A stretch of 64,000 nucleotides of DNA from NCBI GenBank assembly GCA_937139495.1, contig CAKZQC010000027.1:124001-188000 (forward strand). The letters are read 5' to 3'. This stretch comes from an uncultured Saprospiraceae bacterium. GTDB lineage: Bacteria > Bacteroidota > Bacteroidia > Chitinophagales > Saprospiraceae. The position numbers and the translations under genes are program-made. Every line of letters starts with the position of its first letter. Positions within the stretch are counted from its first letter, which is position 1. The notes beneath the pieces are model-generated. The model worked only from the letters and a program-made list of their open reading frames with translations, searched no databases and was not told where the DNA came from. Of the stretch, positions 1 through 64,000 are shown in pieces.

Positions 1-1128
1 ATATTGGCAAACAAAGAAGGCTTGAAAGTAGCTGTCATTGTCAATGACATGAGCGAAGTCAATGTAGATGCCAATCTAGTAAAAGACCAAAATGTCCTTT
101 CTCGTACAGAGGAGAAATTAGTAGAAATGAGTAATGGATGCATCTGCTGTACACTCCGAGAAGATTTGATGGTAGAGGTAGAAAAACTAGCAAATGAAGG
201 TCGTTTTGATTATTTGCTTATTGAAAGTACTGGTATCAGCGAGCCTGTACCAGTAGCCCAAACATTTAGTTTTGTTGACGAAGAAAATAATATTGATCTT
301 TCCAAATTTAGTTATATTGATACCATGGTCACAGTTGTTGACTGTTACAACTTCTTCAAAGACTTTGGCACTAATGAATTGTTGAGTGATCGTTCCCTCA
401 CAGATATGGAAGGCGACCACAGAACTATCGTCAATCTTCTGACCGACCAAATAGAATTTGCCAACGTTATCATACTCAATAAAACGGATATGGTAGATGC
501 ACAAACGCTTGGTATTCTCAAAGCTTCTATCCAAAAGCTAAATCCTGATGCTAATATTATTACTTCCAATTTTAGCAAAGTAGATCCAAAATCAATCCTA
601 AATACAAATCTTTTTGATTTTGAAAAAGCTCAAAATTCAGCAGGTTGGCAAAAAGAATTAGAAGGCGGCACACACACACCAGAAACTGAAGAATATGGTA
701 TTTCGTCCTTTGTCTTTAGAGATTCTAAGCCATTCCACCCCGAAAGATTTTGGAAATATATCAATGAAGATTATCCTAGTAATATCATTCGTGCCAAAGG
801 TTTATTTTGGCTAGCATCTCTGCCTAAGCATGTTATCAATTTTAGCCAAGCAGGAGGTTCATCCAGACTCGAAAAAGCTGGTGAATGGTGGGCAAGTATT
901 CCTCTTAGTGACCGAATGACCTACCCTTCCTTTGTTGACTATCAAGAAGAAATAGAAGAAGATTGGGATCCGCAGTGGGGAGATAGAATCAATGAACTGG
1001 TCTTTATTGGGCAAGAATTAGACAAAGAAAAGATAATTGCCGACCTAAAACAATGTTTATTACAAGACGACGAACAACATCTATTTGATAGTGATTACAA
1101 ATTTGTTGATCCTTTTCCTATCAATTAA
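1..1128 (+). CDS. COG0523 (CobW/G3E) GTPase, 5' end outside the window
   Basis: The frame is open through base 1 (first codons read I-L-A-N), so the start and the P-loop region lie upstream; about 375 residues are visible. The metal-binding GCICC motif of COG0523 GTPases is present near residue 46, followed by a base-recognition motif of the NKTD type (LNKTDMVD). The second half resembles the CobW C-terminal domain. Members are cytoplasmic G3E GTPases that deliver metals, often zinc, to client proteins. Without the N-terminus, neither the P-loop nor an upstream Zur site can be checked, so the metal is unknown. The assignment to COG0523 is firm; the metallochaperone role is family knowledge. 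Confidence 0.9.
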   Translation: MLANKEGLKVAVIVNDMSEVNVDANLVKDQNVLSRTEEKLVEMSNGCICCTLREDLMVEVEKLANEGRFDYLLIESTGISEPVPVAQTFSFVDEENNIDLSKFSYIDTMVTVVDCYNFFKDFGTNELLSDRSLTDMEGDHRTIVNLLTDQIEFANVIILNKTDMVDAQTLGILKASIQKLNPDANIITSNFSKVDPKSILNTNLFDFEKAQNSAGWQKELEGGTHTPETEEYGISSFVFRDSKPFHPERFWKYINEDYPSNIIRAKGLFWLASLPKHVINFSQAGGSSRLEKAGEWWASIPLSDRMTYPSFVDYQEEIEEDWDPQWGDRINELVFIGQELDKEKIIADLKQCLLQDDEQHLFDSDYKFVDPFPIN

Positions 1129-1264
1129 TTAGTTATAGTTAAACATCCGATTACATTTATATTCTCTTATAGCGATGTTGTTTTACATGGAAGCTTTGCA
1201 CTACTGCTTTTTGTTATTGAAATACTTCAAAAAATACTATCTTGTGGCAGTACAATGATTCCAT

Positions 1265-2743
<1,479 letters not shown>

Positions 2744-2769
2744 CAAGCCACTAACTTACCTATATTTTT

Positions 2770-2813
2770 GACCGTAGCGATACACTATTATAGTATCGCT
2801 ACGGTCTTTTTTT
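2770..2813 (+). terminator. Rho-independent terminator of eno
   Basis: A 14-bp perfect stem (GACCGTAGCGATAC, 2770-2783, paired with 2793-2806) with a 9-nt loop is followed directly by seven T residues (2807-2813). Confidence 0.9.
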
Positions 2814-2814
2814 G

Positions 2815-2822
2815 TACCTTTG
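2815..2822 (+). promoter_or_regulatory. Candidate -7 box (TACCTTTG) for the ABC transporter genes
   Basis: TACCTTTG matches the Bacteroidota -7 consensus TAnnTTTG and lies 47 nt before the chosen start at 2869. It begins 2 nt after the T-run of the eno terminator. No good TTTG -33 box is present at normal spacing, because that position falls inside the terminator stem. Confidence 0.45.
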
Positions 2823-2868
2823 CGACTTATTAGGAACTGGTATTCGGTCCTATTCAAACTTCTATTTT

Positions 2869-4014
2869 ATGCGTTATTGTTATTACTTTATTTTCATTAT
2901 TGCCATCTTTCTACTCGTAGGCTGTCAAGCAGAACAACCGACCGAAAAGCCAACACCCACTACCGAAAAAGCCGTCAATATTCCGCTACGGTATGCTACT
3001 AATTTTACGGTAGAAAAAATAGGCAAAAATACCCTACTACACATAAAATCGCCTTGGAAAGATGCCGCAGAAGGGAAACAATATCTGCTTTATCCCAAAG
3101 ATAGTCCTACTCCTAAAGGTTATCCCAATGCAACCAAAATTGGCGTGCCTGTTTCCAGAATTATTTGTACAAGTACTGTTGATATTGCTTTTTTAGATGC
3201 ACTAGGAGCAAGTGACAAAATTGTAGCGATTTCCAACGGCAGTTATGTTTATAATCCAACGATTAGAACCGCTTTGGCAGAACAAAAAATAGTAGAAATC
3301 GGTGGCAACAATACCATTGATTACGAACGAGCATTGACCACCAATCCAGATTTGGCTTTTATTTATAGTATCAATGCCAAAAACGATTATCAAAAATTTG
3401 AAGAGCTTGGCATTCCAACTGTTTTCATGTCTGATTTCATGGAAAAAACACCTTTGGGTAGAACCGAATGGTTATATTTTGTGGCTCACTTTGTAGGGCT
3501 TGAGCAGCAAGCTGCATTATTATTGGATACCATCCAAATGGATTACAATAGAATCAAAAGCATGGCTCAAATGGCACCAGAACGACCGACGGTGTTGACA
3601 GGAGCGGTCTATGAAGGAACTTGGTATGTAGCAGGTGGCAAGAGCCTAATGGCTCAATTGATTGCCGATGCTGGTGGCAATTATTTGTGGGCAGACAACA
3701 CCGAACTGAGTGGTGTTCCACTTGATTTTGAAGCCGTTTATCCCAAAGCACTCACCGCCAATATTTGGATCAATATGTTTAGCTATACCAAACAAAAAGA
3801 CTTATTGGCGAGCGACAGTCGTTATCAAGAGTTCACCGCCGTAAAAAATGGTCGTGTCTATAATTACTTCAAGCGTGCTACGCCCGAAGGCGGTTCTGAT
3901 ATGTTTGAATCGGCTATCGTACACCCCGAAATCTTGCTACAAGATTTGAACTTAATTTTCAGTAAGATTGCCCCTCAACCTACTGCTTTATATTATTATC
4001 AAGAAGTTGATTAA
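2869..4014 (+). CDS. Substrate-binding lipoprotein of a BtuF/FhuD-type ABC importer
   Basis: A 381-residue lipoprotein. The frame is open further upstream from a TTG at 2812, but ATG 2869 gives a proper lipoprotein signal (hydrophobic FIFIIAIFLLVGC lipobox), so I chose it. The mature part has the class III binding-protein pattern: VSRIICTSTVDIAFLDALGA, a first lobe ending near the segment PDLAFIYS, a long connecting helix and a second lobe with VLTGAVYEGTWYVAGG. Such proteins deliver ferric siderophores, heme or cobalamin to FecCD-type permeases. The stop overlaps the next start (TAATG), so the two are translationally coupled. The substrate cannot be told from sequence. Confidence 0.85.
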   Translation: MRYCYYFIFIIAIFLLVGCQAEQPTEKPTPTTEKAVNIPLRYATNFTVEKIGKNTLLHIKSPWKDAAEGKQYLLYPKDSPTPKGYPNATKIGVPVSRIICTSTVDIAFLDALGASDKIVAISNGSYVYNPTIRTALAEQKIVEIGGNNTIDYERALTTNPDLAFIYSINAKNDYQKFEELGIPTVFMSDFMEKTPLGRTEWLYFVAHFVGLEQQAALLLDTIQMDYNRIKSMAQMAPERPTVLTGAVYEGTWYVAGGKSLMAQLIADAGGNYLWADNTELSGVPLDFEAVYPKALTANIWINMFSYTKQKDLLASDSRYQEFTAVKNGRVYNYFKRATPEGGSDMFESAIVHPEILLQDLNLIFSKIAPQPTALYYYQEVD

Positions 4015-5024
4015 TGAGCTTATTATTCAAATATCTATTTTTAGGCGGTCTGCTATTTTCCTTAATGACTTTGCACTTGCTTTGGGGCTCTGTCTCTATG
4101 ACGCTGCCCGATATTGCAGCGGCTTTATTCGGCTATTCAGAGCAGCAACAAGATGTATTGATTGTCTGGAATTTCAGACTGCCCAAAATTTTGACAACGA
4201 TTATTGCAGGAGCTAGTTTGTCGATAAGCGGTTTATTGATGCAAACTTTTTTTCGCAATCCCGTGGCAGGTCCTTTTGTGCTAGGCATTAGCTCTGGAGC
4301 GAGTCTGGGTGTAGCGGTCTTATTATTAGCTTCTGGTTGGTTAGCTAGCTGGGGAATTAGTTTTTCGGGTGCTTGGGGCATGGTCATTATGTCGATGCTG
4401 GGCGCAGGAAGTGTACTTGGGGTTTTACTGTTGGTTTCTTATCGCATCAAGGACATCAATACCTTATTGATACTCGGACTTATGTTTGGGAGTGCCACAG
4501 GAGCGATTGTTACTTTATTGCAATACTTTAGCAACCAGCAAGATTTGCAACAGTTTGTTTTTTGGTCAATGGGTAGCCTTACCGCTGTCACCTGGCAAGA
4601 ACTAGCCGTTTTGCTACCCGTTTGTAGCCTTGCTATTTTTCTATCTTTTGGACTGAGCAAGACGCTTGATAGTTTGCTGCTAGGCGAAGCCTATGCTTTG
4701 AGTATGGGCGTACCTGTCAAGCAGGCACAACGAGCCATAGTTGGACTCACCGCTGTACTCGCAGGAAGTGTTACCGCCTTTTGTGGTCCGATTGCTTTTG
4801 TAGGAATTGCTGTTCCTCATTTGAGTAGAATGCTATTTCGCACGCATCGCCATTTGATATTATTAAGCGGCTCAGCTTTGCTAGGAATGATAACTTTGTT
4901 ATTTTGCCAACTGCTAGCCCAATTACCAGGTTCTAGCCAAATATTACCCATCAATGTGATGACTTCTTTTATGGGCGCACCGATGGTTGTTTGGATTATT
5001 TTGAGAAAAAAAAGTAGTATCTAA
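4014..5024 (+). CDS. FecCD-family ABC transporter permease
   Basis: A 336-residue polytopic inner-membrane protein of the iron/cobalamin (FecCD/BtuC) permease family. The N-terminal helix and the conserved LPKILTTIIAGASLSISG (LRLPR-equivalent) segment are visible. They are followed by the QTFFRNPVAGPFVLGISSGA motif, and near the C-terminus by CGPIAFVGIAVPHLSRM, the loop that contacts the ATPase. The start overlaps the stop of the binding-protein gene by one base. No ATPase gene follows; the next gene is lnt. The ATPase must be encoded elsewhere or has been lost. Confidence 0.92.
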   Translation: MSLLFKYLFLGGLLFSLMTLHLLWGSVSMTLPDIAAALFGYSEQQQDVLIVWNFRLPKILTTIIAGASLSISGLLMQTFFRNPVAGPFVLGISSGASLGVAVLLLASGWLASWGISFSGAWGMVIMSMLGAGSVLGVLLLVSYRIKDINTLLILGLMFGSATGAIVTLLQYFSNQQDLQQFVFWSMGSLTAVTWQELAVLLPVCSLAIFLSFGLSKTLDSLLLGEAYALSMGVPVKQAQRAIVGLTAVLAGSVTAFCGPIAFVGIAVPHLSRMLFRTHRHLILLSGSALLGMITLLFCQLLAQLPGSSQILPINVMTSFMGAPMVVWIILRKKSSI

Positions 5025-5131
5025 TGACTAGAATCACCCCGTCCAAAGTCCAATTTTTGACACTAAAAAAGCAACACTATTTCAAATTTTCAGTTTCGAC
5101 TTCAGACTTTCAACACTATAACCTATAATTT

Positions 5132-6934
5132 ATGAATTGGAGTACCCAAAAAACAGGCATCGCTAGACTCGTAGGAGCTGCTCTATGTATGATTGCTGCT
5201 ATGCTAATAGCCCTCGACATGACGTCCTTGATGGAGCAAGAGGAGCTGTGGACACAACAGCCACTTTGGTTTTGGTTATCCGTTTGGGGAGCTATTTTAT
5301 TGCTCTTCGGGGGCAAAATCACGACGCTACCACAACCTTGGAAACTCTTAGGTGCAAGCTTGCTTTCTGGTGTACTGCTGGCAGGCGGATTTATGCCCAT
5401 GCCGACTTTTTTCTTATCCTTCGTAGCTTTTGTACCGCTGCTTTGGGCAGAACGCAAAGTCGCTGCGGCAAGAGAAAAAGCCTCCAAATGGACTATTTTC
5501 AAACTTGCTTTTTGTACCTTTTTCACTTGGAATTTGCTGAGTACTTGGTGGATACAAAACAGCTCTTTCCCTGCTGGCATCTTTGGAAATACACTCAACG
5601 CCATTTTCATGTGTATTCCTTTTGTGTTCTATCACATCACACACAAACGACTGGGCGTACGAGCTGCCAATTGGGGACTGATTGGTTATTGGCTCACCTT
5701 CGAACTCGGACACTTAAACTGGGATTTGTCTTGGCCTTGGCTTACCTTAGGCAATAGTTTCGCTCACCTACCAAGTATTGTACAATGGTACGAATATACA
5801 GGCGTATTTGGCGGAAGCCTCTGGATATTAGGTGCCAATTTGTACTTAATAAATTTATTATGCAATAGTCCAGAAAGAAAATCAACAAAGGCTATTATTG
5901 CCCGTATGGCAATGCTTATTTTACTGCCTATTAGTGTATCCCTCGCCTTGTATTACAGCTATGATACCACAGCAGGCGAAGCCGTAGAAGTAGTAGCCGT
6001 ACAACCTAACTACGAGCCACATTATCGTAAGTTTAGCACTTCCACAACTGCCAAAATAGAAGACCATCAAACACTAGCCAAAAAGTACCTTACGGACAAG
6101 ACGGATTATCTAATTTTTCCAGAGACCTCCTTCAATTATAGCGATAGCAGTAATATCAGCCGCAGCTCCATTACACGAAATTTTCGGACATTTATAGCCG
6201 ACTATCCTAAACTTAATTTGGTAATGGGCATTTCTTCTTATAGAGAGTATGATGCACTGGAGGAAAAGCCTCTAAATGTTTCGGAGCGTTGTCACAATGG
6301 ACGTTGTCGTTATTTCAATTTTCACAATGCCGCTATTCAAATTAACAATACAGCCGAGGATATACCTTATTATGTCAAATCAAAATTGGTACCCGGTGCC
6401 GAAATTATGCCCTTTATTGGAGGAGTTCCTTTCTTCAAAAATCTAATCTTAGATTTGGGAGGTATTTCGGGGACAGGATTGAGTACACAAGCAGAACGAG
6501 CTGTTTTTACTTCTGCAAATGGTGTCGTCGCTCCTTTGATTTGCTATGAGTCTATTTATGGCGGTTTTGTAACGGATTACACCAAAAAAGGAGCAGAAAT
6601 ATTTTTTGTATTGACTAATGATGGTTGGTGGGGCGACACTTGGGGACAACAACAACACCTGCATTTGTCTCGTTTGCGTGCCATAGAAAACCGCAGAGAT
6701 GTGGTGCGTGCTGCCAATTCTGGCACCAGTTGTATCATCAATGCTAGAGGCGATGTATTGCAAGCCACCAATTATAATGAAGCGACGGCATTGCGAGGGA
6801 CAGCCCATTTGCATCAAGAAAAAACGTTTTATGTACAGTATGGCAATTTGATAGGACGTGTTTCTATCTTATTATCTGCTTGGTTTTTAGTGACGATGCT
6901 CGCCAATGTAGCACAACTGAAAAGAAAAAATTAA
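5132..6934 (+). CDS. lnt: Apolipoprotein N-acyltransferase
   Basis: An integral inner-membrane enzyme of 600 residues that adds the third acyl chain to lipoproteins, in keeping with the many lipoproteins in this window. The N-terminal third holds several TM helices, and residues roughly 280-560 form the periplasmic nitrilase-like domain. The catalytic triad can be read: Glu in LIFPETSF, Lys in YVKSKLVPGAEIMPF and Cys in APLICYESIYG. NDGWWGDTWGQ and RAIENRRDVVRAANSG are typical Lnt motifs. A short AT-rich gap separates it from the permease gene. Confidence 0.95.
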   Translation: MNWSTQKTGIARLVGAALCMIAAMLIALDMTSLMEQEELWTQQPLWFWLSVWGAILLLFGGKITTLPQPWKLLGASLLSGVLLAGGFMPMPTFFLSFVAFVPLLWAERKVAAAREKASKWTIFKLAFCTFFTWNLLSTWWIQNSSFPAGIFGNTLNAIFMCIPFVFYHITHKRLGVRAANWGLIGYWLTFELGHLNWDLSWPWLTLGNSFAHLPSIVQWYEYTGVFGGSLWILGANLYLINLLCNSPERKSTKAIIARMAMLILLPISVSLALYYSYDTTAGEAVEVVAVQPNYEPHYRKFSTSTTAKIEDHQTLAKKYLTDKTDYLIFPETSFNYSDSSNISRSSITRNFRTFIADYPKLNLVMGISSYREYDALEEKPLNVSERCHNGRCRYFNFHNAAIQINNTAEDIPYYVKSKLVPGAEIMPFIGGVPFFKNLILDLGGISGTGLSTQAERAVFTSANGVVAPLICYESIYGGFVTDYTKKGAEIFFVLTNDGWWGDTWGQQQHLHLSRLRAIENRRDVVRAANSGTSCIINARGDVLQATNYNEATALRGTAHLHQEKTFYVQYGNLIGRVSILLSAWFLVTMLANVAQLKRKN

Positions 6935-7073
6935 AAACCTCTACTGTTTAGACATACTCTTAGTGTTGCGTCTAATCAAACCGCTTTGCTGTTAGATACT
7001 AGACTTCCTACAGTAGCTTGGCAAAATAAAGTAATTCATTGCCCTATAAGGGTAACATAAATAATAGAAAATC

Positions 7074-7835
7074 ATGGCTTGGATAAAAAAAACGTTTAAA
7101 TTTTTGGGAATATTACTTGGCATTTTATTGGTAGCAGCCGTTGCTATTTATTTTATTTACAACGAGCCATTACCAGAAGTCAAAAAAGGAGAAGATGCCT
7201 CCGACTTAGTCGAAAAAATACAAAAAGCCATCAATCAGACGGCTTGGGACAATACTCATTTTGTAGAGTGGTCATTTAGAGGCGATCATCATTATATTTG
7301 GGACAAACAACGTCATTTGGTATCCGTCAAGTGGGGCGAAAATACGGTATTGCTTAACGCCAATAACAAAACAGGCGTTGTCTATCAAGATTCGGTTAAA
7401 CTCCAAGACCGAGGTCAAATCAATGAATTGGTCAATACCGCCTACACCTATTTTATCAATGATGCTTTTTGGTTCAATGCTCCTGCTCAAATCGCTGGCG
7501 ATGACCGCAAATTGGAAGTAGTAAAAATGCCTGACAGTACCAATGCGTTATTAGTCACCTATCTTTCTGGTGGGGTTACTCCGGGAGATTCTTACCTTTG
7601 GATTTTGGACGAAACGGGATTGCCAAAGGCATGGAAAATGTGGACAAGTATTATTCCCGTAGGTGGTATCGAAACTTCGTGGGAAGAATGGACAACCTTA
7701 TCGACTGGTGCCAAAGTAGCCACCAAACACGACGGTGGTATGCTCCAAATTCCTATCGAGAATATCAAAGCCTATCAGACGATGGAAGAAGGAAAATGGC
7801 AAAATGATATTTTTGCAGAATTGGTCAACCAATAA
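7074..7835 (+). CDS. Membrane-anchored protein of unknown function
   Basis: Not recognised with certainty. The 253-residue protein has an N-terminal TM helix (residues about 9-28, FLGILLGILLVAAVAIYFIY) that would anchor a periplasmic domain rich in Trp and short beta segments (WSFRGDHHYIWDKQRHLVSV; LWILDETGLPKAWKMW). The pattern recalls beta-rich LolA/LolB-like folds, but this is only an impression. It is transcribed alone and followed by a strong terminator. Confidence 0.75.
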   Translation: MAWIKKTFKFLGILLGILLVAAVAIYFIYNEPLPEVKKGEDASDLVEKIQKAINQTAWDNTHFVEWSFRGDHHYIWDKQRHLVSVKWGENTVLLNANNKTGVVYQDSVKLQDRGQINELVNTAYTYFINDAFWFNAPAQIAGDDRKLEVVKMPDSTNALLVTYLSGGVTPGDSYLWILDETGLPKAWKMWTSIIPVGGIETSWEEWTTLSTGAKVATKHDGGMLQIPIENIKAYQTMEEGKWQNDIFAELVNQ

Positions 7836-7840
7836 ATTCT

Positions 7841-7885
7841 ATGATGTCCCATTTAACCCTGTTAAATGGGACATCATTCTTTCTT
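7841..7885 (+). terminator. Terminator after the 7074-7835 gene
   Basis: A 17-bp perfect stem (ATGATGTCCCATTTAAC, 7841-7857, with 7861-7877) and a 3-nt loop are followed by the T-rich TCTTTCTT. Confidence 0.85.
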
Positions 7886-7901
7886 ATCGGTATTTTTCAC
7901 C

Positions 7902-8018
7902 TTAGTACGGGACAAAACACTATTCTTAACGAGGTGCTAAGCACTTTGAAAGTGCTTAGCACCTTATTTGGAGGTTAAACAATGCCTTGGCTATAACTTA
8001 ACTTTTGTCCTGTACTTA
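7902..8018. mobile_element. Non-autonomous IS4-type element (MITE), copy 1
   Basis: 117 bp bounded by TTAGTACGGGACAAAA and TTTTGTCCTGTACTTA, the same termini as the IS4-family element at 46248-47433. The centre holds a 16-bp perfect stem (AGGTGCTAAGCACTTT at 7932-7947, paired with 7949-7964). It encodes nothing. It sits between the convergent 7074-7835 gene and the subtilase gene. No exact target-site duplication was found. Confidence 0.75.
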
Positions 8019-8034
8019 GATTTTTTTGCAGTAA

Positions 8035-10299
8035 TTACTCCAATATAATCACTTGTTGCACTTGGTTCGGTTCTCCTTTTTCAGTCAATACAACAAAATA
8101 ACTACCTGTTGGTAAATCACCTTTTTGCCAACTAATACTACCTTCTTTTTGAGTTAATACTTGACGATAAACCACCTGACCAATGGCATTATAGATTTGT
8201 AACTTTGCTGAATTGTTAGCTACCTGCAATTGATATTGAATCAATAAATTATTGTTTGTTGGATTGGGACTACAAATCAAACTTTTTTGTTTGTTTCTCA
8301 ATACCGTTTGAGAACTAATCACATAGCCACAAGAACTATCGGCTACGGTTGCCAATGGATTGTAATTTGCCGCAAGGCTATCCACGCAACCATAAATAAG
8401 GCAAGATTTGACTAGCTCATAGACATCAAGTTTCCCATGTCCCCAATCTTTGTTGGGCAACTGTAAGCCCTGCACAAAAACAAAGGAATCTACTCTAGCA
8501 GATTCGCGCAAAGCTCGTTGTATATCAGCCGTATTTGCATAGGGTTTGCACTGCAAATACAAAGCAATAGCCCCTGCTACCATTGGCGCAGACATAGAAG
8601 TACCTCTATTGGTGGCATGCCAGCCGTCTTCATTCAGTCGGGTGTTTCCTACTTGGCGATAAGCCTGCAAGGTACTAAGAGAAAAAGCAGATAAAACTTG
8701 TCCCCCTGGGGCGGTAATATCAGGCTTCTGGAGTCCTGTACGAGTCGGACCAAGGCTCGAAAAAGCCGCTATGCCCAACTTAGGAAAACCCGCCGTACCC
8801 AAGTAAGCGGTATCGCCATTGTAGTTCACATGATAATCTCTATTTTGATACGCTCCTACGGTCACTACTTGTGGCAAAGTCGTCCAATAACCAACGATAC
8901 TTTGCAAGCTATCAGGATTTTGATAGGTCGATAAAGTGGTATTTTTAAGCATGCGAGAAGTACCTGTCAGTTCTGGGTGACTCCAAACATCATATTTGCC
9001 TGTTCCTGTCGTTGTCAATTGCCAAATACCATGGTCGGTCGCCGACCCAATACGAATATAAACCTCGTAAGCATCAGCGTATTGATCGACAAAAATATCA
9101 AGCGTAACAGCTTGTCCATTGCTATCATAAAACAAAACTTGTTGCTGCTGTGCTACTTGCTGATTGCTAAAATTAAAATCTTTTAGCACATTATAAATAG
9201 CCGTTTGTGCAAGTTGCTGCTGCGTGCTGGCATCTAACAACTGCAATGAAAAATCTACTTGATGAAAATCTGCCGTATCGGCAAACATCGAAAAATGTGT
9301 ATAATAATGGTTGGCAGTCTTCACAAACCATGTTTTGGTCGTACTGTTTTCCAAATTAGCTTGCAAGTGCATCGCGTACGCTCTAGCGTTTCCGCCTGCT
9401 TGCACCAATGCCCGACCACCTTTGGCGTCCAGCATATTGGCTATCAATTGTGCGTACAAATCTTTGGAATCATGCCCACTAGTATAGCTGCCCACACTCG
9501 AATTGACGACGCAAGCCTGCCCTGTTCGGTCTGCCTCTCTAAACAAATAATGCAAACCATCTACAAAGCTGCTCAAAAAATCGGTACTCTGCACATTGAC
9601 AACTGCTAAATCAGCCTGTGGTGCAATCCCTACAAATTTGCCCGACGCCAAGCCATTGCCGCCTGCGGTACCTAGTACGTGCGAGCCGTGGTCACCTGCT
9701 TGATGGCTACACTGATAGATATTAATGGCACTGCTATCCCAGCTTGCACCATAGCCAAAATAAGATTCAAAATAGTTGCGGTCTGTGGATTCTTGATCCC
9801 AAAGTTTCATGATACGAGTACGGTTATCGGCTGTTCTGAAATCGGGGTGCAGCCACTCAATTCCATCGTCTATCATACCCAACAGCACGCCTTCTCCTTG
9901 GTAGCCTTGCGGCAATACGCCACCGCCTGCATGAGCTGCCCAAGCATTATTATTCGTCAACATAGCAGAATCTTCCGTATATGTCAACTGGTGCATCACT
10001 ACTTTTTTGACTTCGATACGTCGAATATAAGGGCTTTTTGTTAGCTGTTCGATAGTAGCCAAGGAGACATAAACAGAGGCTATATCTTTAATGCCATATT
10101 TATACTGTGCTTGATTATCCAATTCTATTGCTTGTGCAATATAAGACAAGTCACCTTGTACCAAAGCGTGTACATACGTCGTATTTTGTTGTAATACAGG
10201 CGTTTCTTGAAGCTGAATATAGAGGTCTATATTCGTCTTAGAAGATTGCCCGTAGGCAAATTGTATCCATAATAAGCAACATAAAAAACAGCCTTTCAT
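8035..10299 (-). CDS. Secreted subtilisin-family (S8) protease with T9SS sorting domain
   Basis: The ATG at 10299 is preferred over an upstream GTG because it gives a compact signal peptide (MKGCFLCCLLWIQFAYG). The catalytic triad of subtilases can be read: Asp in LGMIDDGIEWLHPDF, His in DHGSHVLGTAGG and Ser in GTSMSAPMVAGAIA. A segment of about 200 residues between His and Ser forms an inserted beta-rich domain. The C-terminus has a Cys motif (CVDSLAANYNP) and then a type A T9SS sorting domain (ICSPNPTNN, LQIYNAIGQVV, LPTGSYFVVL). The protease should therefore be exported by Sec and moved to the surface or medium by the type IX system. Confidence 0.93.
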   Translation of the reverse strand: MKGCFLCCLLWIQFAYGQSSKTNIDLYIQLQETPVLQQNTTYVHALVQGDLSYIAQAIELDNQAQYKYGIKDIASVYVSLATIEQLTKSPYIRRIEVKKVVMHQLTYTEDSAMLTNNNAWAAHAGGGVLPQGYQGEGVLLGMIDDGIEWLHPDFRTADNRTRIMKLWDQESTDRNYFESYFGYGASWDSSAINIYQCSHQAGDHGSHVLGTAGGNGLASGKFVGIAPQADLAVVNVQSTDFLSSFVDGLHYLFREADRTGQACVVNSSVGSYTSGHDSKDLYAQLIANMLDAKGGRALVQAGGNARAYAMHLQANLENSTTKTWFVKTANHYYTHFSMFADTADFHQVDFSLQLLDASTQQQLAQTAIYNVLKDFNFSNQQVAQQQQVLFYDSNGQAVTLDIFVDQYADAYEVYIRIGSATDHGIWQLTTTGTGKYDVWSHPELTGTSRMLKNTTLSTYQNPDSLQSIVGYWTTLPQVVTVGAYQNRDYHVNYNGDTAYLGTAGFPKLGIAAFSSLGPTRTGLQKPDITAPGGQVLSAFSLSTLQAYRQVGNTRLNEDGWHATNRGTSMSAPMVAGAIALYLQCKPYANTADIQRALRESARVDSFVFVQGLQLPNKDWGHGKLDVYELVKSCLIYGCVDSLAANYNPLATVADSSCGYVISSQTVLRNKQKSLICSPNPTNNNLLIQYQLQVANNSAKLQIYNAIGQVVYRQVLTQKEGSISWQKGDLPTGSYFVVLTEKGEPNQVQQVIILE

Positions 10300-10590
10300 T
10301 CTGTGATATTTTAAAAAAAACACTACTACGAAGCCATCTATTATTTTAGACTAACTCTAAATAATCAAATCGACTAACTAAGTGGTTAATTTGTAGGAAA
10401 AATGCCTTATTTTGTCGGCTGCTATACGACTTAAAACCTATACCAATACAAATCAAGGTTGTTTAAAGCCGATTTTTTTGCTATTTTATTGTACTTTTAC
10501 AGGAAGTAGTCACAGCATTTTTTTTATTCCATAAATTATAGTAAAATACTACTTCGTTAGCTTGCCTAATTTACAAAAAATCAATTGACA

Positions 10591-11943
10591 ATGCAATATA
10601 TTCAACAAATTATCTTCGCTATTCTAGTACTCGCTACTTTTGGAATAGCAGCACGCAAATATAAGTTTGTGTACCGCAATGTGATGCTTGGCACACAGGA
10701 ACCCATCGAAAACAATCCTGCTGCTCGTATCAAAAATACGATTATGATTGCCTTGGGGCAAAAAAAGATGTTCAAGCGACCATTAGCGGCCGTCATGCAC
10801 CTTTTTATTTATGTTGCTTTTATGTTTACACAAATAGAGCTCATCGAAATATTTGTAGATGGTTTATTTGGTACCCACCGTTTTTTCAGACCTTACCTAA
10901 GTATTCTGTATCCTATTATCATCAATACCATTGAGTTCTTGTCTTTGGGTGCTTTGATTGCTACTTTCGTATTCTTATCGAGAAGAAACTTGCTCAAACT
11001 ACCTCGTTTCACGATGTCGGAAATGAATGGTTGGCCCAAACTAGATGGTAATCTTATCTTGTATGCCGAAACAATTTTGGTATGCTGCATTTTCTTGATG
11101 AACAGTGCCGACATGGCACACAATTCAGATTATGGATTTATTTTGAGTGGTTTATTAACACCACTTTGGGGCGATACAATTTCAGCAGATTCGCTACATA
11201 TAGCTGAGCGTATTGGCTGGTGGGGACACATTATTGTAGTATTTGGTTTTATCAACTACTTGCCGTACTCTAAGCACTTGCATATTATGTTGGCTTTTCC
11301 CAACACTTATTTTGCTCGATTATCTCCAAAAGGAGAAATGAAAAACATGGACGATGTACAACAAGAAGTTGCTTCTATGTTTGATCCAGAAGCTGCTTTT
11401 GCAGAACCTGATATGAATGCACCGATGCCTAAGTTTGGTGCTTCTGACGTAACTGAACTACACTGGACAAGCGTTCTGGCGGCTTATACCTGCACCGAAT
11501 GTGGTCGTTGTTCTTCTGTTTGTCCTGCTACACAGACAGGCAAAAAATTGTCGCCTCGTAAGATTATGATGGACGTGCGTGACCGTGCCGACGAGATAGG
11601 AACAAACATTGACCTTAACAAAACAGAGTTTATCAATGCAGAACAAAAAGACCAAGTTTCGGTACTAACGGCAGAAAACTACGACGATGGAAAATCACTG
11701 TTTGATTCTATCTCAGAAGAAGAATTGAGAGCTTGTACTACTTGTAGTGCTTGTATGGAGGCTTGCCCAATTATGATTAGCCCGATGGACTTGATTGTAG
11801 AATTGAGAAGAAACTTAATCTTAGAAAAATCACAATCGCCAGAAGAATGGAACGCGATGTTCAATGCCGTAGAAAACAACGGTGCCCCTTGGGCTTTCTC
11901 GCCTGACGATAGAGACAAATGGATAACAGATGCGAATAGCTAA
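10591..11943 (+). CDS. Membrane (Fe-S)-binding oxidoreductase subunit, HdrC/GlcF-like
   Basis: ATG 10591 is chosen over a TTG two codons upstream. The N-terminal half has several TM helices (for example AAVMHLFIYVAFMFTQIELI). The C-terminal half carries two complete 4Fe-4S motifs, CTECGRCSSVCP and CTTCSACMEACP. In this family electrons pass between a membrane quinone or heme site and a CCG-domain partner of the HdrB/HdrD type. The partner gene that often follows in Bacteroidota is absent; a terminator follows instead. GAAGTAGT/ACTACTTC inverted repeats lie upstream (10503-10555), and the same word forms the terminator stem. Confidence 0.85.
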   Translation: MQYIQQIIFAILVLATFGIAARKYKFVYRNVMLGTQEPIENNPAARIKNTIMIALGQKKMFKRPLAAVMHLFIYVAFMFTQIELIEIFVDGLFGTHRFFRPYLSILYPIIINTIEFLSLGALIATFVFLSRRNLLKLPRFTMSEMNGWPKLDGNLILYAETILVCCIFLMNSADMAHNSDYGFILSGLLTPLWGDTISADSLHIAERIGWWGHIIVVFGFINYLPYSKHLHIMLAFPNTYFARLSPKGEMKNMDDVQQEVASMFDPEAAFAEPDMNAPMPKFGASDVTELHWTSVLAAYTCTECGRCSSVCPATQTGKKLSPRKIMMDVRDRADEIGTNIDLNKTEFINAEQKDQVSVLTAENYDDGKSLFDSISEEELRACTTCSACMEACPIMISPMDLIVELRRNLILEKSQSPEEWNAMFNAVENNGAPWAFSPDDRDKWITDANS

Positions 11944-11971
11944 CAACAGCTATTGCCAAAAAATAACACTC

Positions 11972-12010
11972 AAAAGTACTACTTCTATCTAAAGGAAGTA
12001 GTACTTTTTT
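11972..12010 (+). terminator. Terminator after the Fe-S protein gene
   Basis: The stem AAAAGTACTACTTC (11972-11985) pairs with GAAGTAGTACTTTT (from 11995), with a 9-nt loop and a run of T to 12011. Confidence 0.85.
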
Positions 12011-12235
12011 TGTAGCCCTAGTATTTTGCTAAACTTTTTATTAGATCAAAGTGAAGCCACAAAACCATCTAAGAGCCTCTTTAAGATATTTCTAGCACAA
12101 AAAAGCGTAAACAAAATTGACAAAATGTATTTCTTTCGTTTAGAAACATACTCGATATTTGTTATTGTCCATTTAGAAGTCGCTTAGAGCGTGTCTTCAA
12201 CAACTTCTTATTGTTAATAGCACAAAACAAAAACA

Positions 12236-12643
12236 ATGAAAACCATACTAAGTATTGCGGTTGTCCTACTTCTTTTTTCGGCTTGCCAAAAGCAAGAAAC
12301 TACCAATAATTCATTGACCACAACGTGGCAACTAATAGAAATATTGGCAGACCCTGGAGATGGCTCTGGCACGTATCAGCCAGCTACCAGCAACAAAACA
12401 ATTACCTTTCATAGCAATGGAACCGTTAGTTCCAACGAAAGTTTGTGTGGCTTTGGTGGTGCTGGTACACCGACTACTGGAGTGTATGACACGACTAGCG
12501 TTCCGTTCACGATGGACTCACTTTCTTGCGATAGCAATCCATCTCACTTGCCTTTTAGCGTTCGATTTGAATACGATAATAACGAACTGTTGGTTTATTA
12601 TCCTTGTATAGAACCTTGTGTCGAAAAATATATTCGACAGTAA
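12236..12643 (+). CDS. Small lipoprotein, lipocalin/META-like
   Basis: A 135-residue lipoprotein with a clear lipobox (LLLFSACQK). The mature protein begins with a TTWQLIEILADPGDGSGTYQ segment and continues with alternating beta strands (ITFHSNGTVSSN). This is the pattern of the lipocalin-like/META-type small lipoproteins common in Bacteroidota. Several cysteines (CGFGG, SLSCDSN, PCIEPCVEKY) suggest disulfides in the periplasm. Function is unknown. Confidence 0.8.
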   Translation: MKTILSIAVVLLLFSACQKQETTNNSLTTTWQLIEILADPGDGSGTYQPATSNKTITFHSNGTVSSNESLCGFGGAGTPTTGVYDTTSVPFTMDSLSCDSNPSHLPFSVRFEYDNNELLVYYPCIEPCVEKYIRQ

Positions 12644-12650
12644 ATTTGAC

Positions 12651-12690
12651 AAAAAAAGGCTTCAAACCATCTGGTTTGAAGCCTTTTTTA
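12651..12690. terminator. Bidirectional terminator between convergent genes
   Basis: The stem AAAAGGCTTCAAACCA (to 12669) pairs with TGGTTTGAAGCCTTTT (from 12672) with a 2-nt loop. A-runs and T-runs on both sides let it serve the lipoprotein gene (+) and the gene ending at 12719 (-). Confidence 0.85.
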
Positions 12691-12718
12691 TTGCGAAGTT
12701 GTTTAAAAAATTAGTAGT

Positions 12719-13396
12719 TTATTGACCACCATTTTTTGCTTTTTCTTCCAATTCTTTAATAGTTGACATTTCGTAACCGTCTGGAATTGCTTGCGAAAAC
12801 AGATTGCTACTTGGAACTTTATCCGATACTGTATTGGCAGTCAAGCGTACCGTAGTACCGCCTTGACGCACGACGATACCCAATGGAAACCCTTTGAATT
12901 GAGCCATAAAATCTTTTGCCAATTCGCCCTGAGGCTGAATCTTATCCGTTACATAAAAGATAATACTCGCTCCAGACTCTTTATCTTTCATCAATATTTT
13001 TTTGCAAGTATAACCTTCAATTACTTTCGTTTCGTCCGACAACTTTTGTGGATTATTTTTGAATTTTTGCAACTCTTTTTTTGCATCTGCAAAATTAGAT
13101 TGGTCTAATTTCACGGCTTTTTTGTCGCCCATTACATCCATCAATGCCAACGCTTTGGATAGACCATTGTCTGCAATAAGACTCACGGTATTAGAACCCG
13201 CAACTTTAGCTACTACTTTTGATTTGTTGCCACTAAAAGCCATTTCTAAAGAAGAACCAGAAGCAAACATAGCCACCATCGGCTGATCACTGTTGATATC
13301 GACACCATAACTGATGTAGCCGTTTGTGATGGTTGATTGTCCGAAAGAGAGGGTAGCAAAACTCATCAAGAGTGCCACTAATAGATTATATTTCAT
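12719..13396 (-). CDS. Secreted DUF4412/GLPGLI-like protein
   Basis: A 225-residue protein with a Sec signal peptide (MKYNLLVALLMSFATLSFGQ). The layout resembles DUF4412/GLPGLI-type exported proteins of Bacteroidota: an early ISYGVDI strand, then repeated beta strands, an IEGYTCKKILMKD motif (modified residue reported as protein state) and FYVTDKI, then a stretch describing a coarse beta domain ending in VSSNLFSQAIPDGYEMS-like text. The exact family is not certain. It has its own transcript, with the start 74 nt from the end of the next leftward gene. No function can be assigned beyond a periplasmic or surface location. Confidence 0.75.
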   Translation of the reverse strand: MKYNLLVALLMSFATLSFGQSTITNGYISYGVDINSDQPMVAMFASGSSLEMAFSGNKSKVVAKVAGSNTVSLIADNGLSKALALMDVMGDKKAVKLDQSNFADAKKELQKFKNNPQKLSDETKVIEGYTCKKILMKDKESGASIIFYVTDKIQPQGELAKDFMAQFKGFPLGIVVRQGGTTVRLTANTVSDKVPSSNLFSQAIPDGYEMSTIKELEEKAKNGGQ

Positions 13397-13470
13397 GCTG
13401 TGTTTTATTTAAAGTTGTTTAGAATTGACTATTGGCAATACTACTTGCATAAATACTGCCAAAGTTTTTA

Positions 13471-14163
13471 TTATTCCGATTTTAACCATTCATTGAGTTC
13501 CTCCTCTTCTGGAATTTTCATATTGCTAGCAATATATTGCTTATCCAAAAAGGTCAATTTCTGAACGGCTTCTTCTACCAGTCCATTAGGTTCTTGATCG
13601 AACGGAATGAGTAACGTAAAACGAATATACTCAGGCGTGAAATATAGATTATCTTCCCAATCTATATCATAATAAGCACTCAACTCTTCCACTTCTGAAC
13701 CCACTAGACGTGCCAAACTTTCGGTGAGTAATTGTGCGGAGCGCAATACAAAACAATACCGCACTTTATTGCCTTCGCCACCCAATCCTGTCACGATAAA
13801 ACTCATCGGTTCATCTAGTAGATTCTGCTCCATAATCATGCGAGCATAAAGCGTAGAGAGATTCGCCCATTCTTGACGACCTTGGTCTTCGAGTTCGAGT
13901 GCTTCCAACTTCCGAAACACCTCCACCGAACCCAAAAAAGCCGCTCGAACCAAGCAGTTTTTAAATTCGTCCTCATCTTCCACTAGGCTCCAATCTTGGA
14001 GAATATCCTCCTCTTCTATCTTTTTGCCGTTGAGCTGCTTCACCCTTTGCTGAAAATCAACCATCAGTTCGGGATCGGCTTGAAAGGTAATAATTTTGAC
14101 ATTGTCGGTAATTGCTGGCAAATCCGGATTAATTGGATTTTTTTCGTTGTTTTCTTCGTCCAT
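13471..14163 (-). CDS. Hypothetical acidic cytoplasmic protein
   Basis: Not recognised. A 230-residue acidic protein without signal or TM segment, rich in Glu/Asp at both ends. Amphipathic helices run through residues about 65-120 (EDEFKNCLVRAAFLGSVEVF). A C-terminal part with FTPEYIRFTLLIPFDQEP could be a beta-sheet domain. A minus-strand -7-like box (TACTTTTG, plus-strand 14197-14204) lies 34 nt before the start. Confidence 0.75.
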   Translation of the reverse strand: MDEENNEKNPINPDLPAITDNVKIITFQADPELMVDFQQRVKQLNGKKIEEEDILQDWSLVEDEDEFKNCLVRAAFLGSVEVFRKLEALELEDQGRQEWANLSTLYARMIMEQNLLDEPMSFIVTGLGGEGNKVRYCFVLRSAQLLTESLARLVGSEVEELSAYYDIDWEDNLYFTPEYIRFTLLIPFDQEPNGLVEEAVQKLTFLDKQYIASNMKIPEEEELNEWLKSE

Positions 14164-14306
14164 TTAGGTATATGCGGTTGTTGAATGTATAAGCTACAAA
14201 AGTAAAACTTAATTTAGGATTTATACAGATTAATCTTACAAAATAACTATTTTGTGCCTTTTAATTTTCGCCTGAACGGCAAACTATAGAAGTGTTTACA
14301 AGGTAT

Positions 14307-14353
14307 TACTTTTGCTATCCCTCATCATACTAAATAGTATTGATTTACTTTTG
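14307..14353 (+). promoter_or_regulatory. Two tandem -7 boxes upstream of the uridine kinase gene
   Basis: TACTTTTG occurs at 14307-14314 and again at 14346-14353. Both match TAnnTTTG, and the second lies 45 nt before the ATG at 14399. Neither has an ideal TTTG -33 box at 18-21 nt, so which one is used is open. Confidence 0.4.
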
Positions 14354-14398
14354 TTGCATTTTTCTTTCTGAACTATTTTTAAATCTAATAAAATTATC

Positions 14399-15016
14399 AT
14401 GCAAAAACCATTCTTGATTGGACTAACAGGAGCCAGTGGAGCAGGAAAAACCACTTTTCTGAACAAGCTCAAAGAGCATTTTAATAACGATCAATTGTGC
14501 GTGGTGTCTCAAGATAATTATTACAGAGATAGAGAGGAGCAAAAAAAGGACAAGAGAGGTGTCGAAAATTTCGACTTACCACACTCTATCAATAGAGAAG
14601 AATTTCATAGAGATATTCAGGCATTGCTAGACGGCAAAGTTGTCACTCGCCAAGAATACACTTTCAATAATGAAAAGGCGAATCCTGCCATGCTTACCTT
14701 CAAACCTTGTCCTATTATTATTGTAGAAGGCATTTTTATTTATCACTATAGTGAAATTAAAGACCTTTTGGATTTCAAACTTTTCTTAGATGTCAAAGAA
14801 ACTATTGCACTAAGCAGAAGAATAAAAAGAGATAAAATAGAACGCAACTATCCGCTCGATGACGTACTTTATCGCTACGAGCATCATGTATTGCCAACCT
14901 ACGAACATTACATCAAACCGTTCAGAGATGAAGCAGATTTGATTATCAATAACAACAAACATTTTGATAAAGGACTCGATGCTGTTATTGCTTACTTGAA
15001 GCAAATATCTAAGTAG
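14399..15016 (+). CDS. udk: Uridine kinase
   Basis: A 205-residue P-loop kinase. Walker A is GASGAGKTTF near the N-terminus. VVSQDNYYRDREEQ and the FDLPHSIN segment bind the pyrimidine nucleoside, and IIIVEGIFIY and RRIKRDKIERNY complete the uridine kinase/PRK pattern. It phosphorylates uridine and cytidine in pyrimidine salvage, in the cytoplasm. It lies 61 nt upstream of aspS on the same strand and may be co-transcribed with it. Confidence 0.92.
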   Translation: MQKPFLIGLTGASGAGKTTFLNKLKEHFNNDQLCVVSQDNYYRDREEQKKDKRGVENFDLPHSINREEFHRDIQALLDGKVVTRQEYTFNNEKANPAMLTFKPCPIIIVEGIFIYHYSEIKDLLDFKLFLDVKETIALSRRIKRDKIERNYPLDDVLYRYEHHVLPTYEHYIKPFRDEADLIINNNKHFDKGLDAVIAYLKQISK

Positions 15017-15077
15017 TCTTTTTTTTCTATACAAATAAAAATTACGCTACTGCTAGTAGCAAAAACAACTATAAAAC

Positions 15078-16847
15078 ATGTACAGAACGCACAATTGTGG
15101 GCAGCTCCGAATGGAGCATATTGGTCAAGAAATTACCCTATCTGGTTGGGTACAAACAAATAGAGATTTGGGACAAATGTCCTTCGTAGATTTGCGTGAT
15201 CGCTATGGAATTACGCAATTGGCATTCAATGTAGATAGCGATGCCGACCTGCACGAAGCATCTACGAAATTACGTAGAGAATATGTGATCAAAATCACGG
15301 GAACCGTCCGTGAACGCAGTAGCAAAAACAGCAAAATTCCAACAGGAAATATAGAAATAGACGTGACCAGCCTGGAGGTTCTTAACGAGGCAAAAACACC
15401 TCCTTTCACTATCGAAAATGAGACCGATGGTGGCGAAGAGTTGCGTATGAAATACCGTTATTTGGATTTGCGTAGGAAGCCAATCCAAGAGAATATAATT
15501 TTCAGAAGTAGCGTAGCCATCGAAACTAGAAAATACTTGGCAGAACAAGACTTTATAGAAGTAGAAACGCCTGTATTGATCAAAAGTACACCTGAAGGTG
15601 CAAGAGATTTTGTAGTACCTAGCCGTATGAACAAAGGACAATTTTATGCCTTGCCACAATCACCTCAGACCTTTAAGCAGCTGCTGATGGTGTCGGGTTT
15701 TGACAAATATTTTCAGATTGTAAAGTGTTTCCGTGACGAAGATTTGAGAGCGGATCGCCAACCTGAATTTACACAAATTGACTGCGAAATGTCGTTTGTG
15801 ACACAAGAGCAAATCCTACAAACTTTTGAGGGCTTAACCAAGCATTTATTCAAAGTATGTATGGACGTAGAGTTGGGCGATTTCCCTCGAATGACTTACG
15901 ATGAAGCACTACAAAAGTATGGTTCTGACAAACCTGATACGCGTTTCGGAATGGAGTTCGTAGAACTCAACGAAGTAGCCAAAGGACATGATTTTCCTGT
16001 CTTCGACAATGCCGAATTGGTCGTTGGAATTTGTGCCAAAGGACAAGCGGACAGTTACTCCAACAAAGACATCAAAAAACTAACCGAATGGGTACAACGT
16101 CCGCAAGTGGGCGCCAAAGGCTTGGTCTATATCAAATACAATGCAGACGGTTCGTTCAAGTCTTCTGCTGGCAAATTCTACAACGACGAGCAATTAGCTG
16201 CTTTTGCAACTGCTTTTGGAGCAGAGAAAGGCGATTTGATGCTTATCCTATGTGGCGAAACGGACAAAGTGCGTAGCCAACTTAGCGACTTGCGTCTAGA
16301 GATGGGCGACCGTATGGGCTTACGCATACAAGGCGAATTTAACCCACTTTGGGTAGTGGATTTTCCCCTACTCGAATGGGACGAAGATGCCGACCGCTTC
16401 CACGCCATGCACCACCCGTTCACGTCTCCCAAGAAAGAGGATATCGAGCGTATGCTCACCGGTGACCACGAAACCATGAAAGCACTTCGTGCCGATGCTT
16501 ATGATTTGGTGATGAATGGCTGGGAAATTGGCGGTGGTTCTATTCGTATTTACGATAGAGCATTGCAAGAAAAGAACTTCAAACTACTCGGATTTACCGA
16601 CGAGGAAGCCGAAGAACAATTTGGTTTCTTGATGGGTGCTTTTGAATATGGCGCTCCACCACACGGCGGTATCGCTTTTGGTTTCGATCGCTTAGTTTCT
16701 ATCATGAAAGGAGCGGCTTCTATCCGTGACTTCATGGCGTTCCCTAAGAACAACCAAGGGCGTGACATCATGATTGATGCGCCTGCCAATATCGACCAAA
16801 CACAATTGGAAGAATTGACTTTGAAGATTTTGCCTTTGGAGAAGTAA
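15078..16847 (+). CDS. aspS: Aspartyl-tRNA synthetase
   Basis: A class II synthetase of 589 residues, normal for the bacterial type. It has an N-terminal OB-fold anticodon-binding domain ([20 protein letters not shown]). Motif 2 reads [18 protein letters not shown] and motif 3 [13 protein letters not shown], with a bacterial GAD insertion domain between them. It charges tRNA-Asp. Its last 28 codons and terminator are duplicated at 19317-19475 with mostly synonymous differences, so this 3' end has been a recombination or integration site. Confidence 0.98.
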
Positions 16848-16872
16848 GGTTTGTTTCTATCAAATAAAATTG

Positions 16873-16918
16873 AAAAATCCAACTGTTTCTATTTTGTAGA
16901 AATGGTTGGATTTTTTTT
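16873..16918 (+). terminator. Terminator of aspS
   Basis: The stem AATCCAACTGTTTCTA pairs with TAGAAATGGTTGGATT with two wobble-type positions, followed by eight T residues. The displaced copy downstream has fully Watson-Crick pairs at the matching positions. Confidence 0.85.
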
Positions 16919-16956
16919 GTTGGGTATAGAAGTTAGAGCATATCTTAAACGACACT

Positions 16957-18459
16957 CTACAGACTGTTAAAATATTGATCTAAATCCACTAATCGCTGGT
17001 TCATCCATTGTTTTACAATAGTCTTTTCTTGAATTAAATCAATAGATTGCCCCCAATGTAGCATATCCAAATCAATAATATCAGACTGAAACAAAGGTGA
17101 AAATTGCTGTTCTATCATCAACTCTAAATTAGTACTAGAGCAAACATTACTATGCAAATCATTCCAACGATCTTTCATACGCTGCCTACAATCATCTACA
17201 TCTAGTGCAATCATTCGTTTGTATAAACCATTGGTCAATATGCGGCTACTATTATTACTATTACCATCCCAACCCCTCCCCCAAGTAGCATCCATATCCC
17301 ATGGTATAATTACAAAGGGCATATTTGGTTTCCTTTGCAACCAAATAAGATTCTTGCCAGAATTGTCTTGCCCGTAAGCTACATTCATTTGTATATAATA
17401 ATCAATAAGTAAATCTATATCCACTTGTTGTGCCAAATCTCGCCTAAAAATAGAATCAGAACTACGTACAATAAGTGTCCTAAAATCATACAATGGCTGC
17501 CAATTAATAGCTGTATTCTTGTTGGGGTGTTTCTGTTCCCAACCGTCCCAAATAGGCACTTGATGAGGGTGAGAGCTACTTCTAAACTGATCAAAACTAG
17601 TTGCCCCTTCTCCCCAAGAATAACTTTTGTAAAGTACACTTTCGGGGTTTGTAATTCCTATTTTTTGTGGACTCATTTGTTGATTGAGCGAATATAATCC
17701 TTGTTGTTGATTATTGACAAAAAGCTCCACGGGGCGAGTCGATATACTATGGCTTTCTGCATGAGTAGCAGTCATTGCTTGCCACAATTCAAAAGATAAC
17801 GCATTGCGGCATCTCGCTTGGTCTATATACATGCCATCTAGAATCCAGTCTTCTTGGGCAGGCCAATCAAAAAATGCCTCAGATTTTTTGGCTGCTACAT
17901 TTTGAGCACTTAAAAAATCAAAGCCATAGGAGCGTTTAGGATAGAAAGTCGAAATACCTCCACGGTATTCGATACCAATATAAGAGGTAATAGAAGGTTC
18001 CTGTATAGCAGGATAATTGATGGTTAGACGAGCTACATGTTTGGGCTCATCGCGCACTTTTTCTAGAGTAGCCACTTGCACAATCGGCAAATTGGTAAAA
18101 CTCAAACTAAAGGTTTGCTCTTCATTTGCTATCATGATGACAATTTCATAAGAGCGTTTGTATTCTACCGTGCCTAACGTATTCCATTCATTATTTTTTA
18201 GACGCTTGCCCTCAAATGAAACAATTGCACCATCTTTAAATTCTACAAAAGGGCGAAAGCTCGCTAAAGCATTCGGTTCTAAGCTGTAACGCAATGTATG
18301 ATATTGCTGATCAATAAAACAGTCTTTGCCATTGAGTCTCAAAACCAATGGAAATTGCAAATTTTCGTCTGGTCTTGGTGCAAAATTAATGGTTTCTTTA
18401 TAACAAGAAACAGCAATGCCGAATAATAATATTATTAAACAAAATCGAATTAATCTCAT
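16957..18459 (-). CDS. CotH-family lipoprotein
   Basis: A 500-residue lipoprotein (IILLFGIAVSCYK lipobox). Residues about 150-480 form a CotH domain with its landmarks: RGGISTFYPKRSYGFD, EDWILDGMYIDQARCRNAL, RPVELFVNNQQQGLYSLN and IPWDMDATWGRGWDGN. CotH proteins are protein-kinase-like; some bacterial members act at the cell surface, but the substrate here is unknown. The start overlaps the end of the DUF2490 gene by 4 nt (ATGA), so the two form one leftward operon convergent with aspS. The usual VTC and DUF4956 neighbours are missing. Confidence 0.88.
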   Translation of the reverse strand: MRLIRFCLIILLFGIAVSCYKETINFAPRPDENLQFPLVLRLNGKDCFIDQQYHTLRYSLEPNALASFRPFVEFKDGAIVSFEGKRLKNNEWNTLGTVEYKRSYEIVIMIANEEQTFSLSFTNLPIVQVATLEKVRDEPKHVARLTINYPAIQEPSITSYIGIEYRGGISTFYPKRSYGFDFLSAQNVAAKKSEAFFDWPAQEDWILDGMYIDQARCRNALSFELWQAMTATHAESHSISTRPVELFVNNQQQGLYSLNQQMSPQKIGITNPESVLYKSYSWGEGATSFDQFRSSSHPHQVPIWDGWEQKHPNKNTAINWQPLYDFRTLIVRSSDSIFRRDLAQQVDIDLLIDYYIQMNVAYGQDNSGKNLIWLQRKPNMPFVIIPWDMDATWGRGWDGNSNNSSRILTNGLYKRMIALDVDDCRQRMKDRWNDLHSNVCSSTNLELMIEQQFSPLFQSDIIDLDMLHWGQSIDLIQEKTIVKQWMNQRLVDLDQYFNSL

Positions 18460-19151
18460 AACTTAAATTGATAAACCAGTCGACAAAAGAAAAAAGAAAA
18501 CTTATCGTTAGGCTGCAAATTATGCTCATAGCCGACACCCACATCAAACCTTCCTATTTTAGTTTTAATTTCGTCACCAAGTACAAAGCGCATTTTTTTG
18601 AAATAAGGGTAACGGTTGATTTCATTCATTCGAATAAAACATTCCACACCTATATGTGCTTTATGTTTTTTATGCCACTTCCAAGTCGATTTGATACGAT
18701 GTCGAATATAGCTTGCGGTATTGGCAAAAGGGGTAGAACTCCCACTTCCAATTGCATTGATAAATTTTTGTTGGTAACGCATCCTATATGCTAATTTAAA
18801 GCGTTGGAGTGGACTGATTTGAAATTTACAATCAATATGATAACGAAGATTGTGCTGTCGATCCACTATGCTCTTATTTTCGTACGCATAACGAGTATAG
18901 CCACCAATACTAAAGTTTTTGTTAATGGTATATTCAACACCTGTTTGCCCTATTATATTTTCGAGCCGAGTACTGTTATGCTTAGTACGAACTTGTGCAG
19001 TAAAAGAGTATTCAAAATTTTTAGCAATTTTTTTTTGCAATTCTATACCTACCCAAGTACCAAAGTCACGAGTGACTTCAATTTTCTGAGCGGTTACTTT
19101 TAGGTAAGCCAAACACATTAAACAGCATGATAACAACAATTTACAAGTCAT
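18456..19151 (-). CDS. DUF2490-family outer-membrane protein
   Basis: 231 residues with a signal peptide (LLLSCCLMCLAYLKVTAQ) and repeated amphipathic beta strands with aromatic caps (FEYSFTAQVRTKHNS, FSIGGYTRYAYENK, FDVGVGYEHNL), ending in a terminal strand FFFCRLVYQFKL with a hydrophobic last residue. This is the pattern of small beta-barrels of the DUF2490 family, which are often encoded beside CotH genes. It is the first gene of the pair; the upstream region holds the displaced aspS end. Confidence 0.82.
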   Translation of the reverse strand: MTCKLLLSCCLMCLAYLKVTAQKIEVTRDFGTWVGIELQKKIAKNFEYSFTAQVRTKHNSTRLENIIGQTGVEYTINKNFSIGGYTRYAYENKSIVDRQHNLRYHIDCKFQISPLQRFKLAYRMRYQQKFINAIGSGSSTPFANTASYIRHRIKSTWKWHKKHKAHIGVECFIRMNEINRYPYFKKMRFVLGDEIKTKIGRFDVGVGYEHNLQPNDKFSFFFCRLVYQFKL

Positions 19152-19316
19152 AATCTAAATACATTAATCGATAAAATCAATTCAAAAATCTACTCTAACG
19201 GAACAAATTTATCAAAAAAATACTCAACTAAGTAATAAATTATTTTTTCTACTCTTTTAGACCTATTACTTTTGAGCATCTCCAGAAGTCCCCACCAAAC
19301 TACTTCAACTCAAACT

Positions 19317-19402
19317 GTGACATCATGATTGACGCTCCTGCCAATATCGACCAAACACAATTGGAAGAATTGACTTTGAAGGTTTTACCTTTGGAGAAGT
19401 AG
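19317..19402 (+). pseudogene. aspS: Displaced second copy of the aspS 3' end (28 codons plus stop)
   Basis: Aligns without gaps to 16762-16847 with 5 differences in 86 nt: GAT/GAC, GCG/GCT, ATT/GTT (Ile/Val), TTG/TTA and TAA/TAG. Four of five are silent, so this copy diverged while still part of a working aspS in another lineage, not as a dead duplicate. Similarity continues through the 3' untranslated region and terminator to about 19475. No aspS sequence precedes 19317. Confidence 0.88.
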
Positions 19403-19424
19403 GGTTTATCCTATCAAATAAAAT

Positions 19425-19469
19425 TAAAAATCCAACTATTTCTTTTAGTAGAAATAGTTGGATTTTTTT
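19425..19469. terminator. Terminator belonging to the displaced aspS end
   Basis: A 15-bp perfect stem (AATCCAACTATTTCT at 19429-19443, paired with 19450-19464) with a T-run after it and A-run before it. It lies 20 nt beyond the last gene of the cmr operon, so it could also end that leftward transcript. Confidence 0.8.
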
Positions 19470-19489
19470 ATTGGCTGGCTATCCACTTT

Positions 19490-19843
19490 TTAGGGATAAG
19501 CTCTAAATTGTTTGAACTCAAACAGCACTGTCTTTTTTCCGTTTACTTCTTCTATTACTTTTCTATCAGAAGTACTTGCCACACAAGTGATTCCTATTTC
19601 TTGCAGTAAGTTTACCAAAGCATAAGTAAACGTCATTTCTCCCATCAAGTGTACATCTGTTGGCTCTTCTTTTTGTATTTTATCTACATAAGTCGCTGCT
19701 AGAGCCTCTACCTCTTCCGTTGTCCAATCAGGATTTATTACAGGAAAAGGCATATCTTTTACTTCGCCATACTTCGTTTGAGCGGCTTCTAGCTGCACGA
19801 TGTTCCATCTGCTTGATGGGTGATTGCTTAGGTTTAGTAGCAT
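19490..19843 (-). CDS. Small Cmr-operon protein of unknown function (117 aa)
   Basis: The last gene of the cmr operon, 6 nt after cmr6. The protein begins with a beta strand and loop, MLLNLSNHPSS. It then has a FPVINPDWTTEEVEALAATY helix, a VHLMGEMTFTYALVNLLQ segment (Gly at the end of a strand followed by a helix, as in Rossmann-like folds) and a C-terminal VLFEFKQFRAYP. It has no signal or TM segment. I recall similar small proteins next to type III CRISPR loci but cannot name a family with confidence. A CARF-like ligand-binding or ring-nuclease role is only a hypothesis from fold impression and position. Confidence 0.75.
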   Translation of the reverse strand: MLLNLSNHPSSRWNIVQLEAAQTKYGEVKDMPFPVINPDWTTEEVEALAATYVDKIQKEEPTDVHLMGEMTFTYALVNLLQEIGITCVASTSDRKVIEEVNGKKTVLFEFKQFRAYP

Positions 19844-19849
19844 GGCTTT

Positions 19850-21070
19850 TTATTGTTTAGTTTCTTTGTAAGAGGCTTGAATTACATCTCCTTTCTTACT
19901 TACTTCTACTTCCACTACTATAACTTCATCTTTTTTGAGCGGATCAATTCCTCTATAGCGATCTATTTTCACATTCTTTTGGACATTTCCCTCATATACA
20001 TATATTTCTGCATAATAGGAAGATCTTGCTGACTTCGTAATTACTCCTTCCATCTCATACTTACCTCTTTTCTTAGGTTTTAATTTATCCTTATGCAAAA
20101 ACTGTGGCTTAACCTTAGGCTTCTCTTCACAATCAATAATCTCCCCCTCTGCTGCACTATCTTCATCTGTGGACATATAACCATACCCAACAGCTGTTTT
20201 AGCTCCTATTCCATTAAAGTCTAATGCTTCTTTTAGCATAGCAAAAGTCCTGTTAACTAAATTATTATTTTCTTCTGATTTGCTTCCTATCAAAAATTTA
20301 AATTTAGTATTTTTGACAGTCAAGAAGAAGATGGGTCTTGGTGATTGCCAGTCGGCAGGTGGCTTTTTAGCACCTTCATAATAATCGGGATAGTGATTGT
20401 TCATGATGTCTGGACTAATAGTAGGTACTTCTATGGGGAAAGCATCAAAAAATGTAATTTGACCTTTCCTAAAACCTTCATCATTATCTTTGTTATAAAA
20501 GCTCTTGTAAGGTTTAGTTTCAGTAGTTCCATCTTGTACAGAAACTTCGTTAGGACAACCAAAAATATCACAAAATTCTTTATTCTGAATAGCTAGTCCT
20601 TCATTACTATCAAAGTAATTCTCTACCCAGTAGTTTCTCAATACGCCCTTGATGGCACTAGCAGGAATATAAGGAATGCCATAAGTATGATGTAGGGTCA
20701 TGCCTACTTCATAAACAGAAGCAGTTCCTAATCCTACTATCAAACGCCAATCAAATTCATTCTCGTAAGAATACGATAAGTTATACCCCAAAGAATTTAT
20801 AGCTGCATAATGTTGGCTTTGTATTTTCTGGATAAAAGAGGCATCAAAAAAATCCTTATACTCGTCTATTCTCTTAGTGGGCTGTTTGCCCAATAACCAT
20901 TTTTTATCTTCAGGAGAAGGTTTATTATTCGTTCTATCTTTACTATAAAACAGAAATTTTTCGTTTTCTGCAAAAGGGAATTTATAGTACAACAGGCTGA
21001 AGTTAACGCTATTCCCAGCTGCTTTTATTTCGTTCTCACATGATTTAAATCTAGATATTTCACTAACCAT
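19850..21070 (-). CDS. cmr6: Cmr6, type III-B RAMP subunit with C-terminal extension
   Basis: A RAMP (Cas7-like) protein that caps the Cmr backbone. The family motif IPYIPASAIKGVLRNYW is near residue 135, and the Gly-rich loop FNGIGAKTAVGYGYMS near residue 290. At 406 residues it exceeds the usual length of about 250-330. The extra C-terminal part starts near KPKKRGKYEMEGVITKS and looks like a small OB-fold or SH3-like barrel (AEIYVYEGNVQKNVKI, DEVIVVEVEVSKKGDV). The start overlaps the cmr5 stop by one base (TAATG). Confidence 0.9.
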   Translation of the reverse strand: MVSEISRFKSCENEIKAAGNSVNFSLLYYKFPFAENEKFLFYSKDRTNNKPSPEDKKWLLGKQPTKRIDEYKDFFDASFIQKIQSQHYAAINSLGYNLSYSYENEFDWRLIVGLGTASVYEVGMTLHHTYGIPYIPASAIKGVLRNYWVENYFDSNEGLAIQNKEFCDIFGCPNEVSVQDGTTETKPYKSFYNKDNDEGFRKGQITFFDAFPIEVPTISPDIMNNHYPDYYEGAKKPPADWQSPRPIFFLTVKNTKFKFLIGSKSEENNNLVNRTFAMLKEALDFNGIGAKTAVGYGYMSTDEDSAAEGEIIDCEEKPKVKPQFLHKDKLKPKKRGKYEMEGVITKSARSSYYAEIYVYEGNVQKNVKIDRYRGIDPLKKDEVIVVEVEVSKKGDVIQASYKETKQ

Positions 21071-21492
21071 TAGTCGTTGTTTTTAGCAAGCTTTCGTAGC
21101 CAATTAACAAATGCAAAAGTTTCTTGAGTAGCAAATCTATACTCTTCATTTCCCCAATTAAGTACTAGTTTTAAAAGAGCCTCTGCTTCATCTTCTGTAA
21201 GCGTTTCTTTATTAGCCTTTGTCCTAAAATCAGCATTAAAGAAAGCCATTGGTTCTATTCCTAACCACTTTATTAAGCACAAGAATACATACTCCCAATC
21301 CTTAGACTTATTTTTACCTTTGTATGCTTTTAGAACAGCAAAAGACAATGTGTTTCTTAGTCCACTATTATGCATCATCATGGGCAGAGATTCCACGTGA
21401 GAACCATACATATCCATATTTTTTTCTTCCGCTTTTTTGACAAAGTTTAAAGCTGCTAAAGCTCTTTTTTGATCTATATCTAATCTAGCCAT
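21070..21492 (-). CDS. cmr5: Cmr5, small helical subunit of the type III-B complex
   Basis: 140 residues and all helical by pattern. It starts RLDIDQKRALAALNFVKK, followed by the Cmr5-typical SHVESLPMMMHNSGLRNTL and FAVLKAYKGK. Cmr5 packs along the Cmr4 filament as the small (Cas11) subunit and helps bind target RNA. It lies one base from cmr4 and overlaps cmr6 by one base, so expression is coupled. Confidence 0.9.
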   Translation of the reverse strand: MARLDIDQKRALAALNFVKKAEEKNMDMYGSHVESLPMMMHNSGLRNTLSFAVLKAYKGKNKSKDWEYVFLCLIKWLGIEPMAFFNADFRTKANKETLTEDEAEALLKLVLNWGNEEYRFATQETFAFVNWLRKLAKNND

Positions 21493-21493
21493 T

Positions 21494-22423
21494 CTATTCT
21501 GTGATTATGGTTGGTTTGATAATACCTTTGCCTAGTGTCGCATCGCCACCTAGCTGAAAGTTCCTATTTGCTATTCCTTTTTGGAAGTAATCAAGTAGTT
21601 TTTCGTAATCTTTTTCACCTTCAAAAATACCTTTTTTACCTTCAGGCTGAAAAATAGGACTTGCCAAAACCATGGTATATAATACCGACTCAGCTGGCAA
21701 AAACTCTTCATTGAATAAATTCTCTGTTGTGCCTGTGGTATTGTCAATTTTGATACGTGCAATTACTTCTGTGTGCAGTTTTACTAAGTCGGTAAAAGTA
21801 TTGTCAGAAACTACGACTAGTTGTTTATCTAGATTTGGAATACCTAATAAAGTTTTTAACTCAATAGCAGTATTTCCAATAGATTCACTTCCTACCTTAA
21901 AAACATAATCTTCTAAGACGACTTTATCTTGATTATTTGTATTTATAATACAATTATTACTAGTTCCAACTAAGACTTGATCAGTATCCTCTAAAGATGG
22001 AATATCAAAAGTATTCGTCAACTTACAAACTCCTGTTAATTCTGATTGGAATTTTTTCAATACTTTGGGACAAGTGACCCATGCAAAAATGCCTTTTAAG
22101 GACTTGACAGGAAACAGTAATAATCGAGCATCTAAAAAGCCTAATGCTGCTGCATGTTCTGCTCCATTGGTATCTGGACCAAAAGCTAGCTTGACTCCTT
22201 CATTGACAACTGTTTTAACATTTCCAGATGATGGATAATCAATTTCATCATCGCCTTCAAAGAGTTCTCTCAAAGCTCCTTTTAAACTTGATGCTTCTAC
22301 TTTGGGGAACCCTGTGTGCTTTTCTCTCTGAATAGGCAAATCAATATAGCCTAAATCACTGCCTGTTCCTGCATGAAGCGGCGTTTTGCAGTGTAATATC
22401 AATGGTGTTGCTTTTTTGTACAT
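21494..22423 (-). CDS. cmr4: Cmr4, backbone RAMP and target-RNA nuclease subunit
   Basis: A Cas7-type subunit of 309 residues. The N-terminus TPLHAGTGSDLGYIDLPIQ is the Cmr4 signature; the Asp in this loop (D23 or D28) would be the catalytic residue that cuts bound RNA at 6-nt steps. VEASSLKGALRELF is the RAMP helix, and the C-terminus has the Gly-rich LGGDATLGKGI. A 37-nt gap separates it from the upstream CARF gene, the longest spacing in the operon. Confidence 0.93.
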   Translation of the reverse strand: MYKKATPLILHCKTPLHAGTGSDLGYIDLPIQREKHTGFPKVEASSLKGALRELFEGDDEIDYPSSGNVKTVVNEGVKLAFGPDTNGAEHAAALGFLDARLLLFPVKSLKGIFAWVTCPKVLKKFQSELTGVCKLTNTFDIPSLEDTDQVLVGTSNNCIINTNNQDKVVLEDYVFKVGSESIGNTAIELKTLLGIPNLDKQLVVVSDNTFTDLVKLHTEVIARIKIDNTTGTTENLFNEEFLPAESVLYTMVLASPIFQPEGKKGIFEGEKDYEKLLDYFQKGIANRNFQLGGDATLGKGIIKPTIITE

Positions 22424-22460
22424 GTTTTTTTAGTTTTTTATTGAGATTGTGGAATTTATT

Positions 22461-24176
22461 TTATAAAAAGTCTATATCATTCAATTCCGCTACATCTACG
22501 TGTAATAAGAACTTGTCCCAATCTACTTTGCCATCTTTAGTTAAAGTCAACTTTCTCTTTAAGACCATTGTTTTAACAGAAAACGAGGTTGAGCCTAATT
22601 CATTTTTTAATTGAGAATCTTTTTCTAATTCTTGAAAGATAATAGCAGCATTTGAAATTTCCTCATAACGAGTATCTTCTGTATCAAAATTTAAGTCGCT
22701 GAATAATTCAAAATTGAATACTAAAAATAAGACTTCAATATTTTTATCTTCTTTCTGCTTTTTATTTATTTTTATTTGCTGAAGAACTCTCGCTTTTATT
22801 TGACTCAGGTAATCATCCTCTATAGAACAGTTGATGTAAGCCCATACTGTTTTACATTCTCCCAAAACAATAGCTGAAGTATCCTTATTAATGAGACTTA
22901 TATCTATATCTTTCACGTCGTGAGCTCCTCCCTCCTCATTCAATGATATGACTGTTTCTTCTTTATGAGATAATACATCTTTTTTCTCTTTATTAAATTT
23001 AGTAGGCTTGAACGTAGGAGATAAGTCCAAGTCGTAAGGTAAATCTTTAGTTTTTCTTTTACTTCTATCTATTGCAAAGAACTTATAACAGAATAGTTCA
23101 ACTAGTGGTCCCATTCTTTTACTGTCAATTAATTGTTTCTGTTTTGAATATTTTTGAAGAAGTAAACCAATTGTAGTTGGTTTCATCTGATTATCTTCAA
23201 AGAAAAGAACTTTCTCTCTAATCATTTTTTGATATATGAAAAATATAGACGTATATTTTTCTTTTTTTTCCTGTTTTCCTATTTCTAGTATTCTTTGTTT
23301 TTGTTCATCATTCAGATTGAGTTCTTTAAATTCCTTTTGAATATGTAAGTGTTGGTGTGTTAGCTTGTCAATATTGTCTAAATCAACTAAAGCAGAATAG
23401 ATGGGGGAAATATAGTTCAATGATGACTCTCTCATTAATAGCTCCCAATGATAAATATAATCCCAATCAAAATTAATAGGCATATTTCCGATAGTAATCA
23501 ACTGGTCGCTATCTTCATAAATATAATTGAGGGGAATGCTTTCTAGCTGCCCTACAATTGTCATTATCGGTAAGAGTGCCTTATATCCTCCAGATATATT
23601 GAAAATAACATTTTCCTTATTTATCTTTTCAGTTTCATCTCTTATTATGCTGTCCACTTTCTCAATTAAATCAAGCACAGCTTCATCTTCAAAGGTATCA
23701 GCAGAATCCACTTGTAAACCTTTTATGTATTGTAATTTTTCAATCGCTATTTTTTTCCCATCTATCTTATACCCTTCAAAAAAAGCCTTGACTAAATGTC
23801 CTGCACTCATACCTATTGCAGTATCAGAACAGAGTAGATAAATTTTAAATTTAGTACCTTCACTTTCTTCTACTATTTTGCAAATTGATTTTATTTCAGC
23901 TGAGGCATTGGTGTTTTTAATGGTAGTGTCATTCTGCCACTTCGACCATCTTTTGTTATTTTTATTTGTTCCTATTAGCCAACTTTTTTTCAAGTTATCT
24001 TCTATATTCCTAAAATTATCTGTTGAATAGTCACTCGCACTTATTCCGTCGAAATTATCTAATTGATCCTTTTTAAGAATACTCTTATACTTGCTATCTT
24101 TATAAGCCCTTTTGACCTTATCTTTCAAAAAATTACTAAAAACAGAAGTGCCAACTGTTGTTATTATATGTTTCAT
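22461..24176 (-). CDS. CARF-domain nuclease with C-terminal PD-(D/E)xK domain
   Basis: 571 residues encoded between cmr3 and cmr4. Residues 1-240 form a CARF domain: the N-terminus IITTVGTSVFSNFL and the later IFNISGGYKALLP (residues 191-203) are the nucleotide-binding landmarks of the APE2256/Csm6-like CARF class. A helical, wHTH-like middle follows (about 245-350). The C-terminal part has Glu360 (GPLVELFCYKFF), Asp425 (DIDIS) and ExK (VLGECK, 440-442), the pattern of a PD-(D/E)xK nuclease as in Can1/Can2/Card1. It should be switched on by cyclic oligoadenylate made by Cmr2. There is no HEPN R-x4-6-H signature. The gene looks more AT-rich than its neighbours. Confidence 0.85.
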   Translation of the reverse strand: MKHIITTVGTSVFSNFLKDKVKRAYKDSKYKSILKKDQLDNFDGISASDYSTDNFRNIEDNLKKSWLIGTNKNNKRWSKWQNDTTIKNTNASAEIKSICKIVEESEGTKFKIYLLCSDTAIGMSAGHLVKAFFEGYKIDGKKIAIEKLQYIKGLQVDSADTFEDEAVLDLIEKVDSIIRDETEKINKENVIFNISGGYKALLPIMTIVGQLESIPLNYIYEDSDQLITIGNMPINFDWDYIYHWELLMRESSLNYISPIYSALVDLDNIDKLTHQHLHIQKEFKELNLNDEQKQRILEIGKQEKKEKYTSIFFIYQKMIREKVLFFEDNQMKPTTIGLLLQKYSKQKQLIDSKRMGPLVELFCYKFFAIDRSKRKTKDLPYDLDLSPTFKPTKFNKEKKDVLSHKEETVISLNEEGGAHDVKDIDISLINKDTSAIVLGECKTVWAYINCSIEDDYLSQIKARVLQQIKINKKQKEDKNIEVLFLVFNFELFSDLNFDTEDTRYEEISNAAIIFQELEKDSQLKNELGSTSFSVKTMVLKRKLTLTKDGKVDWDKFLLHVDVAELNDIDFL

Positions 24177-24188
24177 GTTTTCTTTCGT

Positions 24189-25265
24189 TTAAGATTGAGC
24201 TAAGGTGTAAATACCAAATCCTTGATTATCATAATCTATATCATCAAAGGCATCATTGATGGAATGTGAAGAAAAGCAATTATTAAATATTTCTTTATTG
24301 ATAACTTCTACACTATAAATGCTTCCAGCAGGAACAGCTTTACGCATATACTTAGGTTCTTTTTTTTGCATATCAAAACCTCCTATAGATATAGGTTTGC
24401 CCACACAAGCAGCTATTAATTTGACATTTACTCCATCAATAAAACTGGGTAGCCAACCTTTTTTAAAAACAGCTGGAGTTAGTAAAACAATTTTAACGCT
24501 AGATTCCTCTACAAAATTTTCGTTTGATTTAATTTCAAAATTACTAGCCTCCTCAACAGCATAATAAGTTACCACTTTAGCTTCTCCCCCCAATTTTAAT
24601 AAGCCCTTGGGTGCAAGTTCAAGTCCTTCATAATCAATAGCAAATTTAATATCCCCTAGCCTATTCATCGCTACTCTATATAGCATACCGTCAACAGTCG
24701 TATTGGTTACCCTAGAGCGTTGAATACCAATCTTATTCTCTTTGTGAATCAATTTGTTGACAGGTGTAGCTTTCAACCTAGTACAATGACCTTTTTGATA
24801 CTGTCTGAACATGTCGTTCTTCAAAAAAGATAAGTCATCTAAAGATTCTATTTCTTTATCCAACTCTAGCAAGTTAATATTAGTCTCACTACTAGAGCTA
24901 AAAAATGCTTTTCTATTATTTTGCTTTAATAGCTCTACACGAATGTAATTATCCCAATCTTCATCTTCTAAATCATCTTCAGTTTTGTATTTTTTCTGTA
25001 CCAAATCCAATGGCATGGGGAAATATGGACGTCCATCTTCTGTTACATAAATCCCCTTAATAACTAAATCCTTAGTAGGATCACCCTCTTTATTCGCCAA
25101 ATGCAATTCCTCAGGGTGTTGAGAAAAATAAGCCGAACGCAATGCTCCATAAAATACAGACGGAGGTGGCGGAAAAATGCCATTTGCCCAAGTCTCATCG
25201 CCCATCGTAAAGGGCTTGCCATCTCTAAAAAATAAAGTGTCTAAAGCTTCTATTTGAATAATCAT
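24189..25265 (-). CDS. cmr3: Cmr3, Cas5-like subunit of the type III-B complex
   Basis: 358 residues. The N-terminal motif LDTLFFRDGKPFTMGD and the FPPPPSVFYGALRSAYF segment are characteristic of Cmr3, which holds the 5' tag of the crRNA and contacts Cmr2. The C-terminal MRKAVPAGSIYSVEV is the conserved Gly-Ser region. It lies 7 nt after cmr2 and 12 nt before the CARF gene. Confidence 0.92.
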   Translation of the reverse strand: MIIQIEALDTLFFRDGKPFTMGDETWANGIFPPPPSVFYGALRSAYFSQHPEELHLANKEGDPTKDLVIKGIYVTEDGRPYFPMPLDLVQKKYKTEDDLEDEDWDNYIRVELLKQNNRKAFFSSSSETNINLLELDKEIESLDDLSFLKNDMFRQYQKGHCTRLKATPVNKLIHKENKIGIQRSRVTNTTVDGMLYRVAMNRLGDIKFAIDYEGLELAPKGLLKLGGEAKVVTYYAVEEASNFEIKSNENFVEESSVKIVLLTPAVFKKGWLPSFIDGVNVKLIAACVGKPISIGGFDMQKKEPKYMRKAVPAGSIYSVEVINKEIFNNCFSSHSINDAFDDIDYDNQGFGIYTLAQS

Positions 25266-25272
25266 TGAGAGT

Positions 25273-27108
25273 TTAATTTTCTAGTGAGTTAATGGGATTG
25301 AGTTCTTTCTGTATAAATTCACAAATCTGTAATCCATGAATCCAATTATTGAAATTATCTTCAATAACACCTTTTCCTTCTTCAAAAATGGAAAACCAGT
25401 TATCAGCAAGCGTTCTCATTGTTAAGGCATTGCTTTTATCAGAAGCTCTCAATATCGTTCGCTTCAATTCCATTTCTAAAAGCGGGTGCAACTCTTCTTT
25501 GAGTTCTCCATTTTTATTTATTAAGGAATTGAACTGAACGCCTAATACTCGGATAAATTGGTCAGCCAAATCTTCTTGTTTCATCAAGGTTATGGTCTGA
25601 AGAAATAGATCAGTTATCCATTTTTCGCCTTTTTCGTTTTTCCACTTCCAAACGGTCTCATGGATTTCGCCAGAATGCTTCAAAACCGCAATTGCAAAAG
25701 CATTTTTGGTAGGTTGGGTACTGATTCCATCTATTTTCTTGGCTTTCTTTTCCATCTGGCGAGCGTAACTCAATACTTCGCCCAAAGGGTGTTTGTAATG
25801 AGCAATAGCAACACCTGCTGAGAAAGTGAGTTTCAAGTGTGTGTAGTCTAGTTCAGTTAGTTTCTTGTTTACTTTATCATCAAACAATTCCCTCAAGTCT
25901 TTCAGAACCTCAAACAAGTGATTGAGATTGACAAATCCCAAAAAGTCATCTCCTCCAGCATATACTGTCTTGCCTTTATTGCCCGAATCTAGATAAGTAC
26001 TCGCTGCTGTTGCAAACTTACCTAGTAAACTAGAAAGATCTTCGTGTTCTTTGGCAGTTTTACATTCTGCTAGCTTCTGCCCCATTCCATCAGCATCAAA
26101 TGCCAAGATAGCATAGTACTTTGCCAACTTTAAATTTTTGTCTTTTATATCACGTTGGAGTACTTTGTATTTCTCATCGAAATTACTTCGTGTAGCTCCT
26201 TGCATTATGTTAGCAGAAGCTAATTTTGTTTCTGTATGATTTTCCTCATAAAGAAATTGATATTCTTTTTTCTCCTTTTCAGTAATCAAATTGACAAATT
26301 CGCAGTAGGATACAATATTGGTATCACAAAGCTGCTTCAAAGTATCCTTCAAAGCAATATAAGCGACGGAAGGAAATGATTCTATTTTGTCAGTTTTGTA
26401 CAATCTCTTAGCAAAACTAACCGCACACAAACCCTCTCCTTCTTGTATATGCTTTAATGTTACATTATTACCATTAGGTTGTGTTTCGTAATAAACAATA
26501 TCTTCATCAAACAAGAATTTACGTTCTTTCCACGTTTTTTTAGCGGTGCTTTTATGGATGTCTCTTTCATTTTTTCTGTAGAACTTTACATTGTATTCTC
26601 CGTTGAGCGAACATTTTCTACCCTTTTCTTCAAACTGATCGAAGTAACGCACATTCTTAACCGCTCCCATTAGGCGTTCGATAGCAGTAATATGTTTACC
26701 ATAATCTTGCTCTATAGCATTAGCAGGTTGAGCCACCCAATACATTTTTAGAAAATCTCTTAACTGAGCTTCTATTTCTTCTCTTTGCGTGGCTTGTTCT
26801 AGTACTTTTTCTGAGATGGTATTAACAAAAAAGTCTTCTAAGTGTCTTTTCAACTCGTTTCCAACTTGCTGTATATCATCACTCTCTACTAAACACAACA
26901 GGCGATTGGGCTTACTCTCTACGGTAGCCGCTGGAAAAATTAAATCTTGATCGCTCAACACTTTTTTTTCACTGATAAGCCATCTCAATGCTTCATCAAT
27001 CAAACTAGAAAGCATTTGACTACCTGCATATAAATCTTGGGTCTTTCTGGCTTGTGCTATGAACGATTGCACGGGTCCTATCGTGAATAGGAATAAATAT
27101 TTTGGCAT
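25273..27108 (-). CDS. cmr2: Cmr2 (Cas10), large subunit with GGDD cyclase site and no HD domain
   Basis: 611 residues, shorter than full-length Cmr2 of about 800-900. It begins directly with the segment FTIGPVQSFIAQARKTQDLY, which in longer family members follows the HD nuclease domain; no HD motif is seen. The palm/cyclase domains are present: LAFDADGMGQKL (about 334) and VYAGGDDFLGF with GGDD at residues 385-388. It should therefore make cyclic oligoadenylate upon target-RNA binding but lack the HD-dependent DNase. Only single Cys residues remain where zinc knuckles are common (RKCSLNG, GLCAV). Confidence 0.93.
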   Translation of the reverse strand: MPKYLFLFTIGPVQSFIAQARKTQDLYAGSQMLSSLIDEALRWLISEKKVLSDQDLIFPAATVESKPNRLLCLVESDDIQQVGNELKRHLEDFFVNTISEKVLEQATQREEIEAQLRDFLKMYWVAQPANAIEQDYGKHITAIERLMGAVKNVRYFDQFEEKGRKCSLNGEYNVKFYRKNERDIHKSTAKKTWKERKFLFDEDIVYYETQPNGNNVTLKHIQEGEGLCAVSFAKRLYKTDKIESFPSVAYIALKDTLKQLCDTNIVSYCEFVNLITEKEKKEYQFLYEENHTETKLASANIMQGATRSNFDEKYKVLQRDIKDKNLKLAKYYAILAFDADGMGQKLAECKTAKEHEDLSSLLGKFATAASTYLDSGNKGKTVYAGGDDFLGFVNLNHLFEVLKDLRELFDDKVNKKLTELDYTHLKLTFSAGVAIAHYKHPLGEVLSYARQMEKKAKKIDGISTQPTKNAFAIAVLKHSGEIHETVWKWKNEKGEKWITDLFLQTITLMKQEDLADQFIRVLGVQFNSLINKNGELKEELHPLLEMELKRTILRASDKSNALTMRTLADNWFSIFEEGKGVIEDNFNNWIHGLQICEFIQKELNPINSLEN

Positions 27109-27117
27109 AGTTTGGTT

Positions 27118-28284
27118 TTAGGATTGGATATAATTGGATTTTATTTTTACTTGCTCTATAAATTTGAGCAATAGTCTGTCATTTTCTTTTGGAAAAGGAT
27201 ATTCTCGTTTTTCCTTAGTAGTGCCTTCCTCTTTGTATAATAAGTTAGGATTATTACTCGTAAAGTGTAAGCTAGCATTAGGAGGCATAAACTTACCTTG
27301 TAAGTGCGTAACTACCCAATGATATTTACCCGCTGCATTTTTAATTATTGTTATCCATATTGGAGAAGATCTTCGTTTATAATCTTTAGGCACAAATTCT
27401 ACACTATTTTCAATCCAACCTCTTCCACTTTGAACTCCAACAGGCATTCCGAAAGCTGCTTTTTGGTCTAAAGTATCCATCGTAAATGTTCTATCTTTTC
27501 TTTTTTTAGCTCCTTTTCCCTTTCTCACCCCCCTCATCAATCCACCTATATCCTCCAAAGCTTGCTCCCAAGTAGAAAAGTCTTTTTCTGAGAAGAAAAC
27601 TTTTCTACGATTAAGCGTACTATACTCAGGAGATTGACCAAGTAGATTATTAGGATTAAATATGCTTTTAATAGCCGCCATATTTTGCTTAAAGTTATCA
27701 GCTATATTTTCAGCAGAACTTAAGTTGAAAATTAAGTCACTATCTTTAATTATATCAATATCACCTGATATACGTTTTATGCTGATAGCTCCAGCTCCTC
27801 GTCTTGCTCTAGACCCTAGACTCCCCAAGTTTCCGAATACCCAAAAACAGGCACATACTTTTAGTAAATCCTCTTTACTTCTGCTAGAAAGTCTAATTTC
27901 AAATTGATTATTAATATCTAAACCAGTCCTACCTTTTTGCAATTCAATAAGAGAATAAAATAGATAATTTAAACCATCCCTATCATTTCGCTTTATGCTA
28001 TCTATGTTGATGAAGCTCGCTTTTTTTTGGTCAAACTTGATTCTTAGAGTAACACTACTCTTTATTGGAGAGCTGTCACTTACCCCTCCAAACAATTTTT
28101 CTTCTTCTTTCAGAAGATTCTTAATACCTCCTTCTTCATCAGTTGCCAAATGTCCATTCAAGGCACGCCACCAAAAACGTAAAGCCCCTTTGATAGAAGG
28201 AGCTCTTAATTCAGGCGTTTGACCATCTGCCCCTGCCAAAAATAGGGGCGTAATGGTCTCGCAGGTAAAAGTTATTTTGTACAT
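27118..28284 (-). CDS. cmr1: Cmr1, RAMP subunit at the 3' end of the crRNA
   Basis: 388 residues and the first gene of the operon. The N-terminus has the Cmr1 signature TPLFLAGADGQTPELRAPSI followed by KGALRFWWRALNGH. GSRARRGAGAISI is the Gly/Arg-rich loop of the RAMP fold. Cmr1 contacts the 3' side of the crRNA and target. I could not find a convincing TTTG/TAnnTTTG pair upstream on the minus strand. Confidence 0.93.
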   Translation of the reverse strand: MYKITFTCETITPLFLAGADGQTPELRAPSIKGALRFWWRALNGHLATDEEGGIKNLLKEEEKLFGGVSDSSPIKSSVTLRIKFDQKKASFINIDSIKRNDRDGLNYLFYSLIELQKGRTGLDINNQFEIRLSSRSKEDLLKVCACFWVFGNLGSLGSRARRGAGAISIKRISGDIDIIKDSDLIFNLSSAENIADNFKQNMAAIKSIFNPNNLLGQSPEYSTLNRRKVFFSEKDFSTWEQALEDIGGLMRGVRKGKGAKKRKDRTFTMDTLDQKAAFGMPVGVQSGRGWIENSVEFVPKDYKRRSSPIWITIIKNAAGKYHWVVTHLQGKFMPPNASLHFTSNNPNLLYKEEGTTKEKREYPFPKENDRLLLKFIEQVKIKSNYIQS

Positions 28285-28495
28285 AGGGTTTGTATTAAAT
28301 GATTTTTATTCCAATAAAAGACTTCAATATAAAAAATAAAAATTAACACTTTGTCTTTTTGTTCAAAATAATATTCTGAGTTGTTAAATTTAAATCTGTC
28401 TTATTTTCAAAAAACAAAATGCCTTTGCTAAGGCTGGCGATGATTATAGGTTATTAATACCTGAGCAATTCTCCCCCACAAAAAAAATCAAAAAC

Positions 28496-28525
28496 TTTGT
28501 CTTTCCATTTTTTTTTGTACATTTG
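28496..28525 (+). promoter_or_regulatory. Promoter of topA (TTTG-N18-TACATTTG)
   Basis: TTTG at 28496-28499 and TACATTTG at 28518-28525 match the Bacteroidota -33/-7 pattern. The -7 box lies 63 nt before the topA ATG. The rest of the 28285-28588 gap is AT-rich and shows no CRISPR repeat or other feature. Confidence 0.6.
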
Positions 28526-28588
28526 CCAATTGAAGTTCTTACCAATTGAGCCTTATTTTTTCTGTAGTTACCAAATAGTCCATATTCT

Positions 28589-31246
28589 ATGTCCAAAAAT
28601 CTAGTTATAGTAGAGTCACCTGCCAAAGCCAAAACGATTGAAAAAATCTTGGGAAAAGATTTTATCGTCAAATCTAGTTTTGGACACATTCGTGACCTTA
28701 TTAAGGATACCAAAGACAAAAAAGCCATTGATGTCAAAAATGGGTATAAAACTACTTATGCCGTATCGGCAGGAAAGCAAAAGGTGGTCAAGGAACTAAA
28801 AGATTGGGTCAAAAAAGTAGATGTCGTCTGGTTGGCGACGGATGAAGACCGCGAAGGGGAAGCCATTTCTTGGCACCTAGCGGAAGTACTCAAATTGGAT
28901 GTCAACAAAACTAAACGTATCGCTTTTCGTGAGATTACGAAACCTGCTTTGCAAAAAGCAATTCAATCTCCTCGCCTAGTCGATATGAATGTGGTCTATG
29001 CACAACAAGCACGTCGAGTGTTGGATAGATTGGTCGGTTTTGAACTCTCTGGACTACTCTGGAAAAAGATTAGAGGCAAACTCTCTGCTGGACGTGTACA
29101 GTCCGTGGCGGTGATGTTGGTGGTAGAACGAGAGCGTTCTATTATGAACTTTGATACCAAGGATTTCTACAAAGTAGCGGCTAACTTCGAAGTAAAAAAT
29201 ACACAAGGCAAAAAAGTAACGGTTAAGGCTAACCTCAGCAAAAAATATGAGACCGCAGCAGAAGCGGAAGCGTTTTTGCAAAAATGCAAGGAAGCTACTT
29301 ATACCATTAATAATATCACGGTTAAGCCTGCTTATCGCAAACCTGCTGCTCCTTTTACTACTTCTACGCTCCAGCAAGAAGCAAGTAGAAAAATGGGTTT
29401 TGCGGTCGCTAGAACCATGTCGGTCGCTCAACGACTGTACGAAAGTGGTCATATTACGTATATGCGTACCGATTCTACCTCTCTTTCCGAAACTGCCTTG
29501 CAGAGCTTGGCAGATGAGATTACGACCGAATTTGGTCCGCAATATTTGCATACTCGACAGTACAAAACAAAAAAATCTAATACACAAGAGGCGCACGAGG
29601 CTATCCGCCCAACGTATGCCGACAAGAAAAAAGTATCTTCCAATAGCGACGAACAACGTCTTTATGACTTGATTTGGAAACGTACCGTAGCGAGCCAAAT
29701 GGCAAATGCTCAACTCGAAAAAACAACCATTGATGTTGATATTTCGACGGTTTCTGATGTTACCTTGGTTGCAAAAGGTCAAGTATTGAAGTTTGATGGT
29801 TTCCTCAAAGTTTATTTGGAATCGAAAGATGATGATGACAATAATAATGACGAAGATGAAGGCGATGACAAAATATTGCCACCCATGAAAGTCGGTCAAG
29901 TATTGGCATTGGCTAAAATGGACGCTACACAGCGTTTCACGAAATCAAAACCTCACTATACGGAGGCGAGTTTGGTGAAGCAATTGGAGGAATTGGGTAT
30001 CGGTCGCCCGTCAACTTATGCACCTACTATCAGCAAAATCATGGATCCAAACCGTGGTTATGTTGTCAAGAAAACGGTAGAAGGTGTGCAGCGTGAATAT
30101 CAAATATTAACGCTTGACGGAAAGACAGCAGCCATTGACAATAAAACAGCGACAGAAACTACAGGTTTTGAAAAAAACAAACTTTTTGCGAGTGATTTAG
30201 GCATGCAAGTAACCGACTTTTTGAGTGAAAACTTCACAAAGGTTATCAACTATGATTTCACAGCAGAAATTGAAGACAAGCTAGATGTTATCTCTCATGG
30301 CAAAGCCAATTGGGTCGATGTATTGGACAATGTTTATAAGCCGTTTCACAAGTTGGTAGAGCATACGCTCGAAAATGCTGACCGTGTAACGGGCGAAAAA
30401 ATATTGGGCAAAGACCCTAAAACAGGACGTACTTTATTGGTCAGAATTGGCAAATATGGTCCGATTGCACAAATTGGTAGCCCAGAAGAACTAGAAGAAG
30501 AAGAAAAACCACAATATGCTAATCTTAAACCTAATCAGTCGATTGAGACAATTACGTTTGAGGAGGCACAACAGCTCTTCCAATTCCCTAAAGAATTGGG
30601 CGATTATGAAGATAAACCAATTAGCTTGGGCGAAGGGCGCTATGGTCCTTTTGTCAAGTATGACGACAAATACATTTCGATTCCTAGAGGGGAGGATCCA
30701 CTAGAAGTCAACAAAGCCAGAGCGATTGAGCTAATCAAAGAAAAACAGTTGGCAGACGCTCCTATCGGACATTATCAAGACTTGCCAATTACGAAAGGAA
30801 TAGGTCGTTTTGGTCCTTTTGTCAAGTGGAATAATATGTACATTTCCATTACTAAAGGTTCGGGCTTTTTGTTTGATACGATTACTGACGAGGAAGCAAT
30901 TGTATTGGTCAAAGCAAAAATAGAAAAAGAAGCGAATCGCTATATTCATCAATGGACAGAAGATGGTATTGCGGTCGAAAATGGTCGTTGGGGACCGTTC
31001 ATTCGTATGCAGCAAGGCAGAAAAAAAGTTAACTTCAAATTGCTCAAAAAAGATGGCTCCAAAATGACGCCTGAAGAAGCAAAAGAAGTAACCTTGGATC
31101 AAGTCAAAAAATTGATTAAGGAGCAAGGTGGCGAAATCAAAGCTAAAAAAGCTCCTGCCAAAAAGAAAAAAGCCGCTACTAAAAAGAAGCCTGCCGCCAA
31201 GAAAAAACCTGCGGCTAAAAAGAAACCTACTACTAAGAAAAAATAG
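28589..31246 (+). CDS. topA: DNA topoisomerase I
   Basis: A type IA topoisomerase of 885 residues that relaxes negative supercoils. The Toprim domain starts NLVIVESPAKAKTIEKILG, and DEDREGEAISWHL carries the acidic metal site. The catalytic Tyr is Y291 in HITYMRTDST. After the core come four short C-terminal repeats with the G-[KR]-[YFW]-G-P pattern (GKYGPI, GRYGPF, GRFGPF, GRWGPF), in place of zinc fingers. The last 40 or so residues are almost only Lys, Ala and Pro, a basic histone-H1-like tail that likely aids DNA binding. Confidence 0.97.
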   Translation: MSKNLVIVESPAKAKTIEKILGKDFIVKSSFGHIRDLIKDTKDKKAIDVKNGYKTTYAVSAGKQKVVKELKDWVKKVDVVWLATDEDREGEAISWHLAEVLKLDVNKTKRIAFREITKPALQKAIQSPRLVDMNVVYAQQARRVLDRLVGFELSGLLWKKIRGKLSAGRVQSVAVMLVVERERSIMNFDTKDFYKVAANFEVKNTQGKKVTVKANLSKKYETAAEAEAFLQKCKEATYTINNITVKPAYRKPAAPFTTSTLQQEASRKMGFAVARTMSVAQRLYESGHITYMRTDSTSLSETALQSLADEITTEFGPQYLHTRQYKTKKSNTQEAHEAIRPTYADKKKVSSNSDEQRLYDLIWKRTVASQMANAQLEKTTIDVDISTVSDVTLVAKGQVLKFDGFLKVYLESKDDDDNNNDEDEGDDKILPPMKVGQVLALAKMDATQRFTKSKPHYTEASLVKQLEELGIGRPSTYAPTISKIMDPNRGYVVKKTVEGVQREYQILTLDGKTAAIDNKTATETTGFEKNKLFASDLGMQVTDFLSENFTKVINYDFTAEIEDKLDVISHGKANWVDVLDNVYKPFHKLVEHTLENADRVTGEKILGKDPKTGRTLLVRIGKYGPIAQIGSPEELEEEEKPQYANLKPNQSIETITFEEAQQLFQFPKELGDYEDKPISLGEGRYGPFVKYDDKYISIPRGEDPLEVNKARAIELIKEKQLADAPIGHYQDLPITKGIGRFGPFVKWNNMYISITKGSGFLFDTITDEEAIVLVKAKIEKEANRYIHQWTEDGIAVENGRWGPFIRMQQGRKKVNFKLLKKDGSKMTPEEAKEVTLDQVKKLIKEQGGEIKAKKAPAKKKKAATKKKPAAKKKPAAKKKPTTKKK

Positions 31247-31263
31247 TAGCCCTATTTATTGAC

Positions 31264-31304
31264 TAGCGATTCTCCTCCACCAATTGGGGGAGAATCGCTA
31301 TTTT
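31264..31304 (+). terminator. Terminator of topA
   Basis: The stem TAGCGATTCTCCTCC pairs with GGGGGAGAATCGCTA (one wobble-type mismatch) across a 7-nt loop, then TTTT. Confidence 0.75.
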
Positions 31305-31318
31305 AAATTCTATTTGAT

Positions 31319-32638
31319 TTGTACAATACGATTGAGCAACTTTATGCTATTTATCAGCATCACCCACAGGTGTTTATAGATACACGCAAGCAATTGCAGC
31401 AAGGTATTTTTGTAGCCGTAGGCGAAAAAGATGCTCAAGGCGTGCATCGTGGCAATCAATTTGCCGAAAAGGCACTCCAATCTGGTCAGGCGGCTTACGC
31501 TATTATCAATGATGCTCGCCTCAAAGAAAAGCATCTGGAAGATGACCGCTATCTACTCGTAGAAGATGGCGAACAGGCATTACAACAGCTAGCAAAACAC
31601 CATCGCAAACAACTCTCTGCTCCTATTGTTGCGATTGCAGGTTCCAACGGAAAAACCACTACTAAAGAGCTTTTGCAAGGAGTTTTATCGACAAAATATA
31701 AAACCTTTGCGACACAGGGCAACTTGAATAATCATTTGGGCGTGCCGCTTAGTATCTTGTCTATAGACAAAAGTTACGAACTAATTATACTCGAAGTTGG
31801 TGCCAATCATTTAGGCGAAACTTATTTTTTGACGGATTTGATTCGTCCAGATTATGGTTTGGTTACGAATTGTGGCAAGGATCACTTGGGCGAATATGGC
31901 TCCGTAGCCAATATCATAAAGGCTAATAAAGAGTTGTATGATGTATTGGCATTGCAGGGCAAAAAAGCGTTTGTTTGTGCCAATGACCCGCAATTAGTCG
32001 AAATGTCGGCTGCCGTGGATACTTGTATCTTTTATGGTCGAAATCAAGAGGTTTCTGCTACACTCACGCATAGCCCTTTTGTAGCCTTTGAGTTACAATT
32101 GCCGACCGAAAAAACCACGATACAGAGCAATCTTTTTGGTAAATTTTGGCTAGATACTTTATTAAATGCCGCTGCTATTGGTCATTATTTTGGCGTGGCA
32201 GCTCCTGCTATCAAGCAAGCGATTGAACAGTATATGCCTGCGGCATTGCGTTCGCAACTGATGGAGTGGCACAACAATCGAGTACTTTTGGATTGTTACA
32301 ATGCGAATCCTAGCAGTATGACTGCCTTCTTGGAAGAGATACAAAGTGGCACAATCGAGCGTAGCAAGGTGCTGGTGCTGGGCGAAATGCTCGAACTCGG
32401 CAAATACAGCAAACTGGAGCATCAATCTTTGGTCGATAATATTGATTATACGACCTTTGAAGCGGTTTATTTTGTAGGAGCATCTTTTGAAGAGGTTATA
32501 CTTCCCAAGGTTGATAACTTACGCCATTTTGCTACCACTCATCAGGCACAGTTAGCGATTGAAGCCGCTAATTATCAAGCACAATATATCTTTGTCAAAG
32601 GTTCTAGAGGCAATAAATTGGAGCTTATTTTTGAATGA
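31319..32638 (+). CDS. murF: UDP-MurNAc-tripeptide--D-Ala-D-Ala ligase
   Basis: The ATP-dependent ligase that adds D-Ala-D-Ala to the peptidoglycan precursor in the cytoplasm. 439 residues. The start is a TTG at 31319: an in-frame TAA lies 15 nt upstream, and the residues that follow (IEQLYAIYQHHPQVFIDTRK) match the normal MurF N-terminus, so no ATG fits. The ATP loop is AIAGSNGKTTTKELL, followed by the Mur-ligase segment ATQGNLNNHLGVPLSIL. LDCYNANPSSM is the conserved C-terminal-domain motif. It is convergent with the YbbR gene, with a 13-nt gap. Confidence 0.95.
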   Translation: MYNTIEQLYAIYQHHPQVFIDTRKQLQQGIFVAVGEKDAQGVHRGNQFAEKALQSGQAAYAIINDARLKEKHLEDDRYLLVEDGEQALQQLAKHHRKQLSAPIVAIAGSNGKTTTKELLQGVLSTKYKTFATQGNLNNHLGVPLSILSIDKSYELIILEVGANHLGETYFLTDLIRPDYGLVTNCGKDHLGEYGSVANIIKANKELYDVLALQGKKAFVCANDPQLVEMSAAVDTCIFYGRNQEVSATLTHSPFVAFELQLPTEKTTIQSNLFGKFWLDTLLNAAAIGHYFGVAAPAIKQAIEQYMPAALRSQLMEWHNNRVLLDCYNANPSSMTAFLEEIQSGTIERSKVLVLGEMLELGKYSKLEHQSLVDNIDYTTFEAVYFVGASFEEVILPKVDNLRHFATTHQAQLAIEAANYQAQYIFVKGSRGNKLELIFE

Positions 32639-32651
32639 GATGCCTACTAAG

Positions 32652-33623
32652 CTACCAGCCATCTTTGCGTACAATAAAATCAACCTTCTGAGGTTTGACA
32701 CTTATTTTGCTTACGTAAGCAGGATATTTTTTGAGGACTACGGTTATTTTTTCTTCCTTATTTAAGTCGATTTTTTTGAAATCAATGACCACTTTAAAGT
32801 CGCTGCCCTTCAGTTTTTCGTAGTCACTCAACCCTACCCGACAATAGACGGTAACTACTTTAGGTAGTAAAACTAACAATAGATCATCAGGGGCATTTTC
32901 GATAAATACAGGAACTTCGAGCTGTTTTTCTGTCGTTTCTTCCACCTTAGCAGTACATAATACTTTGCTGGTATCAAAGCGAATATTCAAATTTGGATGC
33001 GTTTTGAGCATCAGACTTGTCTCTATACTTTTCTTTACATTTTGCAATATAAGTGGTGTTGTTTTCCACTTATCAATCGCTTTGACAACCGAAGCTGGAC
33101 CTGTTATTTGCACCTCTTTGGGAGAAATCCAAATACTATCTTTAAACTGAAATAAAGGAGCCAATGTTACTTGGTAATCCAATTCGATAGGAACTGTTTT
33201 GGTCGCTGCTTTCTCGGTCTGTATCGGGATATATTCTGGTATAATATGTAGGATTTTGTTATTATCTACAAAATCCATGACCTTATTTCGGAGTACCGCA
33301 GCACTCACTTTAGATACCTCCTTGTTAGTCGCCATTATTTCCAATATAGGCTCTCGTTTGGAGACAAAAACGCTCAATAATTGCCAACCAGTACCTTCTA
33401 TATCTACTTCCAACTGCTTGGGAGGCAGTGTGGTAAATACTTTTTCGTCAGGCAAGATATAGTCTAGCCGAATAAAAAAAGAACTCTTGTAAGAATAAGA
33501 CATTTTGGTCATAAACCAAAACACAAAAGCAATACTAATACATGCGGTTAGTATTGCTCTGTCGGTTTTCAGAAATGCTCTAAATGAACCTTCTTTTTCT
33601 TTATCTAACGATTCTTTTTCCAT
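32652..33623 (-). CDS. YbbR-domain (CdaR-like) membrane protein
   Basis: 323 residues with a short cytoplasmic Lys/Glu-rich N-terminus and one TM helix (ILTACISIAFVFWFMTKM). A periplasmic part with YbbR-like beta domains follows (LEVDIEGTGWQLLSVF; EVQITGPASVVKAI). In Firmicutes YbbR/CdaR regulates cyclic-di-AMP synthase. In Bacteroidota the gene usually follows yajC, as here, and its role is not established. A 34-bp perfect palindrome lies between the two genes. Confidence 0.8.
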   Translation of the reverse strand: MEKESLDKEKEGSFRAFLKTDRAILTACISIAFVFWFMTKMSYSYKSSFFIRLDYILPDEKVFTTLPPKQLEVDIEGTGWQLLSVFVSKREPILEIMATNKEVSKVSAAVLRNKVMDFVDNNKILHIIPEYIPIQTEKAATKTVPIELDYQVTLAPLFQFKDSIWISPKEVQITGPASVVKAIDKWKTTPLILQNVKKSIETSLMLKTHPNLNIRFDTSKVLCTAKVEETTEKQLEVPVFIENAPDDLLLVLLPKVVTVYCRVGLSDYEKLKGSDFKVVIDFKKIDLNKEEKITVVLKKYPAYVSKISVKPQKVDFIVRKDGW

Positions 33624-33658
33624 AATAGTAATACGGCAAAGGCGTTCAATGGTTTAGC

Positions 33659-33692
33659 TTTTGCAGGTATATTTATAAATATACCTGCAAAA
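33659..33692. repeat. 34-bp perfect palindrome between yajC and the YbbR gene
   Basis: Two 17-nt arms (TTTTGCAGGTATATTTA and its exact complement) meet with no loop. It does not end in a T-run outside the stem on the minus strand, so it is not a standard terminator. It could be an operator for a dimeric regulator or an mRNA hairpin that sets yajC/ybbR ratios. Confidence 0.65.
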
Positions 33693-33708
33693 ACATTTCA
33701 TAATTCTC

Positions 33709-34062
33709 TTACTCTCCTTTCGTTATTCCTGCATTTTTGACATCATGTACAGCCTTAGTCATCTCGAATGAGATGTAATTTGACTGAACTGTAATCACTA
33801 CTTTAGGAGCAATCATAATATCAGTTGTTCCGTTTTCGTGTACAGCCGTTACACTTCCGTGCAATCCGCCAGAAGTAACTACTTTGTCACCTCTTTTGAG
33901 TCCATCCGAAAAGTTTTTTTGTTCTGTTTGCTGTTGCTTCTGCGGACGCATGATAAAGAAGTAAAATATTCCTAAACCTGCCACTGCAAATAAGAGTGTT
34001 GTCAAGACACTTCCTTCTTGTTGACCTCCTGCTGTTTGCCACAACAATAGTGCATTTTCCAT
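33709..34062 (-). CDS. yajC: Preprotein translocase accessory subunit YajC
   Basis: 117 residues. The single TM helix (SVLTTLLFAVAGLGIFYFF) is followed directly by the family motif IMRPQKQQQ and a small beta domain (GDKVVTSGGLHGSVTAV). YajC binds SecDF-YidC in the inner membrane. A minus-strand -7-like box (TATATTTG, plus-strand 34100-34107) lies 38 nt upstream of the start. Confidence 0.93.
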   Translation of the reverse strand: MENALLLWQTAGGQQEGSVLTTLLFAVAGLGIFYFFIMRPQKQQQTEQKNFSDGLKRGDKVVTSGGLHGSVTAVHENGTTDIMIAPKVVITVQSNYISFEMTKAVHDVKNAGITKGE

Positions 34063-34228
34063 TTCTTAATACTTGTTTTTGATATAAAATTTTGGATTGC
34101 AAATATACACTTTTATAAGCATTATCCTAGTATTAGCGGTTATGACCAATAGTTATTTTGAAATAATTGCCGTATCTTTGCCCTTAAGCTAGTATCTAAT
34201 TCGTGCCAAACTCAAACACAATCAACCA

Positions 34229-34480
34229 ATGGAAGTAAAGAAACCAACCACTCAGAAAAACAACCCACTACATGGCATCAAGTTAGCCGATATTGTTACC
34301 TACTTGGAAGCTATCTATGGTTGGGAAGAACTGGGCGAGCAGATCAATATCAACTGTTTCCTGAACGAACCTTCGATCAAATCAAGTCTCAAATTTTTGA
34401 GAAAAACGCCTTGGGCTAGAACCAAAGTAGAAAATTTCTACCTCTACACCAAACGCCAAGAAAAGAAAGGATTACTGTAG
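34229..34480 (+). CDS. VF530-family (DUF2132) small DNA-binding protein
   Basis: 83 residues. The core [20 protein letters not shown] followed by [14 protein letters not shown] and [16 protein letters not shown] is highly characteristic of the VF530/DUF2132 family, whose members are reported as double-stranded DNA-binding. The -7-like box TATCTTTG at 34173-34180 lies 48 nt upstream. The last 9 nt overlap the end of the convergent glycosyltransferase gene. Confidence 0.9.
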
Positions 34481-35677
34481 TAATAGTGCTTCATATTGTT
34501 GCAGTAACTCTGCTGCAATGGCTCGATTATCAAACTCTTTTTGGATAAACTCTCTGGCATTTTTCCCAATATATTCCAATTGTTTTTCATTTGCCGCCAA
34601 GGCTACCATTTCGCTCACAAAGTCTTTGGCTTGGTCAGCGATTAGTACTTCTTGCTGGTGTGCTGCCGCAATTCCTTCCAAGCCTAAACTTGTGCTAATG
34701 ACGGTTTTTTGCAGTGCCATGCCCTCTAGTATCTTTACGCGCATTCCGCTCCCCGAAAACAACGGAACCAACATCACGTCGTAGGCATTGATAAACGTCA
34801 ATGCGTCCTCTACTTCGCCATGAATCACTACGTTTTGGTGCTGTTGCTGTAACAACTGCTCGGGACAATTGCGCCCAGCTACATGAAACGTTGCCGTTGG
34901 CACTTGAGCCAACACTTGATCCCATACATTAGCCAAAACCCACTCCACCCCCTCTATATTGGGCATCCAGTCGAGTGATCCAATAAAACAAAAAGTCACC
35001 GCAGGAGATGCTGAATAAGGAGTCGAAATATATTGTGCTAGCTCTAGCCCGATAGGCGTTACGTGTGTTGGAATGGCACAGTTTTTTTGTGCAAAAAAAT
35101 CTAAATCTCTTTGTGTAATTGCCACCAACAAATCATAGGTATTGAGCGATTTTAGCTCAAAATCACGCAATCGTTTTGTCAATAAACTGAGGTATGCTTT
35201 TTTAGCTCCTAAGTTGGTATTTTCAGTGATTCGTTTCCAAATTTCATATTCTACATTGTGCGAACGCATCACTATTTTGGCAGTAGAATATTGACGAATA
35301 ATCGGCACATAAGGTGCCAAATACAAAGTTTCGAGCTGAATAATATCATAGCTATTTTGCTGCAATAAATCTGCTAGCTTTGCTTCAAAATCTGACGATA
35401 TAAATCGAGCAATATGATAAGAATCCGAAGAAAAAAGATTGAGTAATGCGTCTCCAATTTTGACGCGATTATCTACTTCCACCAAGTGCCTAGCGGCATA
35501 ATGATCAAAATCCGTTGGCAGCGTAGCAATATCAAAATAATGCTTGCTCGTGTTCATGCTCAACAAGGTCACCTCTGCCCCCAAATCGTGGAGAGCCTGT
35601 GCCAAATAAGTAATCGCAATAGATTCGCCATCTTTGAGCGGATAAGGAAATTTTTTGGTAAGTTGTAAAATCTTCAT
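34472..35677 (-). CDS. Glycosyltransferase family 4 (GT-B fold)
   Basis: 401 residues. The N-terminal Rossmann half begins [20 protein letters not shown] and has the acceptor-side motif around [11 protein letters not shown]. The C-terminal half has [12 protein letters not shown] and a donor-binding segment [20 protein letters not shown], the E-x7-E equivalent of GT4. The sugar and acceptor are unknown; cell-surface polysaccharide or glycoprotein synthesis is likely. It lies 9 nt downstream of yaaA and is probably co-transcribed with it. Confidence 0.88.
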
Positions 35678-35686
35678 TTCCTTTAT

Positions 35687-36436
35687 TTAGCGTGTAAATA
35701 TATACGAAGTAGGCGTTGATAGTGCTTCGTTGAAGGTATATCCATCATAATCAAACCCTTTCATTTGCTCGGGCTTCGTGAGCTGGTTTTTGACTACATA
35801 ATGACACATCATGCCCCTTGCTTTTTTGGCATAGAATGCCACAATCTTATATTTTTCGCCTTTCTTTTCTTTGAAATTTACTTCGTATAATTTGCCTTTC
35901 AATTCATCCGTTTTGACTGATTTGAAATACTCCTTGGAAGCTAAGTTGACAATCACTTCTTGTCCACTTGCATTAATTTTTTCGGTAATTTGGTTGCCCC
36001 AATATTCATAGAGATTAGCAGACTCTTTTACCGATAGTTTTGTTCCCATCTCTAGGCGATACGGCTGCATCAAATCAAGCGGACGAAGCAGACCATACAA
36101 GCCCGACAAAATACCAATATGCTGTTGAGCAAACGTGAGTTCGGCTGCCGAAAAATCGCTGGCGTTCAGCCCTGTATAAACATCGCCATCAAATGCTAAA
36201 ATAGCTTGTTTGGCGTTTTGGAGCGTAAACGGAAACTCAAATTCATGATTACGAGCCAGATTAAGTGCCGCTATTTTTTCGCTAATTTTCATCAATTGCT
36301 GCAAGTCTTCTTGCTGCAACTCTTGTAGCCTTTCGACCAATACTTGAGTAGCGTTTAGCAATTGTGGTTGCGTATGATTTGTATATGGATTGGGTTCAAA
36401 ATTGAGTGATTTAGCAGGCGAAAGTAATAATAGCAT
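35687..36436 (-). CDS. yaaA: Peroxide stress protein YaaA (UPF0246)
   Basis: The frame stays open upstream, but the family starts M-L-[IL]-L-L-S-P-A-K, so ATG 36436 (MLLLLSPAKSLNFEP) is chosen, giving 249 residues. The conserved LNASDFSAAELTFAQQHI, LSGLYGLLRPLDLMQPYRLE and MCHYVVKNQL segments are present. In E. coli YaaA limits free iron and protects DNA during peroxide stress. A good promoter lies immediately upstream. Confidence 0.93.
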   Translation of the reverse strand: MLLLLSPAKSLNFEPNPYTNHTQPQLLNATQVLVERLQELQQEDLQQLMKISEKIAALNLARNHEFEFPFTLQNAKQAILAFDGDVYTGLNASDFSAAELTFAQQHIGILSGLYGLLRPLDLMQPYRLEMGTKLSVKESANLYEYWGNQITEKINASGQEVIVNLASKEYFKSVKTDELKGKLYEVNFKEKKGEKYKIVAFYAKKARGMMCHYVVKNQLTKPEQMKGFDYDGYTFNEALSTPTSYIFTR

Positions 36437-36460
36437 ACGATATGTTGATTGATTTAGCCT

Positions 36461-36492
36461 CAAAAATACCATTCGTTGTGCAAAAGCACAAA
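36461..36492 (-). promoter_or_regulatory. Promoter of yaaA and the downstream glycosyltransferase gene
   Basis: On the minus strand TTTG (36492-36489) and TATTTTTG (36468-36461) are 20 nt apart, a full Bacteroidota -33/-7 match. The -7 box lies 24 nt before ATG 36436, which also supports that start choice. Confidence 0.6.
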
Positions 36493-36677
36493 CAATAGCC
36501 CACTTTATAGTTTCTTATTTCTATACCAAAGAGAATATTTAGTAAGAAAAACTAATATTTTGAACTACTGGAGAGTATTCCGCATTATCGTGCTTAATAA
36601 TAGGCAATATTTTGTTACCTTTGCACCTCAATAAGTGATTAAAGAGCTTTGCTATAGCTAAAAAACATCAAGATAGT

Positions 36678-37427
36678 ATGTACAAAAATAAAAAAGTAGT
36701 CGTTGTCTTACCTGCCTACAATGCAGCCGAAACATTGGAAATGACTTACAAGGAAATTCCTTTCGATTTGGTAGATGAAGTCATACTCTGCGATGATGCC
36801 AGCAAAGATGATACCGCTGCAATCGGTCGTCGATTGGGCATTCAGCACGTTATTGTGCATCAAAGCAACAAAGGCTATGGTGGCAATCAAAAGTCACTTT
36901 ACAACAAAGCATTGGAAATTGGTGCCGACATCGTAATTATGTTGCACCCTGATTATCAATATACTCCGAAGCTAATCCCTTCTATGGTCAATATCATTGG
37001 CGAAGACCTCTACCCTGTTGTACTTGGTTCTAGAATACTAGGCAAAGGTGCACTAAAAGGTGGCATGCCTCTCTATAAATATATTGCCAATCGCTTCTTG
37101 ACGTTTAGTCAAAATGTACTGGTCGGCTACAAACTTTCGGAGTATCACACAGGTTACCGTTCATTTAGCAGAGAAGTACTCGAAACGATTAATTTCAATG
37201 CCAATGATGATGATTTTGTGTTTGATAATGAAATGCTTTCGCAAATCATTTATCAAGGATTTGACATTGGCGAAGTAACTTGCCCAACCAAATATTTTGA
37301 AGAAGCTTCTTCTATCAATTTTAGTAGAAGTATGAAATATGGTTTTGGCGTATTGGGTGTATCGTTCAAGCATTTTTTCAATAAGTTGGGTCTAGGAAAA
37401 GCTGCTATTTACAAGAAATTGAAATAA
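36678..37427 (+). CDS. Glycosyltransferase family 2
   Basis: 249 residues with GT-A fold motifs: VVVLPAYNAAETLEMTY, the nucleotide-sugar site EVILCDDASKDDT, and DIVIMLHPDYQY in the place of the DxD region. YHTGYRSFSREVLE is typical of the dolichol-phosphate-mannose-synthase-like and undecaprenyl-phosphate glycosyltransferases. No C-terminal TM segments are seen. A TACCTTTG -7 box lies at 36616-36623, and a terminator follows. Confidence 0.9.
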   Translation: MYKNKKVVVVLPAYNAAETLEMTYKEIPFDLVDEVILCDDASKDDTAAIGRRLGIQHVIVHQSNKGYGGNQKSLYNKALEIGADIVIMLHPDYQYTPKLIPSMVNIIGEDLYPVVLGSRILGKGALKGGMPLYKYIANRFLTFSQNVLVGYKLSEYHTGYRSFSREVLETINFNANDDDFVFDNEMLSQIIYQGFDIGEVTCPTKYFEEASSINFSRSMKYGFGVLGVSFKHFFNKLGLGKAAIYKKLK

Positions 37428-37454
37428 AAACTACACCAAACAAGATAAATAAGT

Positions 37455-37488
37455 AAAATGGGAAACATTGTTCAATGTTTCCCATTTT
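37455..37488 (+). terminator. Terminator after the GT2 gene
   Basis: The 16-bp perfect stem AAAATGGGAAACATTG pairs with CAATGTTTCCCATTTT across a 2-nt loop. Confidence 0.8.
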
Positions 37489-37560
37489 ACACACTATCTA
37501 TATTTAATTATCTACTAATTATTTTATATATTGGAAGCCGTTATTCTATTTTATTATCAA

Positions 37561-37596
37561 TAGAGGATATTACGAATTAATTCGTAGTGACCTCTA
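37561..37596. repeat. 36-bp palindrome related to the 1265-1430 element ends
   Basis: The left arm TAGAGGATATTACGAAT (37561-37577) and right arm (37580-37596) match as inverted repeats at 14 of 17 positions. The left arm closely resembles the terminal repeat of the 166-bp element at 1265. It ends 15 nt before the lipoprotein ATG at 37612, so it may act as an operator or 5' hairpin, or be the remnant of an element with its interior deleted. Confidence 0.5.
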
Positions 37597-37611
37597 ATAA
37601 ACAAAACAAAT

Positions 37612-38178
37612 ATGAAAGCCCTATTTTATCCCGCCTGCCTATTGGCTGTCAGCACCTTCTTTGGCAGTTGTGACCTATTCAGAGAACCCACCACCGAAGA
37701 ACAAATTGCACACACTTACAAGGATTGGGAAGAAGGTGTATTAGCAGAAAATCAATACAGTACAGAAGCGACTTGCGGCTCGGACGAGGAAGATGCCCCC
37801 AAGTATTACCTAACAGGCAAATATGAAAGCAAAATAGGCGATTTGAATGCTGATGGTATTGATGATGCCGTCGTCTTGTTCAGTCCTGTTCCTTGTTCGG
37901 ATAGCACCAAAGAACTCGAATTTCAGATGTCGTTCTTGATGCTCTCGGCTCCAGATGACAACTACAGAACAATTACGCTCGTCAAGCCGTTGGAGAACAC
38001 CTCCAATATACTTTCGTACTTCTATCAAGACATCACAGAAGCAGGAAAACTATCCGCTACTTTTATTTCTTATGGAGAAAACAACGACGCTTGTTGTCCT
38101 GTGGACATGAAAGAAATCGAAGTGGACTATACTGATGAAGGCAAATTTATGTACGGCGAAATGTTGCTGTCCGAATAA
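37612..38178 (+). CDS. Lipoprotein with Ca-binding-like loop, first of a tandem pair
   Basis: A 188-residue lipoprotein (lipobox STFFGSCDL) of unknown function. The central segment KIGDLNADGIDDAVVLFSPV has the D-x-N-x-D-G-x-x-D pattern seen in FG-GAP and dockerin calcium loops. Cysteines at TCGSDEE, VPCSD and DACCPVD suggest disulfides. It is homologous to the next gene along its whole length, so the two arose by tandem duplication. Confidence 0.8.
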   Translation: MKALFYPACLLAVSTFFGSCDLFREPTTEEQIAHTYKDWEEGVLAENQYSTEATCGSDEEDAPKYYLTGKYESKIGDLNADGIDDAVVLFSPVPCSDSTKELEFQMSFLMLSAPDDNYRTITLVKPLENTSNILSYFYQDITEAGKLSATFISYGENNDACCPVDMKEIEVDYTDEGKFMYGEMLLSE

Positions 38179-38242
38179 ATTATACCCGTACTAATTAGAA
38201 ATACTATTACAAATTTAATTCACACTCAAAATATCATTTTCA

Positions 38243-38806
38243 ATGAAAAATCTGTTTATCTATACATTCACTTTACTGATTGTATCCTTGTCTGCAAGTT
38301 GTGGCAGTGAAACAAAGTCTAAATTGGCACCTAACGAAGATCAAGAAAAAAATGCTTACGAAAGCTGGAAAAAGCAAGCGATTGCAAATAAAGAATATGT
38401 AACCAAAGAAGATTGCGGCACAGCGGCAACCGCCTATTCTATACCAGAAGATTTCGACAAAAAGACTGGCGACTTGAACGGTGATGGGCATCAAGATGCA
38501 CTGTTTATTATTACGCCTATTTCTTGCGAATCAGGCAATAAAGTTAAGTTCCAAAATGCTATATTATTATTGTCCAATATAGAGAACCAAGGATATGAAA
38601 TTCTACGCCTAGGTAATCCGTTATCTGGCGAAAACAAGGAGAATACCTTCTACACTCCACATGATTTTTCGGAGGAAGGAAAAATGAAAGCAACTCGTTT
38701 TGAGTATCAAGAAGGAGATGAGAGCTATTGCCCTAGCCTTCAGAAAGAAATAGAGTTAACCTATAAAGAGGGCAGATTTTTTCACGCAGAAGTTGCTATT
38801 CAGTAA
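38243..38806 (+). CDS. Lipoprotein with Ca-binding-like loop, second of a tandem pair
   Basis: A 187-residue lipoprotein (lipobox VSLSASCGS). It repeats the organisation of the preceding protein: EDCGTAAT, the loop KTGDLNGDGHQDALFIITPI, ISCESGN and a C-terminal SYCPSLQKEIELTYKEGRF. Sequence has diverged a good deal, but Cys and loop positions are kept. It lies 64 nt downstream of the first copy and is followed by a bidirectional terminator. Confidence 0.8.
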   Translation: MKNLFIYTFTLLIVSLSASCGSETKSKLAPNEDQEKNAYESWKKQAIANKEYVTKEDCGTAATAYSIPEDFDKKTGDLNGDGHQDALFIITPISCESGNKVKFQNAILLLSNIENQGYEILRLGNPLSGENKENTFYTPHDFSEEGKMKATRFEYQEGDESYCPSLQKEIELTYKEGRFFHAEVAIQ

Positions 38807-38830
38807 TCAACGCTCAGATTAACCAATAAC

Positions 38831-38873
38831 AAAAAGTGCCTATTTTCTTACATAGAAAATAGGCACTTTTATT
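38831..38873. terminator. Bidirectional terminator between the lipoprotein gene and pdhB
   Basis: AAAAGTGCCTATTTTCT pairs with AGAAAATAGGCACTTTT (17 bp) across a 5-nt loop, with A and T runs at the outer ends serving both strands. Confidence 0.85.
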
Positions 38874-38893
38874 ATATTCTGTGAGTTGCGATA

Positions 38894-39877
38894 CTAGCGG
38901 TACATAACCGCTTTCACTGCTTTTACTACTTTTTCTGGATTCGGCGAATAAGCATCGACCAATGTTGGTGCGTAGCACATACTAACATCTGCTCCGTTTA
39001 GTCGAGTGACAGGAGCATCGAGATAATCAAATGCGTGCTTCTGTACACGATAAGCAATCTCCGCCGATACACCAGCGAAGGGCCAAGACTCATCAATAAC
39101 TACTAGGCGATTTGTTTTTTTGACCGACTTGATAATAGCACCTTCGTCCATTGGGCGAATCGTACGCAAGTCAATTACTTCTACCGAAATGCCTTCTTTA
39201 GCGAGTTCTTCGGCTGCAGCCATGGCGATTTTCACCATTTTGTTGTACGTCACGATAGTTACGTCTGTACCTTCTCTTTTTACTTTGGCTACGCCAATCG
39301 GTATCAAGTATTCTTCCTCTGGCACTTCACCCACATCGCCATACATGACTTCCGATTCCATAAAACAAACTGGATCTGGGTCACGAATAGCCGACTTCAA
39401 CAATCCTTTAGCATCATAAGGATTAGAAATAGAAACTACTTTCAAGCCTGGTACGTTAGCCATCCAACTCTCAAATGTTTGAGAGTGTTGTTGTGCCAAT
39501 TGTCCAGCAGTACCCGTTCCGCCTCTAAATACAATAGGACAAGAAAACTGCCCTGCGGACATAGAGTGTACTTTAGCCGCATGATTGACGATTTGATCAA
39601 ATGCCAATACCGCAAAATTCCAAGTCATAAACTCTACAATCGGGCGTAAGCCAGCCATAGCCGCTCCTACTCCTATTGCGGTAAAACCAAGTTCGGCAAT
39701 AGGCGTATCAATGACACGTTTAGCTCCAAATTCTTCGAGCATTCCCTGACTGACCTTGTAAGCACCATTGTACTCAGCGACTTCTTCGCCCATCAAAAAT
39801 ACAGTCTCATCTTGACGCATTTCTTCCGACATTGCTTCACGCAATGCCTCACGCATACGGATTTTCCTAGTTGCCAT
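38894..39877 (-). CDS. pdhB: Pyruvate dehydrogenase E1 component, beta subunit
   Basis: 327 residues, the normal size for a separate E1-beta. The N-terminus REALREAMSEEMRQDETVFL and the GEEVAEYNGAYKVSQGM segment are typical. DTPIAELGFTAIGVGAAMAG is present, and the transketolase C-terminal domain reads VIDLRTIRPMDEGAI. With E1-alpha it decarboxylates pyruvate on thiamine diphosphate and acetylates E2. The alpha-subunit gene is not adjacent. A minus-strand -7-like box (TATTTTTG, plus-strand 39926-39933) lies 49 nt upstream. Confidence 0.95.
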   Translation of the reverse strand: MATRKIRMREALREAMSEEMRQDETVFLMGEEVAEYNGAYKVSQGMLEEFGAKRVIDTPIAELGFTAIGVGAAMAGLRPIVEFMTWNFAVLAFDQIVNHAAKVHSMSAGQFSCPIVFRGGTGTAGQLAQQHSQTFESWMANVPGLKVVSISNPYDAKGLLKSAIRDPDPVCFMESEVMYGDVGEVPEEEYLIPIGVAKVKREGTDVTIVTYNKMVKIAMAAAEELAKEGISVEVIDLRTIRPMDEGAIIKSVKKTNRLVVIDESWPFAGVSAEIAYRVQKHAFDYLDAPVTRLNGADVSMCYAPTLVDAYSPNPEKVVKAVKAVMYR

Positions 39878-40015
39878 AATTTATTAGTGGTTTATCGTTG
39901 TTTTGTGGATATTCCTGTTGAATGCCAAAAATAGCGAATTGAATTGTATTTTTGGCACTTAATGCAAGGCTTTTTATTTTTTCTAGTATTGCAATGTCTT
40001 TTTAGACCTTGTGAG

Positions 40016-40148
40016 ATAAGTACAGGACAAAACTTATTTCAAGTAATGCGAGGGATTTAATTAGTAGAGAGGTGTAGGTGCTAAGCACCTTATTGGAGGC
40101 TAAATAATACCTTTGGAATAAGTATTTTTAATTTTTGTCCTGTACTCA
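40016..40148. mobile_element. Non-autonomous IS4-type element (MITE), copy 2, with target duplication
   Basis: 133 bp from ATAAGTACAGGACAAAA to TTTTGTCCTGTACTCA, flanked by a 10-bp direct repeat ACCTTGTGAG (40006-40015 and 40149-40158). That is a clean target-site duplication and shows transposition. The central stem is shortened (AGGTGCTAAGCACCT), and the left half differs from copies 1 and 3. It occupies the centre of the otherwise featureless 39878-40251 gap. Confidence 0.85.
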
Positions 40149-40251
40149 ACCTTGTGAGTCTAAAATAAACCACTTTATTTGCTTTATTTTTTCAATAAAA
40201 AACAATCTTTATGTTTATTTTGTATGGTAATAGAGCAAACTCTAGTAATAG

Positions 40252-40773
40252 ATGACTCACACTATTGTACCGAATACAAAACTACCTATGTTTAGCAGCA
40301 AAAAATCATCTTGGACAGATCAAATCAAGGATAAAGTGACGGTTTATGTCGATGAACTTTTTCAAGAGTATCGAGGACAAATCACGATTGATTTGGCAAG
40401 GGGCTTATCCGCTTTGGCTGGGCTTATTGCCTTATGGACAATGGCAATTGTCTGCGTTGTGTTTATCGGGACGACTATCGCACTTCTCATTGGTTGGTTA
40501 CTTTCCTTTTACTTGAGTACTTTTGGGTATATTATTGGTTTTCTGCTCGTATCTATGAGCTTTTTGGGTGCCGCTTATTATGTACTCAAACACAAAGATA
40601 AATATATAGAACAGCCTGTTTTTCATACCATGTCCGATGCCCTTCGTAGTCCATTGCATCAAGCAAAACAAACAGAAAAAGCTAAAGTTGTAGTACCTGA
40701 AGACGGTGGCGTACAACCCATTATTGGTCCACCACAAGACATAGAACCACTCCAGGATAAAGACAAAAAATAA
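40252..40773 (+). CDS. Phage-holin-superfamily-like membrane protein
   Basis: 173 residues. An amphipathic N-terminus (DQIKDKVTVYVDELFQEYRG) is followed by two TM helices (LSALAGLIALWTMAIVCVVF; IIGFLLVSMSFLGAAYYVL) and a polar tail. This two-helix form with a YVxxxxxEYRG-type helix is like the holin-X/DUF1469-type proteins of Bacteroidota, which are chromosomal and not lytic as far as known. An in-frame Met at residue 13 is an alternative start. Confidence 0.7.
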   Translation: MTHTIVPNTKLPMFSSKKSSWTDQIKDKVTVYVDELFQEYRGQITIDLARGLSALAGLIALWTMAIVCVVFIGTTIALLIGWLLSFYLSTFGYIIGFLLVSMSFLGAAYYVLKHKDKYIEQPVFHTMSDALRSPLHQAKQTEKAKVVVPEDGGVQPIIGPPQDIEPLQDKDKK

Positions 40774-40787
40774 GTTCTAGAACAAAG

Positions 40788-40829
40788 AAAAGCAGGAATT
40801 TGGTGATTACCAAATTCCTGCTTTTCTTT
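40788..40829. terminator. Bidirectional terminator before rpoD
   Basis: A 17-bp perfect stem (AAAAGCAGGAATTTGGT, 40788-40804, with 40809-40825) and a 4-nt loop, placed between the convergent 40252-40773 gene and rpoD. Confidence 0.85.
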
Positions 40830-41701
40830 TAGCCTAAGTACGAACGAAGGGCGTTTCTATTTGCCGACTTTCGTAGTCTTCTTATTGCTCGCTCCTTGAT
40901 TTGGCGAACTCGTTCTCTAGTCAAATCGCACAAATAGCCGATTTCTTCTAGCGTTTTAGGTTTTTCGTTATTCAGTCCATAATAAGCACTAATAATCTGC
41001 ACTTCTTTTTCGGTCAGCGTGGCTAGACCATTGCGGACTTCTTCCTGTAGCGATTCGTGCATCAAGCTATTTTCCAGCTCCTCTTCCGAACCTTCGGACT
41101 CTATTGTGTCGAGCATCGTCAAGGAGTCCATTCCATCAGATCCCAATGGAGCATCTACCGAAACGTGCTTGCCTCCTATTCGCAGAATATTACGAACTTC
41201 TTTTTCGGTCATTTCTACCATATCCGCCAATTCGGCAGCATTGGGTTCTCGCTCATATTGCTGCATGAAAGCATGGTACGCCTCATTTATTTTGTTGTTG
41301 GAGCTAATCTTATTGAGTGGCAACCGAACCATTCTGGATTGTTCTACGATTGCTTGTAATATTGCTTGACGAATCCACCAAACCGCATACGAAATAAACT
41401 TAAACCCCTTGGTTTCATCAAATCGTCTGGCAGCTTTGATCAAGCCTACATTACCTTCATTAATCAAATCAACTAAAGGCAATCCTTGATTTTGGTATTG
41501 CTTGGCAACCGAAATCACAAAACGTAAATTGGCACGTGTCATCGTATGCAGAGCATCTTCGTTACCTGCTCTAATCTGACGAGCCAACTCTGCTTCTTCA
41601 TCGCTAGAAATCAAATCAATTTTACCGACTTCGTTTAGGTATTTGTCTAGTGAAAGACTATCCCTATTTGTTATTTTTTGAGTAATTTTTAGCTGACGCA
41701 T
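40829..41701 (-). CDS. rpoD: Primary sigma factor, Bacteroidota-type short RpoD
   Basis: 290 residues, lacking region 1.1 and the long non-conserved insert of proteobacterial sigma-70, as in known Bacteroidota. Region 1.2 is SLSLDKYLNEVGKIDLIS, and region 2 includes DLINEGNVGLIKAARRFDE and FISYAVWWIRQAI. Region 4 has the helix-turn-helix TLEEIGYLCDLTRERVRQIK. It directs RNA polymerase to the TTTG/TAnnTTTG promoters found in this window. Confidence 0.95.
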   Translation of the reverse strand: MRQLKITQKITNRDSLSLDKYLNEVGKIDLISSDEEAELARQIRAGNEDALHTMTRANLRFVISVAKQYQNQGLPLVDLINEGNVGLIKAARRFDETKGFKFISYAVWWIRQAILQAIVEQSRMVRLPLNKISSNNKINEAYHAFMQQYEREPNAAELADMVEMTEKEVRNILRIGGKHVSVDAPLGSDGMDSLTMLDTIESEGSEEELENSLMHESLQEEVRNGLATLTEKEVQIISAYYGLNNEKPKTLEEIGYLCDLTRERVRQIKERAIRRLRKSANRNALRSYLG

Positions 41702-41892
41702 AACTTGTAATTTTAGATAGTTGCCTAGATGTGTTAGGTTCCTTTAATACGTTTATTTCTCCCAAAAAGTTGCTTTCTCATAAACTATTTTTCATTAAAA
41801 AGCAAATAACTCACAAGGTGTAAGCAAAAAAATAACATTTATCCGTTAACCTTAGCTATTCAACTATACTTTACTGCCCTCTTCTAGCACAT

Positions 41893-42513
41893 TTACACCA
41901 ACAGGTCGGTATCAAACTGAGCAGCTTGTTCATTAATCCAATCCGAATCAAGCGTACCTGTCCAAGGGATTCTTGCTAGTTTTTTTAGTTGGGTATATTG
42001 CACAATATAATCTTCGGTAGCGGGTGTGGCTTCGCCATTAAAAACGATGCCTGCTATGGGAATATTCTTTTGTTGCAGTGCAAAAATAGAAAGCAACGTG
42101 TGATTGATACTGCCCAAGTAGTTTTTGGAAACCAAAATAACAGGTATTTGCCATTGAGCCATCAAATCAATAATCAATTCTTTATCGTTGAGTGGCACAA
42201 AAAGTCCTCCTGCCCCTTCTACAATCAAATTATTGGTGGTACTTGGCAATTCTAATTCATTCGTATCAATTCGCACCTGATCCAATTCCGCAGCATAATG
42301 AGGTGAAGCTGGCGTCTGCAAGCGATACCCTTCTGGATAAAAAGTAGTTTTACTATCGTTCACCAATCGCTGCACCTTCATGGTGTCGGTATTATCTAAC
42401 TCACCTGCTTGTATTGGTTTCCAGTAATCTGCCTGCAATGCCTTGGTCAGTATCGCAGCCACTACCGTTTTGCCTGCATCGGTATCTATTCCTGTTACAA
42501 AGTATTTTTTCAT
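41893..42513 (-). CDS. bioD: Dethiobiotin synthetase
   Basis: 206 residues. The N-terminal P-loop YFVTGIDTDAGKTVVAAIL is the BioD form of Walker A. YWKPIQAGELDNTDT binds the diaminononanoate substrate, and VEGAGGLFVPLND carries the conserved Glu and Gly residues. It closes the ureido ring in biotin synthesis using ATP and CO2. Other bio genes are not adjacent. A 57-nt perfect palindrome lies just upstream of its start. Confidence 0.95.
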   Translation of the reverse strand: MKKYFVTGIDTDAGKTVVAAILTKALQADYWKPIQAGELDNTDTMKVQRLVNDSKTTFYPEGYRLQTPASPHYAAELDQVRIDTNELELPSTTNNLIVEGAGGLFVPLNDKELIIDLMAQWQIPVILVSKNYLGSINHTLLSIFALQQKNIPIAGIVFNGEATPATEDYIVQYTQLKKLARIPWTGTLDSDWINEQAAQFDTDLLV

Positions 42514-42546
42514 AGTTTTTTTTTTGATTTATCAGATTTAATCTCT

Positions 42547-42603
42547 ACCCTAATATACAAATAGAGGTGCAGCAATGCTGCACCTCTATTTGTATATTAG
42601 GGT
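42547..42603. repeat. 57-nt palindrome with 28-bp perfect arms
   Basis: The arm starting ACCCTAATATACAAATAGAG (42547-42574) pairs without mismatch with 42576-42603 around a single A. It lies 33 nt upstream of bioD and 71 nt beyond the stop of the 42675-44312 gene, both leftward. There is no T-run directly after the stem on the minus strand. It may work as a strong roadblock terminator, a bioD leader hairpin, or be a palindromic repeat unit. Confidence 0.75.
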
Positions 42604-42674
42604 GTTTAAGAAGTCCGTTGGCGGGAGAAAAAAACATTTAATTTTCACTCGAACTGACTTTTAAAACAACTTAA

Positions 42675-44312
42675 TTAGTTAAGCGTCTTTTTGATTCCTA
42701 CATTGAACGAAAAAGTGCTAATATGATCTTTATTAATTCCTGTAGGCAAAATACCTTGCTTATAAATCGGCATTAAGTACAAGCTGATATTTTCGCTCAA
42801 TTGTCTTTCTATTCCAATACCTCCACCTATCGAAAGGTAGAAATTATTACCAAAGTCACCTCCTTCCAAGGCACCTTTTTCAGCTCCATCAGAATTGATA
42901 GCAGCATTGATATTCAATCCATTGTCCAATTGTGTCGTTTGGCTACCATCATAGTAACGACTCGCTACAATATTGGCAGTAGCTCCTGCACTGACGAACA
43001 CACGCCATTTGTCATCTTCCAATAATATATACTGTACATCTACTGGAATCTGCAATACAATCAAATTACTATTTTTGGTTTCATCGATTGTGTAGCTGTT
43101 CCCATCGACGTTATCTAGCATATAAGTTTGATCCGACAAGTAAGATTTGTACGCTCCAGACAAACCTGTTTTCAAAAATACTTTCTTAGAAAGTTCTATA
43201 TCCATGAATACCCCTGCACCATAACCAATACCAGTACTGCCCATGCTAGTTGCCAAGTTGGCATCTACCGAAGCCGTACCACCCACGTGTATTCTACGAA
43301 TATACGTCTCTCTACTATCTGCATTTTTGAGTTCAAAAATAGGCTCTTTAATCGTATTCTTAATTTGATTGTTCTCCAAACTAATAACAGATAATTCTTT
43401 GGACGACAATAACGAGTTCAATCGCTGATTACCTACTATTGTTACTTGGTCGTTGGTTGTAATCGTATTAGCGTTTTCCGCTGCGTTAGTTGTAGCCGTT
43501 GTATTGTGGTTCGTAGCATTGTCATACAATGTATTGTTGATGCCGTTTGCGTCAATAATATTGCCTGCTGTTGATAGTACTGCATTCGTAATCGAAGCCT
43601 TGTTTTGCTTCGTCTTATTAGCCATTGCTTTTTTGGTAGCAATATCCAAAAGGCGACTGTTTGTAGCACGACTTCCTACTACTTGCTGATTGTTTTGCCC
43701 TTGCAGATTATTGATACCTGTACTATTATCAGTGGTACTGTTTGTAGTGTTCTTTGCAGTACTTTTATTTATAGTCTTATTACTCTCAAAGTTAGTATTT
43801 TCGGAGTTATTATTGGCGTTCTCATTTGCGGTAGTGTTTGCAACTGTATTCGCCGAATTGTTATTATTTTGGTTTTGGCTGCTTGCCAATTGATTTTGGT
43901 AAGCGGTCAAATTATTGGCGGAAGCCTCTGCTGTATTCTTGACAGTAGGATTCGCAATAGTAGTATTATTTAGTGTCGAGTTATTCTCATATTTTTTATT
44001 TGAATTAGACATTAGATTACAGAAAGTGAATACAAAAAGTGCAATTACAGCAGCTTCTACTGCTTTAATTCCCCACATATAGGGCGACAATCGTTTTTTC
44101 TTTTCTAATAGTTGTTCAAATTCGTCCCAGTTCGCTTCTTCATAAGGCATCTGAAAACTTTCAAATGCGTCTGCGGCTTGTTGATCGATTCCAAATTCGG
44201 CATCTAGCGTTTGTTCAAAACTAGACCAGTCAGCAGCGGAATAGTCCGCCTCAAAATTTTGTAACGCTTCTTGAGCAAGTTTATCGATAGGGTCAAAGTC
44301 TTTGTTGTTCAT
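42675..44312 (-). CDS. Envelope-spanning protein: anti-sigma-like N-terminus, TM helix, Asn-rich linker, OMP barrel
   Basis: 545 residues. The cytoplasmic start has two 19-residue repeats (19-37 and 52-70) with the pattern F..xY..A.W..FEQ.L. One TM helix follows at about 79-101 (IKAVEAAVIALFVFTFCNL). A low-complexity Asn/Thr/Ala linker spans about 108-215 and a mixed region runs to about 335. A PorT-like outer-membrane beta-barrel ends FSFNVGIKKTLN. It lies 9 nt downstream of an ECF sigma gene, so I infer an anti-sigma that could sense the outer membrane directly. The anti-sigma function is inference; the domain order is seen. Confidence 0.82.
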   Translation of the reverse strand: MNNKDFDPIDKLAQEALQNFEADYSAADWSSFEQTLDAEFGIDQQAADAFESFQMPYEEANWDEFEQLLEKKKRLSPYMWGIKAVEAAVIALFVFTFCNLMSNSNKKYENNSTLNNTTIANPTVKNTAEASANNLTAYQNQLASSQNQNNNNSANTVANTTANENANNNSENTNFESNKTINKSTAKNTTNSTTDNSTGINNLQGQNNQQVVGSRATNSRLLDIATKKAMANKTKQNKASITNAVLSTAGNIIDANGINNTLYDNATNHNTTATTNAAENANTITTNDQVTIVGNQRLNSLLSSKELSVISLENNQIKNTIKEPIFELKNADSRETYIRRIHVGGTASVDANLATSMGSTGIGYGAGVFMDIELSKKVFLKTGLSGAYKSYLSDQTYMLDNVDGNSYTIDETKNSNLIVLQIPVDVQYILLEDDKWRVFVSAGATANIVASRYYDGSQTTQLDNGLNINAAINSDGAEKGALEGGDFGNNFYLSIGGGIGIERQLSENISLYLMPIYKQGILPTGINKDHISTFSFNVGIKKTLN

Positions 44313-44321
44313 TTGCTTTGA

Positions 44322-44918
44322 TTATTTGTAGAGTGAGTGCAATAGGACTTTCAATTTGGCTCTAGCCTTGACTAGATTGGAGCGCGAGGTACTTTCGGAT
44401 ATACCGAGCTGATCGCCAACTTCTCGGTGAGAGTAGCCTTCAATAGCATATAAGTTAAATACCGCGCGGTAAGATGGGGGCAGTTTTTGTATTACCGACA
44501 AAATCTCTTTGGCAGAATAAATACTCACTGCGTCAGCTTCCTTAGAGCTTGCACTGTAGGCATTTTCTATATCTTCGGTACGGTGGCGCACCTCTTTGCG
44601 ATAAAAGTCAATGGCAGTGTTAATCATGATTCTGCGAATCCAACCTTCGAGCGATGTCCCCACTTTGTAGCGGTGCAGGTATCGAAACACCTTGATAAAA
44701 CCTTCGTTGATGATGTCTTTTGCATCTTCTCTATTGTTAGAATAACGCAAACATACGCCCATCATTTTGCCATAATGTGATTCGTACATTTTCTTTTGTG
44801 CCCAGCGTTCTTCGTCCAGACAACCCTGTACCATGCCTGCTTCCGTGTCTCTTATATCCACTTGCTGTTGACTAGGGGTGATATGTTTGGTTAATGGCAA
44901 ATTCAAAGCTAAACTCAT
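44322..44918 (-). CDS. ECF-type RNA polymerase sigma factor
   Basis: 198 residues. Region 2 reads YSNNREDAKDIINEGFIKVF and the following core-binding part is GWIRRIMINTAIDFYRKE. Region 4 has LPPSYRAVFNLYAIEGYSHREVGDQLGI, a normal helix-turn-helix. The N-terminal 30 or so residues before region 2 are variable. It is the first gene of a two-gene leftward operon with the envelope-spanning protein, which is its likely regulator. Confidence 0.93.
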   Translation of the reverse strand: MSLALNLPLTKHITPSQQQVDIRDTEAGMVQGCLDEERWAQKKMYESHYGKMMGVCLRYSNNREDAKDIINEGFIKVFRYLHRYKVGTSLEGWIRRIMINTAIDFYRKEVRHRTEDIENAYSASSKEADAVSIYSAKEILSVIQKLPPSYRAVFNLYAIEGYSHREVGDQLGISESTSRSNLVKARAKLKVLLHSLYK

Positions 44919-45119
44919 ATTTATTGATTTGAGGAGAACAAAATCAAGGCGTTGCCCATCAGGTGCTACTTAAATATAGCAATCTCAAAAGGTTTAGCAG
45001 TATGATTGCCAGATTAATTGGAGCGGCAGCTGCTATTCCTTTCTTATCAACAAAACGGTAGCAAACAGCAATGTGCTGCTTATGTAGTTATTTTTACATT
45101 ATTTTTTTGTGGTGGGAGC

Positions 45120-46142
45120 TTACGCCAATATCCGAATAATCATCTCTCTCAGCAATTCGCCAGGTGGTGTAGCGGTGTTGTTCACGCCCTTGGAGCGCAT
45201 ATCGTATTCTCGCAAGAGTGCAAAAATCTGCTCCAACTGTACCCTCGAATAGAGTTTAGTTGCCACTTTGTAATCGGATATAAAGAATGAATTGATACTC
45301 AATGCCGCACATATTTCCTTGTCGGAACTGCTACGCATCATCGATTGGCAAACATACACTTTGCTAAAAAAATTGTACAGCGTAGCGGTAATCATCGGCA
45401 ATGGATGATTTTTGGGATTGGCAATAAAATATTTCACAATCAAAAAGCTCTTGAATTGATTACGTGTTCCCAATGCTTTTTGCAATTCAAAAACATTAAA
45501 ATCTTTACTGATTCCAATATTTTTCTGAATAATTGTTTTGTCAATCGCTTCGCCTGCTGGCAAATTCAACAACAATTTGTCGAGCTCATTGGCTATTTTG
45601 GACAAATCGGAACCCAAATATTCGGACAATAAAGTAGCTGCCGCAGGCTTGATATGGTGTCCTTTATCTTTGATATAATTTGTAATCCAGTTCGGAATTT
45701 TACTATCATAGAGCTTTCCCGACTCAAACACACAGACTTTTTTGGACGCATTGAGTACCTTGCCGTATTTCTTGCGGCTGTCCATTTTTTTGTGCTTGTA
45801 CGCAAAAACCAAGATGGTCGTATCCAGTGGATTTTCAAAATAGCCTTGTAATTTGTCTAGCGTTTTGAGGTGTTGTGCTTCCTTAACTATTACGACTTGA
45901 CGTTCTGCCATTACAGGATAACGACGAGCATTGTCGAGTACATTTTTATAGTCAATTTCTTTGCCGTAGAGTATCGTTTGGTTAAATGCCTTGGTGGCAT
46001 CGTCGAGCACTTCGTGTTCAATTACTTTCGTAATCTCGTCGATATAATACGCCTCTTCTCCGTGCAGAAAATAGACAGGATAGTACTCCTTCTTACGGAG
46101 TCCATTCAATACTTGTTTGTAGGATAGTTTTTCTTTTGCCAT
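45120..46142 (-). CDS. holA: DNA polymerase III delta subunit
   Basis: A member of the clamp-loader ATPase-like family that opens the sliding clamp. An ATG at 46142 (MAKEKLSYKQVLNGLRK) is chosen over one 5 codons upstream, because a -7-like box (TATATTTG, plus-strand 46155-46162) would overlap the longer start. YPVYFLHGEEAYYIDEITKV is the delta N-terminus. There is no functional P-loop, as expected for delta. IANELDKLLLNL and the C-terminal helical collar are also normal. About 340 residues. Confidence 0.93.
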   Translation of the reverse strand: MAKEKLSYKQVLNGLRKKEYYPVYFLHGEEAYYIDEITKVIEHEVLDDATKAFNQTILYGKEIDYKNVLDNARRYPVMAERQVVIVKEAQHLKTLDKLQGYFENPLDTTILVFAYKHKKMDSRKKYGKVLNASKKVCVFESGKLYDSKIPNWITNYIKDKGHHIKPAAATLLSEYLGSDLSKIANELDKLLLNLPAGEAIDKTIIQKNIGISKDFNVFELQKALGTRNQFKSFLIVKYFIANPKNHPLPMITATLYNFFSKVYVCQSMMRSSSDKEICAALSINSFFISDYKVATKLYSRVQLEQIFALLREYDMRSKGVNNTATPPGELLREMIIRILA

Positions 46143-46247
46143 AATTGTAGGCGACAAATATACACAAGAATTTAGGATTGTTCCTCTTCTTCTGAGAAAA
46201 TATATGCTCTAGATGTTTATAAAAAAACTTTATTGTTAACATTAAAA

Positions 46248-47433
46248 TTTAAGTACAGGACAAAAATTATTAATTAATAATTGAATAGGGTAAAAAAGAA
46301 AGAGTTATTGGTAAAAATGATAAATTGCAATTGCGAAAAAACGATTTACTACACCAATAACTCAAGATGGAAGATAGAGAAAGGCAATTAGAAGAACAAC
46401 TTTCAGCCCACTTTATTGGTAATATACAACGTCAAAGGATGTTGTCTAAGTTAGTTTTGGGTATGGTTCAACTTGGCACAATAAGCTATTCTAAACTAAG
46501 GCTAGTGATCAATAGTGAAGTGAAGCCAGCATCCAATTATAAGCGAATTCAACGCTTTGTAAAAGACTATAAATTTGAACAGCAGAGCTATATGAAATTT
46601 ATATGGTCGTTGTTTGTTGAGCCTCAAAATTGGGTAGCGTTAACAATAGACCGAACGAATTGGAAATTTGGAGAAAAGGACATCAATATATTGATGCTAG
46701 GTATTAGTTATAAAGGAACAATGATACCGTTGGTATGGAGCCTATTAGAAAAGCGAGGAAACTCTTCGACCGAAGAGCGTAAAGTGTTAATAGAGCAACT
46801 GTATAGTTGTTTAAATAGTAGTCAAATCAAACAAATAAAAGTGCTATTAGCAGATAGGGAGTTTATTGGTAATGAATAGTTTAGCTATTTAAAGGAACGT
46901 TCATTGAACTTTATTGTCAGAATCAGAAATAACAGTAAAATGAGAAAGAAAGGAACACTCAAAGAGCAAAAAGTGGGTTCTTATTTTAATCAAAAAACCT
47001 TTAAGTCATTACGGAAGGAAAGAATACTGTTTGGGCATGAATTATATGTTGCTGGACAAACTAAAACGAACAAAGAGACGCTAGTACTAGTTAGTAATCT
47101 ACCGCTTTCAAAAGGACGTTTACTTTATGCACAAAGATGGGGAATTGAAGTGTTTTTTGGTGCTTGCAAACGTAGAGGTTTTAAATTTGGAGGATACACC
47201 TGTAACAAAGCCAGCTCGGCTTTCTAATTTGATTTTTCTTATTGCAATAGCTTTTGTTTGGTCTATCAAAACAGGGGAAGTTTTACTAAAAGCAGGACAA
47301 CAACCGATAACACTCAAAAAATTGCGAGGAAAACTCGTTCGGCTCTTTAGCTTATTCCGAATTGGCTTCGGCAACGAATTCTCGCTCATTAACCATTATA
47401 TTATGAAATTATTTTTTTGTCCTGCACTTAAAA
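46248..47433 (+). mobile_element. IS4-family insertion sequence (inactive)
   Basis: About 1186 bp with terminal inverted repeats TTTAAGTACAGGACAAAAA (left) and its near-complement at 47415-47433 (one A/G mismatch). It encodes one transposase on the + strand, now broken. No intact target-site duplication is seen in the AT-rich flanks. The termini are shared with the three short elements at 7902, 40016 and 63175, so a working relative is the likely source of their movement. Confidence 0.88.
46367..47412 (+). pseudogene. IS4-family transposase, disrupted by a stop codon and a frameshift
   Basis: The first part (170 codons) has the DDE residues Asp in LTIDRTNWKFG and Asp in VLLADREFIGNE. An in-frame TAG at 46877-46879 follows (Trp is the usual residue), and the same frame then continues FSYLKERSLNFIVRIRN. 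YAQRWGIEVFFGACKRRGFK fits the YREK signature Y-x2-R-x3-E-x6-K exactly. One extra G near 47190 shifts the frame: the expected continuation EDTPVTKPARLSNLIF is in the next frame. The shifted frame runs on beyond the right terminal repeat. Confidence 0.88.
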
Positions 47434-47497
47434 TATTCATACTAAGGCAAATAGCTAGCAGAGACAAGATGATGTTATCTTTTTAACTACTCTATCA

Positions 47498-48451
47498 TCA
47501 ATAACCCTCAATCACCTGCCCTACAATCTTGTCATAATAACCCGAATAAGGGTGCCAAGGATAGCCTTGTTGCTCTTCTTGGTCAAACATAGCCCACCAG
47601 CCCTCAAAGGTATCGGGCAAATAATAAAACCAATATTGTGGTGTCGTTTTGATGCCTCTATTTTGGCAATACGGCAACCAAGTCGTCGTGTAAAAATCTT
47701 TGGTGGCTTTGGCAGCTTGATACTCCAAATGAGCATAGCTGTAGATATAAGTTGCTTTATCGCAATGCCAATTTTTGGCCGCCTCTTCTACTTGCTCAAA
47801 GGCACTGCCATTGCGGATATTGTGCAGCTCAAAGATAAGACTGGACCACATTTGCTCGCTGTCATCGGTGTTTTTGACCCAAACACGCCCCTCAATCGTA
47901 GCCGTAGGGTAAGCGTGTACCGCTTTCACGCCTGTCGGAATTGGAAAATAAGCAGCAGCGGTATCTTGCCAATAAATTAAACTCTGTGTATATTCCCCCG
48001 CCATTTGTTGCTGTACCCATTGCCAAATTTGGTTGTTGCTATCGACTACTTCCAGCATTGTAGGACGATCCACCATCATTTGTTGGAGTTGCTGCTGTGC
48101 TTGTCGCAAGGTCTCTGCGTTAACGCCTTGCTTTTTTCGGTCAAGCCGAACCAGTTTATTGGCTTTCCAAATACCTGTTTTGATGACTCCTTTGTCATCA
48201 AACAAAGTACCCTTACCGTCTATTTTGCCAGCAAGCCAATAGCCAACATATTTGCGTTTATTTTGCCAATAAAAAACTCCATAGCCTTGCATTCTACTAC
48301 CTACAAAATTTCCAATATACTCCTCTCCTCCCTTCCATCGAGCATGCCCAAAACCCTCTTGACAATTGCCCGAAAGGCAATACCTATCCTGCCCATGGAG
48401 CAAAAGCTGCAAGAACAAAAAAACAACAAGAGAGCAATATTTGAGGTACAT
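47498..48451 (-). CDS. Secreted MORN-repeat protein
   Basis: 317 residues with a signal peptide (LKYCSLVVFLFLQLLLHGQ). Residues about 35-105 hold three MORN repeats (GFGHARWKGGEEYIGNFVG, GYGVFYWQNKRKYVGYWLAG, GKGTLFDDKGVIKTGIWKAN). A Trp-rich C-terminal domain of about 200 residues (WVQQQMAGEYTQSLIYW; YWFYYLPDTFEGWWAMFDQE) is not recognised. It lies 12 nt downstream of the sulfatase gene and may share its transcript. The IS element lies just beyond its 3' end. Confidence 0.82.
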   Translation of the reverse strand: MYLKYCSLVVFLFLQLLLHGQDRYCLSGNCQEGFGHARWKGGEEYIGNFVGSRMQGYGVFYWQNKRKYVGYWLAGKIDGKGTLFDDKGVIKTGIWKANKLVRLDRKKQGVNAETLRQAQQQLQQMMVDRPTMLEVVDSNNQIWQWVQQQMAGEYTQSLIYWQDTAAAYFPIPTGVKAVHAYPTATIEGRVWVKNTDDSEQMWSSLIFELHNIRNGSAFEQVEEAAKNWHCDKATYIYSYAHLEYQAAKATKDFYTTTWLPYCQNRGIKTTPQYWFYYLPDTFEGWWAMFDQEEQQGYPWHPYSGYYDKIVGQVIEGY

Positions 48452-48463
48452 ATTTTTAGGGTT

Positions 48464-49786
48464 TTATTTTCCAATAGCAGTCAATTGCATTAATAACTCC
48501 GCTTTAGCAGCACTATCCATAGCATTCAATGGCAATTGATTGGCTTGCAACAAATCAGGACGTTCCAATGGATTGGCAATTAGATCAAAAAGCGATTCGC
48601 TACCATCTTCAAAACGGATATATTTGTGCGTAGCATTCCGAATCGTATAATCGCCACTACCCGTGGTAGAACCTATTTCTGCATACGTATATTTTCGGCT
48701 AGGGTTGCTGGCATTGGTCAATAAATTGGCAAAATTTTGACTATCGTGTATCGTTACACTATCAATTCCAGCCAGATTAGCGATTGTAGCAAACAAATCG
48801 GTCGTATTGATTAGAGCGTCTTCCGTCTCGTTTAGTCGTCCTACGCCTTTGCCTGCAATAACCATTGGAACATTCACACCACCCTGATAAACCGTTCCTT
48901 TTACTCGATTGCTGTTATAGGTCTGAGCAACTTGATTGGGCGAACCATTATCCCCTATAAATATAATAATCGTATTCTCTTTTTCGCTCTCACTCATAGA
49001 AGCGATGACGCGTCCCATTTCGGTATCCATCGCTTCCAGTGCCGCCAAATAATACGGCAATGGATTGGCAGCAATCGCACTCGCATCATCCACTAAACCT
49101 GTTTGCGTATGTAGGTAGCTCGGCGGCAAATGAAAAGGTGTGTGCGGAGCCGTATAAGCCAACCATAGAAACCAAGGTGTCGTTTGCTGGTCGAGCCAAT
49201 CAATAGCAGCATCCGAAAATTTAGTCGTAATATAATCGGTCGAAGTAGTGGTTTGTCCATCTTTGGTATAACTCCAATTGGTGTACGATTGTACTGTTCC
49301 GCTCAACAACCCTTCATAATGCCCCACTCCCATGCTCATGGGGTGATTAGCGTCATTCGACAAATGCCATTTGCCAATCACTGCCGTGCTGTAACCAGTG
49401 TTTTTGGATTGCAATAGCTGCTGCAAAGAAGTTTCGGACGTAGCCAACTCATCGCCTACACTCGTCATGTTCGTACGAAAAGCATATTTGCCTGTCAATA
49501 TCGTGGCTCTAGTCGGTGTACAAGTAGGATTCGACCAAAGGTTATTGAACTGCAAGCCTTCTTGTTGCAATTTCAACAAATTAGGCATAATTGGTTTCTG
49601 TCCGCTTATAGCGGAATTAGGCGTAGCATCTAATCCTACATCATCAGCAATAATTAATAATATATTGGGTTTAGCTACTGTAATAAGAGTATCTAGGGGT
49701 TCTTTCTTGTCGCAACTACCAAATGCGGCAACAAGACAAACTATACTACACAGTAAAAACGCTTTATTTGCAAATGTCTTTTTCAT
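48464..49786 (-). CDS. Sulfatase (arylsulfatase-type) lipoprotein
   Basis: 440 residues with a lipobox (CLVAAFGSCDK). The sulfatase fold starts PNILLIIADDVGLD with metal-binding Asp residues near 48-49. The signature CTPTRATILTGKY has Cys89, which sulfatase-maturing enzymes would oxidise to formylglycine. GKWHL and the FIGDNGSPN loop complete the active site. It would remove sulfate from a sulfated glycan or ester in the periplasm or on the surface, in keeping with marine Bacteroidota. The substrate is unknown, and no glycan-uptake (SusCD) genes are near. Confidence 0.93.
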   Translation of the reverse strand: MKKTFANKAFLLCSIVCLVAAFGSCDKKEPLDTLITVAKPNILLIIADDVGLDATPNSAISGQKPIMPNLLKLQQEGLQFNNLWSNPTCTPTRATILTGKYAFRTNMTSVGDELATSETSLQQLLQSKNTGYSTAVIGKWHLSNDANHPMSMGVGHYEGLLSGTVQSYTNWSYTKDGQTTTSTDYITTKFSDAAIDWLDQQTTPWFLWLAYTAPHTPFHLPPSYLHTQTGLVDDASAIAANPLPYYLAALEAMDTEMGRVIASMSESEKENTIIIFIGDNGSPNQVAQTYNSNRVKGTVYQGGVNVPMVIAGKGVGRLNETEDALINTTDLFATIANLAGIDSVTIHDSQNFANLLTNASNPSRKYTYAEIGSTTGSGDYTIRNATHKYIRFEDGSESLFDLIANPLERPDLLQANQLPLNAMDSAAKAELLMQLTAIGK

Positions 49787-50017
49787 ATCTTCTGGTCGAA
49801 TAACTATTAATACTTAGTTTTATAAGTAGCTTTAGAGCGTACTGAACTCCAAAGGTTTAAACCTTTTCTTAACTTTTCGTTAAAAAAAAAGTTATTACTG
49901 CAATATTCCTACTTTAAATTAGATGCTAATTTCAATATTTTAGGTGCATTTTTAGTCAAAAATTGTAAAATAGTTCGATATTTAGACTGTTTCAAGCCAC
50001 TTTATTCCTCCGACATT

Positions 50018-50494
50018 ATGAAAAAAACCAATGCTACTCGCTTACTTGATCAAGCTAAAATTGATTATCAACTAATTCCCTACCATTACGACCCTCAAAA
50101 TTTAGATGTCGCAAAAATTGCTCTAGAAAACCAATTGCCACTCTCGCAAATCTACAAAACACTGGTTGTACAGGGCGACCAAACAGGCATTGTAATAGCC
50201 TTAGTAGCAGGACATCAAGCCCTTTCGCTCAAAGCATTGGCGAAAGCCACACAAAATAAAAAAATGAACCTACTGCCGATTCAAGACTTGCAAAAACAAA
50301 CAGGCTATGTGCGAGGTGGCTGCTCGCCTATTGGTCTCAAAAAAAACTTTCCAATCTGGGCAGATACTTCCCTGGCTTCTTTAGATACCTTATATATCAA
50401 TGCAGGAACACGGGGCGTACTGTTGCGACTTCGTCCACAAGATTTAGAAAAAATAGTGCTGTTGAACTATGATTCGATTGGTATCGAAAAATAA
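50018..50494 (+). CDS. ybaK: Cys-tRNA(Pro)/Cys-tRNA(Cys) deacylase YbaK
   Basis: 158 residues, one YbaK/EbsC domain. It has the conserved IYKTLVVQGDQTG, ALVAGHQALSLKALAKA (with the Lys of the deacylase site) and YVRGGCSPIGLKK, the Gly-Ser-Pro loop. It hydrolyses Cys wrongly attached to tRNA-Pro. It stands alone between AT-rich gaps of 231 nt upstream and 210 nt downstream. Neither gap shows anything beyond a short AAAGGTTTAAACCTTT palindrome near 49850. Confidence 0.93.
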   Translation: MKKTNATRLLDQAKIDYQLIPYHYDPQNLDVAKIALENQLPLSQIYKTLVVQGDQTGIVIALVAGHQALSLKALAKATQNKKMNLLPIQDLQKQTGYVRGGCSPIGLKKNFPIWADTSLASLDTLYINAGTRGVLLRLRPQDLEKIVLLNYDSIGIEK

Positions 50495-50704
50495 TTTTCA
50501 CATTTTGTTAAGAAATGGAACTACTTACCGCCTCAAAATGTATATATAGTACAAATTAAAAGTTAAACTATCAAAAATAATAGTCTTACTATTTTAATAA
50601 TAAATTTAACAGTTATTCAAAAAGAAATTCTGTCATTTTTCTTGTATCAAAACTAAATACTATATTTACTGTTTATCCCATCTTTTCATTAAATTTATTC
50701 TACT

Positions 50705-51436
50705 ATGTTTGAGCTAATTAGTGCTTCCTTTGCTCCTACCAATTTGGTGTTTACCATTCCACTGATACTCATTGGGTTTTATTGGCTTAGTGTGGTAGCA
50801 GGTGTTATTGGCATGGATGCCTTTGATCTAGATATGGATCTTGACATGGATGTAGATGTTGACGTTGATTTGGACTTGGATTTAGATGTTGATGCCGATG
50901 TAGATATTGATGCCGATGGCAATCTAAAAGGGAGTGCCGCAACCACTACAGAAAGTGGTAGTGGAGACGGATTCATGATTGGAATCTTACGATTCTTCAA
51001 TTTTGGGCGAGTACCTTTTATGGTATTAATTTCTTTTATTATTCTTTTTGGCTGGGGAATTTCTGTTTGGTGCAACCATGTAGGTAGTTGGGTCAACCCA
51101 AGCAACTCTGGACTAATTGGAGCCTTACTTTTTATACCTATCTTAATTGGTAGTTTGCTCATCACAAAAATTGTCACCACACCTTTAGTACCTATTTTTG
51201 ATAAGTTCAACACCGCTGCCAAAAACTTGGTCATAGAAGGAAAAGTAGGCACTCTAATGACTTCTATAGAAAAAACACAAATCGGGCAGCTCAAAATAGA
51301 TATTGATGGTTCTATTGTTTCGTTGAGCGTAAAAGCAGACGAAGGTCAAACCCTCAAAAAAGGAGAACGAGTTGTCGTTATTCAAGAAGATGCCGACAAA
51401 AAGTCCTATTTAGTACAGCGTTTCAATCATACATAA
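50705..51436 (+). CDS. YqiJ-like OB-fold membrane protein with alternating-Asp segment
   Basis: 243 residues. TM helix 1 (VFTIPLILIGFYWLSVVAGV) is followed by residues 41-71 in which every second residue is Asp (16 Asp). Two further TM regions come next (FMVLISFIILFGWGISVW; LIGALLFIPILIGSLLI), and a C-terminal NfeD/OB-fold barrel (VIEGKVGTLMTSI, GERVVVIQEDAD). YqiJ/NfeD proteins partner flotillins in the membrane, and a flotillin gene follows 91 nt later. The Asp ladder could bind Ca2+ or other cations. Confidence 0.85.
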   Translation: MFELISASFAPTNLVFTIPLILIGFYWLSVVAGVIGMDAFDLDMDLDMDVDVDVDLDLDLDVDADVDIDADGNLKGSAATTTESGSGDGFMIGILRFFNFGRVPFMVLISFIILFGWGISVWCNHVGSWVNPSNSGLIGALLFIPILIGSLLITKIVTTPLVPIFDKFNTAAKNLVIEGKVGTLMTSIEKTQIGQLKIDIDGSIVSLSVKADEGQTLKKGERVVVIQEDADKKSYLVQRFNHT

Positions 51437-51527
51437 CATAGAAATGATACAAGTATTATAAACACAATCATTTATTCATATATCATACAATCATTATAAT
51501 TTCCTCATAAACTTAAAATAAATAAAC

Positions 51528-53654
51528 ATGATAGGTTACATCATTTTAATCATTGTAGGTGGATTAATCCTAGTAGGATTAGGTTTCCTTATTTTATTGG
51601 CAAAAGCCCACAAGAAAGTACCACAAGGTAAAGCATTGATTCGTACAGGTGTTGGTGGAGCTAAAGTCGCTCTAGATTCGGGTATTTTTGTTATCCCAAT
51701 CATGCACCGTGTCGAAGAGATGGATATTTCGCTCAAGACTATCGAAGTGAATCGTATGGCTGCAGAAGGGCTGATTTGTAAGGACAATATGCGTGCGGAT
51801 ATCAAAGTAGTATTCTTTGTGCGTGTCAACAAAGATCCTAAAATGGTCGTAGAAGTAGCTCAAACCATTGGTTGCGCTAGAGCTTCTAGACACGAAACAT
51901 TGAATAATTTATTTGATGCTAAATTTTCGGAAGCACTCAAAACCGTTGGTAAAAACTTTGACTTTGTAGATCTCTACACGGAGCGCGAAAAGTTCAAAAA
52001 TGGTATTTTGGAAACCATTGGTACTGACCTTAACGGTTATGTACTTGATGATTGTGCGATTGACTTCTTGGAGCAAACGCCTCTTTCTTCGCTAGACGAA
52101 AAAAATATCTTGGATGCTCAAGGTATCAAGAAGATTGAAGAGTTGACTTCTAATGAGCAGGAAAAAACCAATGCGATTCGCAGAAAAAGAGAACAAAATA
52201 TCAAAGAGCAAGATGTAGTCGCTCGTACCAATATTTTGAGACTCGAAAAGCAACAAATCGAAGAAGAGCAGAAGCAGAGAAAAGAGATTGCAGAACTGAC
52301 TTCTACACAAGAAAACTCTGCCAAGCAAGTTGTATTGGAGAAAGATAAAGAAACATCGCTCTTACAAAAAGACACCGAACGTGAAATCGGTCGTGCAGAA
52401 GAAGACAAGCAGCGCGAAATCATGATGGCTCGCCTCAAAAAAGAACAACTCGAAAAAGTAACGGTTCAGGAAATGCTCCAAGCAGAACAAGAAGCTATAC
52501 AAGAACGTGAGAAAGAAGTAGGTAAGCGCGAAGTAGAAAAAGAGCAAGCACTCGAAGAGAAAAGACGTGATATTCAAATTGTCATTAAAGAACGTAAGGC
52601 AGAAGAAAAAAAGACCATAGAAGAAGATCAAAGAATTCTAGATGTGCAGGAACTCATGACTGCTGAACGTAACAAAAAAGTGGCTGAATTGAAAGCTAGC
52701 CAAGAGGCAGAAATGCAGAAAATTACGCAGACGCGTAGAGCGGAAGCCGACAAACTATCGGCAGAAGTCAATGCGCAGAAAAAAATAATTGATGCAGATG
52801 CCAACATGGCTGCCGTACAGAAAGAATCGGAAGCTCGTAAAATAGCTGCCGAAGCACTCGCCCGTGAAGAGGCAACTATGGGTATCGCTGAAGCGAATGT
52901 CATGAAAGCTAAAGCCGAAGCTCGTGAAATGGAAGGTAATACAGAAGCCGCTATTTTAGAGAAAAAAGCCATGGCAGAAGCCTCTGCGACCAAAGCGAAA
53001 GCAGAAGCAGAAAAAATGAAAGGTATGGCAGAAGCCGACGTTATTCGTGAAAAAGGTACTGTTGATGCCACTATCACCGAACAAAAAGGTTTGGCAGAAG
53101 CCAAAGTAATTGAGCAAAAACTAAGTTCTGAAGCGAAAGGTATTGAAGCGAAAGCAGAAGCAATGAAACTGCTAGATGGTGTTGGTAAAGACCACGAAGA
53201 GTTCAAACTTAAATTGGCACAACACAAAGAAATCAAAATCGCTGAAATTCAGGCTCAAATGGGTATTGCTGAAGCTCAAGCTCGTGTATTGGCTACCGCT
53301 CTACAAAATGCTAAAATTGACATCGTCGGTGGCGAAACCAAATTCTTTGATAGCATTATTAATGCCGTCAATAAAGGAAAATCGCTTGACCGCTTGATTG
53401 ACAATAGTGATAACTTGACAGCTGTCAAAACGGCTCTTTTGGGTAATGGCGACGATAACTTGATTGCCCGTATTCAGGGGTTTGTAGAAAACTACAACAT
53501 TGATAGCAATGCCATCAAAAACATGACGTTATCAGCTGTATTGACTAAAATATATGCTCAAGCAAATGACAATGACCAAGGCGTAGTTATGGGCTTAATC
53601 GAAAGCGTCAGCCGACTCGGTATGGGTGGAAAAGATGCCAGCGAATTGTTCTAA
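51528..53654 (+). CDS. Flotillin-family (YqiK-type) SPFH protein
   Basis: 708 residues. An N-terminal membrane hairpin or TM (IILIIVGGLILVGLGFLIL) is followed by the SPFH/band 7 domain (about 30-230: GKALIRTGVGGAKVALDSG, CKDNMRADIKVVFFVRVNKD). A coiled coil of roughly 350 residues built of Glu/Ala/Lys repeats (KAEAREMEGNTEAA, KAKAEAEKMKGMAEA) and a C-terminal oligomerisation part complete it. Flotillins form large membrane-bound cages or microdomains. The pairing with the YqiJ-like gene matches the yqiJK arrangement known in other bacteria. A hairpin follows at 53676-53707. Confidence 0.93.
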   Translation: MIGYIILIIVGGLILVGLGFLILLAKAHKKVPQGKALIRTGVGGAKVALDSGIFVIPIMHRVEEMDISLKTIEVNRMAAEGLICKDNMRADIKVVFFVRVNKDPKMVVEVAQTIGCARASRHETLNNLFDAKFSEALKTVGKNFDFVDLYTEREKFKNGILETIGTDLNGYVLDDCAIDFLEQTPLSSLDEKNILDAQGIKKIEELTSNEQEKTNAIRRKREQNIKEQDVVARTNILRLEKQQIEEEQKQRKEIAELTSTQENSAKQVVLEKDKETSLLQKDTEREIGRAEEDKQREIMMARLKKEQLEKVTVQEMLQAEQEAIQEREKEVGKREVEKEQALEEKRRDIQIVIKERKAEEKKTIEEDQRILDVQELMTAERNKKVAELKASQEAEMQKITQTRRAEADKLSAEVNAQKKIIDADANMAAVQKESEARKIAAEALAREEATMGIAEANVMKAKAEAREMEGNTEAAILEKKAMAEASATKAKAEAEKMKGMAEADVIREKGTVDATITEQKGLAEAKVIEQKLSSEAKGIEAKAEAMKLLDGVGKDHEEFKLKLAQHKEIKIAEIQAQMGIAEAQARVLATALQNAKIDIVGGETKFFDSIINAVNKGKSLDRLIDNSDNLTAVKTALLGNGDDNLIARIQGFVENYNIDSNAIKNMTLSAVLTKIYAQANDNDQGVVMGLIESVSRLGMGGKDASELF

Positions 53655-53675
53655 ACTATTCCATTTTGATGACTG

Positions 53676-53707
53676 TGGGGCTAAGTATTACCTAGTATTT
53701 AGCCCCA
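53676..53707 (+). terminator. Hairpin between the flotillin and ATPase genes
   Basis: TGGGGCTAAGTATTA pairs with TAGTATTTAGCCCCA (two wobble positions) across a 2-nt loop; only a weak T-rich stretch follows. It may attenuate rather than stop transcription into the ATPase gene. Confidence 0.5.
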
Positions 53708-53762
53708 TTTCCTACTCTACTTAACTCCCAATATTTACACAAAAAAAGAAATCCCTCGCAAT

Positions 53763-56700
53763 ATGCCAGATGACAACAAAAATATAGATAATTCGGTAGA
53801 AAACGATGCTAACAACGAAGCAGCAGTCAAAGATACCACGCAGCTCGAAAGTGGCACTTACGAGATTATCAAAGGTAGGCTCAACAAGAGTGGAGAAAGC
53901 TTACGTAATCGTTTGGCACAGCTCAACGTAGAACGCAAAAAAGTGTTTGGTTCTATCGAGATGAAGCCGATTAACAATCAGCGTATCGAAACCGATCACG
54001 CTTGTATTGCTCGTGATATTTTTGCACTTGGCAATTATTGCATATTGGGATATAACGTCCGTATGGGACTCAAAAAAATTGAGCTGGAAGATGTTTTCTC
54101 TGTCTATCAATTTCATGACGACCAAACGTTCAAAAAAATATCGCTAGATTACTTGGTCAAAGGCAACGAAAAATTTGTCTCCGATTTCAAGAGTCTTTAT
54201 CGTTATTCCAACGAAGTATCATTCCTCAAATTTTCCCAAGACAAAAACGATCCGTTTTTCTACATGATATTTCAGGACGGTAAGTCCAAAAAAACCTTCA
54301 AGTGGGAAATCAAAGGTGATCAACTGATGTATGATTCTTCTCCTGGAGATAAAGATTATACCTACCCCTCACAATTTGAGTTTGAGTGGGTGAGTGTTCG
54401 TCGGGAAAGTATCCGCCAAGGACTTCACCCGCACATTTCTATCCTCGACAAAGTGTTTGTGGAGACCGTAGGGGGCGACCTCACCATCAAGATAGAAGAC
54501 AATACCGAAACAGGCAAAGGTATCTACGCAGAGCCTGTCAAATATGAGAAGCAAAAAATAGATGATGCCACCGTTTATTATGCGGATTTAGGCAACTTGA
54601 TTGTCCTCAAAATCAAACCCTACCAAGAGACTTTCCGCTATTTTGTTTACAATGTCAAATTGCAAACCGCTCAACGTGTCGATGCCCTCGAACACGCAGG
54701 TATTTTATTGCCCAACGGGCAAGGTCTAGTCTTCTCTAATGGTTTTTATTTGCAAACAGGCGAGTTCCGTATGTTTGACAAAACCAGTGAAGGCGGCAAC
54801 CTTTTTGAGCAACATATATTATCGCCCAACGGCGAAGATCATTTGTATGTTTTTCATGCTCCAGAACAAGGTTCTTATATCTTACTGTCGTACAATGTGA
54901 TAGAACAAAACGTCAGTACGCCCATTTTATGCCATGGTTTTACGTTGTTTCCTGATGGTGAACTGTGCTACTTCCGTAGTGAAGAAACCAAAACGCAACA
55001 CCACTTAATTCAAGTTTGGCAAACGCCTTATCTGAGAGGAAAAATTATTCCTTCTGAATACACCGACTCGCCCCTATACAAAATAACCAACAAGGATATT
55101 GTCCGAGCGATGGCAGAAAGTCAAGAAGTACTCAATCTACTTGGCAAGGACGAAACCTACTCTGATTTGTACTACGACTTGACCAAACGGTCAACCACCA
55201 TTTTGGATTCCTACCATTGGATAAAAAATGAATCAGCATTTTCCCTAAATGAACCTTTAGAAGAAATAAAAGCATCGGCTAGTGCCGCTATTGATGAGTT
55301 TGAGAAAGTACAAAACATCAAGGCTGCTACCAAAGAAGCCATCAAGGAAGTACAAAGAAAAGTAGGCGAGCTATTCCGAGAAATCGGCTCTACCTCCTAC
55401 AACCGAGTAGATCAATTTGTGGTGCATTTGGCGTCGCTGCGCACCGCTAGAGGCGAAATTATATCGCTTCGTGACCTACGCTACACCGACGAGGAACTGA
55501 TATTAGAACTCGAAGAAGAAGCTGCCGCAATCAACGAGCGTCTTTCGACCGAATGTGTCGGTTTCTTGCTCAAAGACGATGCCCTCCAACCCTACTTGGA
55601 TCGAGTGGCTGCTGCCCAATCTGAAATAGAAGGCGTAGAAACAGCTCGCCAAGGCAAGCACTTGGAAGAAAAAATTGATGCCATTGGCAAAGAGCTTGAA
55701 CTATTGATTGAGATTGTATCCAATCTGAAGATAGATGATGCAACACAAACGACCCGTATTATTGATAGTATTACAGGTATTTTTGCGACACTCAATCAGG
55801 CAAAAGCAGCTATCAAACGCCGCTTGCGAGATTTGACTGGTGCGGAGGCTGTCGCCGAATTTGCGGCTCAAGCTAAGCTATTGGACCAAAGTTTAATCAA
55901 CTACTTGGACATAGCGACCACGCTCCCCAAAACCGATGAATACTACACCAAAATGATGGTGCAGCTCGAAGAACTAGAGAGTAAATTTGCCGAATTTGAC
56001 GAATATATTCTCAAAATAACCGACAAACGAGAAGAGATAAACAATGCGTTTGAAACGCGCCGACTGTCGATAATCGAAGCGACTAACAAGCGTACTTCTG
56101 CCCTACAAAGTGCCGCAGAACGTATCTTGTCGGGTGTGCAGAACAGAGCCAACAGCTTCAAGGAAGTAGCCGAAATAAACGGCTTTTTTGCTTCTGATTT
56201 GATGATAGAGAAAGTACGGGATATTATTAACAACCTCAATGAATTGGGTGACACCAATAAGGCAGGCGATACCCAAACGAAGCTCAAAACGATCAAGGAA
56301 GATGCGATTCGTCAGTTGCGTGACAAGAAAGATTTGTATCAAGGTGATGCCATCAAATTTGGTCGTCATTTCTTCTCTGTCAATAAGCAAAAGCTAGATT
56401 TGACAATGGTACCTCGTGGCGACGGCATGTATTATCACTTGACAGGAACAGGATTTTTTGAGCCTGTCACAAACCAAGACTTTTTGCAAACCAAACCCGT
56501 TTGGTCGCAGGCGTTAGTATCCGAAAACGAAGACACCTATCGTGCAGAATATTTGGCTTATATTGCCTTTCAGGAATTGCTAAAAAGCAAAAAAGAATTG
56601 ACCTCGGAAGAGATGCTGCCTTTTATACAAGAGTTTTCGGCCAATCGCTACCACGAGGGATATTCCAAAGGAATACACGACGAAGATGCCGCTCAAATAT

Positions 56701-58742
56701 TGCAACAATTGTGGTATATGTACAAGCACATTGATTTGCTATCGTACCAATCACAGGCGAGAGCTATGGCAGCTTTATTTTGGACAAAATATTTGCCTGA
56801 AGCACAAAAAGAAACGCTACAAAAGCAGCTCAAAAGTGCTGGCGTTATTTTGCAGGTCTTTCCAGATACCAACGAATATGATTTCTTGTTGGACAAGCTC
56901 GCTATTGCTTTGGCGGACTTTGTAGCCGAAACCAAGCTTTTTGAAGCACACTTAGTGCCTATGGCAGCTCAATATCTATTCAAAGAACTATCTCGACACG
57001 ATTATTTTGTCATCAGTGGAGAAGCCTATCAATTGCAGTTAGATTTCCACAATTTTCTGAAAGAAAAAACGGCTTTAGAGCCTTTTGATAAAGCAAAAGC
57101 ATCACTAGAAGGACAATTGATAGACCAATATCAGTTGGTCAAAAAATGGATTGGGGCGTTTGTCGCACAGCTAGACAACACTGTTTATCATCATTATATT
57201 GATGAAGTGGTAACAATATTGTTGACCAATAATCTAGATAAAAAACAGGTTATCAATGTCAAAACGCAACAAGAAATAGCAGGTATGCACGGCAATCACA
57301 AAGCGGTGCAGCAAGGTGGTTTGTATCAGTTGGACTTCAATGCGTTTATGCGAAAAATGGAGCTGTACACCCGTACGACCGTGCCTTATTATGAGCAGTT
57401 TGTACAGATGAAAAAAGACTTAGTCGAAGACTTCCGTCACGAGTTGAGATTGAGCGAATTTAAGCCCCGTATTTTGAGTTCATTTGTACGTAACAAGCTG
57501 ATTGACAAATTGTATTTGCCTATTTTTGGTGATAATCTTGCCAAACAAATTGGTACTGTAGGCGACAATACTCGTACGGATCGTATGGGTATGTTGCTCT
57601 TGATCTCTCCTCCTGGATACGGTAAAACGACCTTGATGGAATACGTTGCTGACCGTTTGGGCTTGATATTTATGAAAATAAACGGTCCTGCTATTGGGCA
57701 TCATGTCACTTCGACTGACCCTAGCGAAGCCGATAACGCAGCGGCTGCCAAGGAACTCGAAAAGCTTAATTTGTCGTTTGAGATGGGCGATAATATCATG
57801 ATTTATTTAGATGATATTCAACACTGTAATCCTGAGTTTTTGCAGAAATTTATTTCATTGACCGATGGTCAACGTAAGATAGAAGGAACTTATAAAGGGG
57901 TAACCAAAACCTACGACATGCGTGGTAAGCGTGTTTGTGTTGTCATGGCTGGTAATCCTTATACAGAAAGTGGCGACAAGTTTCAGGTGCCTGATATGTT
58001 AGCCAACCGTTCGGATATTTACAACTTGGGTGATATTATTGGCGACACCAAAGAGGTGTTTGAGTTGAGTTATATCGAAAATTCGCTTACTGCCAATCCG
58101 ATACTACAGAAACTAGCGGCTAAGAGCCTCAAAGATGTTTATGGGATTGTCCAAATAGCCGAAACTGGCAGTCGTGAAGGCGTAGAGTTTGAAGGTAATC
58201 ACACGCCACAGGAAGTCAATGAGTATGTCAATGTCATCAAAAAAATGCTCACGGTTCGTGATGCGATTCTGAAAGTCAATTTGGAGTATATCCGCTCGGC
58301 GGCTATGGAAGATGCTTTCCGCACAGAGCCGTCTTTCAAGCTCCAAGGTTCTTATCGTAATATGAATAAATTGGCGGAAAAAATCGTCCCCATCATGAAT
58401 GATAAAGAACTCATGACTATGCTCGTCGCTCACTACGAGGGCGAATCGCAAACGCTAACCACGGGTGCCGAATCGAATATGCTCAAATTCAAATCTATGA
58501 TTGGAGCAATGACCGAAGCGGACGAAGCTCGTTGGGAAGAAATCAAGGAGTCTTTCCGCAAGGACAAAATGCTTTCGGGTAGCAAGGACAACCCAATGGT
58601 GCAGATGGTCGCTCAGTTTTCCGAATTTTCGGATCACCTCAAAGGCATACAGAACACTATACAAGAGGGCGTAGAAAAAGGATTGAATGCTCCTGCTCCT
58701 GTTGTCAAAAAATCGGGCGGCGTTTCGTTTAAGAAGAAGTAA
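53763..58742 (+). CDS. Giant AAA+ ATPase ('DNA repair ATPase' family name)
   Basis: 1659 residues. Residues about 1-440 are beta-rich. A long helical/coiled-coil middle follows (about 470-900, for example ILELEEEAAAINERL), then an all-helical part to about 1240. The AAA+ domain has Walker A SPPGYGKTTLMEYVADRLG (near 1280-1290), Walker B NIMIYLDDIQHCN (near 1345) and sensor-type VMAGNPYTESGDKFQVP. The form resembles MoxR-type AAA+ remodellers. Databases call such proteins DNA repair ATPases, but I know of no direct evidence for that role. Its place after YqiJ/flotillin genes argues for work at the membrane. Confidence 0.85.
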   Translation: MPDDNKNIDNSVENDANNEAAVKDTTQLESGTYEIIKGRLNKSGESLRNRLAQLNVERKKVFGSIEMKPINNQRIETDHACIARDIFALGNYCILGYNVRMGLKKIELEDVFSVYQFHDDQTFKKISLDYLVKGNEKFVSDFKSLYRYSNEVSFLKFSQDKNDPFFYMIFQDGKSKKTFKWEIKGDQLMYDSSPGDKDYTYPSQFEFEWVSVRRESIRQGLHPHISILDKVFVETVGGDLTIKIEDNTETGKGIYAEPVKYEKQKIDDATVYYADLGNLIVLKIKPYQETFRYFVYNVKLQTAQRVDALEHAGILLPNGQGLVFSNGFYLQTGEFRMFDKTSEGGNLFEQHILSPNGEDHLYVFHAPEQGSYILLSYNVIEQNVSTPILCHGFTLFPDGELCYFRSEETKTQHHLIQVWQTPYLRGKIIPSEYTDSPLYKITNKDIVRAMAESQEVLNLLGKDETYSDLYYDLTKRSTTILDSYHWIKNESAFSLNEPLEEIKASASAAIDEFEKVQNIKAATKEAIKEVQRKVGELFREIGSTSYNRVDQFVVHLASLRTARGEIISLRDLRYTDEELILELEEEAAAINERLSTECVGFLLKDDALQPYLDRVAAAQSEIEGVETARQGKHLEEKIDAIGKELELLIEIVSNLKIDDATQTTRIIDSITGIFATLNQAKAAIKRRLRDLTGAEAVAEFAAQAKLLDQSLINYLDIATTLPKTDEYYTKMMVQLEELESKFAEFDEYILKITDKREEINNAFETRRLSIIEATNKRTSALQSAAERILSGVQNRANSFKEVAEINGFFASDLMIEKVRDIINNLNELGDTNKAGDTQTKLKTIKEDAIRQLRDKKDLYQGDAIKFGRHFFSVNKQKLDLTMVPRGDGMYYHLTGTGFFEPVTNQDFLQTKPVWSQALVSENEDTYRAEYLAYIAFQELLKSKKELTSEEMLPFIQEFSANRYHEGYSKGIHDEDAAQILQQLWYMYKHIDLLSYQSQARAMAALFWTKYLPEAQKETLQKQLKSAGVILQVFPDTNEYDFLLDKLAIALADFVAETKLFEAHLVPMAAQYLFKELSRHDYFVISGEAYQLQLDFHNFLKEKTALEPFDKAKASLEGQLIDQYQLVKKWIGAFVAQLDNTVYHHYIDEVVTILLTNNLDKKQVINVKTQQEIAGMHGNHKAVQQGGLYQLDFNAFMRKMELYTRTTVPYYEQFVQMKKDLVEDFRHELRLSEFKPRILSSFVRNKLIDKLYLPIFGDNLAKQIGTVGDNTRTDRMGMLLLISPPGYGKTTLMEYVADRLGLIFMKINGPAIGHHVTSTDPSEADNAAAAKELEKLNLSFEMGDNIMIYLDDIQHCNPEFLQKFISLTDGQRKIEGTYKGVTKTYDMRGKRVCVVMAGNPYTESGDKFQVPDMLANRSDIYNLGDIIGDTKEVFELSYIENSLTANPILQKLAAKSLKDVYGIVQIAETGSREGVEFEGNHTPQEVNEYVNVIKKMLTVRDAILKVNLEYIRSAAMEDAFRTEPSFKLQGSYRNMNKLAEKIVPIMNDKELMTMLVAHYEGESQTLTTGAESNMLKFKSMIGAMTEADEARWEEIKESFRKDKMLSGSKDNPMVQMVAQFSEFSDHLKGIQNTIQEGVEKGLNAPAPVVKKSGGVSFKKK

Positions 58743-58743
58743 G

Positions 58744-58860
58744 TATTGGGATTTTTTGGATTTTTGGATTTTTAGATTTTCTCCTTGGGATGCTGTCTCG
58801 TATTGGGATTTTTTGGATTTTTGGATTTTCTCCTTGGGATGCTGTCTCGTATTGGGGTTT
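58744..58860. repeat. Tandem 49-57 nt direct repeats
   Basis: The unit starts GTATTGGGATTTTTTGG and ends CTCCTTGGGATGCTGTCTC; it occurs at 58744-58800 and 58801-58849. The first copy holds 8 extra bases, and a third copy begins at 58850 and breaks off. It is non-coding and starts 2 nt after the giant ATPase stop. Confidence 0.8.
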
Positions 58861-58876
58861 TTAACTGTAACTTGTA

Positions 58877-59000
58877 AAATCCTTTTTAATCCATCAATCC
58901 CACGAATCCAAGTTCCCACAGTTTTTTTGATTTCCTACTGGAATGTAACCTATCACTTCAAAAAAAATCCTTTTTAATCCATCAATCCCACGAATCCAAA
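58877..59000. repeat. Pair of identical 36-nt direct repeats
   Basis: The 36-nt unit beginning AAAATCCTTTTTAATCCATC occurs at 58877-58912 and 58965-59000, separated by 52 nt. With the tandem repeats before it, this fills the 302-nt gap between the ATPase and DUF4177 genes. No gene or terminator is visible there. Confidence 0.8.
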
Positions 59001-59044
59001 TACGGACATTTTTTTAAAACTCACTCTTACAAAAAACTAGAATT

Positions 59045-59248
59045 ATGGATAAATTCGAATATCAAGTGTACGAAGTCGATATGAAAAAAAAATTCTGGGG
59101 TTCTAACAAAGTAAAAACCCTAAAGCTACAAAGAGATCTAAACCTATTGGGGCAACAAGGTTGGGAGTTATCTTCTGAGATAGAAAATATAAGTGGTGGT
59201 GGCTATACCAAGGGCGTTATTTTGCTCTTCAAACGAAAAATTCAATAA
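59045..59248 (+). CDS. DUF4177 protein
   Basis: A small 67-residue protein. It has the DUF4177 pattern: an FEYQVYEVDM strand, a helix with LQRDLNLLGQQGWELSSEIE, and a C-terminal strand GVILLFKRKI. The G-W-E-L motif is the family hallmark. Function is unknown; members are often next to membrane or stress genes. It heads the last part of the cluster, 302 nt after the ATPase gene. Confidence 0.85.
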   Translation: MDKFEYQVYEVDMKKKFWGSNKVKTLKLQRDLNLLGQQGWELSSEIENISGGGYTKGVILLFKRKIQ

Positions 59249-59320
59249 TTTGAAAATAAATAGTATTCAAATCCCCCAACCCCCTTTACTAGCTGCATCT
59301 ATATAAGCAAAAAACAGCTT

Positions 59321-60052
59321 ATGAACTATTTATTTTTTGCCCTAGTATTATTACTGTGTAGTTGTCAATCACCTCCCAAGCCTACCCTAGCAGATACCAT
59401 GGCAACAGCATTGCTAAATATTGAATTGATTGATACTTTTGATAATGAATTGCGATTGGATACTGCTAGTCATATTAGTGACGCTGATTTTCATACTATC
59501 TACATTGGTATGCCTAAAGATAGCATTGTCTTGAGTTATCGTTGGCAAGAAACGATCTATAGTGATAGTGAGTTTTTCAGGAAAAGAATGACAAGGAATA
59601 CTCCTCCAATGCGTATTTATGTAGATACAACTCAGATTATTGGCGTCATGTCTAGATTCGCTCTACCTGCACCAACAGGTTGTGAGAAAATGTATGACCA
59701 ACAAGGACTTTGGATATACAGAAAGCCTATTAAAGCTTATCCTATTTTCATAAAAAACTTATTGGACACCGATACAATACGAGTAGGATACGGATATTTT
59801 TTATCTTTATTGATTGAAGCAAAAGACAGTATTGGTAATTGGCGACCGATACAAAAACCTTATCAATACAGCTGTGGCACAGGAATGACGTATCTCCATT
59901 TGTTGCCGAAAGAGATATTAGTGACTAATTGTCCACTCTTTGAAGGCGATTTCAAAACTACTTTACGAGTAGTGCATCAATACAAATCACTATACCCTTC
60001 CAACGAATTTAGTGGTACTATCAATTACAATCAGTTCAATACGCAAGATTAA
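59321..60052 (+). CDS. Lipoprotein of unknown function
   Basis: Not recognised. 243 residues with a lipobox (LVLLLCSCQS). The mature protein has mixed beta strands (FHTIYIGMPKDSIVLSYRW, IRVGYGYFLSLLIEAKD) and two Cys residues in CGTGMTY and TNCPLFEG that may pair. It lies 10 nt before the first DUF3137-like gene, so it is probably part of that operon and gives it an outer-membrane or periplasmic member. Confidence 0.75.
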   Translation: MNYLFFALVLLLCSCQSPPKPTLADTMATALLNIELIDTFDNELRLDTASHISDADFHTIYIGMPKDSIVLSYRWQETIYSDSEFFRKRMTRNTPPMRIYVDTTQIIGVMSRFALPAPTGCEKMYDQQGLWIYRKPIKAYPIFIKNLLDTDTIRVGYGYFLSLLIEAKDSIGNWRPIQKPYQYSCGTGMTYLHLLPKEILVTNCPLFEGDFKTTLRVVHQYKSLYPSNEFSGTINYNQFNTQD

Positions 60053-60062
60053 ACCCTAGCCC

Positions 60063-61061
60063 ATGCAAGAGCAAAACCAACAAGAACTAGAGCGATTGGA
60101 GCAGTTGCGCAAGCGTATACATAAGTGGCACAAAGCCACTCATATCTTGTATATATTGCCAATTTCCCTCTATATAATTACAATAACACTCGAAGCGTCT
60201 CAGGAGTTGAAAGTGGCACTTTTTTATTGTTCTATTTTAATTTTTCCTATGGTTACGCTATACCTAATGGACCGCATAGCTACTAATTATACAAAGAAAA
60301 ATAAATCAAAGGTATTGAACGTACTGTTGAAAGAGCGCTTTCCTAACCTCTCTTGTATTAATCAATTTGACAATGCTGCTATTGCCTCCTATCCATTATA
60401 TCCTTTCTTCAGGGAGCTGGGTGGCAAGATACAGATAGAACATTCTTTCCACTACGAAACGAAGTCTTATACCTTGGATTTTGCAACGGCAACTAATATC
60501 TTTGAGCAAGACACACCGAATATAAGAACTATATCTTTCTTATTTAACTTTACTGATTTGCAATTACCCGCTACCAAAATTGTATCTAAACAACGAGTAA
60601 ATTCACCAAGTGATATAGATGCAATGAGAGGAGCTCTTTACAAGATTCGTTTCCATGAAGTTAGTCAATATATCGAACAACATTGTTTGGTCTATGGGGC
60701 TACGCTACAAGAGGCTGTACAGTACAAGATTGTTGTCCAAATTGAACATCTCATTGTATTCTTGATCGAAGAATGGAGCGAAGAATTTCATTTGGTCTTA
60801 GAGGATAAAAAAATGCTCTTGACTATAAAATCTCCGCCAGATTTGATGGACTTGCCGCTTCAACATGCTATTGATGAAGCAATGACCGATCAACTCACAG
60901 AAGACTTAGAACGGTGTGTTGAAGTAGCAGATGTTTTGTTGGCAATAGTCGAGGAAATACAAAACGAAAAACTAAATCGTGACTTTATTAGCGAAAAAGC
61001 ACGCCTCACAGAAGAAAAAAAATCAGGCGATGATTTCTATGATCATTTAGTAGATTATTAA
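60063..61061 (+). CDS. DUF3137-like membrane protein, paralog 1
   Basis: 332 residues. A charged N-terminal helix (EQNQQELERLEQLRKR) is followed by two TM helices (ATHILYILPISLYIITITLE; VALFYCSILIFPMVTLYLM). A large cytoplasmic domain then has strands and helices in the DUF3137 order (KSKVLNVLLKERFPNLSCI; SEEFHLVLEDKKMLLTIK). It ends with the shared tail SGDDFYDHLVDY. The first 50 nt of the gene are identical to those of paralog 2, although the rest is highly diverged. Function unknown. Confidence 0.8.
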   Translation: MQEQNQQELERLEQLRKRIHKWHKATHILYILPISLYIITITLEASQELKVALFYCSILIFPMVTLYLMDRIATNYTKKNKSKVLNVLLKERFPNLSCINQFDNAAIASYPLYPFFRELGGKIQIEHSFHYETKSYTLDFATATNIFEQDTPNIRTISFLFNFTDLQLPATKIVSKQRVNSPSDIDAMRGALYKIRFHEVSQYIEQHCLVYGATLQEAVQYKIVVQIEHLIVFLIEEWSEEFHLVLEDKKMLLTIKSPPDLMDLPLQHAIDEAMTDQLTEDLERCVEVADVLLAIVEEIQNEKLNRDFISEKARLTEEKKSGDDFYDHLVDY

Positions 61062-61078
61062 TTCGTACATTCGACCCT

Positions 61079-62068
61079 ATGCAAGAGCAAAACCAACAAG
61101 AACTAGAGCGATTGGAGCAGTTGCGCAAAAAAAAGCTAACCCTCTATAATACGATCAATCTATTATTCCTGCCATTATTCTTTCTTATGGTAGAGTATAT
61201 ACTTCCGTATATCTATACATTGACGCAATTTCCATTTATACTTCTAGCCATAGGTTCTCTACTAATTTTTTACTTGCTGTTCAATCATTTTATACTCCAA
61301 CCCATATCCAATCGCTATGCAGCGGATTTCAAACCCAAAATAGTAGCACTATTTGTACAAGAATACTACCCTGCAATTGTCTATCAATCCCAAGATAAAT
61401 TTCCTCCAAGCACAATGATGGATTATGATATTTATCGCAGGAGTCCCCACGCTACAGAAGAAGATGTATTCAAATTTGATTCTACCGAAAAATACACCTT
61501 CCGTTTATCTACCATAAACCCACCGCACTATCGTGCTACAAAATCAGAAAAAGACGTAGTCCTATTCTTTGAATTCAAAGAAAAAATATTTCCCACGATT
61601 CAGATTGTCTCCAACGAAAGCCTCAACGACAAGCGGGAACTCAAGTCGTTTCTCAAAATCCAGCAATCGCTTCCTCCTATCAAAAACAACAAAAAATATA
61701 CAGTTTATCATTCCTCTATGGAGCAAAAAAAAGAAAAAGAAGTTCTTTTGGAATTGGAACAATTGATGAAGTTTATCAAAGGGAAATGGGGTGAAAAATT
61801 TCGCTTATATCTCGATGAAAATACGTTATTTATAGGCATAGAAAAGGCTTATGATTCGTTTAGTATACAATTAAAAGAATCTCTTACCGAAACCGAAGGA
61901 TTGAGTACTAGTATAGAAACAGAACTAGCCAAATATATCCAAATGGTAGATTTATCTTTGATTGCATTGGGCAATATTACCAATCAAACATTTGGGGAAG
62001 CCTACAAAGACCGTCTGAATAGTAACCTATCAGGCGATGATTTGTATGAGCACTTGGTAGATTATTAA
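61079..62068 (+). CDS. DUF3137-like membrane protein, paralog 2
   Basis: 329 residues, 17 nt after paralog 1. The same plan: charged N-terminal helix, two TM helices (TINLLFLPLFFLMVEYILPY; FILLAIGSLLIFYLLFNHF), then the cytoplasmic domain with FKPKIVALFVQEYYPAIVYQ, EDVFKFDSTEKYTFRLS and GEKFRLYLDENTLFIGIEKA. The C-terminal tail is SGDDLYEHLVDY. The EDVFKF word is also present in paralog 3, showing these two are closer to each other in the core. Confidence 0.82.
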   Translation: MQEQNQQELERLEQLRKKKLTLYNTINLLFLPLFFLMVEYILPYIYTLTQFPFILLAIGSLLIFYLLFNHFILQPISNRYAADFKPKIVALFVQEYYPAIVYQSQDKFPPSTMMDYDIYRRSPHATEEDVFKFDSTEKYTFRLSTINPPHYRATKSEKDVVLFFEFKEKIFPTIQIVSNESLNDKRELKSFLKIQQSLPPIKNNKKYTVYHSSMEQKKEKEVLLELEQLMKFIKGKWGEKFRLYLDENTLFIGIEKAYDSFSIQLKESLTETEGLSTSIETELAKYIQMVDLSLIALGNITNQTFGEAYKDRLNSNLSGDDLYEHLVDY

Positions 62069-62145
62069 TTAATTGTTCCAGCTATTTTTGTTAACGAAGT
62101 TATTTTAAAAGTCTATTCCCAAAACGCCCTATTCAATTATTAGCC

Positions 62146-63156
62146 ATGACAACAGAAATTCAGGACAATATAATTCAGTTAGAAAAAAATCGAAAAAAGA
62201 AGTACCCATTATACCGAGCAGCTCACGGTCTATATGTTTTACCAATTATTTCCATTCTATATTCTTCACAGTTTCCCCCACACCAACCATTTTGGATTGT
62301 ATTTTTTTTGCTGCTTGCTCCAATATTACTTTCGGTAGTGCTACACTATCTCGTTATTAGCCCCATCGCACGTTCTTATTCCTGCAAGTTCAAGGCTACC
62401 ATTGTCAAAACTATAGTCAAAGAATATTATCCAAATGTGCACTATGACACCGATAAGTTACCCATAAAAATTGACCTATTTATGTTTGTTCTGCAACTAA
62501 AATATCACCAAGATTTTTCGGTGGAAGATGTATTCAAGTTTGAGCAAGACGATTATTCATTTAATTTTTTAGAATTCAACTCAAGTCCCTTACAACGGTT
62601 TAGGAGAGCAAAAAGCGTTCTTTTTAATTTTAAATTTCCTAAAAAAAGTCTTCCCAATTTTTCGATTTTCGCTAAAAAACTACCGCCCAACCTACTCTAT
62701 TTGGCTAAGAAACAGGACGATGAACTAAAAAATATAAATTTGGCTAGAATCAATCGTTATTTGCATAATAATTGTCTAATTCGCGCTGATGACGAATCTA
62801 CTATTCGACAAATAAAACTCCTTAACATAGAAAAACTCGTCCAAGCACTAATGGGCAACTGGAGTGAAAAATTTTACTTACAGAGCAAAGAAGATACCTT
62901 ATCTTTTGGTATAGAAATAACACACGATTTTTTTGAGACGTACCTCCATACTCCCGTCAACCCCAAACAACTATTTAATCAAGTATTGCTGGAACTCAAA
63001 CAATACTTTGACATCGTAGATACACTCCTATCTTTTGCCGACCTGTTACGAGCCGAAACTTCGCAACGAACTTACCAAAGAAAATACAATGGCGCCCCCC
63101 TTAACTCATCTGATAACTCAACAGATGATTTCTATGATCATTTAATCAACTATTAG
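62146..63156 (+). CDS. DUF3137-like membrane protein, paralog 3
   Basis: 336 residues, 77 nt after paralog 2. The N-terminus is different in sequence (IQDNIIQLEKNRKKKYPLYR) but again precedes two TM helices (FWIVFFLLLAPILLSVVLHY is the second). The core has FKATIVKTIVKEYYPNVHYD and VEDVFKFEQDDYSFNFLEF, then SEKFYLQSKEDTLSFGIEIT. The tail STDDFYDHLINY repeats the motif of the other two. It is the last gene of the cluster; a MITE follows. Confidence 0.82.
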   Translation: MTTEIQDNIIQLEKNRKKKYPLYRAAHGLYVLPIISILYSSQFPPHQPFWIVFFLLLAPILLSVVLHYLVISPIARSYSCKFKATIVKTIVKEYYPNVHYDTDKLPIKIDLFMFVLQLKYHQDFSVEDVFKFEQDDYSFNFLEFNSSPLQRFRRAKSVLFNFKFPKKSLPNFSIFAKKLPPNLLYLAKKQDDELKNINLARINRYLHNNCLIRADDESTIRQIKLLNIEKLVQALMGNWSEKFYLQSKEDTLSFGIEITHDFFETYLHTPVNPKQLFNQVLLELKQYFDIVDTLLSFADLLRAETSQRTYQRKYNGAPLNSSDNSTDDFYDHLINY

Positions 63157-63174
63157 AGCTTATCATCTCTAATT

Positions 63175-63298
63175 TGAGTACAGAACAAGCGTTAATAATA
63201 CTTATTCCAAAGGCATTCTTTAGCCTCCAAATAAGGTACTAAGCACTTTGAAAGTGCTTAGTACCTCGTTAAGAATAGTTTTTTATCCTGCACTCAAA
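63175..63298. mobile_element. Non-autonomous IS4-type element (MITE), copy 3
   Basis: 124 bp, in the opposite orientation to copy 1, between TGAGTACAGAACAA and TATCCTGCACTCA. The central stem at 63234-63266 differs from copy 1 by one base in each arm (AGGTACT/AGTACCT in place of AGGTGCT/AGCACCT), so pairing is kept. No exact target duplication was found. Confidence 0.75.
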
Positions 63299-63344
63299 CC
63301 TCTTATTTAGAATTGAACTAACTAAGCCCTTATTCCCAGTTTTA

Positions 63345-63376
63345 TTTGTAGCCATTCTTAATAATCCGTACTTTTG
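63345..63376 (+). promoter_or_regulatory. Promoter of the SCO gene (TTTG-N20-TACTTTTG)
   Basis: TTTG at 63345-63348 and TACTTTTG at 63369-63376 are 20 nt apart, and the -7 box lies 43 nt before the ATG. It is one of the best Bacteroidota promoter matches in the window. Confidence 0.6.
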
Positions 63377-63419
63377 TGTGCCTTTCGGCGAATAGTAGAA
63401 ACTAAAAAACAAAAGAAAA

Positions 63420-64000
63420 ATGAAAACAGGTTTGGCAATTGCTCTGATGTTGATTTTGCTTGTTGGTTGTGACCAACAAAATAAACGCACCCTTCCTAAG
63501 CTCGGCAATCGTCCGCTCGTAGAGCGTGTCGTTGACGGCAAAACAATCGTTGATACCGTAGATCATCAAGTGGCAGATTTTGCCTTTCGCAATCAAGATT
63601 CTACTTTGATTACAGAAAAAACAGTAGCAGGCAAGATTTATTTAGCCGATTTTTTCTTTACTTCTTGCTTCACGATTTGCCCCAAGGTCAAAAAGAACAT
63701 GAAGCGTATTTATGACAAATATCAAGGCAGTCCTGACCTCTTGATACTCTCCCACTCTATTGATTATCGGTACGATACAGTAGGTCGTTTGGCATGGTAT
63801 GCCGACAAATTCAACATCAAATCCGACAATTGGCACTTGCTGACAGGCAGCTACGACGAGCTACTGCGTATGTCTTATCAGTATTTATTGACCGCCAAAG
63901 AAGACGATGAAGCCCCTGGAGGATTTGACCACAGTGGTTCTATTGCCTTGATAGACCGCCAGCGCCATATTCGTGGCATGTACGACGGTACCGACACCGC
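63420..64000 (+). CDS. SCO1/SenC-family copper chaperone lipoprotein, 3' end outside the window
   Basis: ATG 63420 starts a lipoprotein signal (LALMLILLVGC-type; the actual text is AIALMLILLVGC) and the frame is open to the window edge, so about 194 residues are seen. The thioredoxin-like domain has the SCO motif C-x3-C-P in FFFTSCFTICPKVKKN and the later copper-ligand His in GGFDHSGSIALID. SCO proteins supply copper to the CuA site of cytochrome c oxidase or act as thiol reductases on the outer face of the inner membrane. Confidence 0.9.
   Translation, partial: MKTGLAIALMLILLVGCDQQNKRTLPKLGNRPLVERVVDGKTIVDTVDHQVADFAFRNQDSTLITEKTVAGKIYLADFFFTSCFTICPKVKKNMKRIYDKYQGSPDLLILSHSIDYRYDTVGRLAWYADKFNIKSDNWHLLTGSYDELLRMSYQYLLTAKEDDEAPGGFDHSGSIALIDRQRHIRGMYDGTDT

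Follow-up and report, generated by a model that had tools for sequence, protein, structure and literature searches.

A displaced, mostly silently diverged aspS gene end beside a type III-B operon in a Saprospiraceae bacterium: a possible scar of recombinational insertion

In an uncultured bacterium of the Saprospiraceae, the end of the intact aspartyl-tRNA synthetase gene aspS recurs 2.5 kb downstream of the gene, at the border of a type III-B operon, with two other genes between the two ends. We propose that this displaced gene end is the scar of a recombinational insertion into the 3' end of aspS, its topology being that of a single (Campbell-type) crossover, a reading whose chance of being right we judge to be about even. 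The analysis is centred on a window of 64,000 nucleotides from contig C27 of the assembly, in which the following features are concerned. Judged by aspS, the closest named matches of this genome belong to the Saprospiraceae.

15078-16847, plus strand: aspS, intact aspartyl-tRNA synthetase gene (589 aa; Pfam tRNA-synt_2, OB and GAD domains)
16762-16847, plus strand: proximal aspS end, duplicated part (alignment with 19317-19402)
16873-16915, plus strand: terminator T1, between aspS and the 3' end of the CotH gene (terminator scan; fold)
16957-18459, minus strand: CotH-domain gene (PF08757, E 4e-37)
18456-19151, minus strand: DUF2490 gene, overlapping the CotH start (PF10677, E 7.9e-21)
19316/19317, no strand: joint between the DUF2490 upstream region and the displaced aspS end (left edge of the alignment)
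19317-19402, plus strand: displaced aspS end, codon 562 to stop, with no gene before it (alignment)
19426-19467, minus strand: terminator T2, now at the 3' end of the leftward cmr operon (terminator scan; fold)
19490-28284, minus strand: type III-B operon (Pfam and PADLOC matches)

Results

Anatomy of the two aspS ends

A first-pass annotation had described a second copy of the aspS gene end, and alignment confirms that this copy is real: the proximal stretch (16762-16917) and the displaced stretch (19317-19469) are identical in 143 of 156 columns (91.7%), the longest exact run being 45 nt. The duplicated unit comprises the last 86 coding nt of aspS and approximately 70 nt of 3' region with the terminator. 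At its left edge the displaced copy begins abruptly, the sequence further left being unlike aspS, and at its right edge the similarity stops at the terminator foot. When the displaced stretch is searched against its own genome, it matches itself, the end of aspS (E 7.2e-56) and, twice on the reverse strand, the terminators, which are self-complementary; no further match was found in this genome at E <= 0.001. Rfam gave four matches on 16600-20000 (E 0.013-0.76), all far below their gathering scores, and the one that falls on a terminator is named for unrelated RNAs.

The partial gene end is directly repeated on both flanks of the intervening block, and the CotH/DUF2490 pair does lie between the two ends, as had been annotated. 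CotH, DUF2490 and the csx20/cmr operon are all encoded on the minus strand, and each aspS end faces a convergent, leftward operon across a hairpin. The cmr operon, which had been described as starting after the second end, in fact ends there. It consists of csx20, cmr6, cmr5, cmr4, a CARF-RelE-like gene, cmr3, cmr2 (cas10) and cmr1, so that the type III-B effector set (cmr1, cmr2/cas10, cmr3, cmr4, cmr5 and cmr6) is complete. The CARF-domain gene between cmr4 and cmr3 (22461-24176, 571 aa) has CARF-RelE as its best PADLOC match.

Differences between the copies are mostly silent

Codon by codon, the two ends differ at five coding positions (GAT/GAC, GCG/GCT, ATT/GTT, which changes I to V, TTG/TTA and TAA/TAG), four of which are silent, in agreement with the earlier count. 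When this segment is mutated at random, 1.09 changes are silent on average, and the observed number has P = 0.012 if only the displaced copy drifts. Under a two-regime null, in which both copies change and the proximal one does so by silent changes only, the window copy gives P = 0.059. When the window is pooled with two further displaced copies described below, in G233 and in unit 3 of G367, 15 of 18 changes are silent (P is 4e-8 for plain drift and 4e-5 for the two-regime null); the pool leaves out G367 unit 2, the G679 copy and the fourth G367 unit. The silent excess is also present in G233 and in one G367 unit, and the view that the displaced end was once under selection within a working aspS is supported by these sequence comparisons. 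The further argument that a self-made duplicate would not show such a pattern is reasonable, yet too strong for the window alone given the two-regime value.

Displaced aspS ends recur in other genomes but are rare

A search profile built from 27 aspS tails matched 356 of 398 Saprospiraceae genomes, 11 of them with two or more matches, and displaced aspS ends were accepted in three of the 398, namely the genome of the window, G233 and G367. Across 392 genomes of the phylum the profile matched 348 and added G679 as a displaced-end case; G638, with its tail match at a contig start, was left out of the count. Displaced aspS ends recur, but are rare. With the displaced stretch as a DNA query against 60 relatives, four genomes matched, the own genome included, and the three others (E 5e-7 to 1e-3) matched in their own aspS ends, G024 also in a hairpin-like stretch.

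Several candidates were set aside. In G001 two contigs overlap exactly over 127 nt, and since a search for a third contig bearing this aspS stretch found none, the case was treated as a contig break. In G225, G243 and G249 there are two long aspS frames, each on its own contig, G415 carries one long and one partial frame, the matches in G369 and G192 lie at contig ends or on partial frames, and G321 has a single weak match on a different contig.

In G233, the displaced end lies 0.13 kb behind aspS, and its 56-nt exact run is followed by another C-terminal sequence. Six of its seven in-frame nucleotide changes are silent (P = 0.0006). The displaced copy ends in EIEKGES, closer to the genus mate G062 (EIEKSGA) than the proximal TTPSTD, and nucleotide identity with G062 over 84 nt is 61 versus 60, which does not tell the native copy apart. 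In G367, three further tail-plus-terminator units of approximately 121 bp each stand in tandem without cargo, giving four copies when the gene's own end is counted. Five of six changes in unit 3 are silent (P = 0.004), and unit 2 is decayed, with four of 15 silent (P = 0.27). The array, at L162 1500-2024 (G367:C609), consists of the aspS end with a perfect hairpin and lies near the contig end. In G679, a 178-aa ORF separates the two ends, and the displaced copy is decayed, with frameshifts.

The G367 units suggest that plain tandem duplication also takes place, as a second process, and they lend weight to the following origin for the window as well: an in-place duplication by slippage or unequal exchange, insertion of DUF2490/CotH between the copies, and later allele exchange of the working end with related strains, which would supply the silent differences. 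Cargo-free units, one of them decayed, are what G367 displays, and the window by itself fits change in both copies. However, this course requires several steps, DUF2490/CotH must land exactly between the copies, and the silent excess over three copies is hard to obtain under the two-regime null without exchange. We consider it unlikely, though a serious contender.

The slot behind aspS carries variable cargo

Six genomes of the G679 genus were read, and in five of them the slot between aspS and a gene that we take to be ku could be compared; its cargo differs or is missing. In this slot G722 has no ORF of at least 60 aa, G512 has one of 180 aa, and G431 has three, of 201, 159 and 63 aa. G624 carries a 452-aa astacin/lectin protein there, along with purA and a crp-like gene, and G679 has the 178-aa ORF and the displaced end, likewise accompanied by purA and the crp-like gene. 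The approximately 10 kb read in G691 did not reveal ku. The order aspS, terminator, 178-aa ORF is also present in G739, of another genus in the G679 family, at 41% protein identity. The earlier suggestion that aspS was the target accords with this variable slot and with the displaced ends in other genomes.

Closer to the window, the aspS proteins of eight genus mates are 79-81% identical to that of the window's genome, and in the stretches read around aspS in these eight and in four other genomes of the family, none of the 20 window genes considered was found apart from aspS. Likewise, 93 other aspS loci, some of them from the same records, contain none of the 20 window genes except aspS. Adjacent DUF2490/CotH pairs occur in the genus mates G001, G002, G003 and G006, and the own genome has a second pair at L152 7721-9912 (G000:C21), 50-53% identical to that of the window, which does not settle which block came in.

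Terminator stability weakly favours cmr as the old neighbour

Both terminators stand between convergent genes, and the terminator scan assigns T1 to the plus and T2 to the minus strand. T1 folds at -23.2 kcal/mol on the plus strand and at -16.1 kcal/mol on the minus strand, where it is weaker because two of its wobble pairs turn into mismatches, whereas T2 is of about equal stability on both strands (-21.9 kcal/mol on plus, -22.0 kcal/mol on minus). This difference weakly favours the view that T2 has long served both aspS and cmr, and that cmr is hence the old neighbour.

The same folds bear on the reverse assignment, in which a donor's truncated aspS end, with T2 and cmr, was joined behind a resident DUF2490/CotH pair. 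Type III operons are accessory genes, and the cmr operon is A+T rich (34.2% G+C, compared with 39.2% over 400 kb of this genome), both of which would suit an incoming cmr block. Yet the DUF2490/CotH block is A+T rich too (35.6% G+C), so that composition does not decide, a single crossover at aspS accounts only for the block between the two ends, and T2 appears tuned for both strands. An incoming cmr block seems to us improbable.

No integrase match or common attachment core seen at aspS

The first-pass annotation saw no integrase, and Pfam likewise detects no integrase domain in the 20 window genes scanned; the five PF00589 matches of the genome all lie on contigs other than C27. Pfam assigns no mobility domain to CotH or DUF2490, and ten cargo or neighbour proteins taken from comparable slots include six without any Pfam match and none that matches a mobility family. 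In the four cases compared, the distance from the left edge to the last base of the stop codon is 86, 119, 78 and 154 nt, and no common core is seen; the G233 edge would move to approximately 107 if a few chance matches were dropped, and old edges may have eroded. Since contig integrase, common left edge and cargo mobility domain are all lacking, a site-specific mobile element at aspS is not supported by the sequence. The idea of a mobile or recombining segment that brings its own gene end is favoured in its recombining form and lacks support as a site-specific element.

Integrase-borne elements whose attachment site lies in a gene 3' end restore that end with incoming DNA and displace the old one. 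The aspS locus has the identical topology, the gene end being restored on one side and the displaced end standing on the other, and displaced aspS ends occur in several genera, so a remnant that has lost its integrase deserves mention. The aspS locus differs from such elements in showing no integrase match on the contig, no fixed core (which eroded edges could blur) and no mobility domain in the scanned cargo, and we rate a remnant of this kind as quite improbable.

A chimeric assembly of two strain variants is highly improbable: the silent differences resemble strain variation and the G001 contig break falls in the aspS end, but a chimera would join within shared sequence, whereas the joint at 19316/19317 lies between unlike sequences, has no N and belongs to a contig of 323 kb.

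Gene-end repeats and other repeats

To look for copies within the same genome, 981 gene ends from 1.42 Mb were scanned, some of the loci being identical or nearly identical records. Besides aspS, it returned insertion-sequence copies (L206, checked), repeat arrays in L212, and the pairs L203, L132 and L209/L208, which are similar over the coding end only. The scan missed at least one gene, the ribBA row being absent. With looser settings, 1.97 Mb yielded 19 rows, and two of the 11 examined cover a likely gene end together with its 3' region. In L086 (14511-14777 and 16099-16365), a small helix-turn-helix-like gene has its end and 3' region repeated 1.6 kb downstream (92.9% over 268 columns). 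In L121 5676-6029 (G001:C31), the end of a gene presumably like ribBA is repeated exactly over 127 nt, 227 nt apart; this is perhaps an assembly artefact, because 127 nt equals the contig overlap of that assembly. The displaced-end rate of aspS (3/398) looks above background in this comparison, which is small and was not blind.

Additionally, the G233 genus contains a dispersed structured repeat of approximately 90 nt (L158 3705-3790 in G233; also L257, L258, L260, L261, L263, L264, L267, L253, L262, L252 and L259). It is laid out as a hairpin CTGAAAC-TGAT-GTTTCAG, the motif TTCTCTC, a second hairpin and an end near GTTCAT. Over 13 aligned copies, 11 of the 16 pairs in both hairpins have changed on both sides in compensatory fashion, and six loci gave no Rfam match at E <= 1. 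The right end of the repeat abuts the displaced aspS end in G233. At L258 1242-1600 (G382), the repeat lies beside a tRNA-Val(gac) gene, and after the repeat a part of this gene occurs a second time, which resembles the layout at aspS in G233. No long flanking repeat is seen at six other copies (L260, L263, L267, L253, L264 and L262).

Three further repeats were noted in the window. A dispersed palindromic repeat with TTTTGTCCTGTACT ends stands at 8003, 40019, 40133 and 46252, with 15 sites across 480 kb of the genome; a 93-nt inverted repeat pairs 7904-7996 with 63202-63294, 55 kb apart and 87% complementary; and 42547-42603 is a perfect 28-nt inverted repeat with arms 1 nt apart.

Discussion

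A single-crossover model for the aspS locus

In the crossover reading, DNA of a related lineage, comprising its own aspS end (from codon 562 on), a terminator and DUF2490/CotH, would close into a circle and cross over once with the resident aspS end. The incoming end would complete aspS, so that the gene stays intact, the DUF2490/CotH pair would land behind the completed gene, and the old truncated end, still joined to T2 and cmr, would be pushed downstream. The product would read intact aspS, block, abrupt joint, truncated end, terminator and old neighbour. We infer that DUF2490/CotH rather than cmr is probably the incoming block and that the donor was probably of a related lineage; the best reading is that insertion at aspS would need no integrase.

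An exact run of approximately 45 nt is sufficient for crossover, and the homology between the two ends is long enough in this respect. The crossover reading is favoured by that run together with the abrupt edge in unlike sequence and the end at the terminator foot, by the pooled silent excess, by left edges without a fixed core on a contig without an integrase match, and by the variable cargo behind aspS in the G679 genus. Against it stand the failure to find a strain with an empty site, the lost synteny around aspS in the genus mates, the absence of a donor order aspS-DUF2490/CotH from the 93 other aspS loci, the two-regime value of the window alone, the cargo-free G367 units that look tandem-duplicated, homology that extends over just 156 columns at 92%, and the G233 nucleotide identity to genus mates, which leaves the native copy undistinguished.

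Comparison with known systems

An experimental precedent in E. coli also favours the crossover reading. In that lacZ study (PMC3240628), 56 of the 60 clones from one experiment yielded the PCR product that marks a duplicated gene end, and in 14 sequenced clones 109-950 bp were duplicated, from which its authors concluded that a single crossover had taken place with a circle lacking part of the homology. The aspS locus shares with these insertions a duplicated gene end flanking the insert, the lack of an integrase and a joint in unlike sequence; the lacZ insertions involve laboratory plasmids and identical sequence, whereas at aspS the ends are diverged, the cargo is natural and the mechanism is deduced. 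The remaining 4 of the 60 clones are ascribed there to homology-facilitated illegitimate recombination, which resembles the aspS locus in pairing one homologous with one illegitimate joint but, in the same paper, generally yields an insertion with a deletion of similar size, where aspS has a duplication (PMC3240628). Core-gene hotspots of horizontal transfer without mobile elements (PMC5635113) likewise combine variable cargo beside a core gene with no need for an integrase; their model invokes a double crossover at both flanking core genes and leaves no displaced end, unlike the aspS locus, which has one.

Implications

In a broader and more doubtful form, the aspS 3' end may be a recurring, integrase-free docking place in Bacteroidia, at which segments would bring their own aspS end and terminator and so protect the essential gene, ladders of once-working ends recording successive gains of cargo. 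If the crossover reading is right, a displaced end that differs silently can be read as a fossil of gene gain without a mobile-element enzyme, one that identifies the gene used as anchor and tells us that this gene was functional in the donor. Counts of such scars across genomes could then gauge how often core-gene recombination adds cargo rather than swapping it.

Follow-up and report, generated by a model that had tools for sequence, protein, structure and literature searches.

A DUF3686-family AAA+ ATPase and the genes for a YqiJ-like membrane protein and a flotillin-like scaffold that precede it form a conserved three-gene core, yqiJ-flotillin-ATPase, and this core, not the run of eight genes in which it lies, is the real unit of the locus. 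The locus was analysed in the window, a stretch of 64,000 nucleotides from the genome of an uncultured Saprospiraceae bacterium. On balance we favour a role for the ATPase as an ATP-driven remodeller that would act on a flotillin-NfeD platform in envelope-stress maintenance, with the CesT-PspA pair as its likeliest partner or substrate.

A conserved core within an eight-gene stretch

The eight same-strand genes described in an earlier note on this DNA are all present on the plus strand (Table 1), separated in order by gaps of 91, 108, 302, 72, 10, 17 and 77 bp. The largest gap lies directly 3' of the ATPase gene and holds AT-rich repeats, among them a 52-nt unit whose 31-nt core has no second site within the window; this repeat-bearing gap separates the conserved core from a non-conserved tail. 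A scan for sigma-70-type promoters returned 38 sites against 34.2 in shuffles, with no excess over chance.

Table 1. Features of the eight-gene stretch, in window coordinates
Feature	Position	Strand	Basis
YqiJ/YuaF (NfeD-like) membrane protein, 243 aa	50705-51436	+	weak YqiJ_N match, hydropathy, linkage
Flotillin/SPFH-like scaffold, 708 aa	51528-53654	+	annotated homologues, linkage
DUF3686-family AAA+ ATPase, 1659 aa	53763-58742	+	Pfam, structure models
AT-rich direct repeats, 30/49-nt and 52-nt units	58743-59015	no strand	repeat search
DUF4177 gene, 67 aa	59045-59248	+	DUF4177, E=4.5e-09
Lipoprotein gene	59321-60052	+	
DUF3137-like gene, first of three	60063-61061	+	paralogue of the second, without Pfam match
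DUF3137-like gene, second	61079-62068	+	DUF3137 below cut-off
DUF3137-like gene, third	62146-63156	+	DUF3137 below cut-off

Among the matches listed, 91 ATPase-family loci had enough upstream sequence for comparison, and in 87 of them a same-strand flotillin gene adjoins the ATPase gene or lies just upstream of it (84 within 6 kb and 3 overlapping the ATPase start), while a same-strand YqiJ-like gene accompanies the ATPase in 81. These linked loci span many phyla, from Bacteroidota to Actinomycetota. The first three genes had been read in the earlier note as a module, a reading to be given up if the ATPase proved unlinked to flotillin in other genomes; the comparison was run, the linkage was found, and the module stands across phyla. 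Clustering of the flanking ORFs revealed no further constant partner beside the ATPase. The widest flanking cluster comprises 14 loci, occurs on both strands at scattered distances and resembles a common regulator family.

The ATPase is present in eight of the nine sampled species of the window genus, and the only sampled congener without it, G005, also lacks the flotillin and retains CesT-PspA. Within the phylum it occurs in 10 of 395 sampled genomes, and the module is also found on plasmids such as pQBR103; this patchy distribution together with the plasmid occurrence suggests horizontal transfer.

Architecture of the core proteins

The YqiJ-like protein matched the Pfam family YqiJ_N slightly short of the cut-off (E=3.6e-04) and the NfeD C-terminal domain below it (E=0.029), and three members of its homologue set match YqiJ_N, the best at 3.6e-08. 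Hydropathy analysis gave three TM-like segments (residues 4-23, 97-126 and 133-162), of which the first two flank an Asp-rich stretch, and the C-terminal part is a putative OB-like domain. The flotillin has no Pfam match of its own, Band_7 included, and is identified through homologues annotated as 'flotillin family' or 'SPFH domain-containing'; among 11 scanned homologues, one matched Band_7 (9.3e-11). It shares 34-49% identity with flotillins from other genera and phyla, and consists of an N-terminal TM-like segment (1-28), a putative SPFH-like region and a long coiled coil containing Ala/Glu-rich repeats. Its profile matched QmcA chain 8z5g_A with E=2.7e-04, over the coiled-coil part only.

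The 1659-aa ATPase matched DUF3686 (E=8.6e-165), DUF7902 (E=1.7e-27) and AAA (E=7.2e-07) in Pfam. Its layout comprises a WD40-like beta-propeller at about residues 65-422, a coiled-coil middle with DUF7902 (606-689), a helical region and, at the C-terminus, a MoxR-like AAA+ module at about 1235-1582. In the structure models (pLDDT 84.8 and 83.8), the predicted propeller resembles the DCAF1 WDR domain (Z=9.9), and the best fold matches of the predicted AAA+ module in VIA-align are CbbQ (Z=16.9) and NorQ (Z=16.1), at 12-16% identity. The top VIA-align rows are CbbQ/NorQ, dynein and Clp, with RuvB more distant than CbbQ/NorQ; spastin, a Vps4-type AAA protein, ranks 32 in the Foldseek list and is absent from those top rows. 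MoxR-type AAA+ modules are marked by a pre-sensor-1 beta-hairpin and a helix-2 insert; the AAA+ model has two strands between Walker B and sensor 1 (about 1372-1377 and 1380-1385), and no helix-2 hairpin is visible in its secondary structure. The models point to a WD40-like propeller joined to a MoxR-like (CbbQ/NorQ) AAA+ core. Residues K1288, T1289, D1350, D1351, N1398, R1416 and R1532, which cover Walker A, Walker B, sensor 1, an arginine finger candidate (R1416) and sensor 2, are invariant in 105/105 among the matches listed. Hydropathy gave no TM-like segment in the ATPase, and domain searches found no protease domain in it.

The CesT-PspA pair and its regulator

PspA is encoded in cis in 42 of the 91 ATPase loci among the matches listed, i.e. 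in under half, and a divergent XRE-type regulator is present in all 40 loci having CesT-PspA (40/40). The operon in the window lacks CesT-PspA, which this genome encodes on contig C20; here, as in the congeners examined, it occurs as a separate pair away from the ATPase. The CesT-PspA pair can exist alone, because G005 keeps it without flotillin and ATPase. For the HTH regulator of other Bacteroidota, only partial matches and no full-length relative were found within the window genus, the best (E 2.9e-07) being in the window genome.

In the sampled genomes of the window's class, the set with a strong PspA match (E 2e-32 or better) is the same as the set with DUF3686. Among 60 relatives, eight have both ATPase and PspA, three the ATPase only, one PspA only and 48 neither (Fisher p=5.5e-07, kinship ignored). 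The ATPase occurs without a strong PspA match in G001, G022 and G029, of which G001 and G029 are fragmented drafts.

Proposed function

By analogy with QmcA-YbbJ, the flotillin and the YqiJ/NfeD protein would probably build an inner-membrane SPFH cage or platform, on which we infer that the soluble ATPase docks via its beta-propeller and coiled coil. Its MoxR-like C-terminal module may form an AAA+ ring, and ATP would then be used to remodel or disassemble assemblies of proteins at the membrane when the envelope is stressed. The most likely partner and substrate is the CesT-PspA pair, for which the window genome has a locus of its own. This model is favoured by the linkage to flotillin and yqiJ, the loci with PspA in cis and their regulator, the shared occurrence of PspA and DUF3686, the joint absence of flotillin and ATPase in G005, the invariant ATPase motifs, and an AAA+ core nearest to CbbQ/NorQ, which are remodellers of other proteins. 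Against it stand the presence of PspA in cis at less than half of the loci, CesT-PspA alone in G005, the three genomes with ATPase and no strong PspA match, an ATPase without an obvious membrane segment, and nearest folds (CbbQ and NorQ) that work with VWA-domain partners. The earlier note had suggested membrane stress or phage defence; the stress part fits the PspA-linked genomic evidence of PMC11237479, and for the phage part no positive evidence was found.

A more specific form of the remodeller model, which we put forward as a long shot, is that a MoxR-type, not Vps4-type, motor on a flotillin-NfeD cage dismantles or loads ESCRT-III-like PspA polymers. If true, bacteria would have their own equivalent of ESCRT-III/Vps4, based on another branch of ATPases, and in this genus its motor and polymer would be encoded apart. 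With the constant flotillin, the relocatable PspA pair and the joint absence in G005, it becomes directly testable what drives bacterial PspA and flotillin assemblies.

Alternatively, the ATPase may be a CbbQ/NorQ-like chaperone for one particular membrane enzyme, which it would activate or assemble within the flotillin platform, with PspA not directly involved. This is consistent with its nearest AAA+ folds being the MoxR-type activators CbbQ and NorQ, and with flotillin (87) and yqiJ (81) being steadier partners than PspA (42) at the 91 loci among the matches listed; however, the flanking-ORF clustering shows no recurrent client enzyme, and strong PspA matches and DUF3686 share genomes in the window's class, so that we regard this alternative as rather unlikely.

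We consider a role of the module in defence against phages or toxins, as a guard of membrane integrity, distinctly improbable. The PSP system is named for its response to phage, and occurrence in 10 of 395 sampled phylum genomes and on plasmids such as pQBR103 would fit such a role, but none of the three core proteins drew a PADLOC match, no close relative of the ATPase turned up in a scan of viral contigs, and no defence genes were noticed among the recurrent flanking families. Moreover, eight of the nine species sampled in the genus carry the ATPase, a distribution unlike that of a rapidly exchanged defence gene.

The downstream genes and the family name

The five genes downstream of the ATPase had been proposed to extend the module, with the lipoprotein, DUF4177 and DUF3137-like proteins as envelope partners of flotillin and ATPase. 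Their shared strand, the mostly short gaps and seven loci with DUF4177 inside the operon speak for one eight-gene module. On the other side, the 89 other non-redundant ATPase loci among the matches listed contain neither the lipoprotein gene nor the DUF3137-like genes (0/89), and the congener homologues of these genes are unlinked to the ATPase and only about 21-40% identical. DUF4177 is present in 7/89 of these loci (Weeksellaceae, Sphingobacterium and Paenimyroides), sited between pspA and yqiJ, and each congener has one DUF4177 gene, away from the ATPase. The window genome contains eight DUF3137 matches at several places, and the repeat-bearing 302-bp gap divides the two halves of the stretch. 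The proposed extension thus finds no support, a single eight-gene module is highly improbable, and we take the five downstream genes as neighbours of the module and not as parts of it; the eight-gene reading is rejected on the 0/89 recurrence, the unlinked congener homologues and the displaced DUF4177.

Within the tail, DUF3137 itself was matched by the last two genes only (E=1.5e-04 and 5.1e-04, both short of the cut-off), and the product of the first DUF3137-like gene, without a Pfam match, is related to the second (27% identity, E=1.8e-24). PADLOC gave weak matches on one DUF3137-like protein (E ~6e-04), judged to be chance, and the papers found to mention DUF3137 concern unrelated topics.

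That the ATPase works in DNA repair, with flotillin merely anchoring it near the membrane, is the least probable reading. In its favour are the family name (the Pfam text for DUF3686 reads 'ATPase involved in DNA repair') and RuvB as the best, though weak and P-loop-only, PDB sequence match. Against it, the recurrent neighbours encode membrane proteins, no repair genes stood out as recurrent in the flanking-ORF clusters, whose functions lack systematic annotation, and VIA-align places the AAA+ fold closer to CbbQ/NorQ than to RuvB. As the earlier note held, nothing in this context accounts for the name 'DNA repair ATPase', and a literature search for this name together with flotillin found no paper. 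A widespread family named for DNA repair sits in a membrane-scaffold context, and its name is open to question.

Comparison with known systems

CbbQ and NorQ, which activate Rubisco and nitric-oxide reductase, respectively, are small proteins in their own right and have VWA partners; the AAA+ module in the window is instead the C-terminus of a 1659-aa propeller protein. QmcA-YbbJ of E. coli (PDB 8z5g) is likewise an operon pair of an SPFH scaffold and a small NfeD membrane protein, but QmcA belongs to another SPFH subfamily, its match to the window flotillin is limited to the coiled coil, and the QmcA-YbbJ complex has no DUF3686 ATPase. HflK/C-FtsH, described in PMC12048511 as an AAA-type ATPase acting with an SPFH cage in the inner membrane, is alike in joining an ATPase and an SPFH scaffold at the membrane; FtsH is a membrane-anchored protease, unlike the DUF3686 ATPase with its lack of a TM-like segment and of a detected protease domain.

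The literature search returned no paper naming DUF3686. The core itself was described by Ravi et al. (2024, PMC11237479), who present it as extending the PspA envelope-stress system, in operons combining CesT/Tir-PspA, a band-7/flotillin protein, an AAA+ protein with a beta-propeller and YqiJ/YuaF. That paper also describes abbreviated operons without PspA and suggests that these may draw on a PspA encoded elsewhere. Its main text does not include the divergent XRE-type regulator, the variant with DUF4177 in the operon or the MoxR-like AAA+ fold. The window has the same three core genes, adjacent in one operon and with the same kinds of ATPase domains; without CesT/Tir-PspA it corresponds to the paper's abbreviated form, and in this genus CesT-PspA has a different locus. 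The core association is therefore already published, and the window locus is a further case of it.

Gene content and conservation of the cluster

Gene calls of the window recovered all eight same-strand genes claimed in the earlier note. Pfam by itself identifies the YqiJ-like and flotillin-like proteins only weakly; these identities are supported by homologues and by gene position. The third product, of 1659 aa, belongs to the DUF3686 family by Pfam; it also carries a DUF7902 domain and, at its C-terminus, an AAA+ domain. Intergenic gaps are 91 and 108 bp within the three core genes and 72, 10, 17 and 77 bp within the five tail genes; 302 bp separate the ATPase gene from the DUF4177 gene, and this stretch contains AT-rich direct repeats. 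Between its TM-like segments 1 and 2, the YqiJ-like protein carries a long Asp-rich stretch, DLDMDLDMDVDVDVDLDLDLDVDADVDID, which is possibly cation-binding; several Bacteroidota homologues have a shorter version.

Features of the cluster and of related loci
Feature	Position	Strand	Location	Basis
YqiJ-like gene	50705-51436	+	window	
AT-rich direct repeats (49-nt unit x2, 52-nt unit x2)	58743-59015		window, ATPase/DUF4177 gap	repeat search
DUF4177 gene	59045-59248	+	window	profile match
Four further clustered DUF3137-like genes	about 10.0-14.3 kb		contig C12, window's genome	
XRE-type HTH gene (example)	3844-4599		L046, an ATPase-family locus	

Neighbourhoods of the ATPase family were drawn from relatives at genus, order and phylum level, from plasmid records and from a species-genome scan, in which at least 587 relatives were confirmed and 80 were kept. 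Core-gene profiles were run on the 91 loci having at least 3.5 kb of upstream sequence. A same-strand flotillin gene was found within 6 kb of the ATPase gene in 84 of them, and in three further loci the flotillin end overlaps the ATPase start, bringing the total to 87/91; the YqiJ-like gene was present in 81/91, PspA in 42 and CesT in 40. After one duplicate locus was dropped, the counts were 86/90 for flotillin and 80/90 for the YqiJ-like gene. The exceptions to the flotillin rule are three loci with none nearby (L022, L068 and L096), for the first of which the genome (G022) encodes flotillin on a different contig, and one with flotillin on the opposite strand (L073). The yqiJ-flotillin-ATPase core is genuine and widespread, and the proposal that the first three genes form one module is borne out.

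Additional genes were seen within some loci. Three congeneric loci (L024, L025 and L026) have extra genes of 606-611 aa inserted between flotillin and ATPase, two of them also carrying 913-aa and 203-aa genes there, and in some loci (e.g. L021, L025 and L027) a second, short SPFH-like ORF sits between yqiJ and flotillin.

The suggestion that the last five genes extend the module is not supported. Lipoprotein and DUF3137-like genes were found in 0/89 other loci, and DUF4177 in 7/89 (L124, L125, L127, L128, L129, L131 and L137, from Weeksellaceae, Sphingobacterium and Paenimyroides), always at another operon position, between pspA and yqiJ. The nearest lipoprotein and DUF3137-like homologues in congeners are divergent and located away from the ATPase gene; each congener also has only one DUF4177 gene, which is likewise not near the ATPase gene. 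Eight DUF3137 matches occur in the window's genome, including a cluster on contig C12. The five tail genes are best taken as a local neighbourhood specific to this lineage.

Predicted structure of the ATPase

The model of ATPase residues 1-520 (pLDDT 84.8) contains a WD40-like beta-propeller at about 65-422, with a best Z of 9.9 against the DCAF1 WDR domain (rmsd 5.8 over 221 residues). In the model of residues 860-1659 (pLDDT 83.8, pTM 0.68), the nearest fold to the AAA+ module is CbbQ (Z 16.9, 3.7 A over 253 residues), followed by NorQ (Z 16.1), whereas dynein and Clp domains score lower. The stretch from Walker B to sensor 1 includes a beta-hairpin. Residues K1288, T1289, D1350, D1351, N1398, R1416 and R1532 are invariant in 105/105 ATPase sequences. 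Together, these models and invariant residues make it very likely that the ATPase is an active AAA+ motor whose propeller serves in binding. Gene linkage and the behaviour of related folds suggest that it may remodel flotillin or PspA assemblies.

PspA-CesT and the divergent regulator

The window's genome encodes one PspA, on a different contig from the ATPase and adjoining a CesT/Tir protein (CesT_Tir_1, E=4.9e-46); the pair likewise occupies a separate locus in congeners where PspA was found. Among sampled genomes of the window's class, strong PspA matches (E of 2e-32 or better) and DUF3686 occurred in the same genomes, whereas PspA is common without DUF3686 in the rest of the phylum. Among 60 relatives, eight had both, three the ATPase only and one PspA only (Fisher p=5.5e-07, uncorrected for kinship). 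The PspA-only relative, the congener G005, also lacks flotillin, which fits flotillin and ATPase acting as one unit. These data fit PspA-CesT as a partner able to stand alone.

In the ATPase tree (FastTree), the window clusters with its congeners and with three loci from Saprospiraceae, all of which either have no PspA in cis or are too short for a call; PspA in cis is common in the larger enclosing group. A reasonable reading of this midpoint-rooted, simple-model tree is that cis PspA linkage was lost in the window's lineage.

All 40 loci with CesT in cis (L046 and 39 others) carry an XRE-type HTH gene on the opposite strand; the one such protein scanned also matches Peptidase_S24. No full-length relative was found in the window's genome or the congeners tested.

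Comparison with known operons

The yqiJ-flotillin-ATPase arrangement is of a kind already known by genomic association. The main text of Ravi et al. 2024 (PMC11237479), on PspA-related operons, makes no mention of XRE, LexA or S24. Details that may be new, although the supplements of that paper may contain some of them, are the MoxR-like fold of the ATPase, the divergent regulator present at every locus with CesT in cis, the variant with DUF4177 and, in this genus, the split arrangement. On plasmid pQBR103 (L056), a YjfI-PspA-rhomboid-DUF2491-DUF350-DUF1190-glutathionylspermidine synthase block leads directly into SPFH-ATPase, merging two operon types given separately in the paper. Set against the operons described there, the window corresponds to the shorter form.
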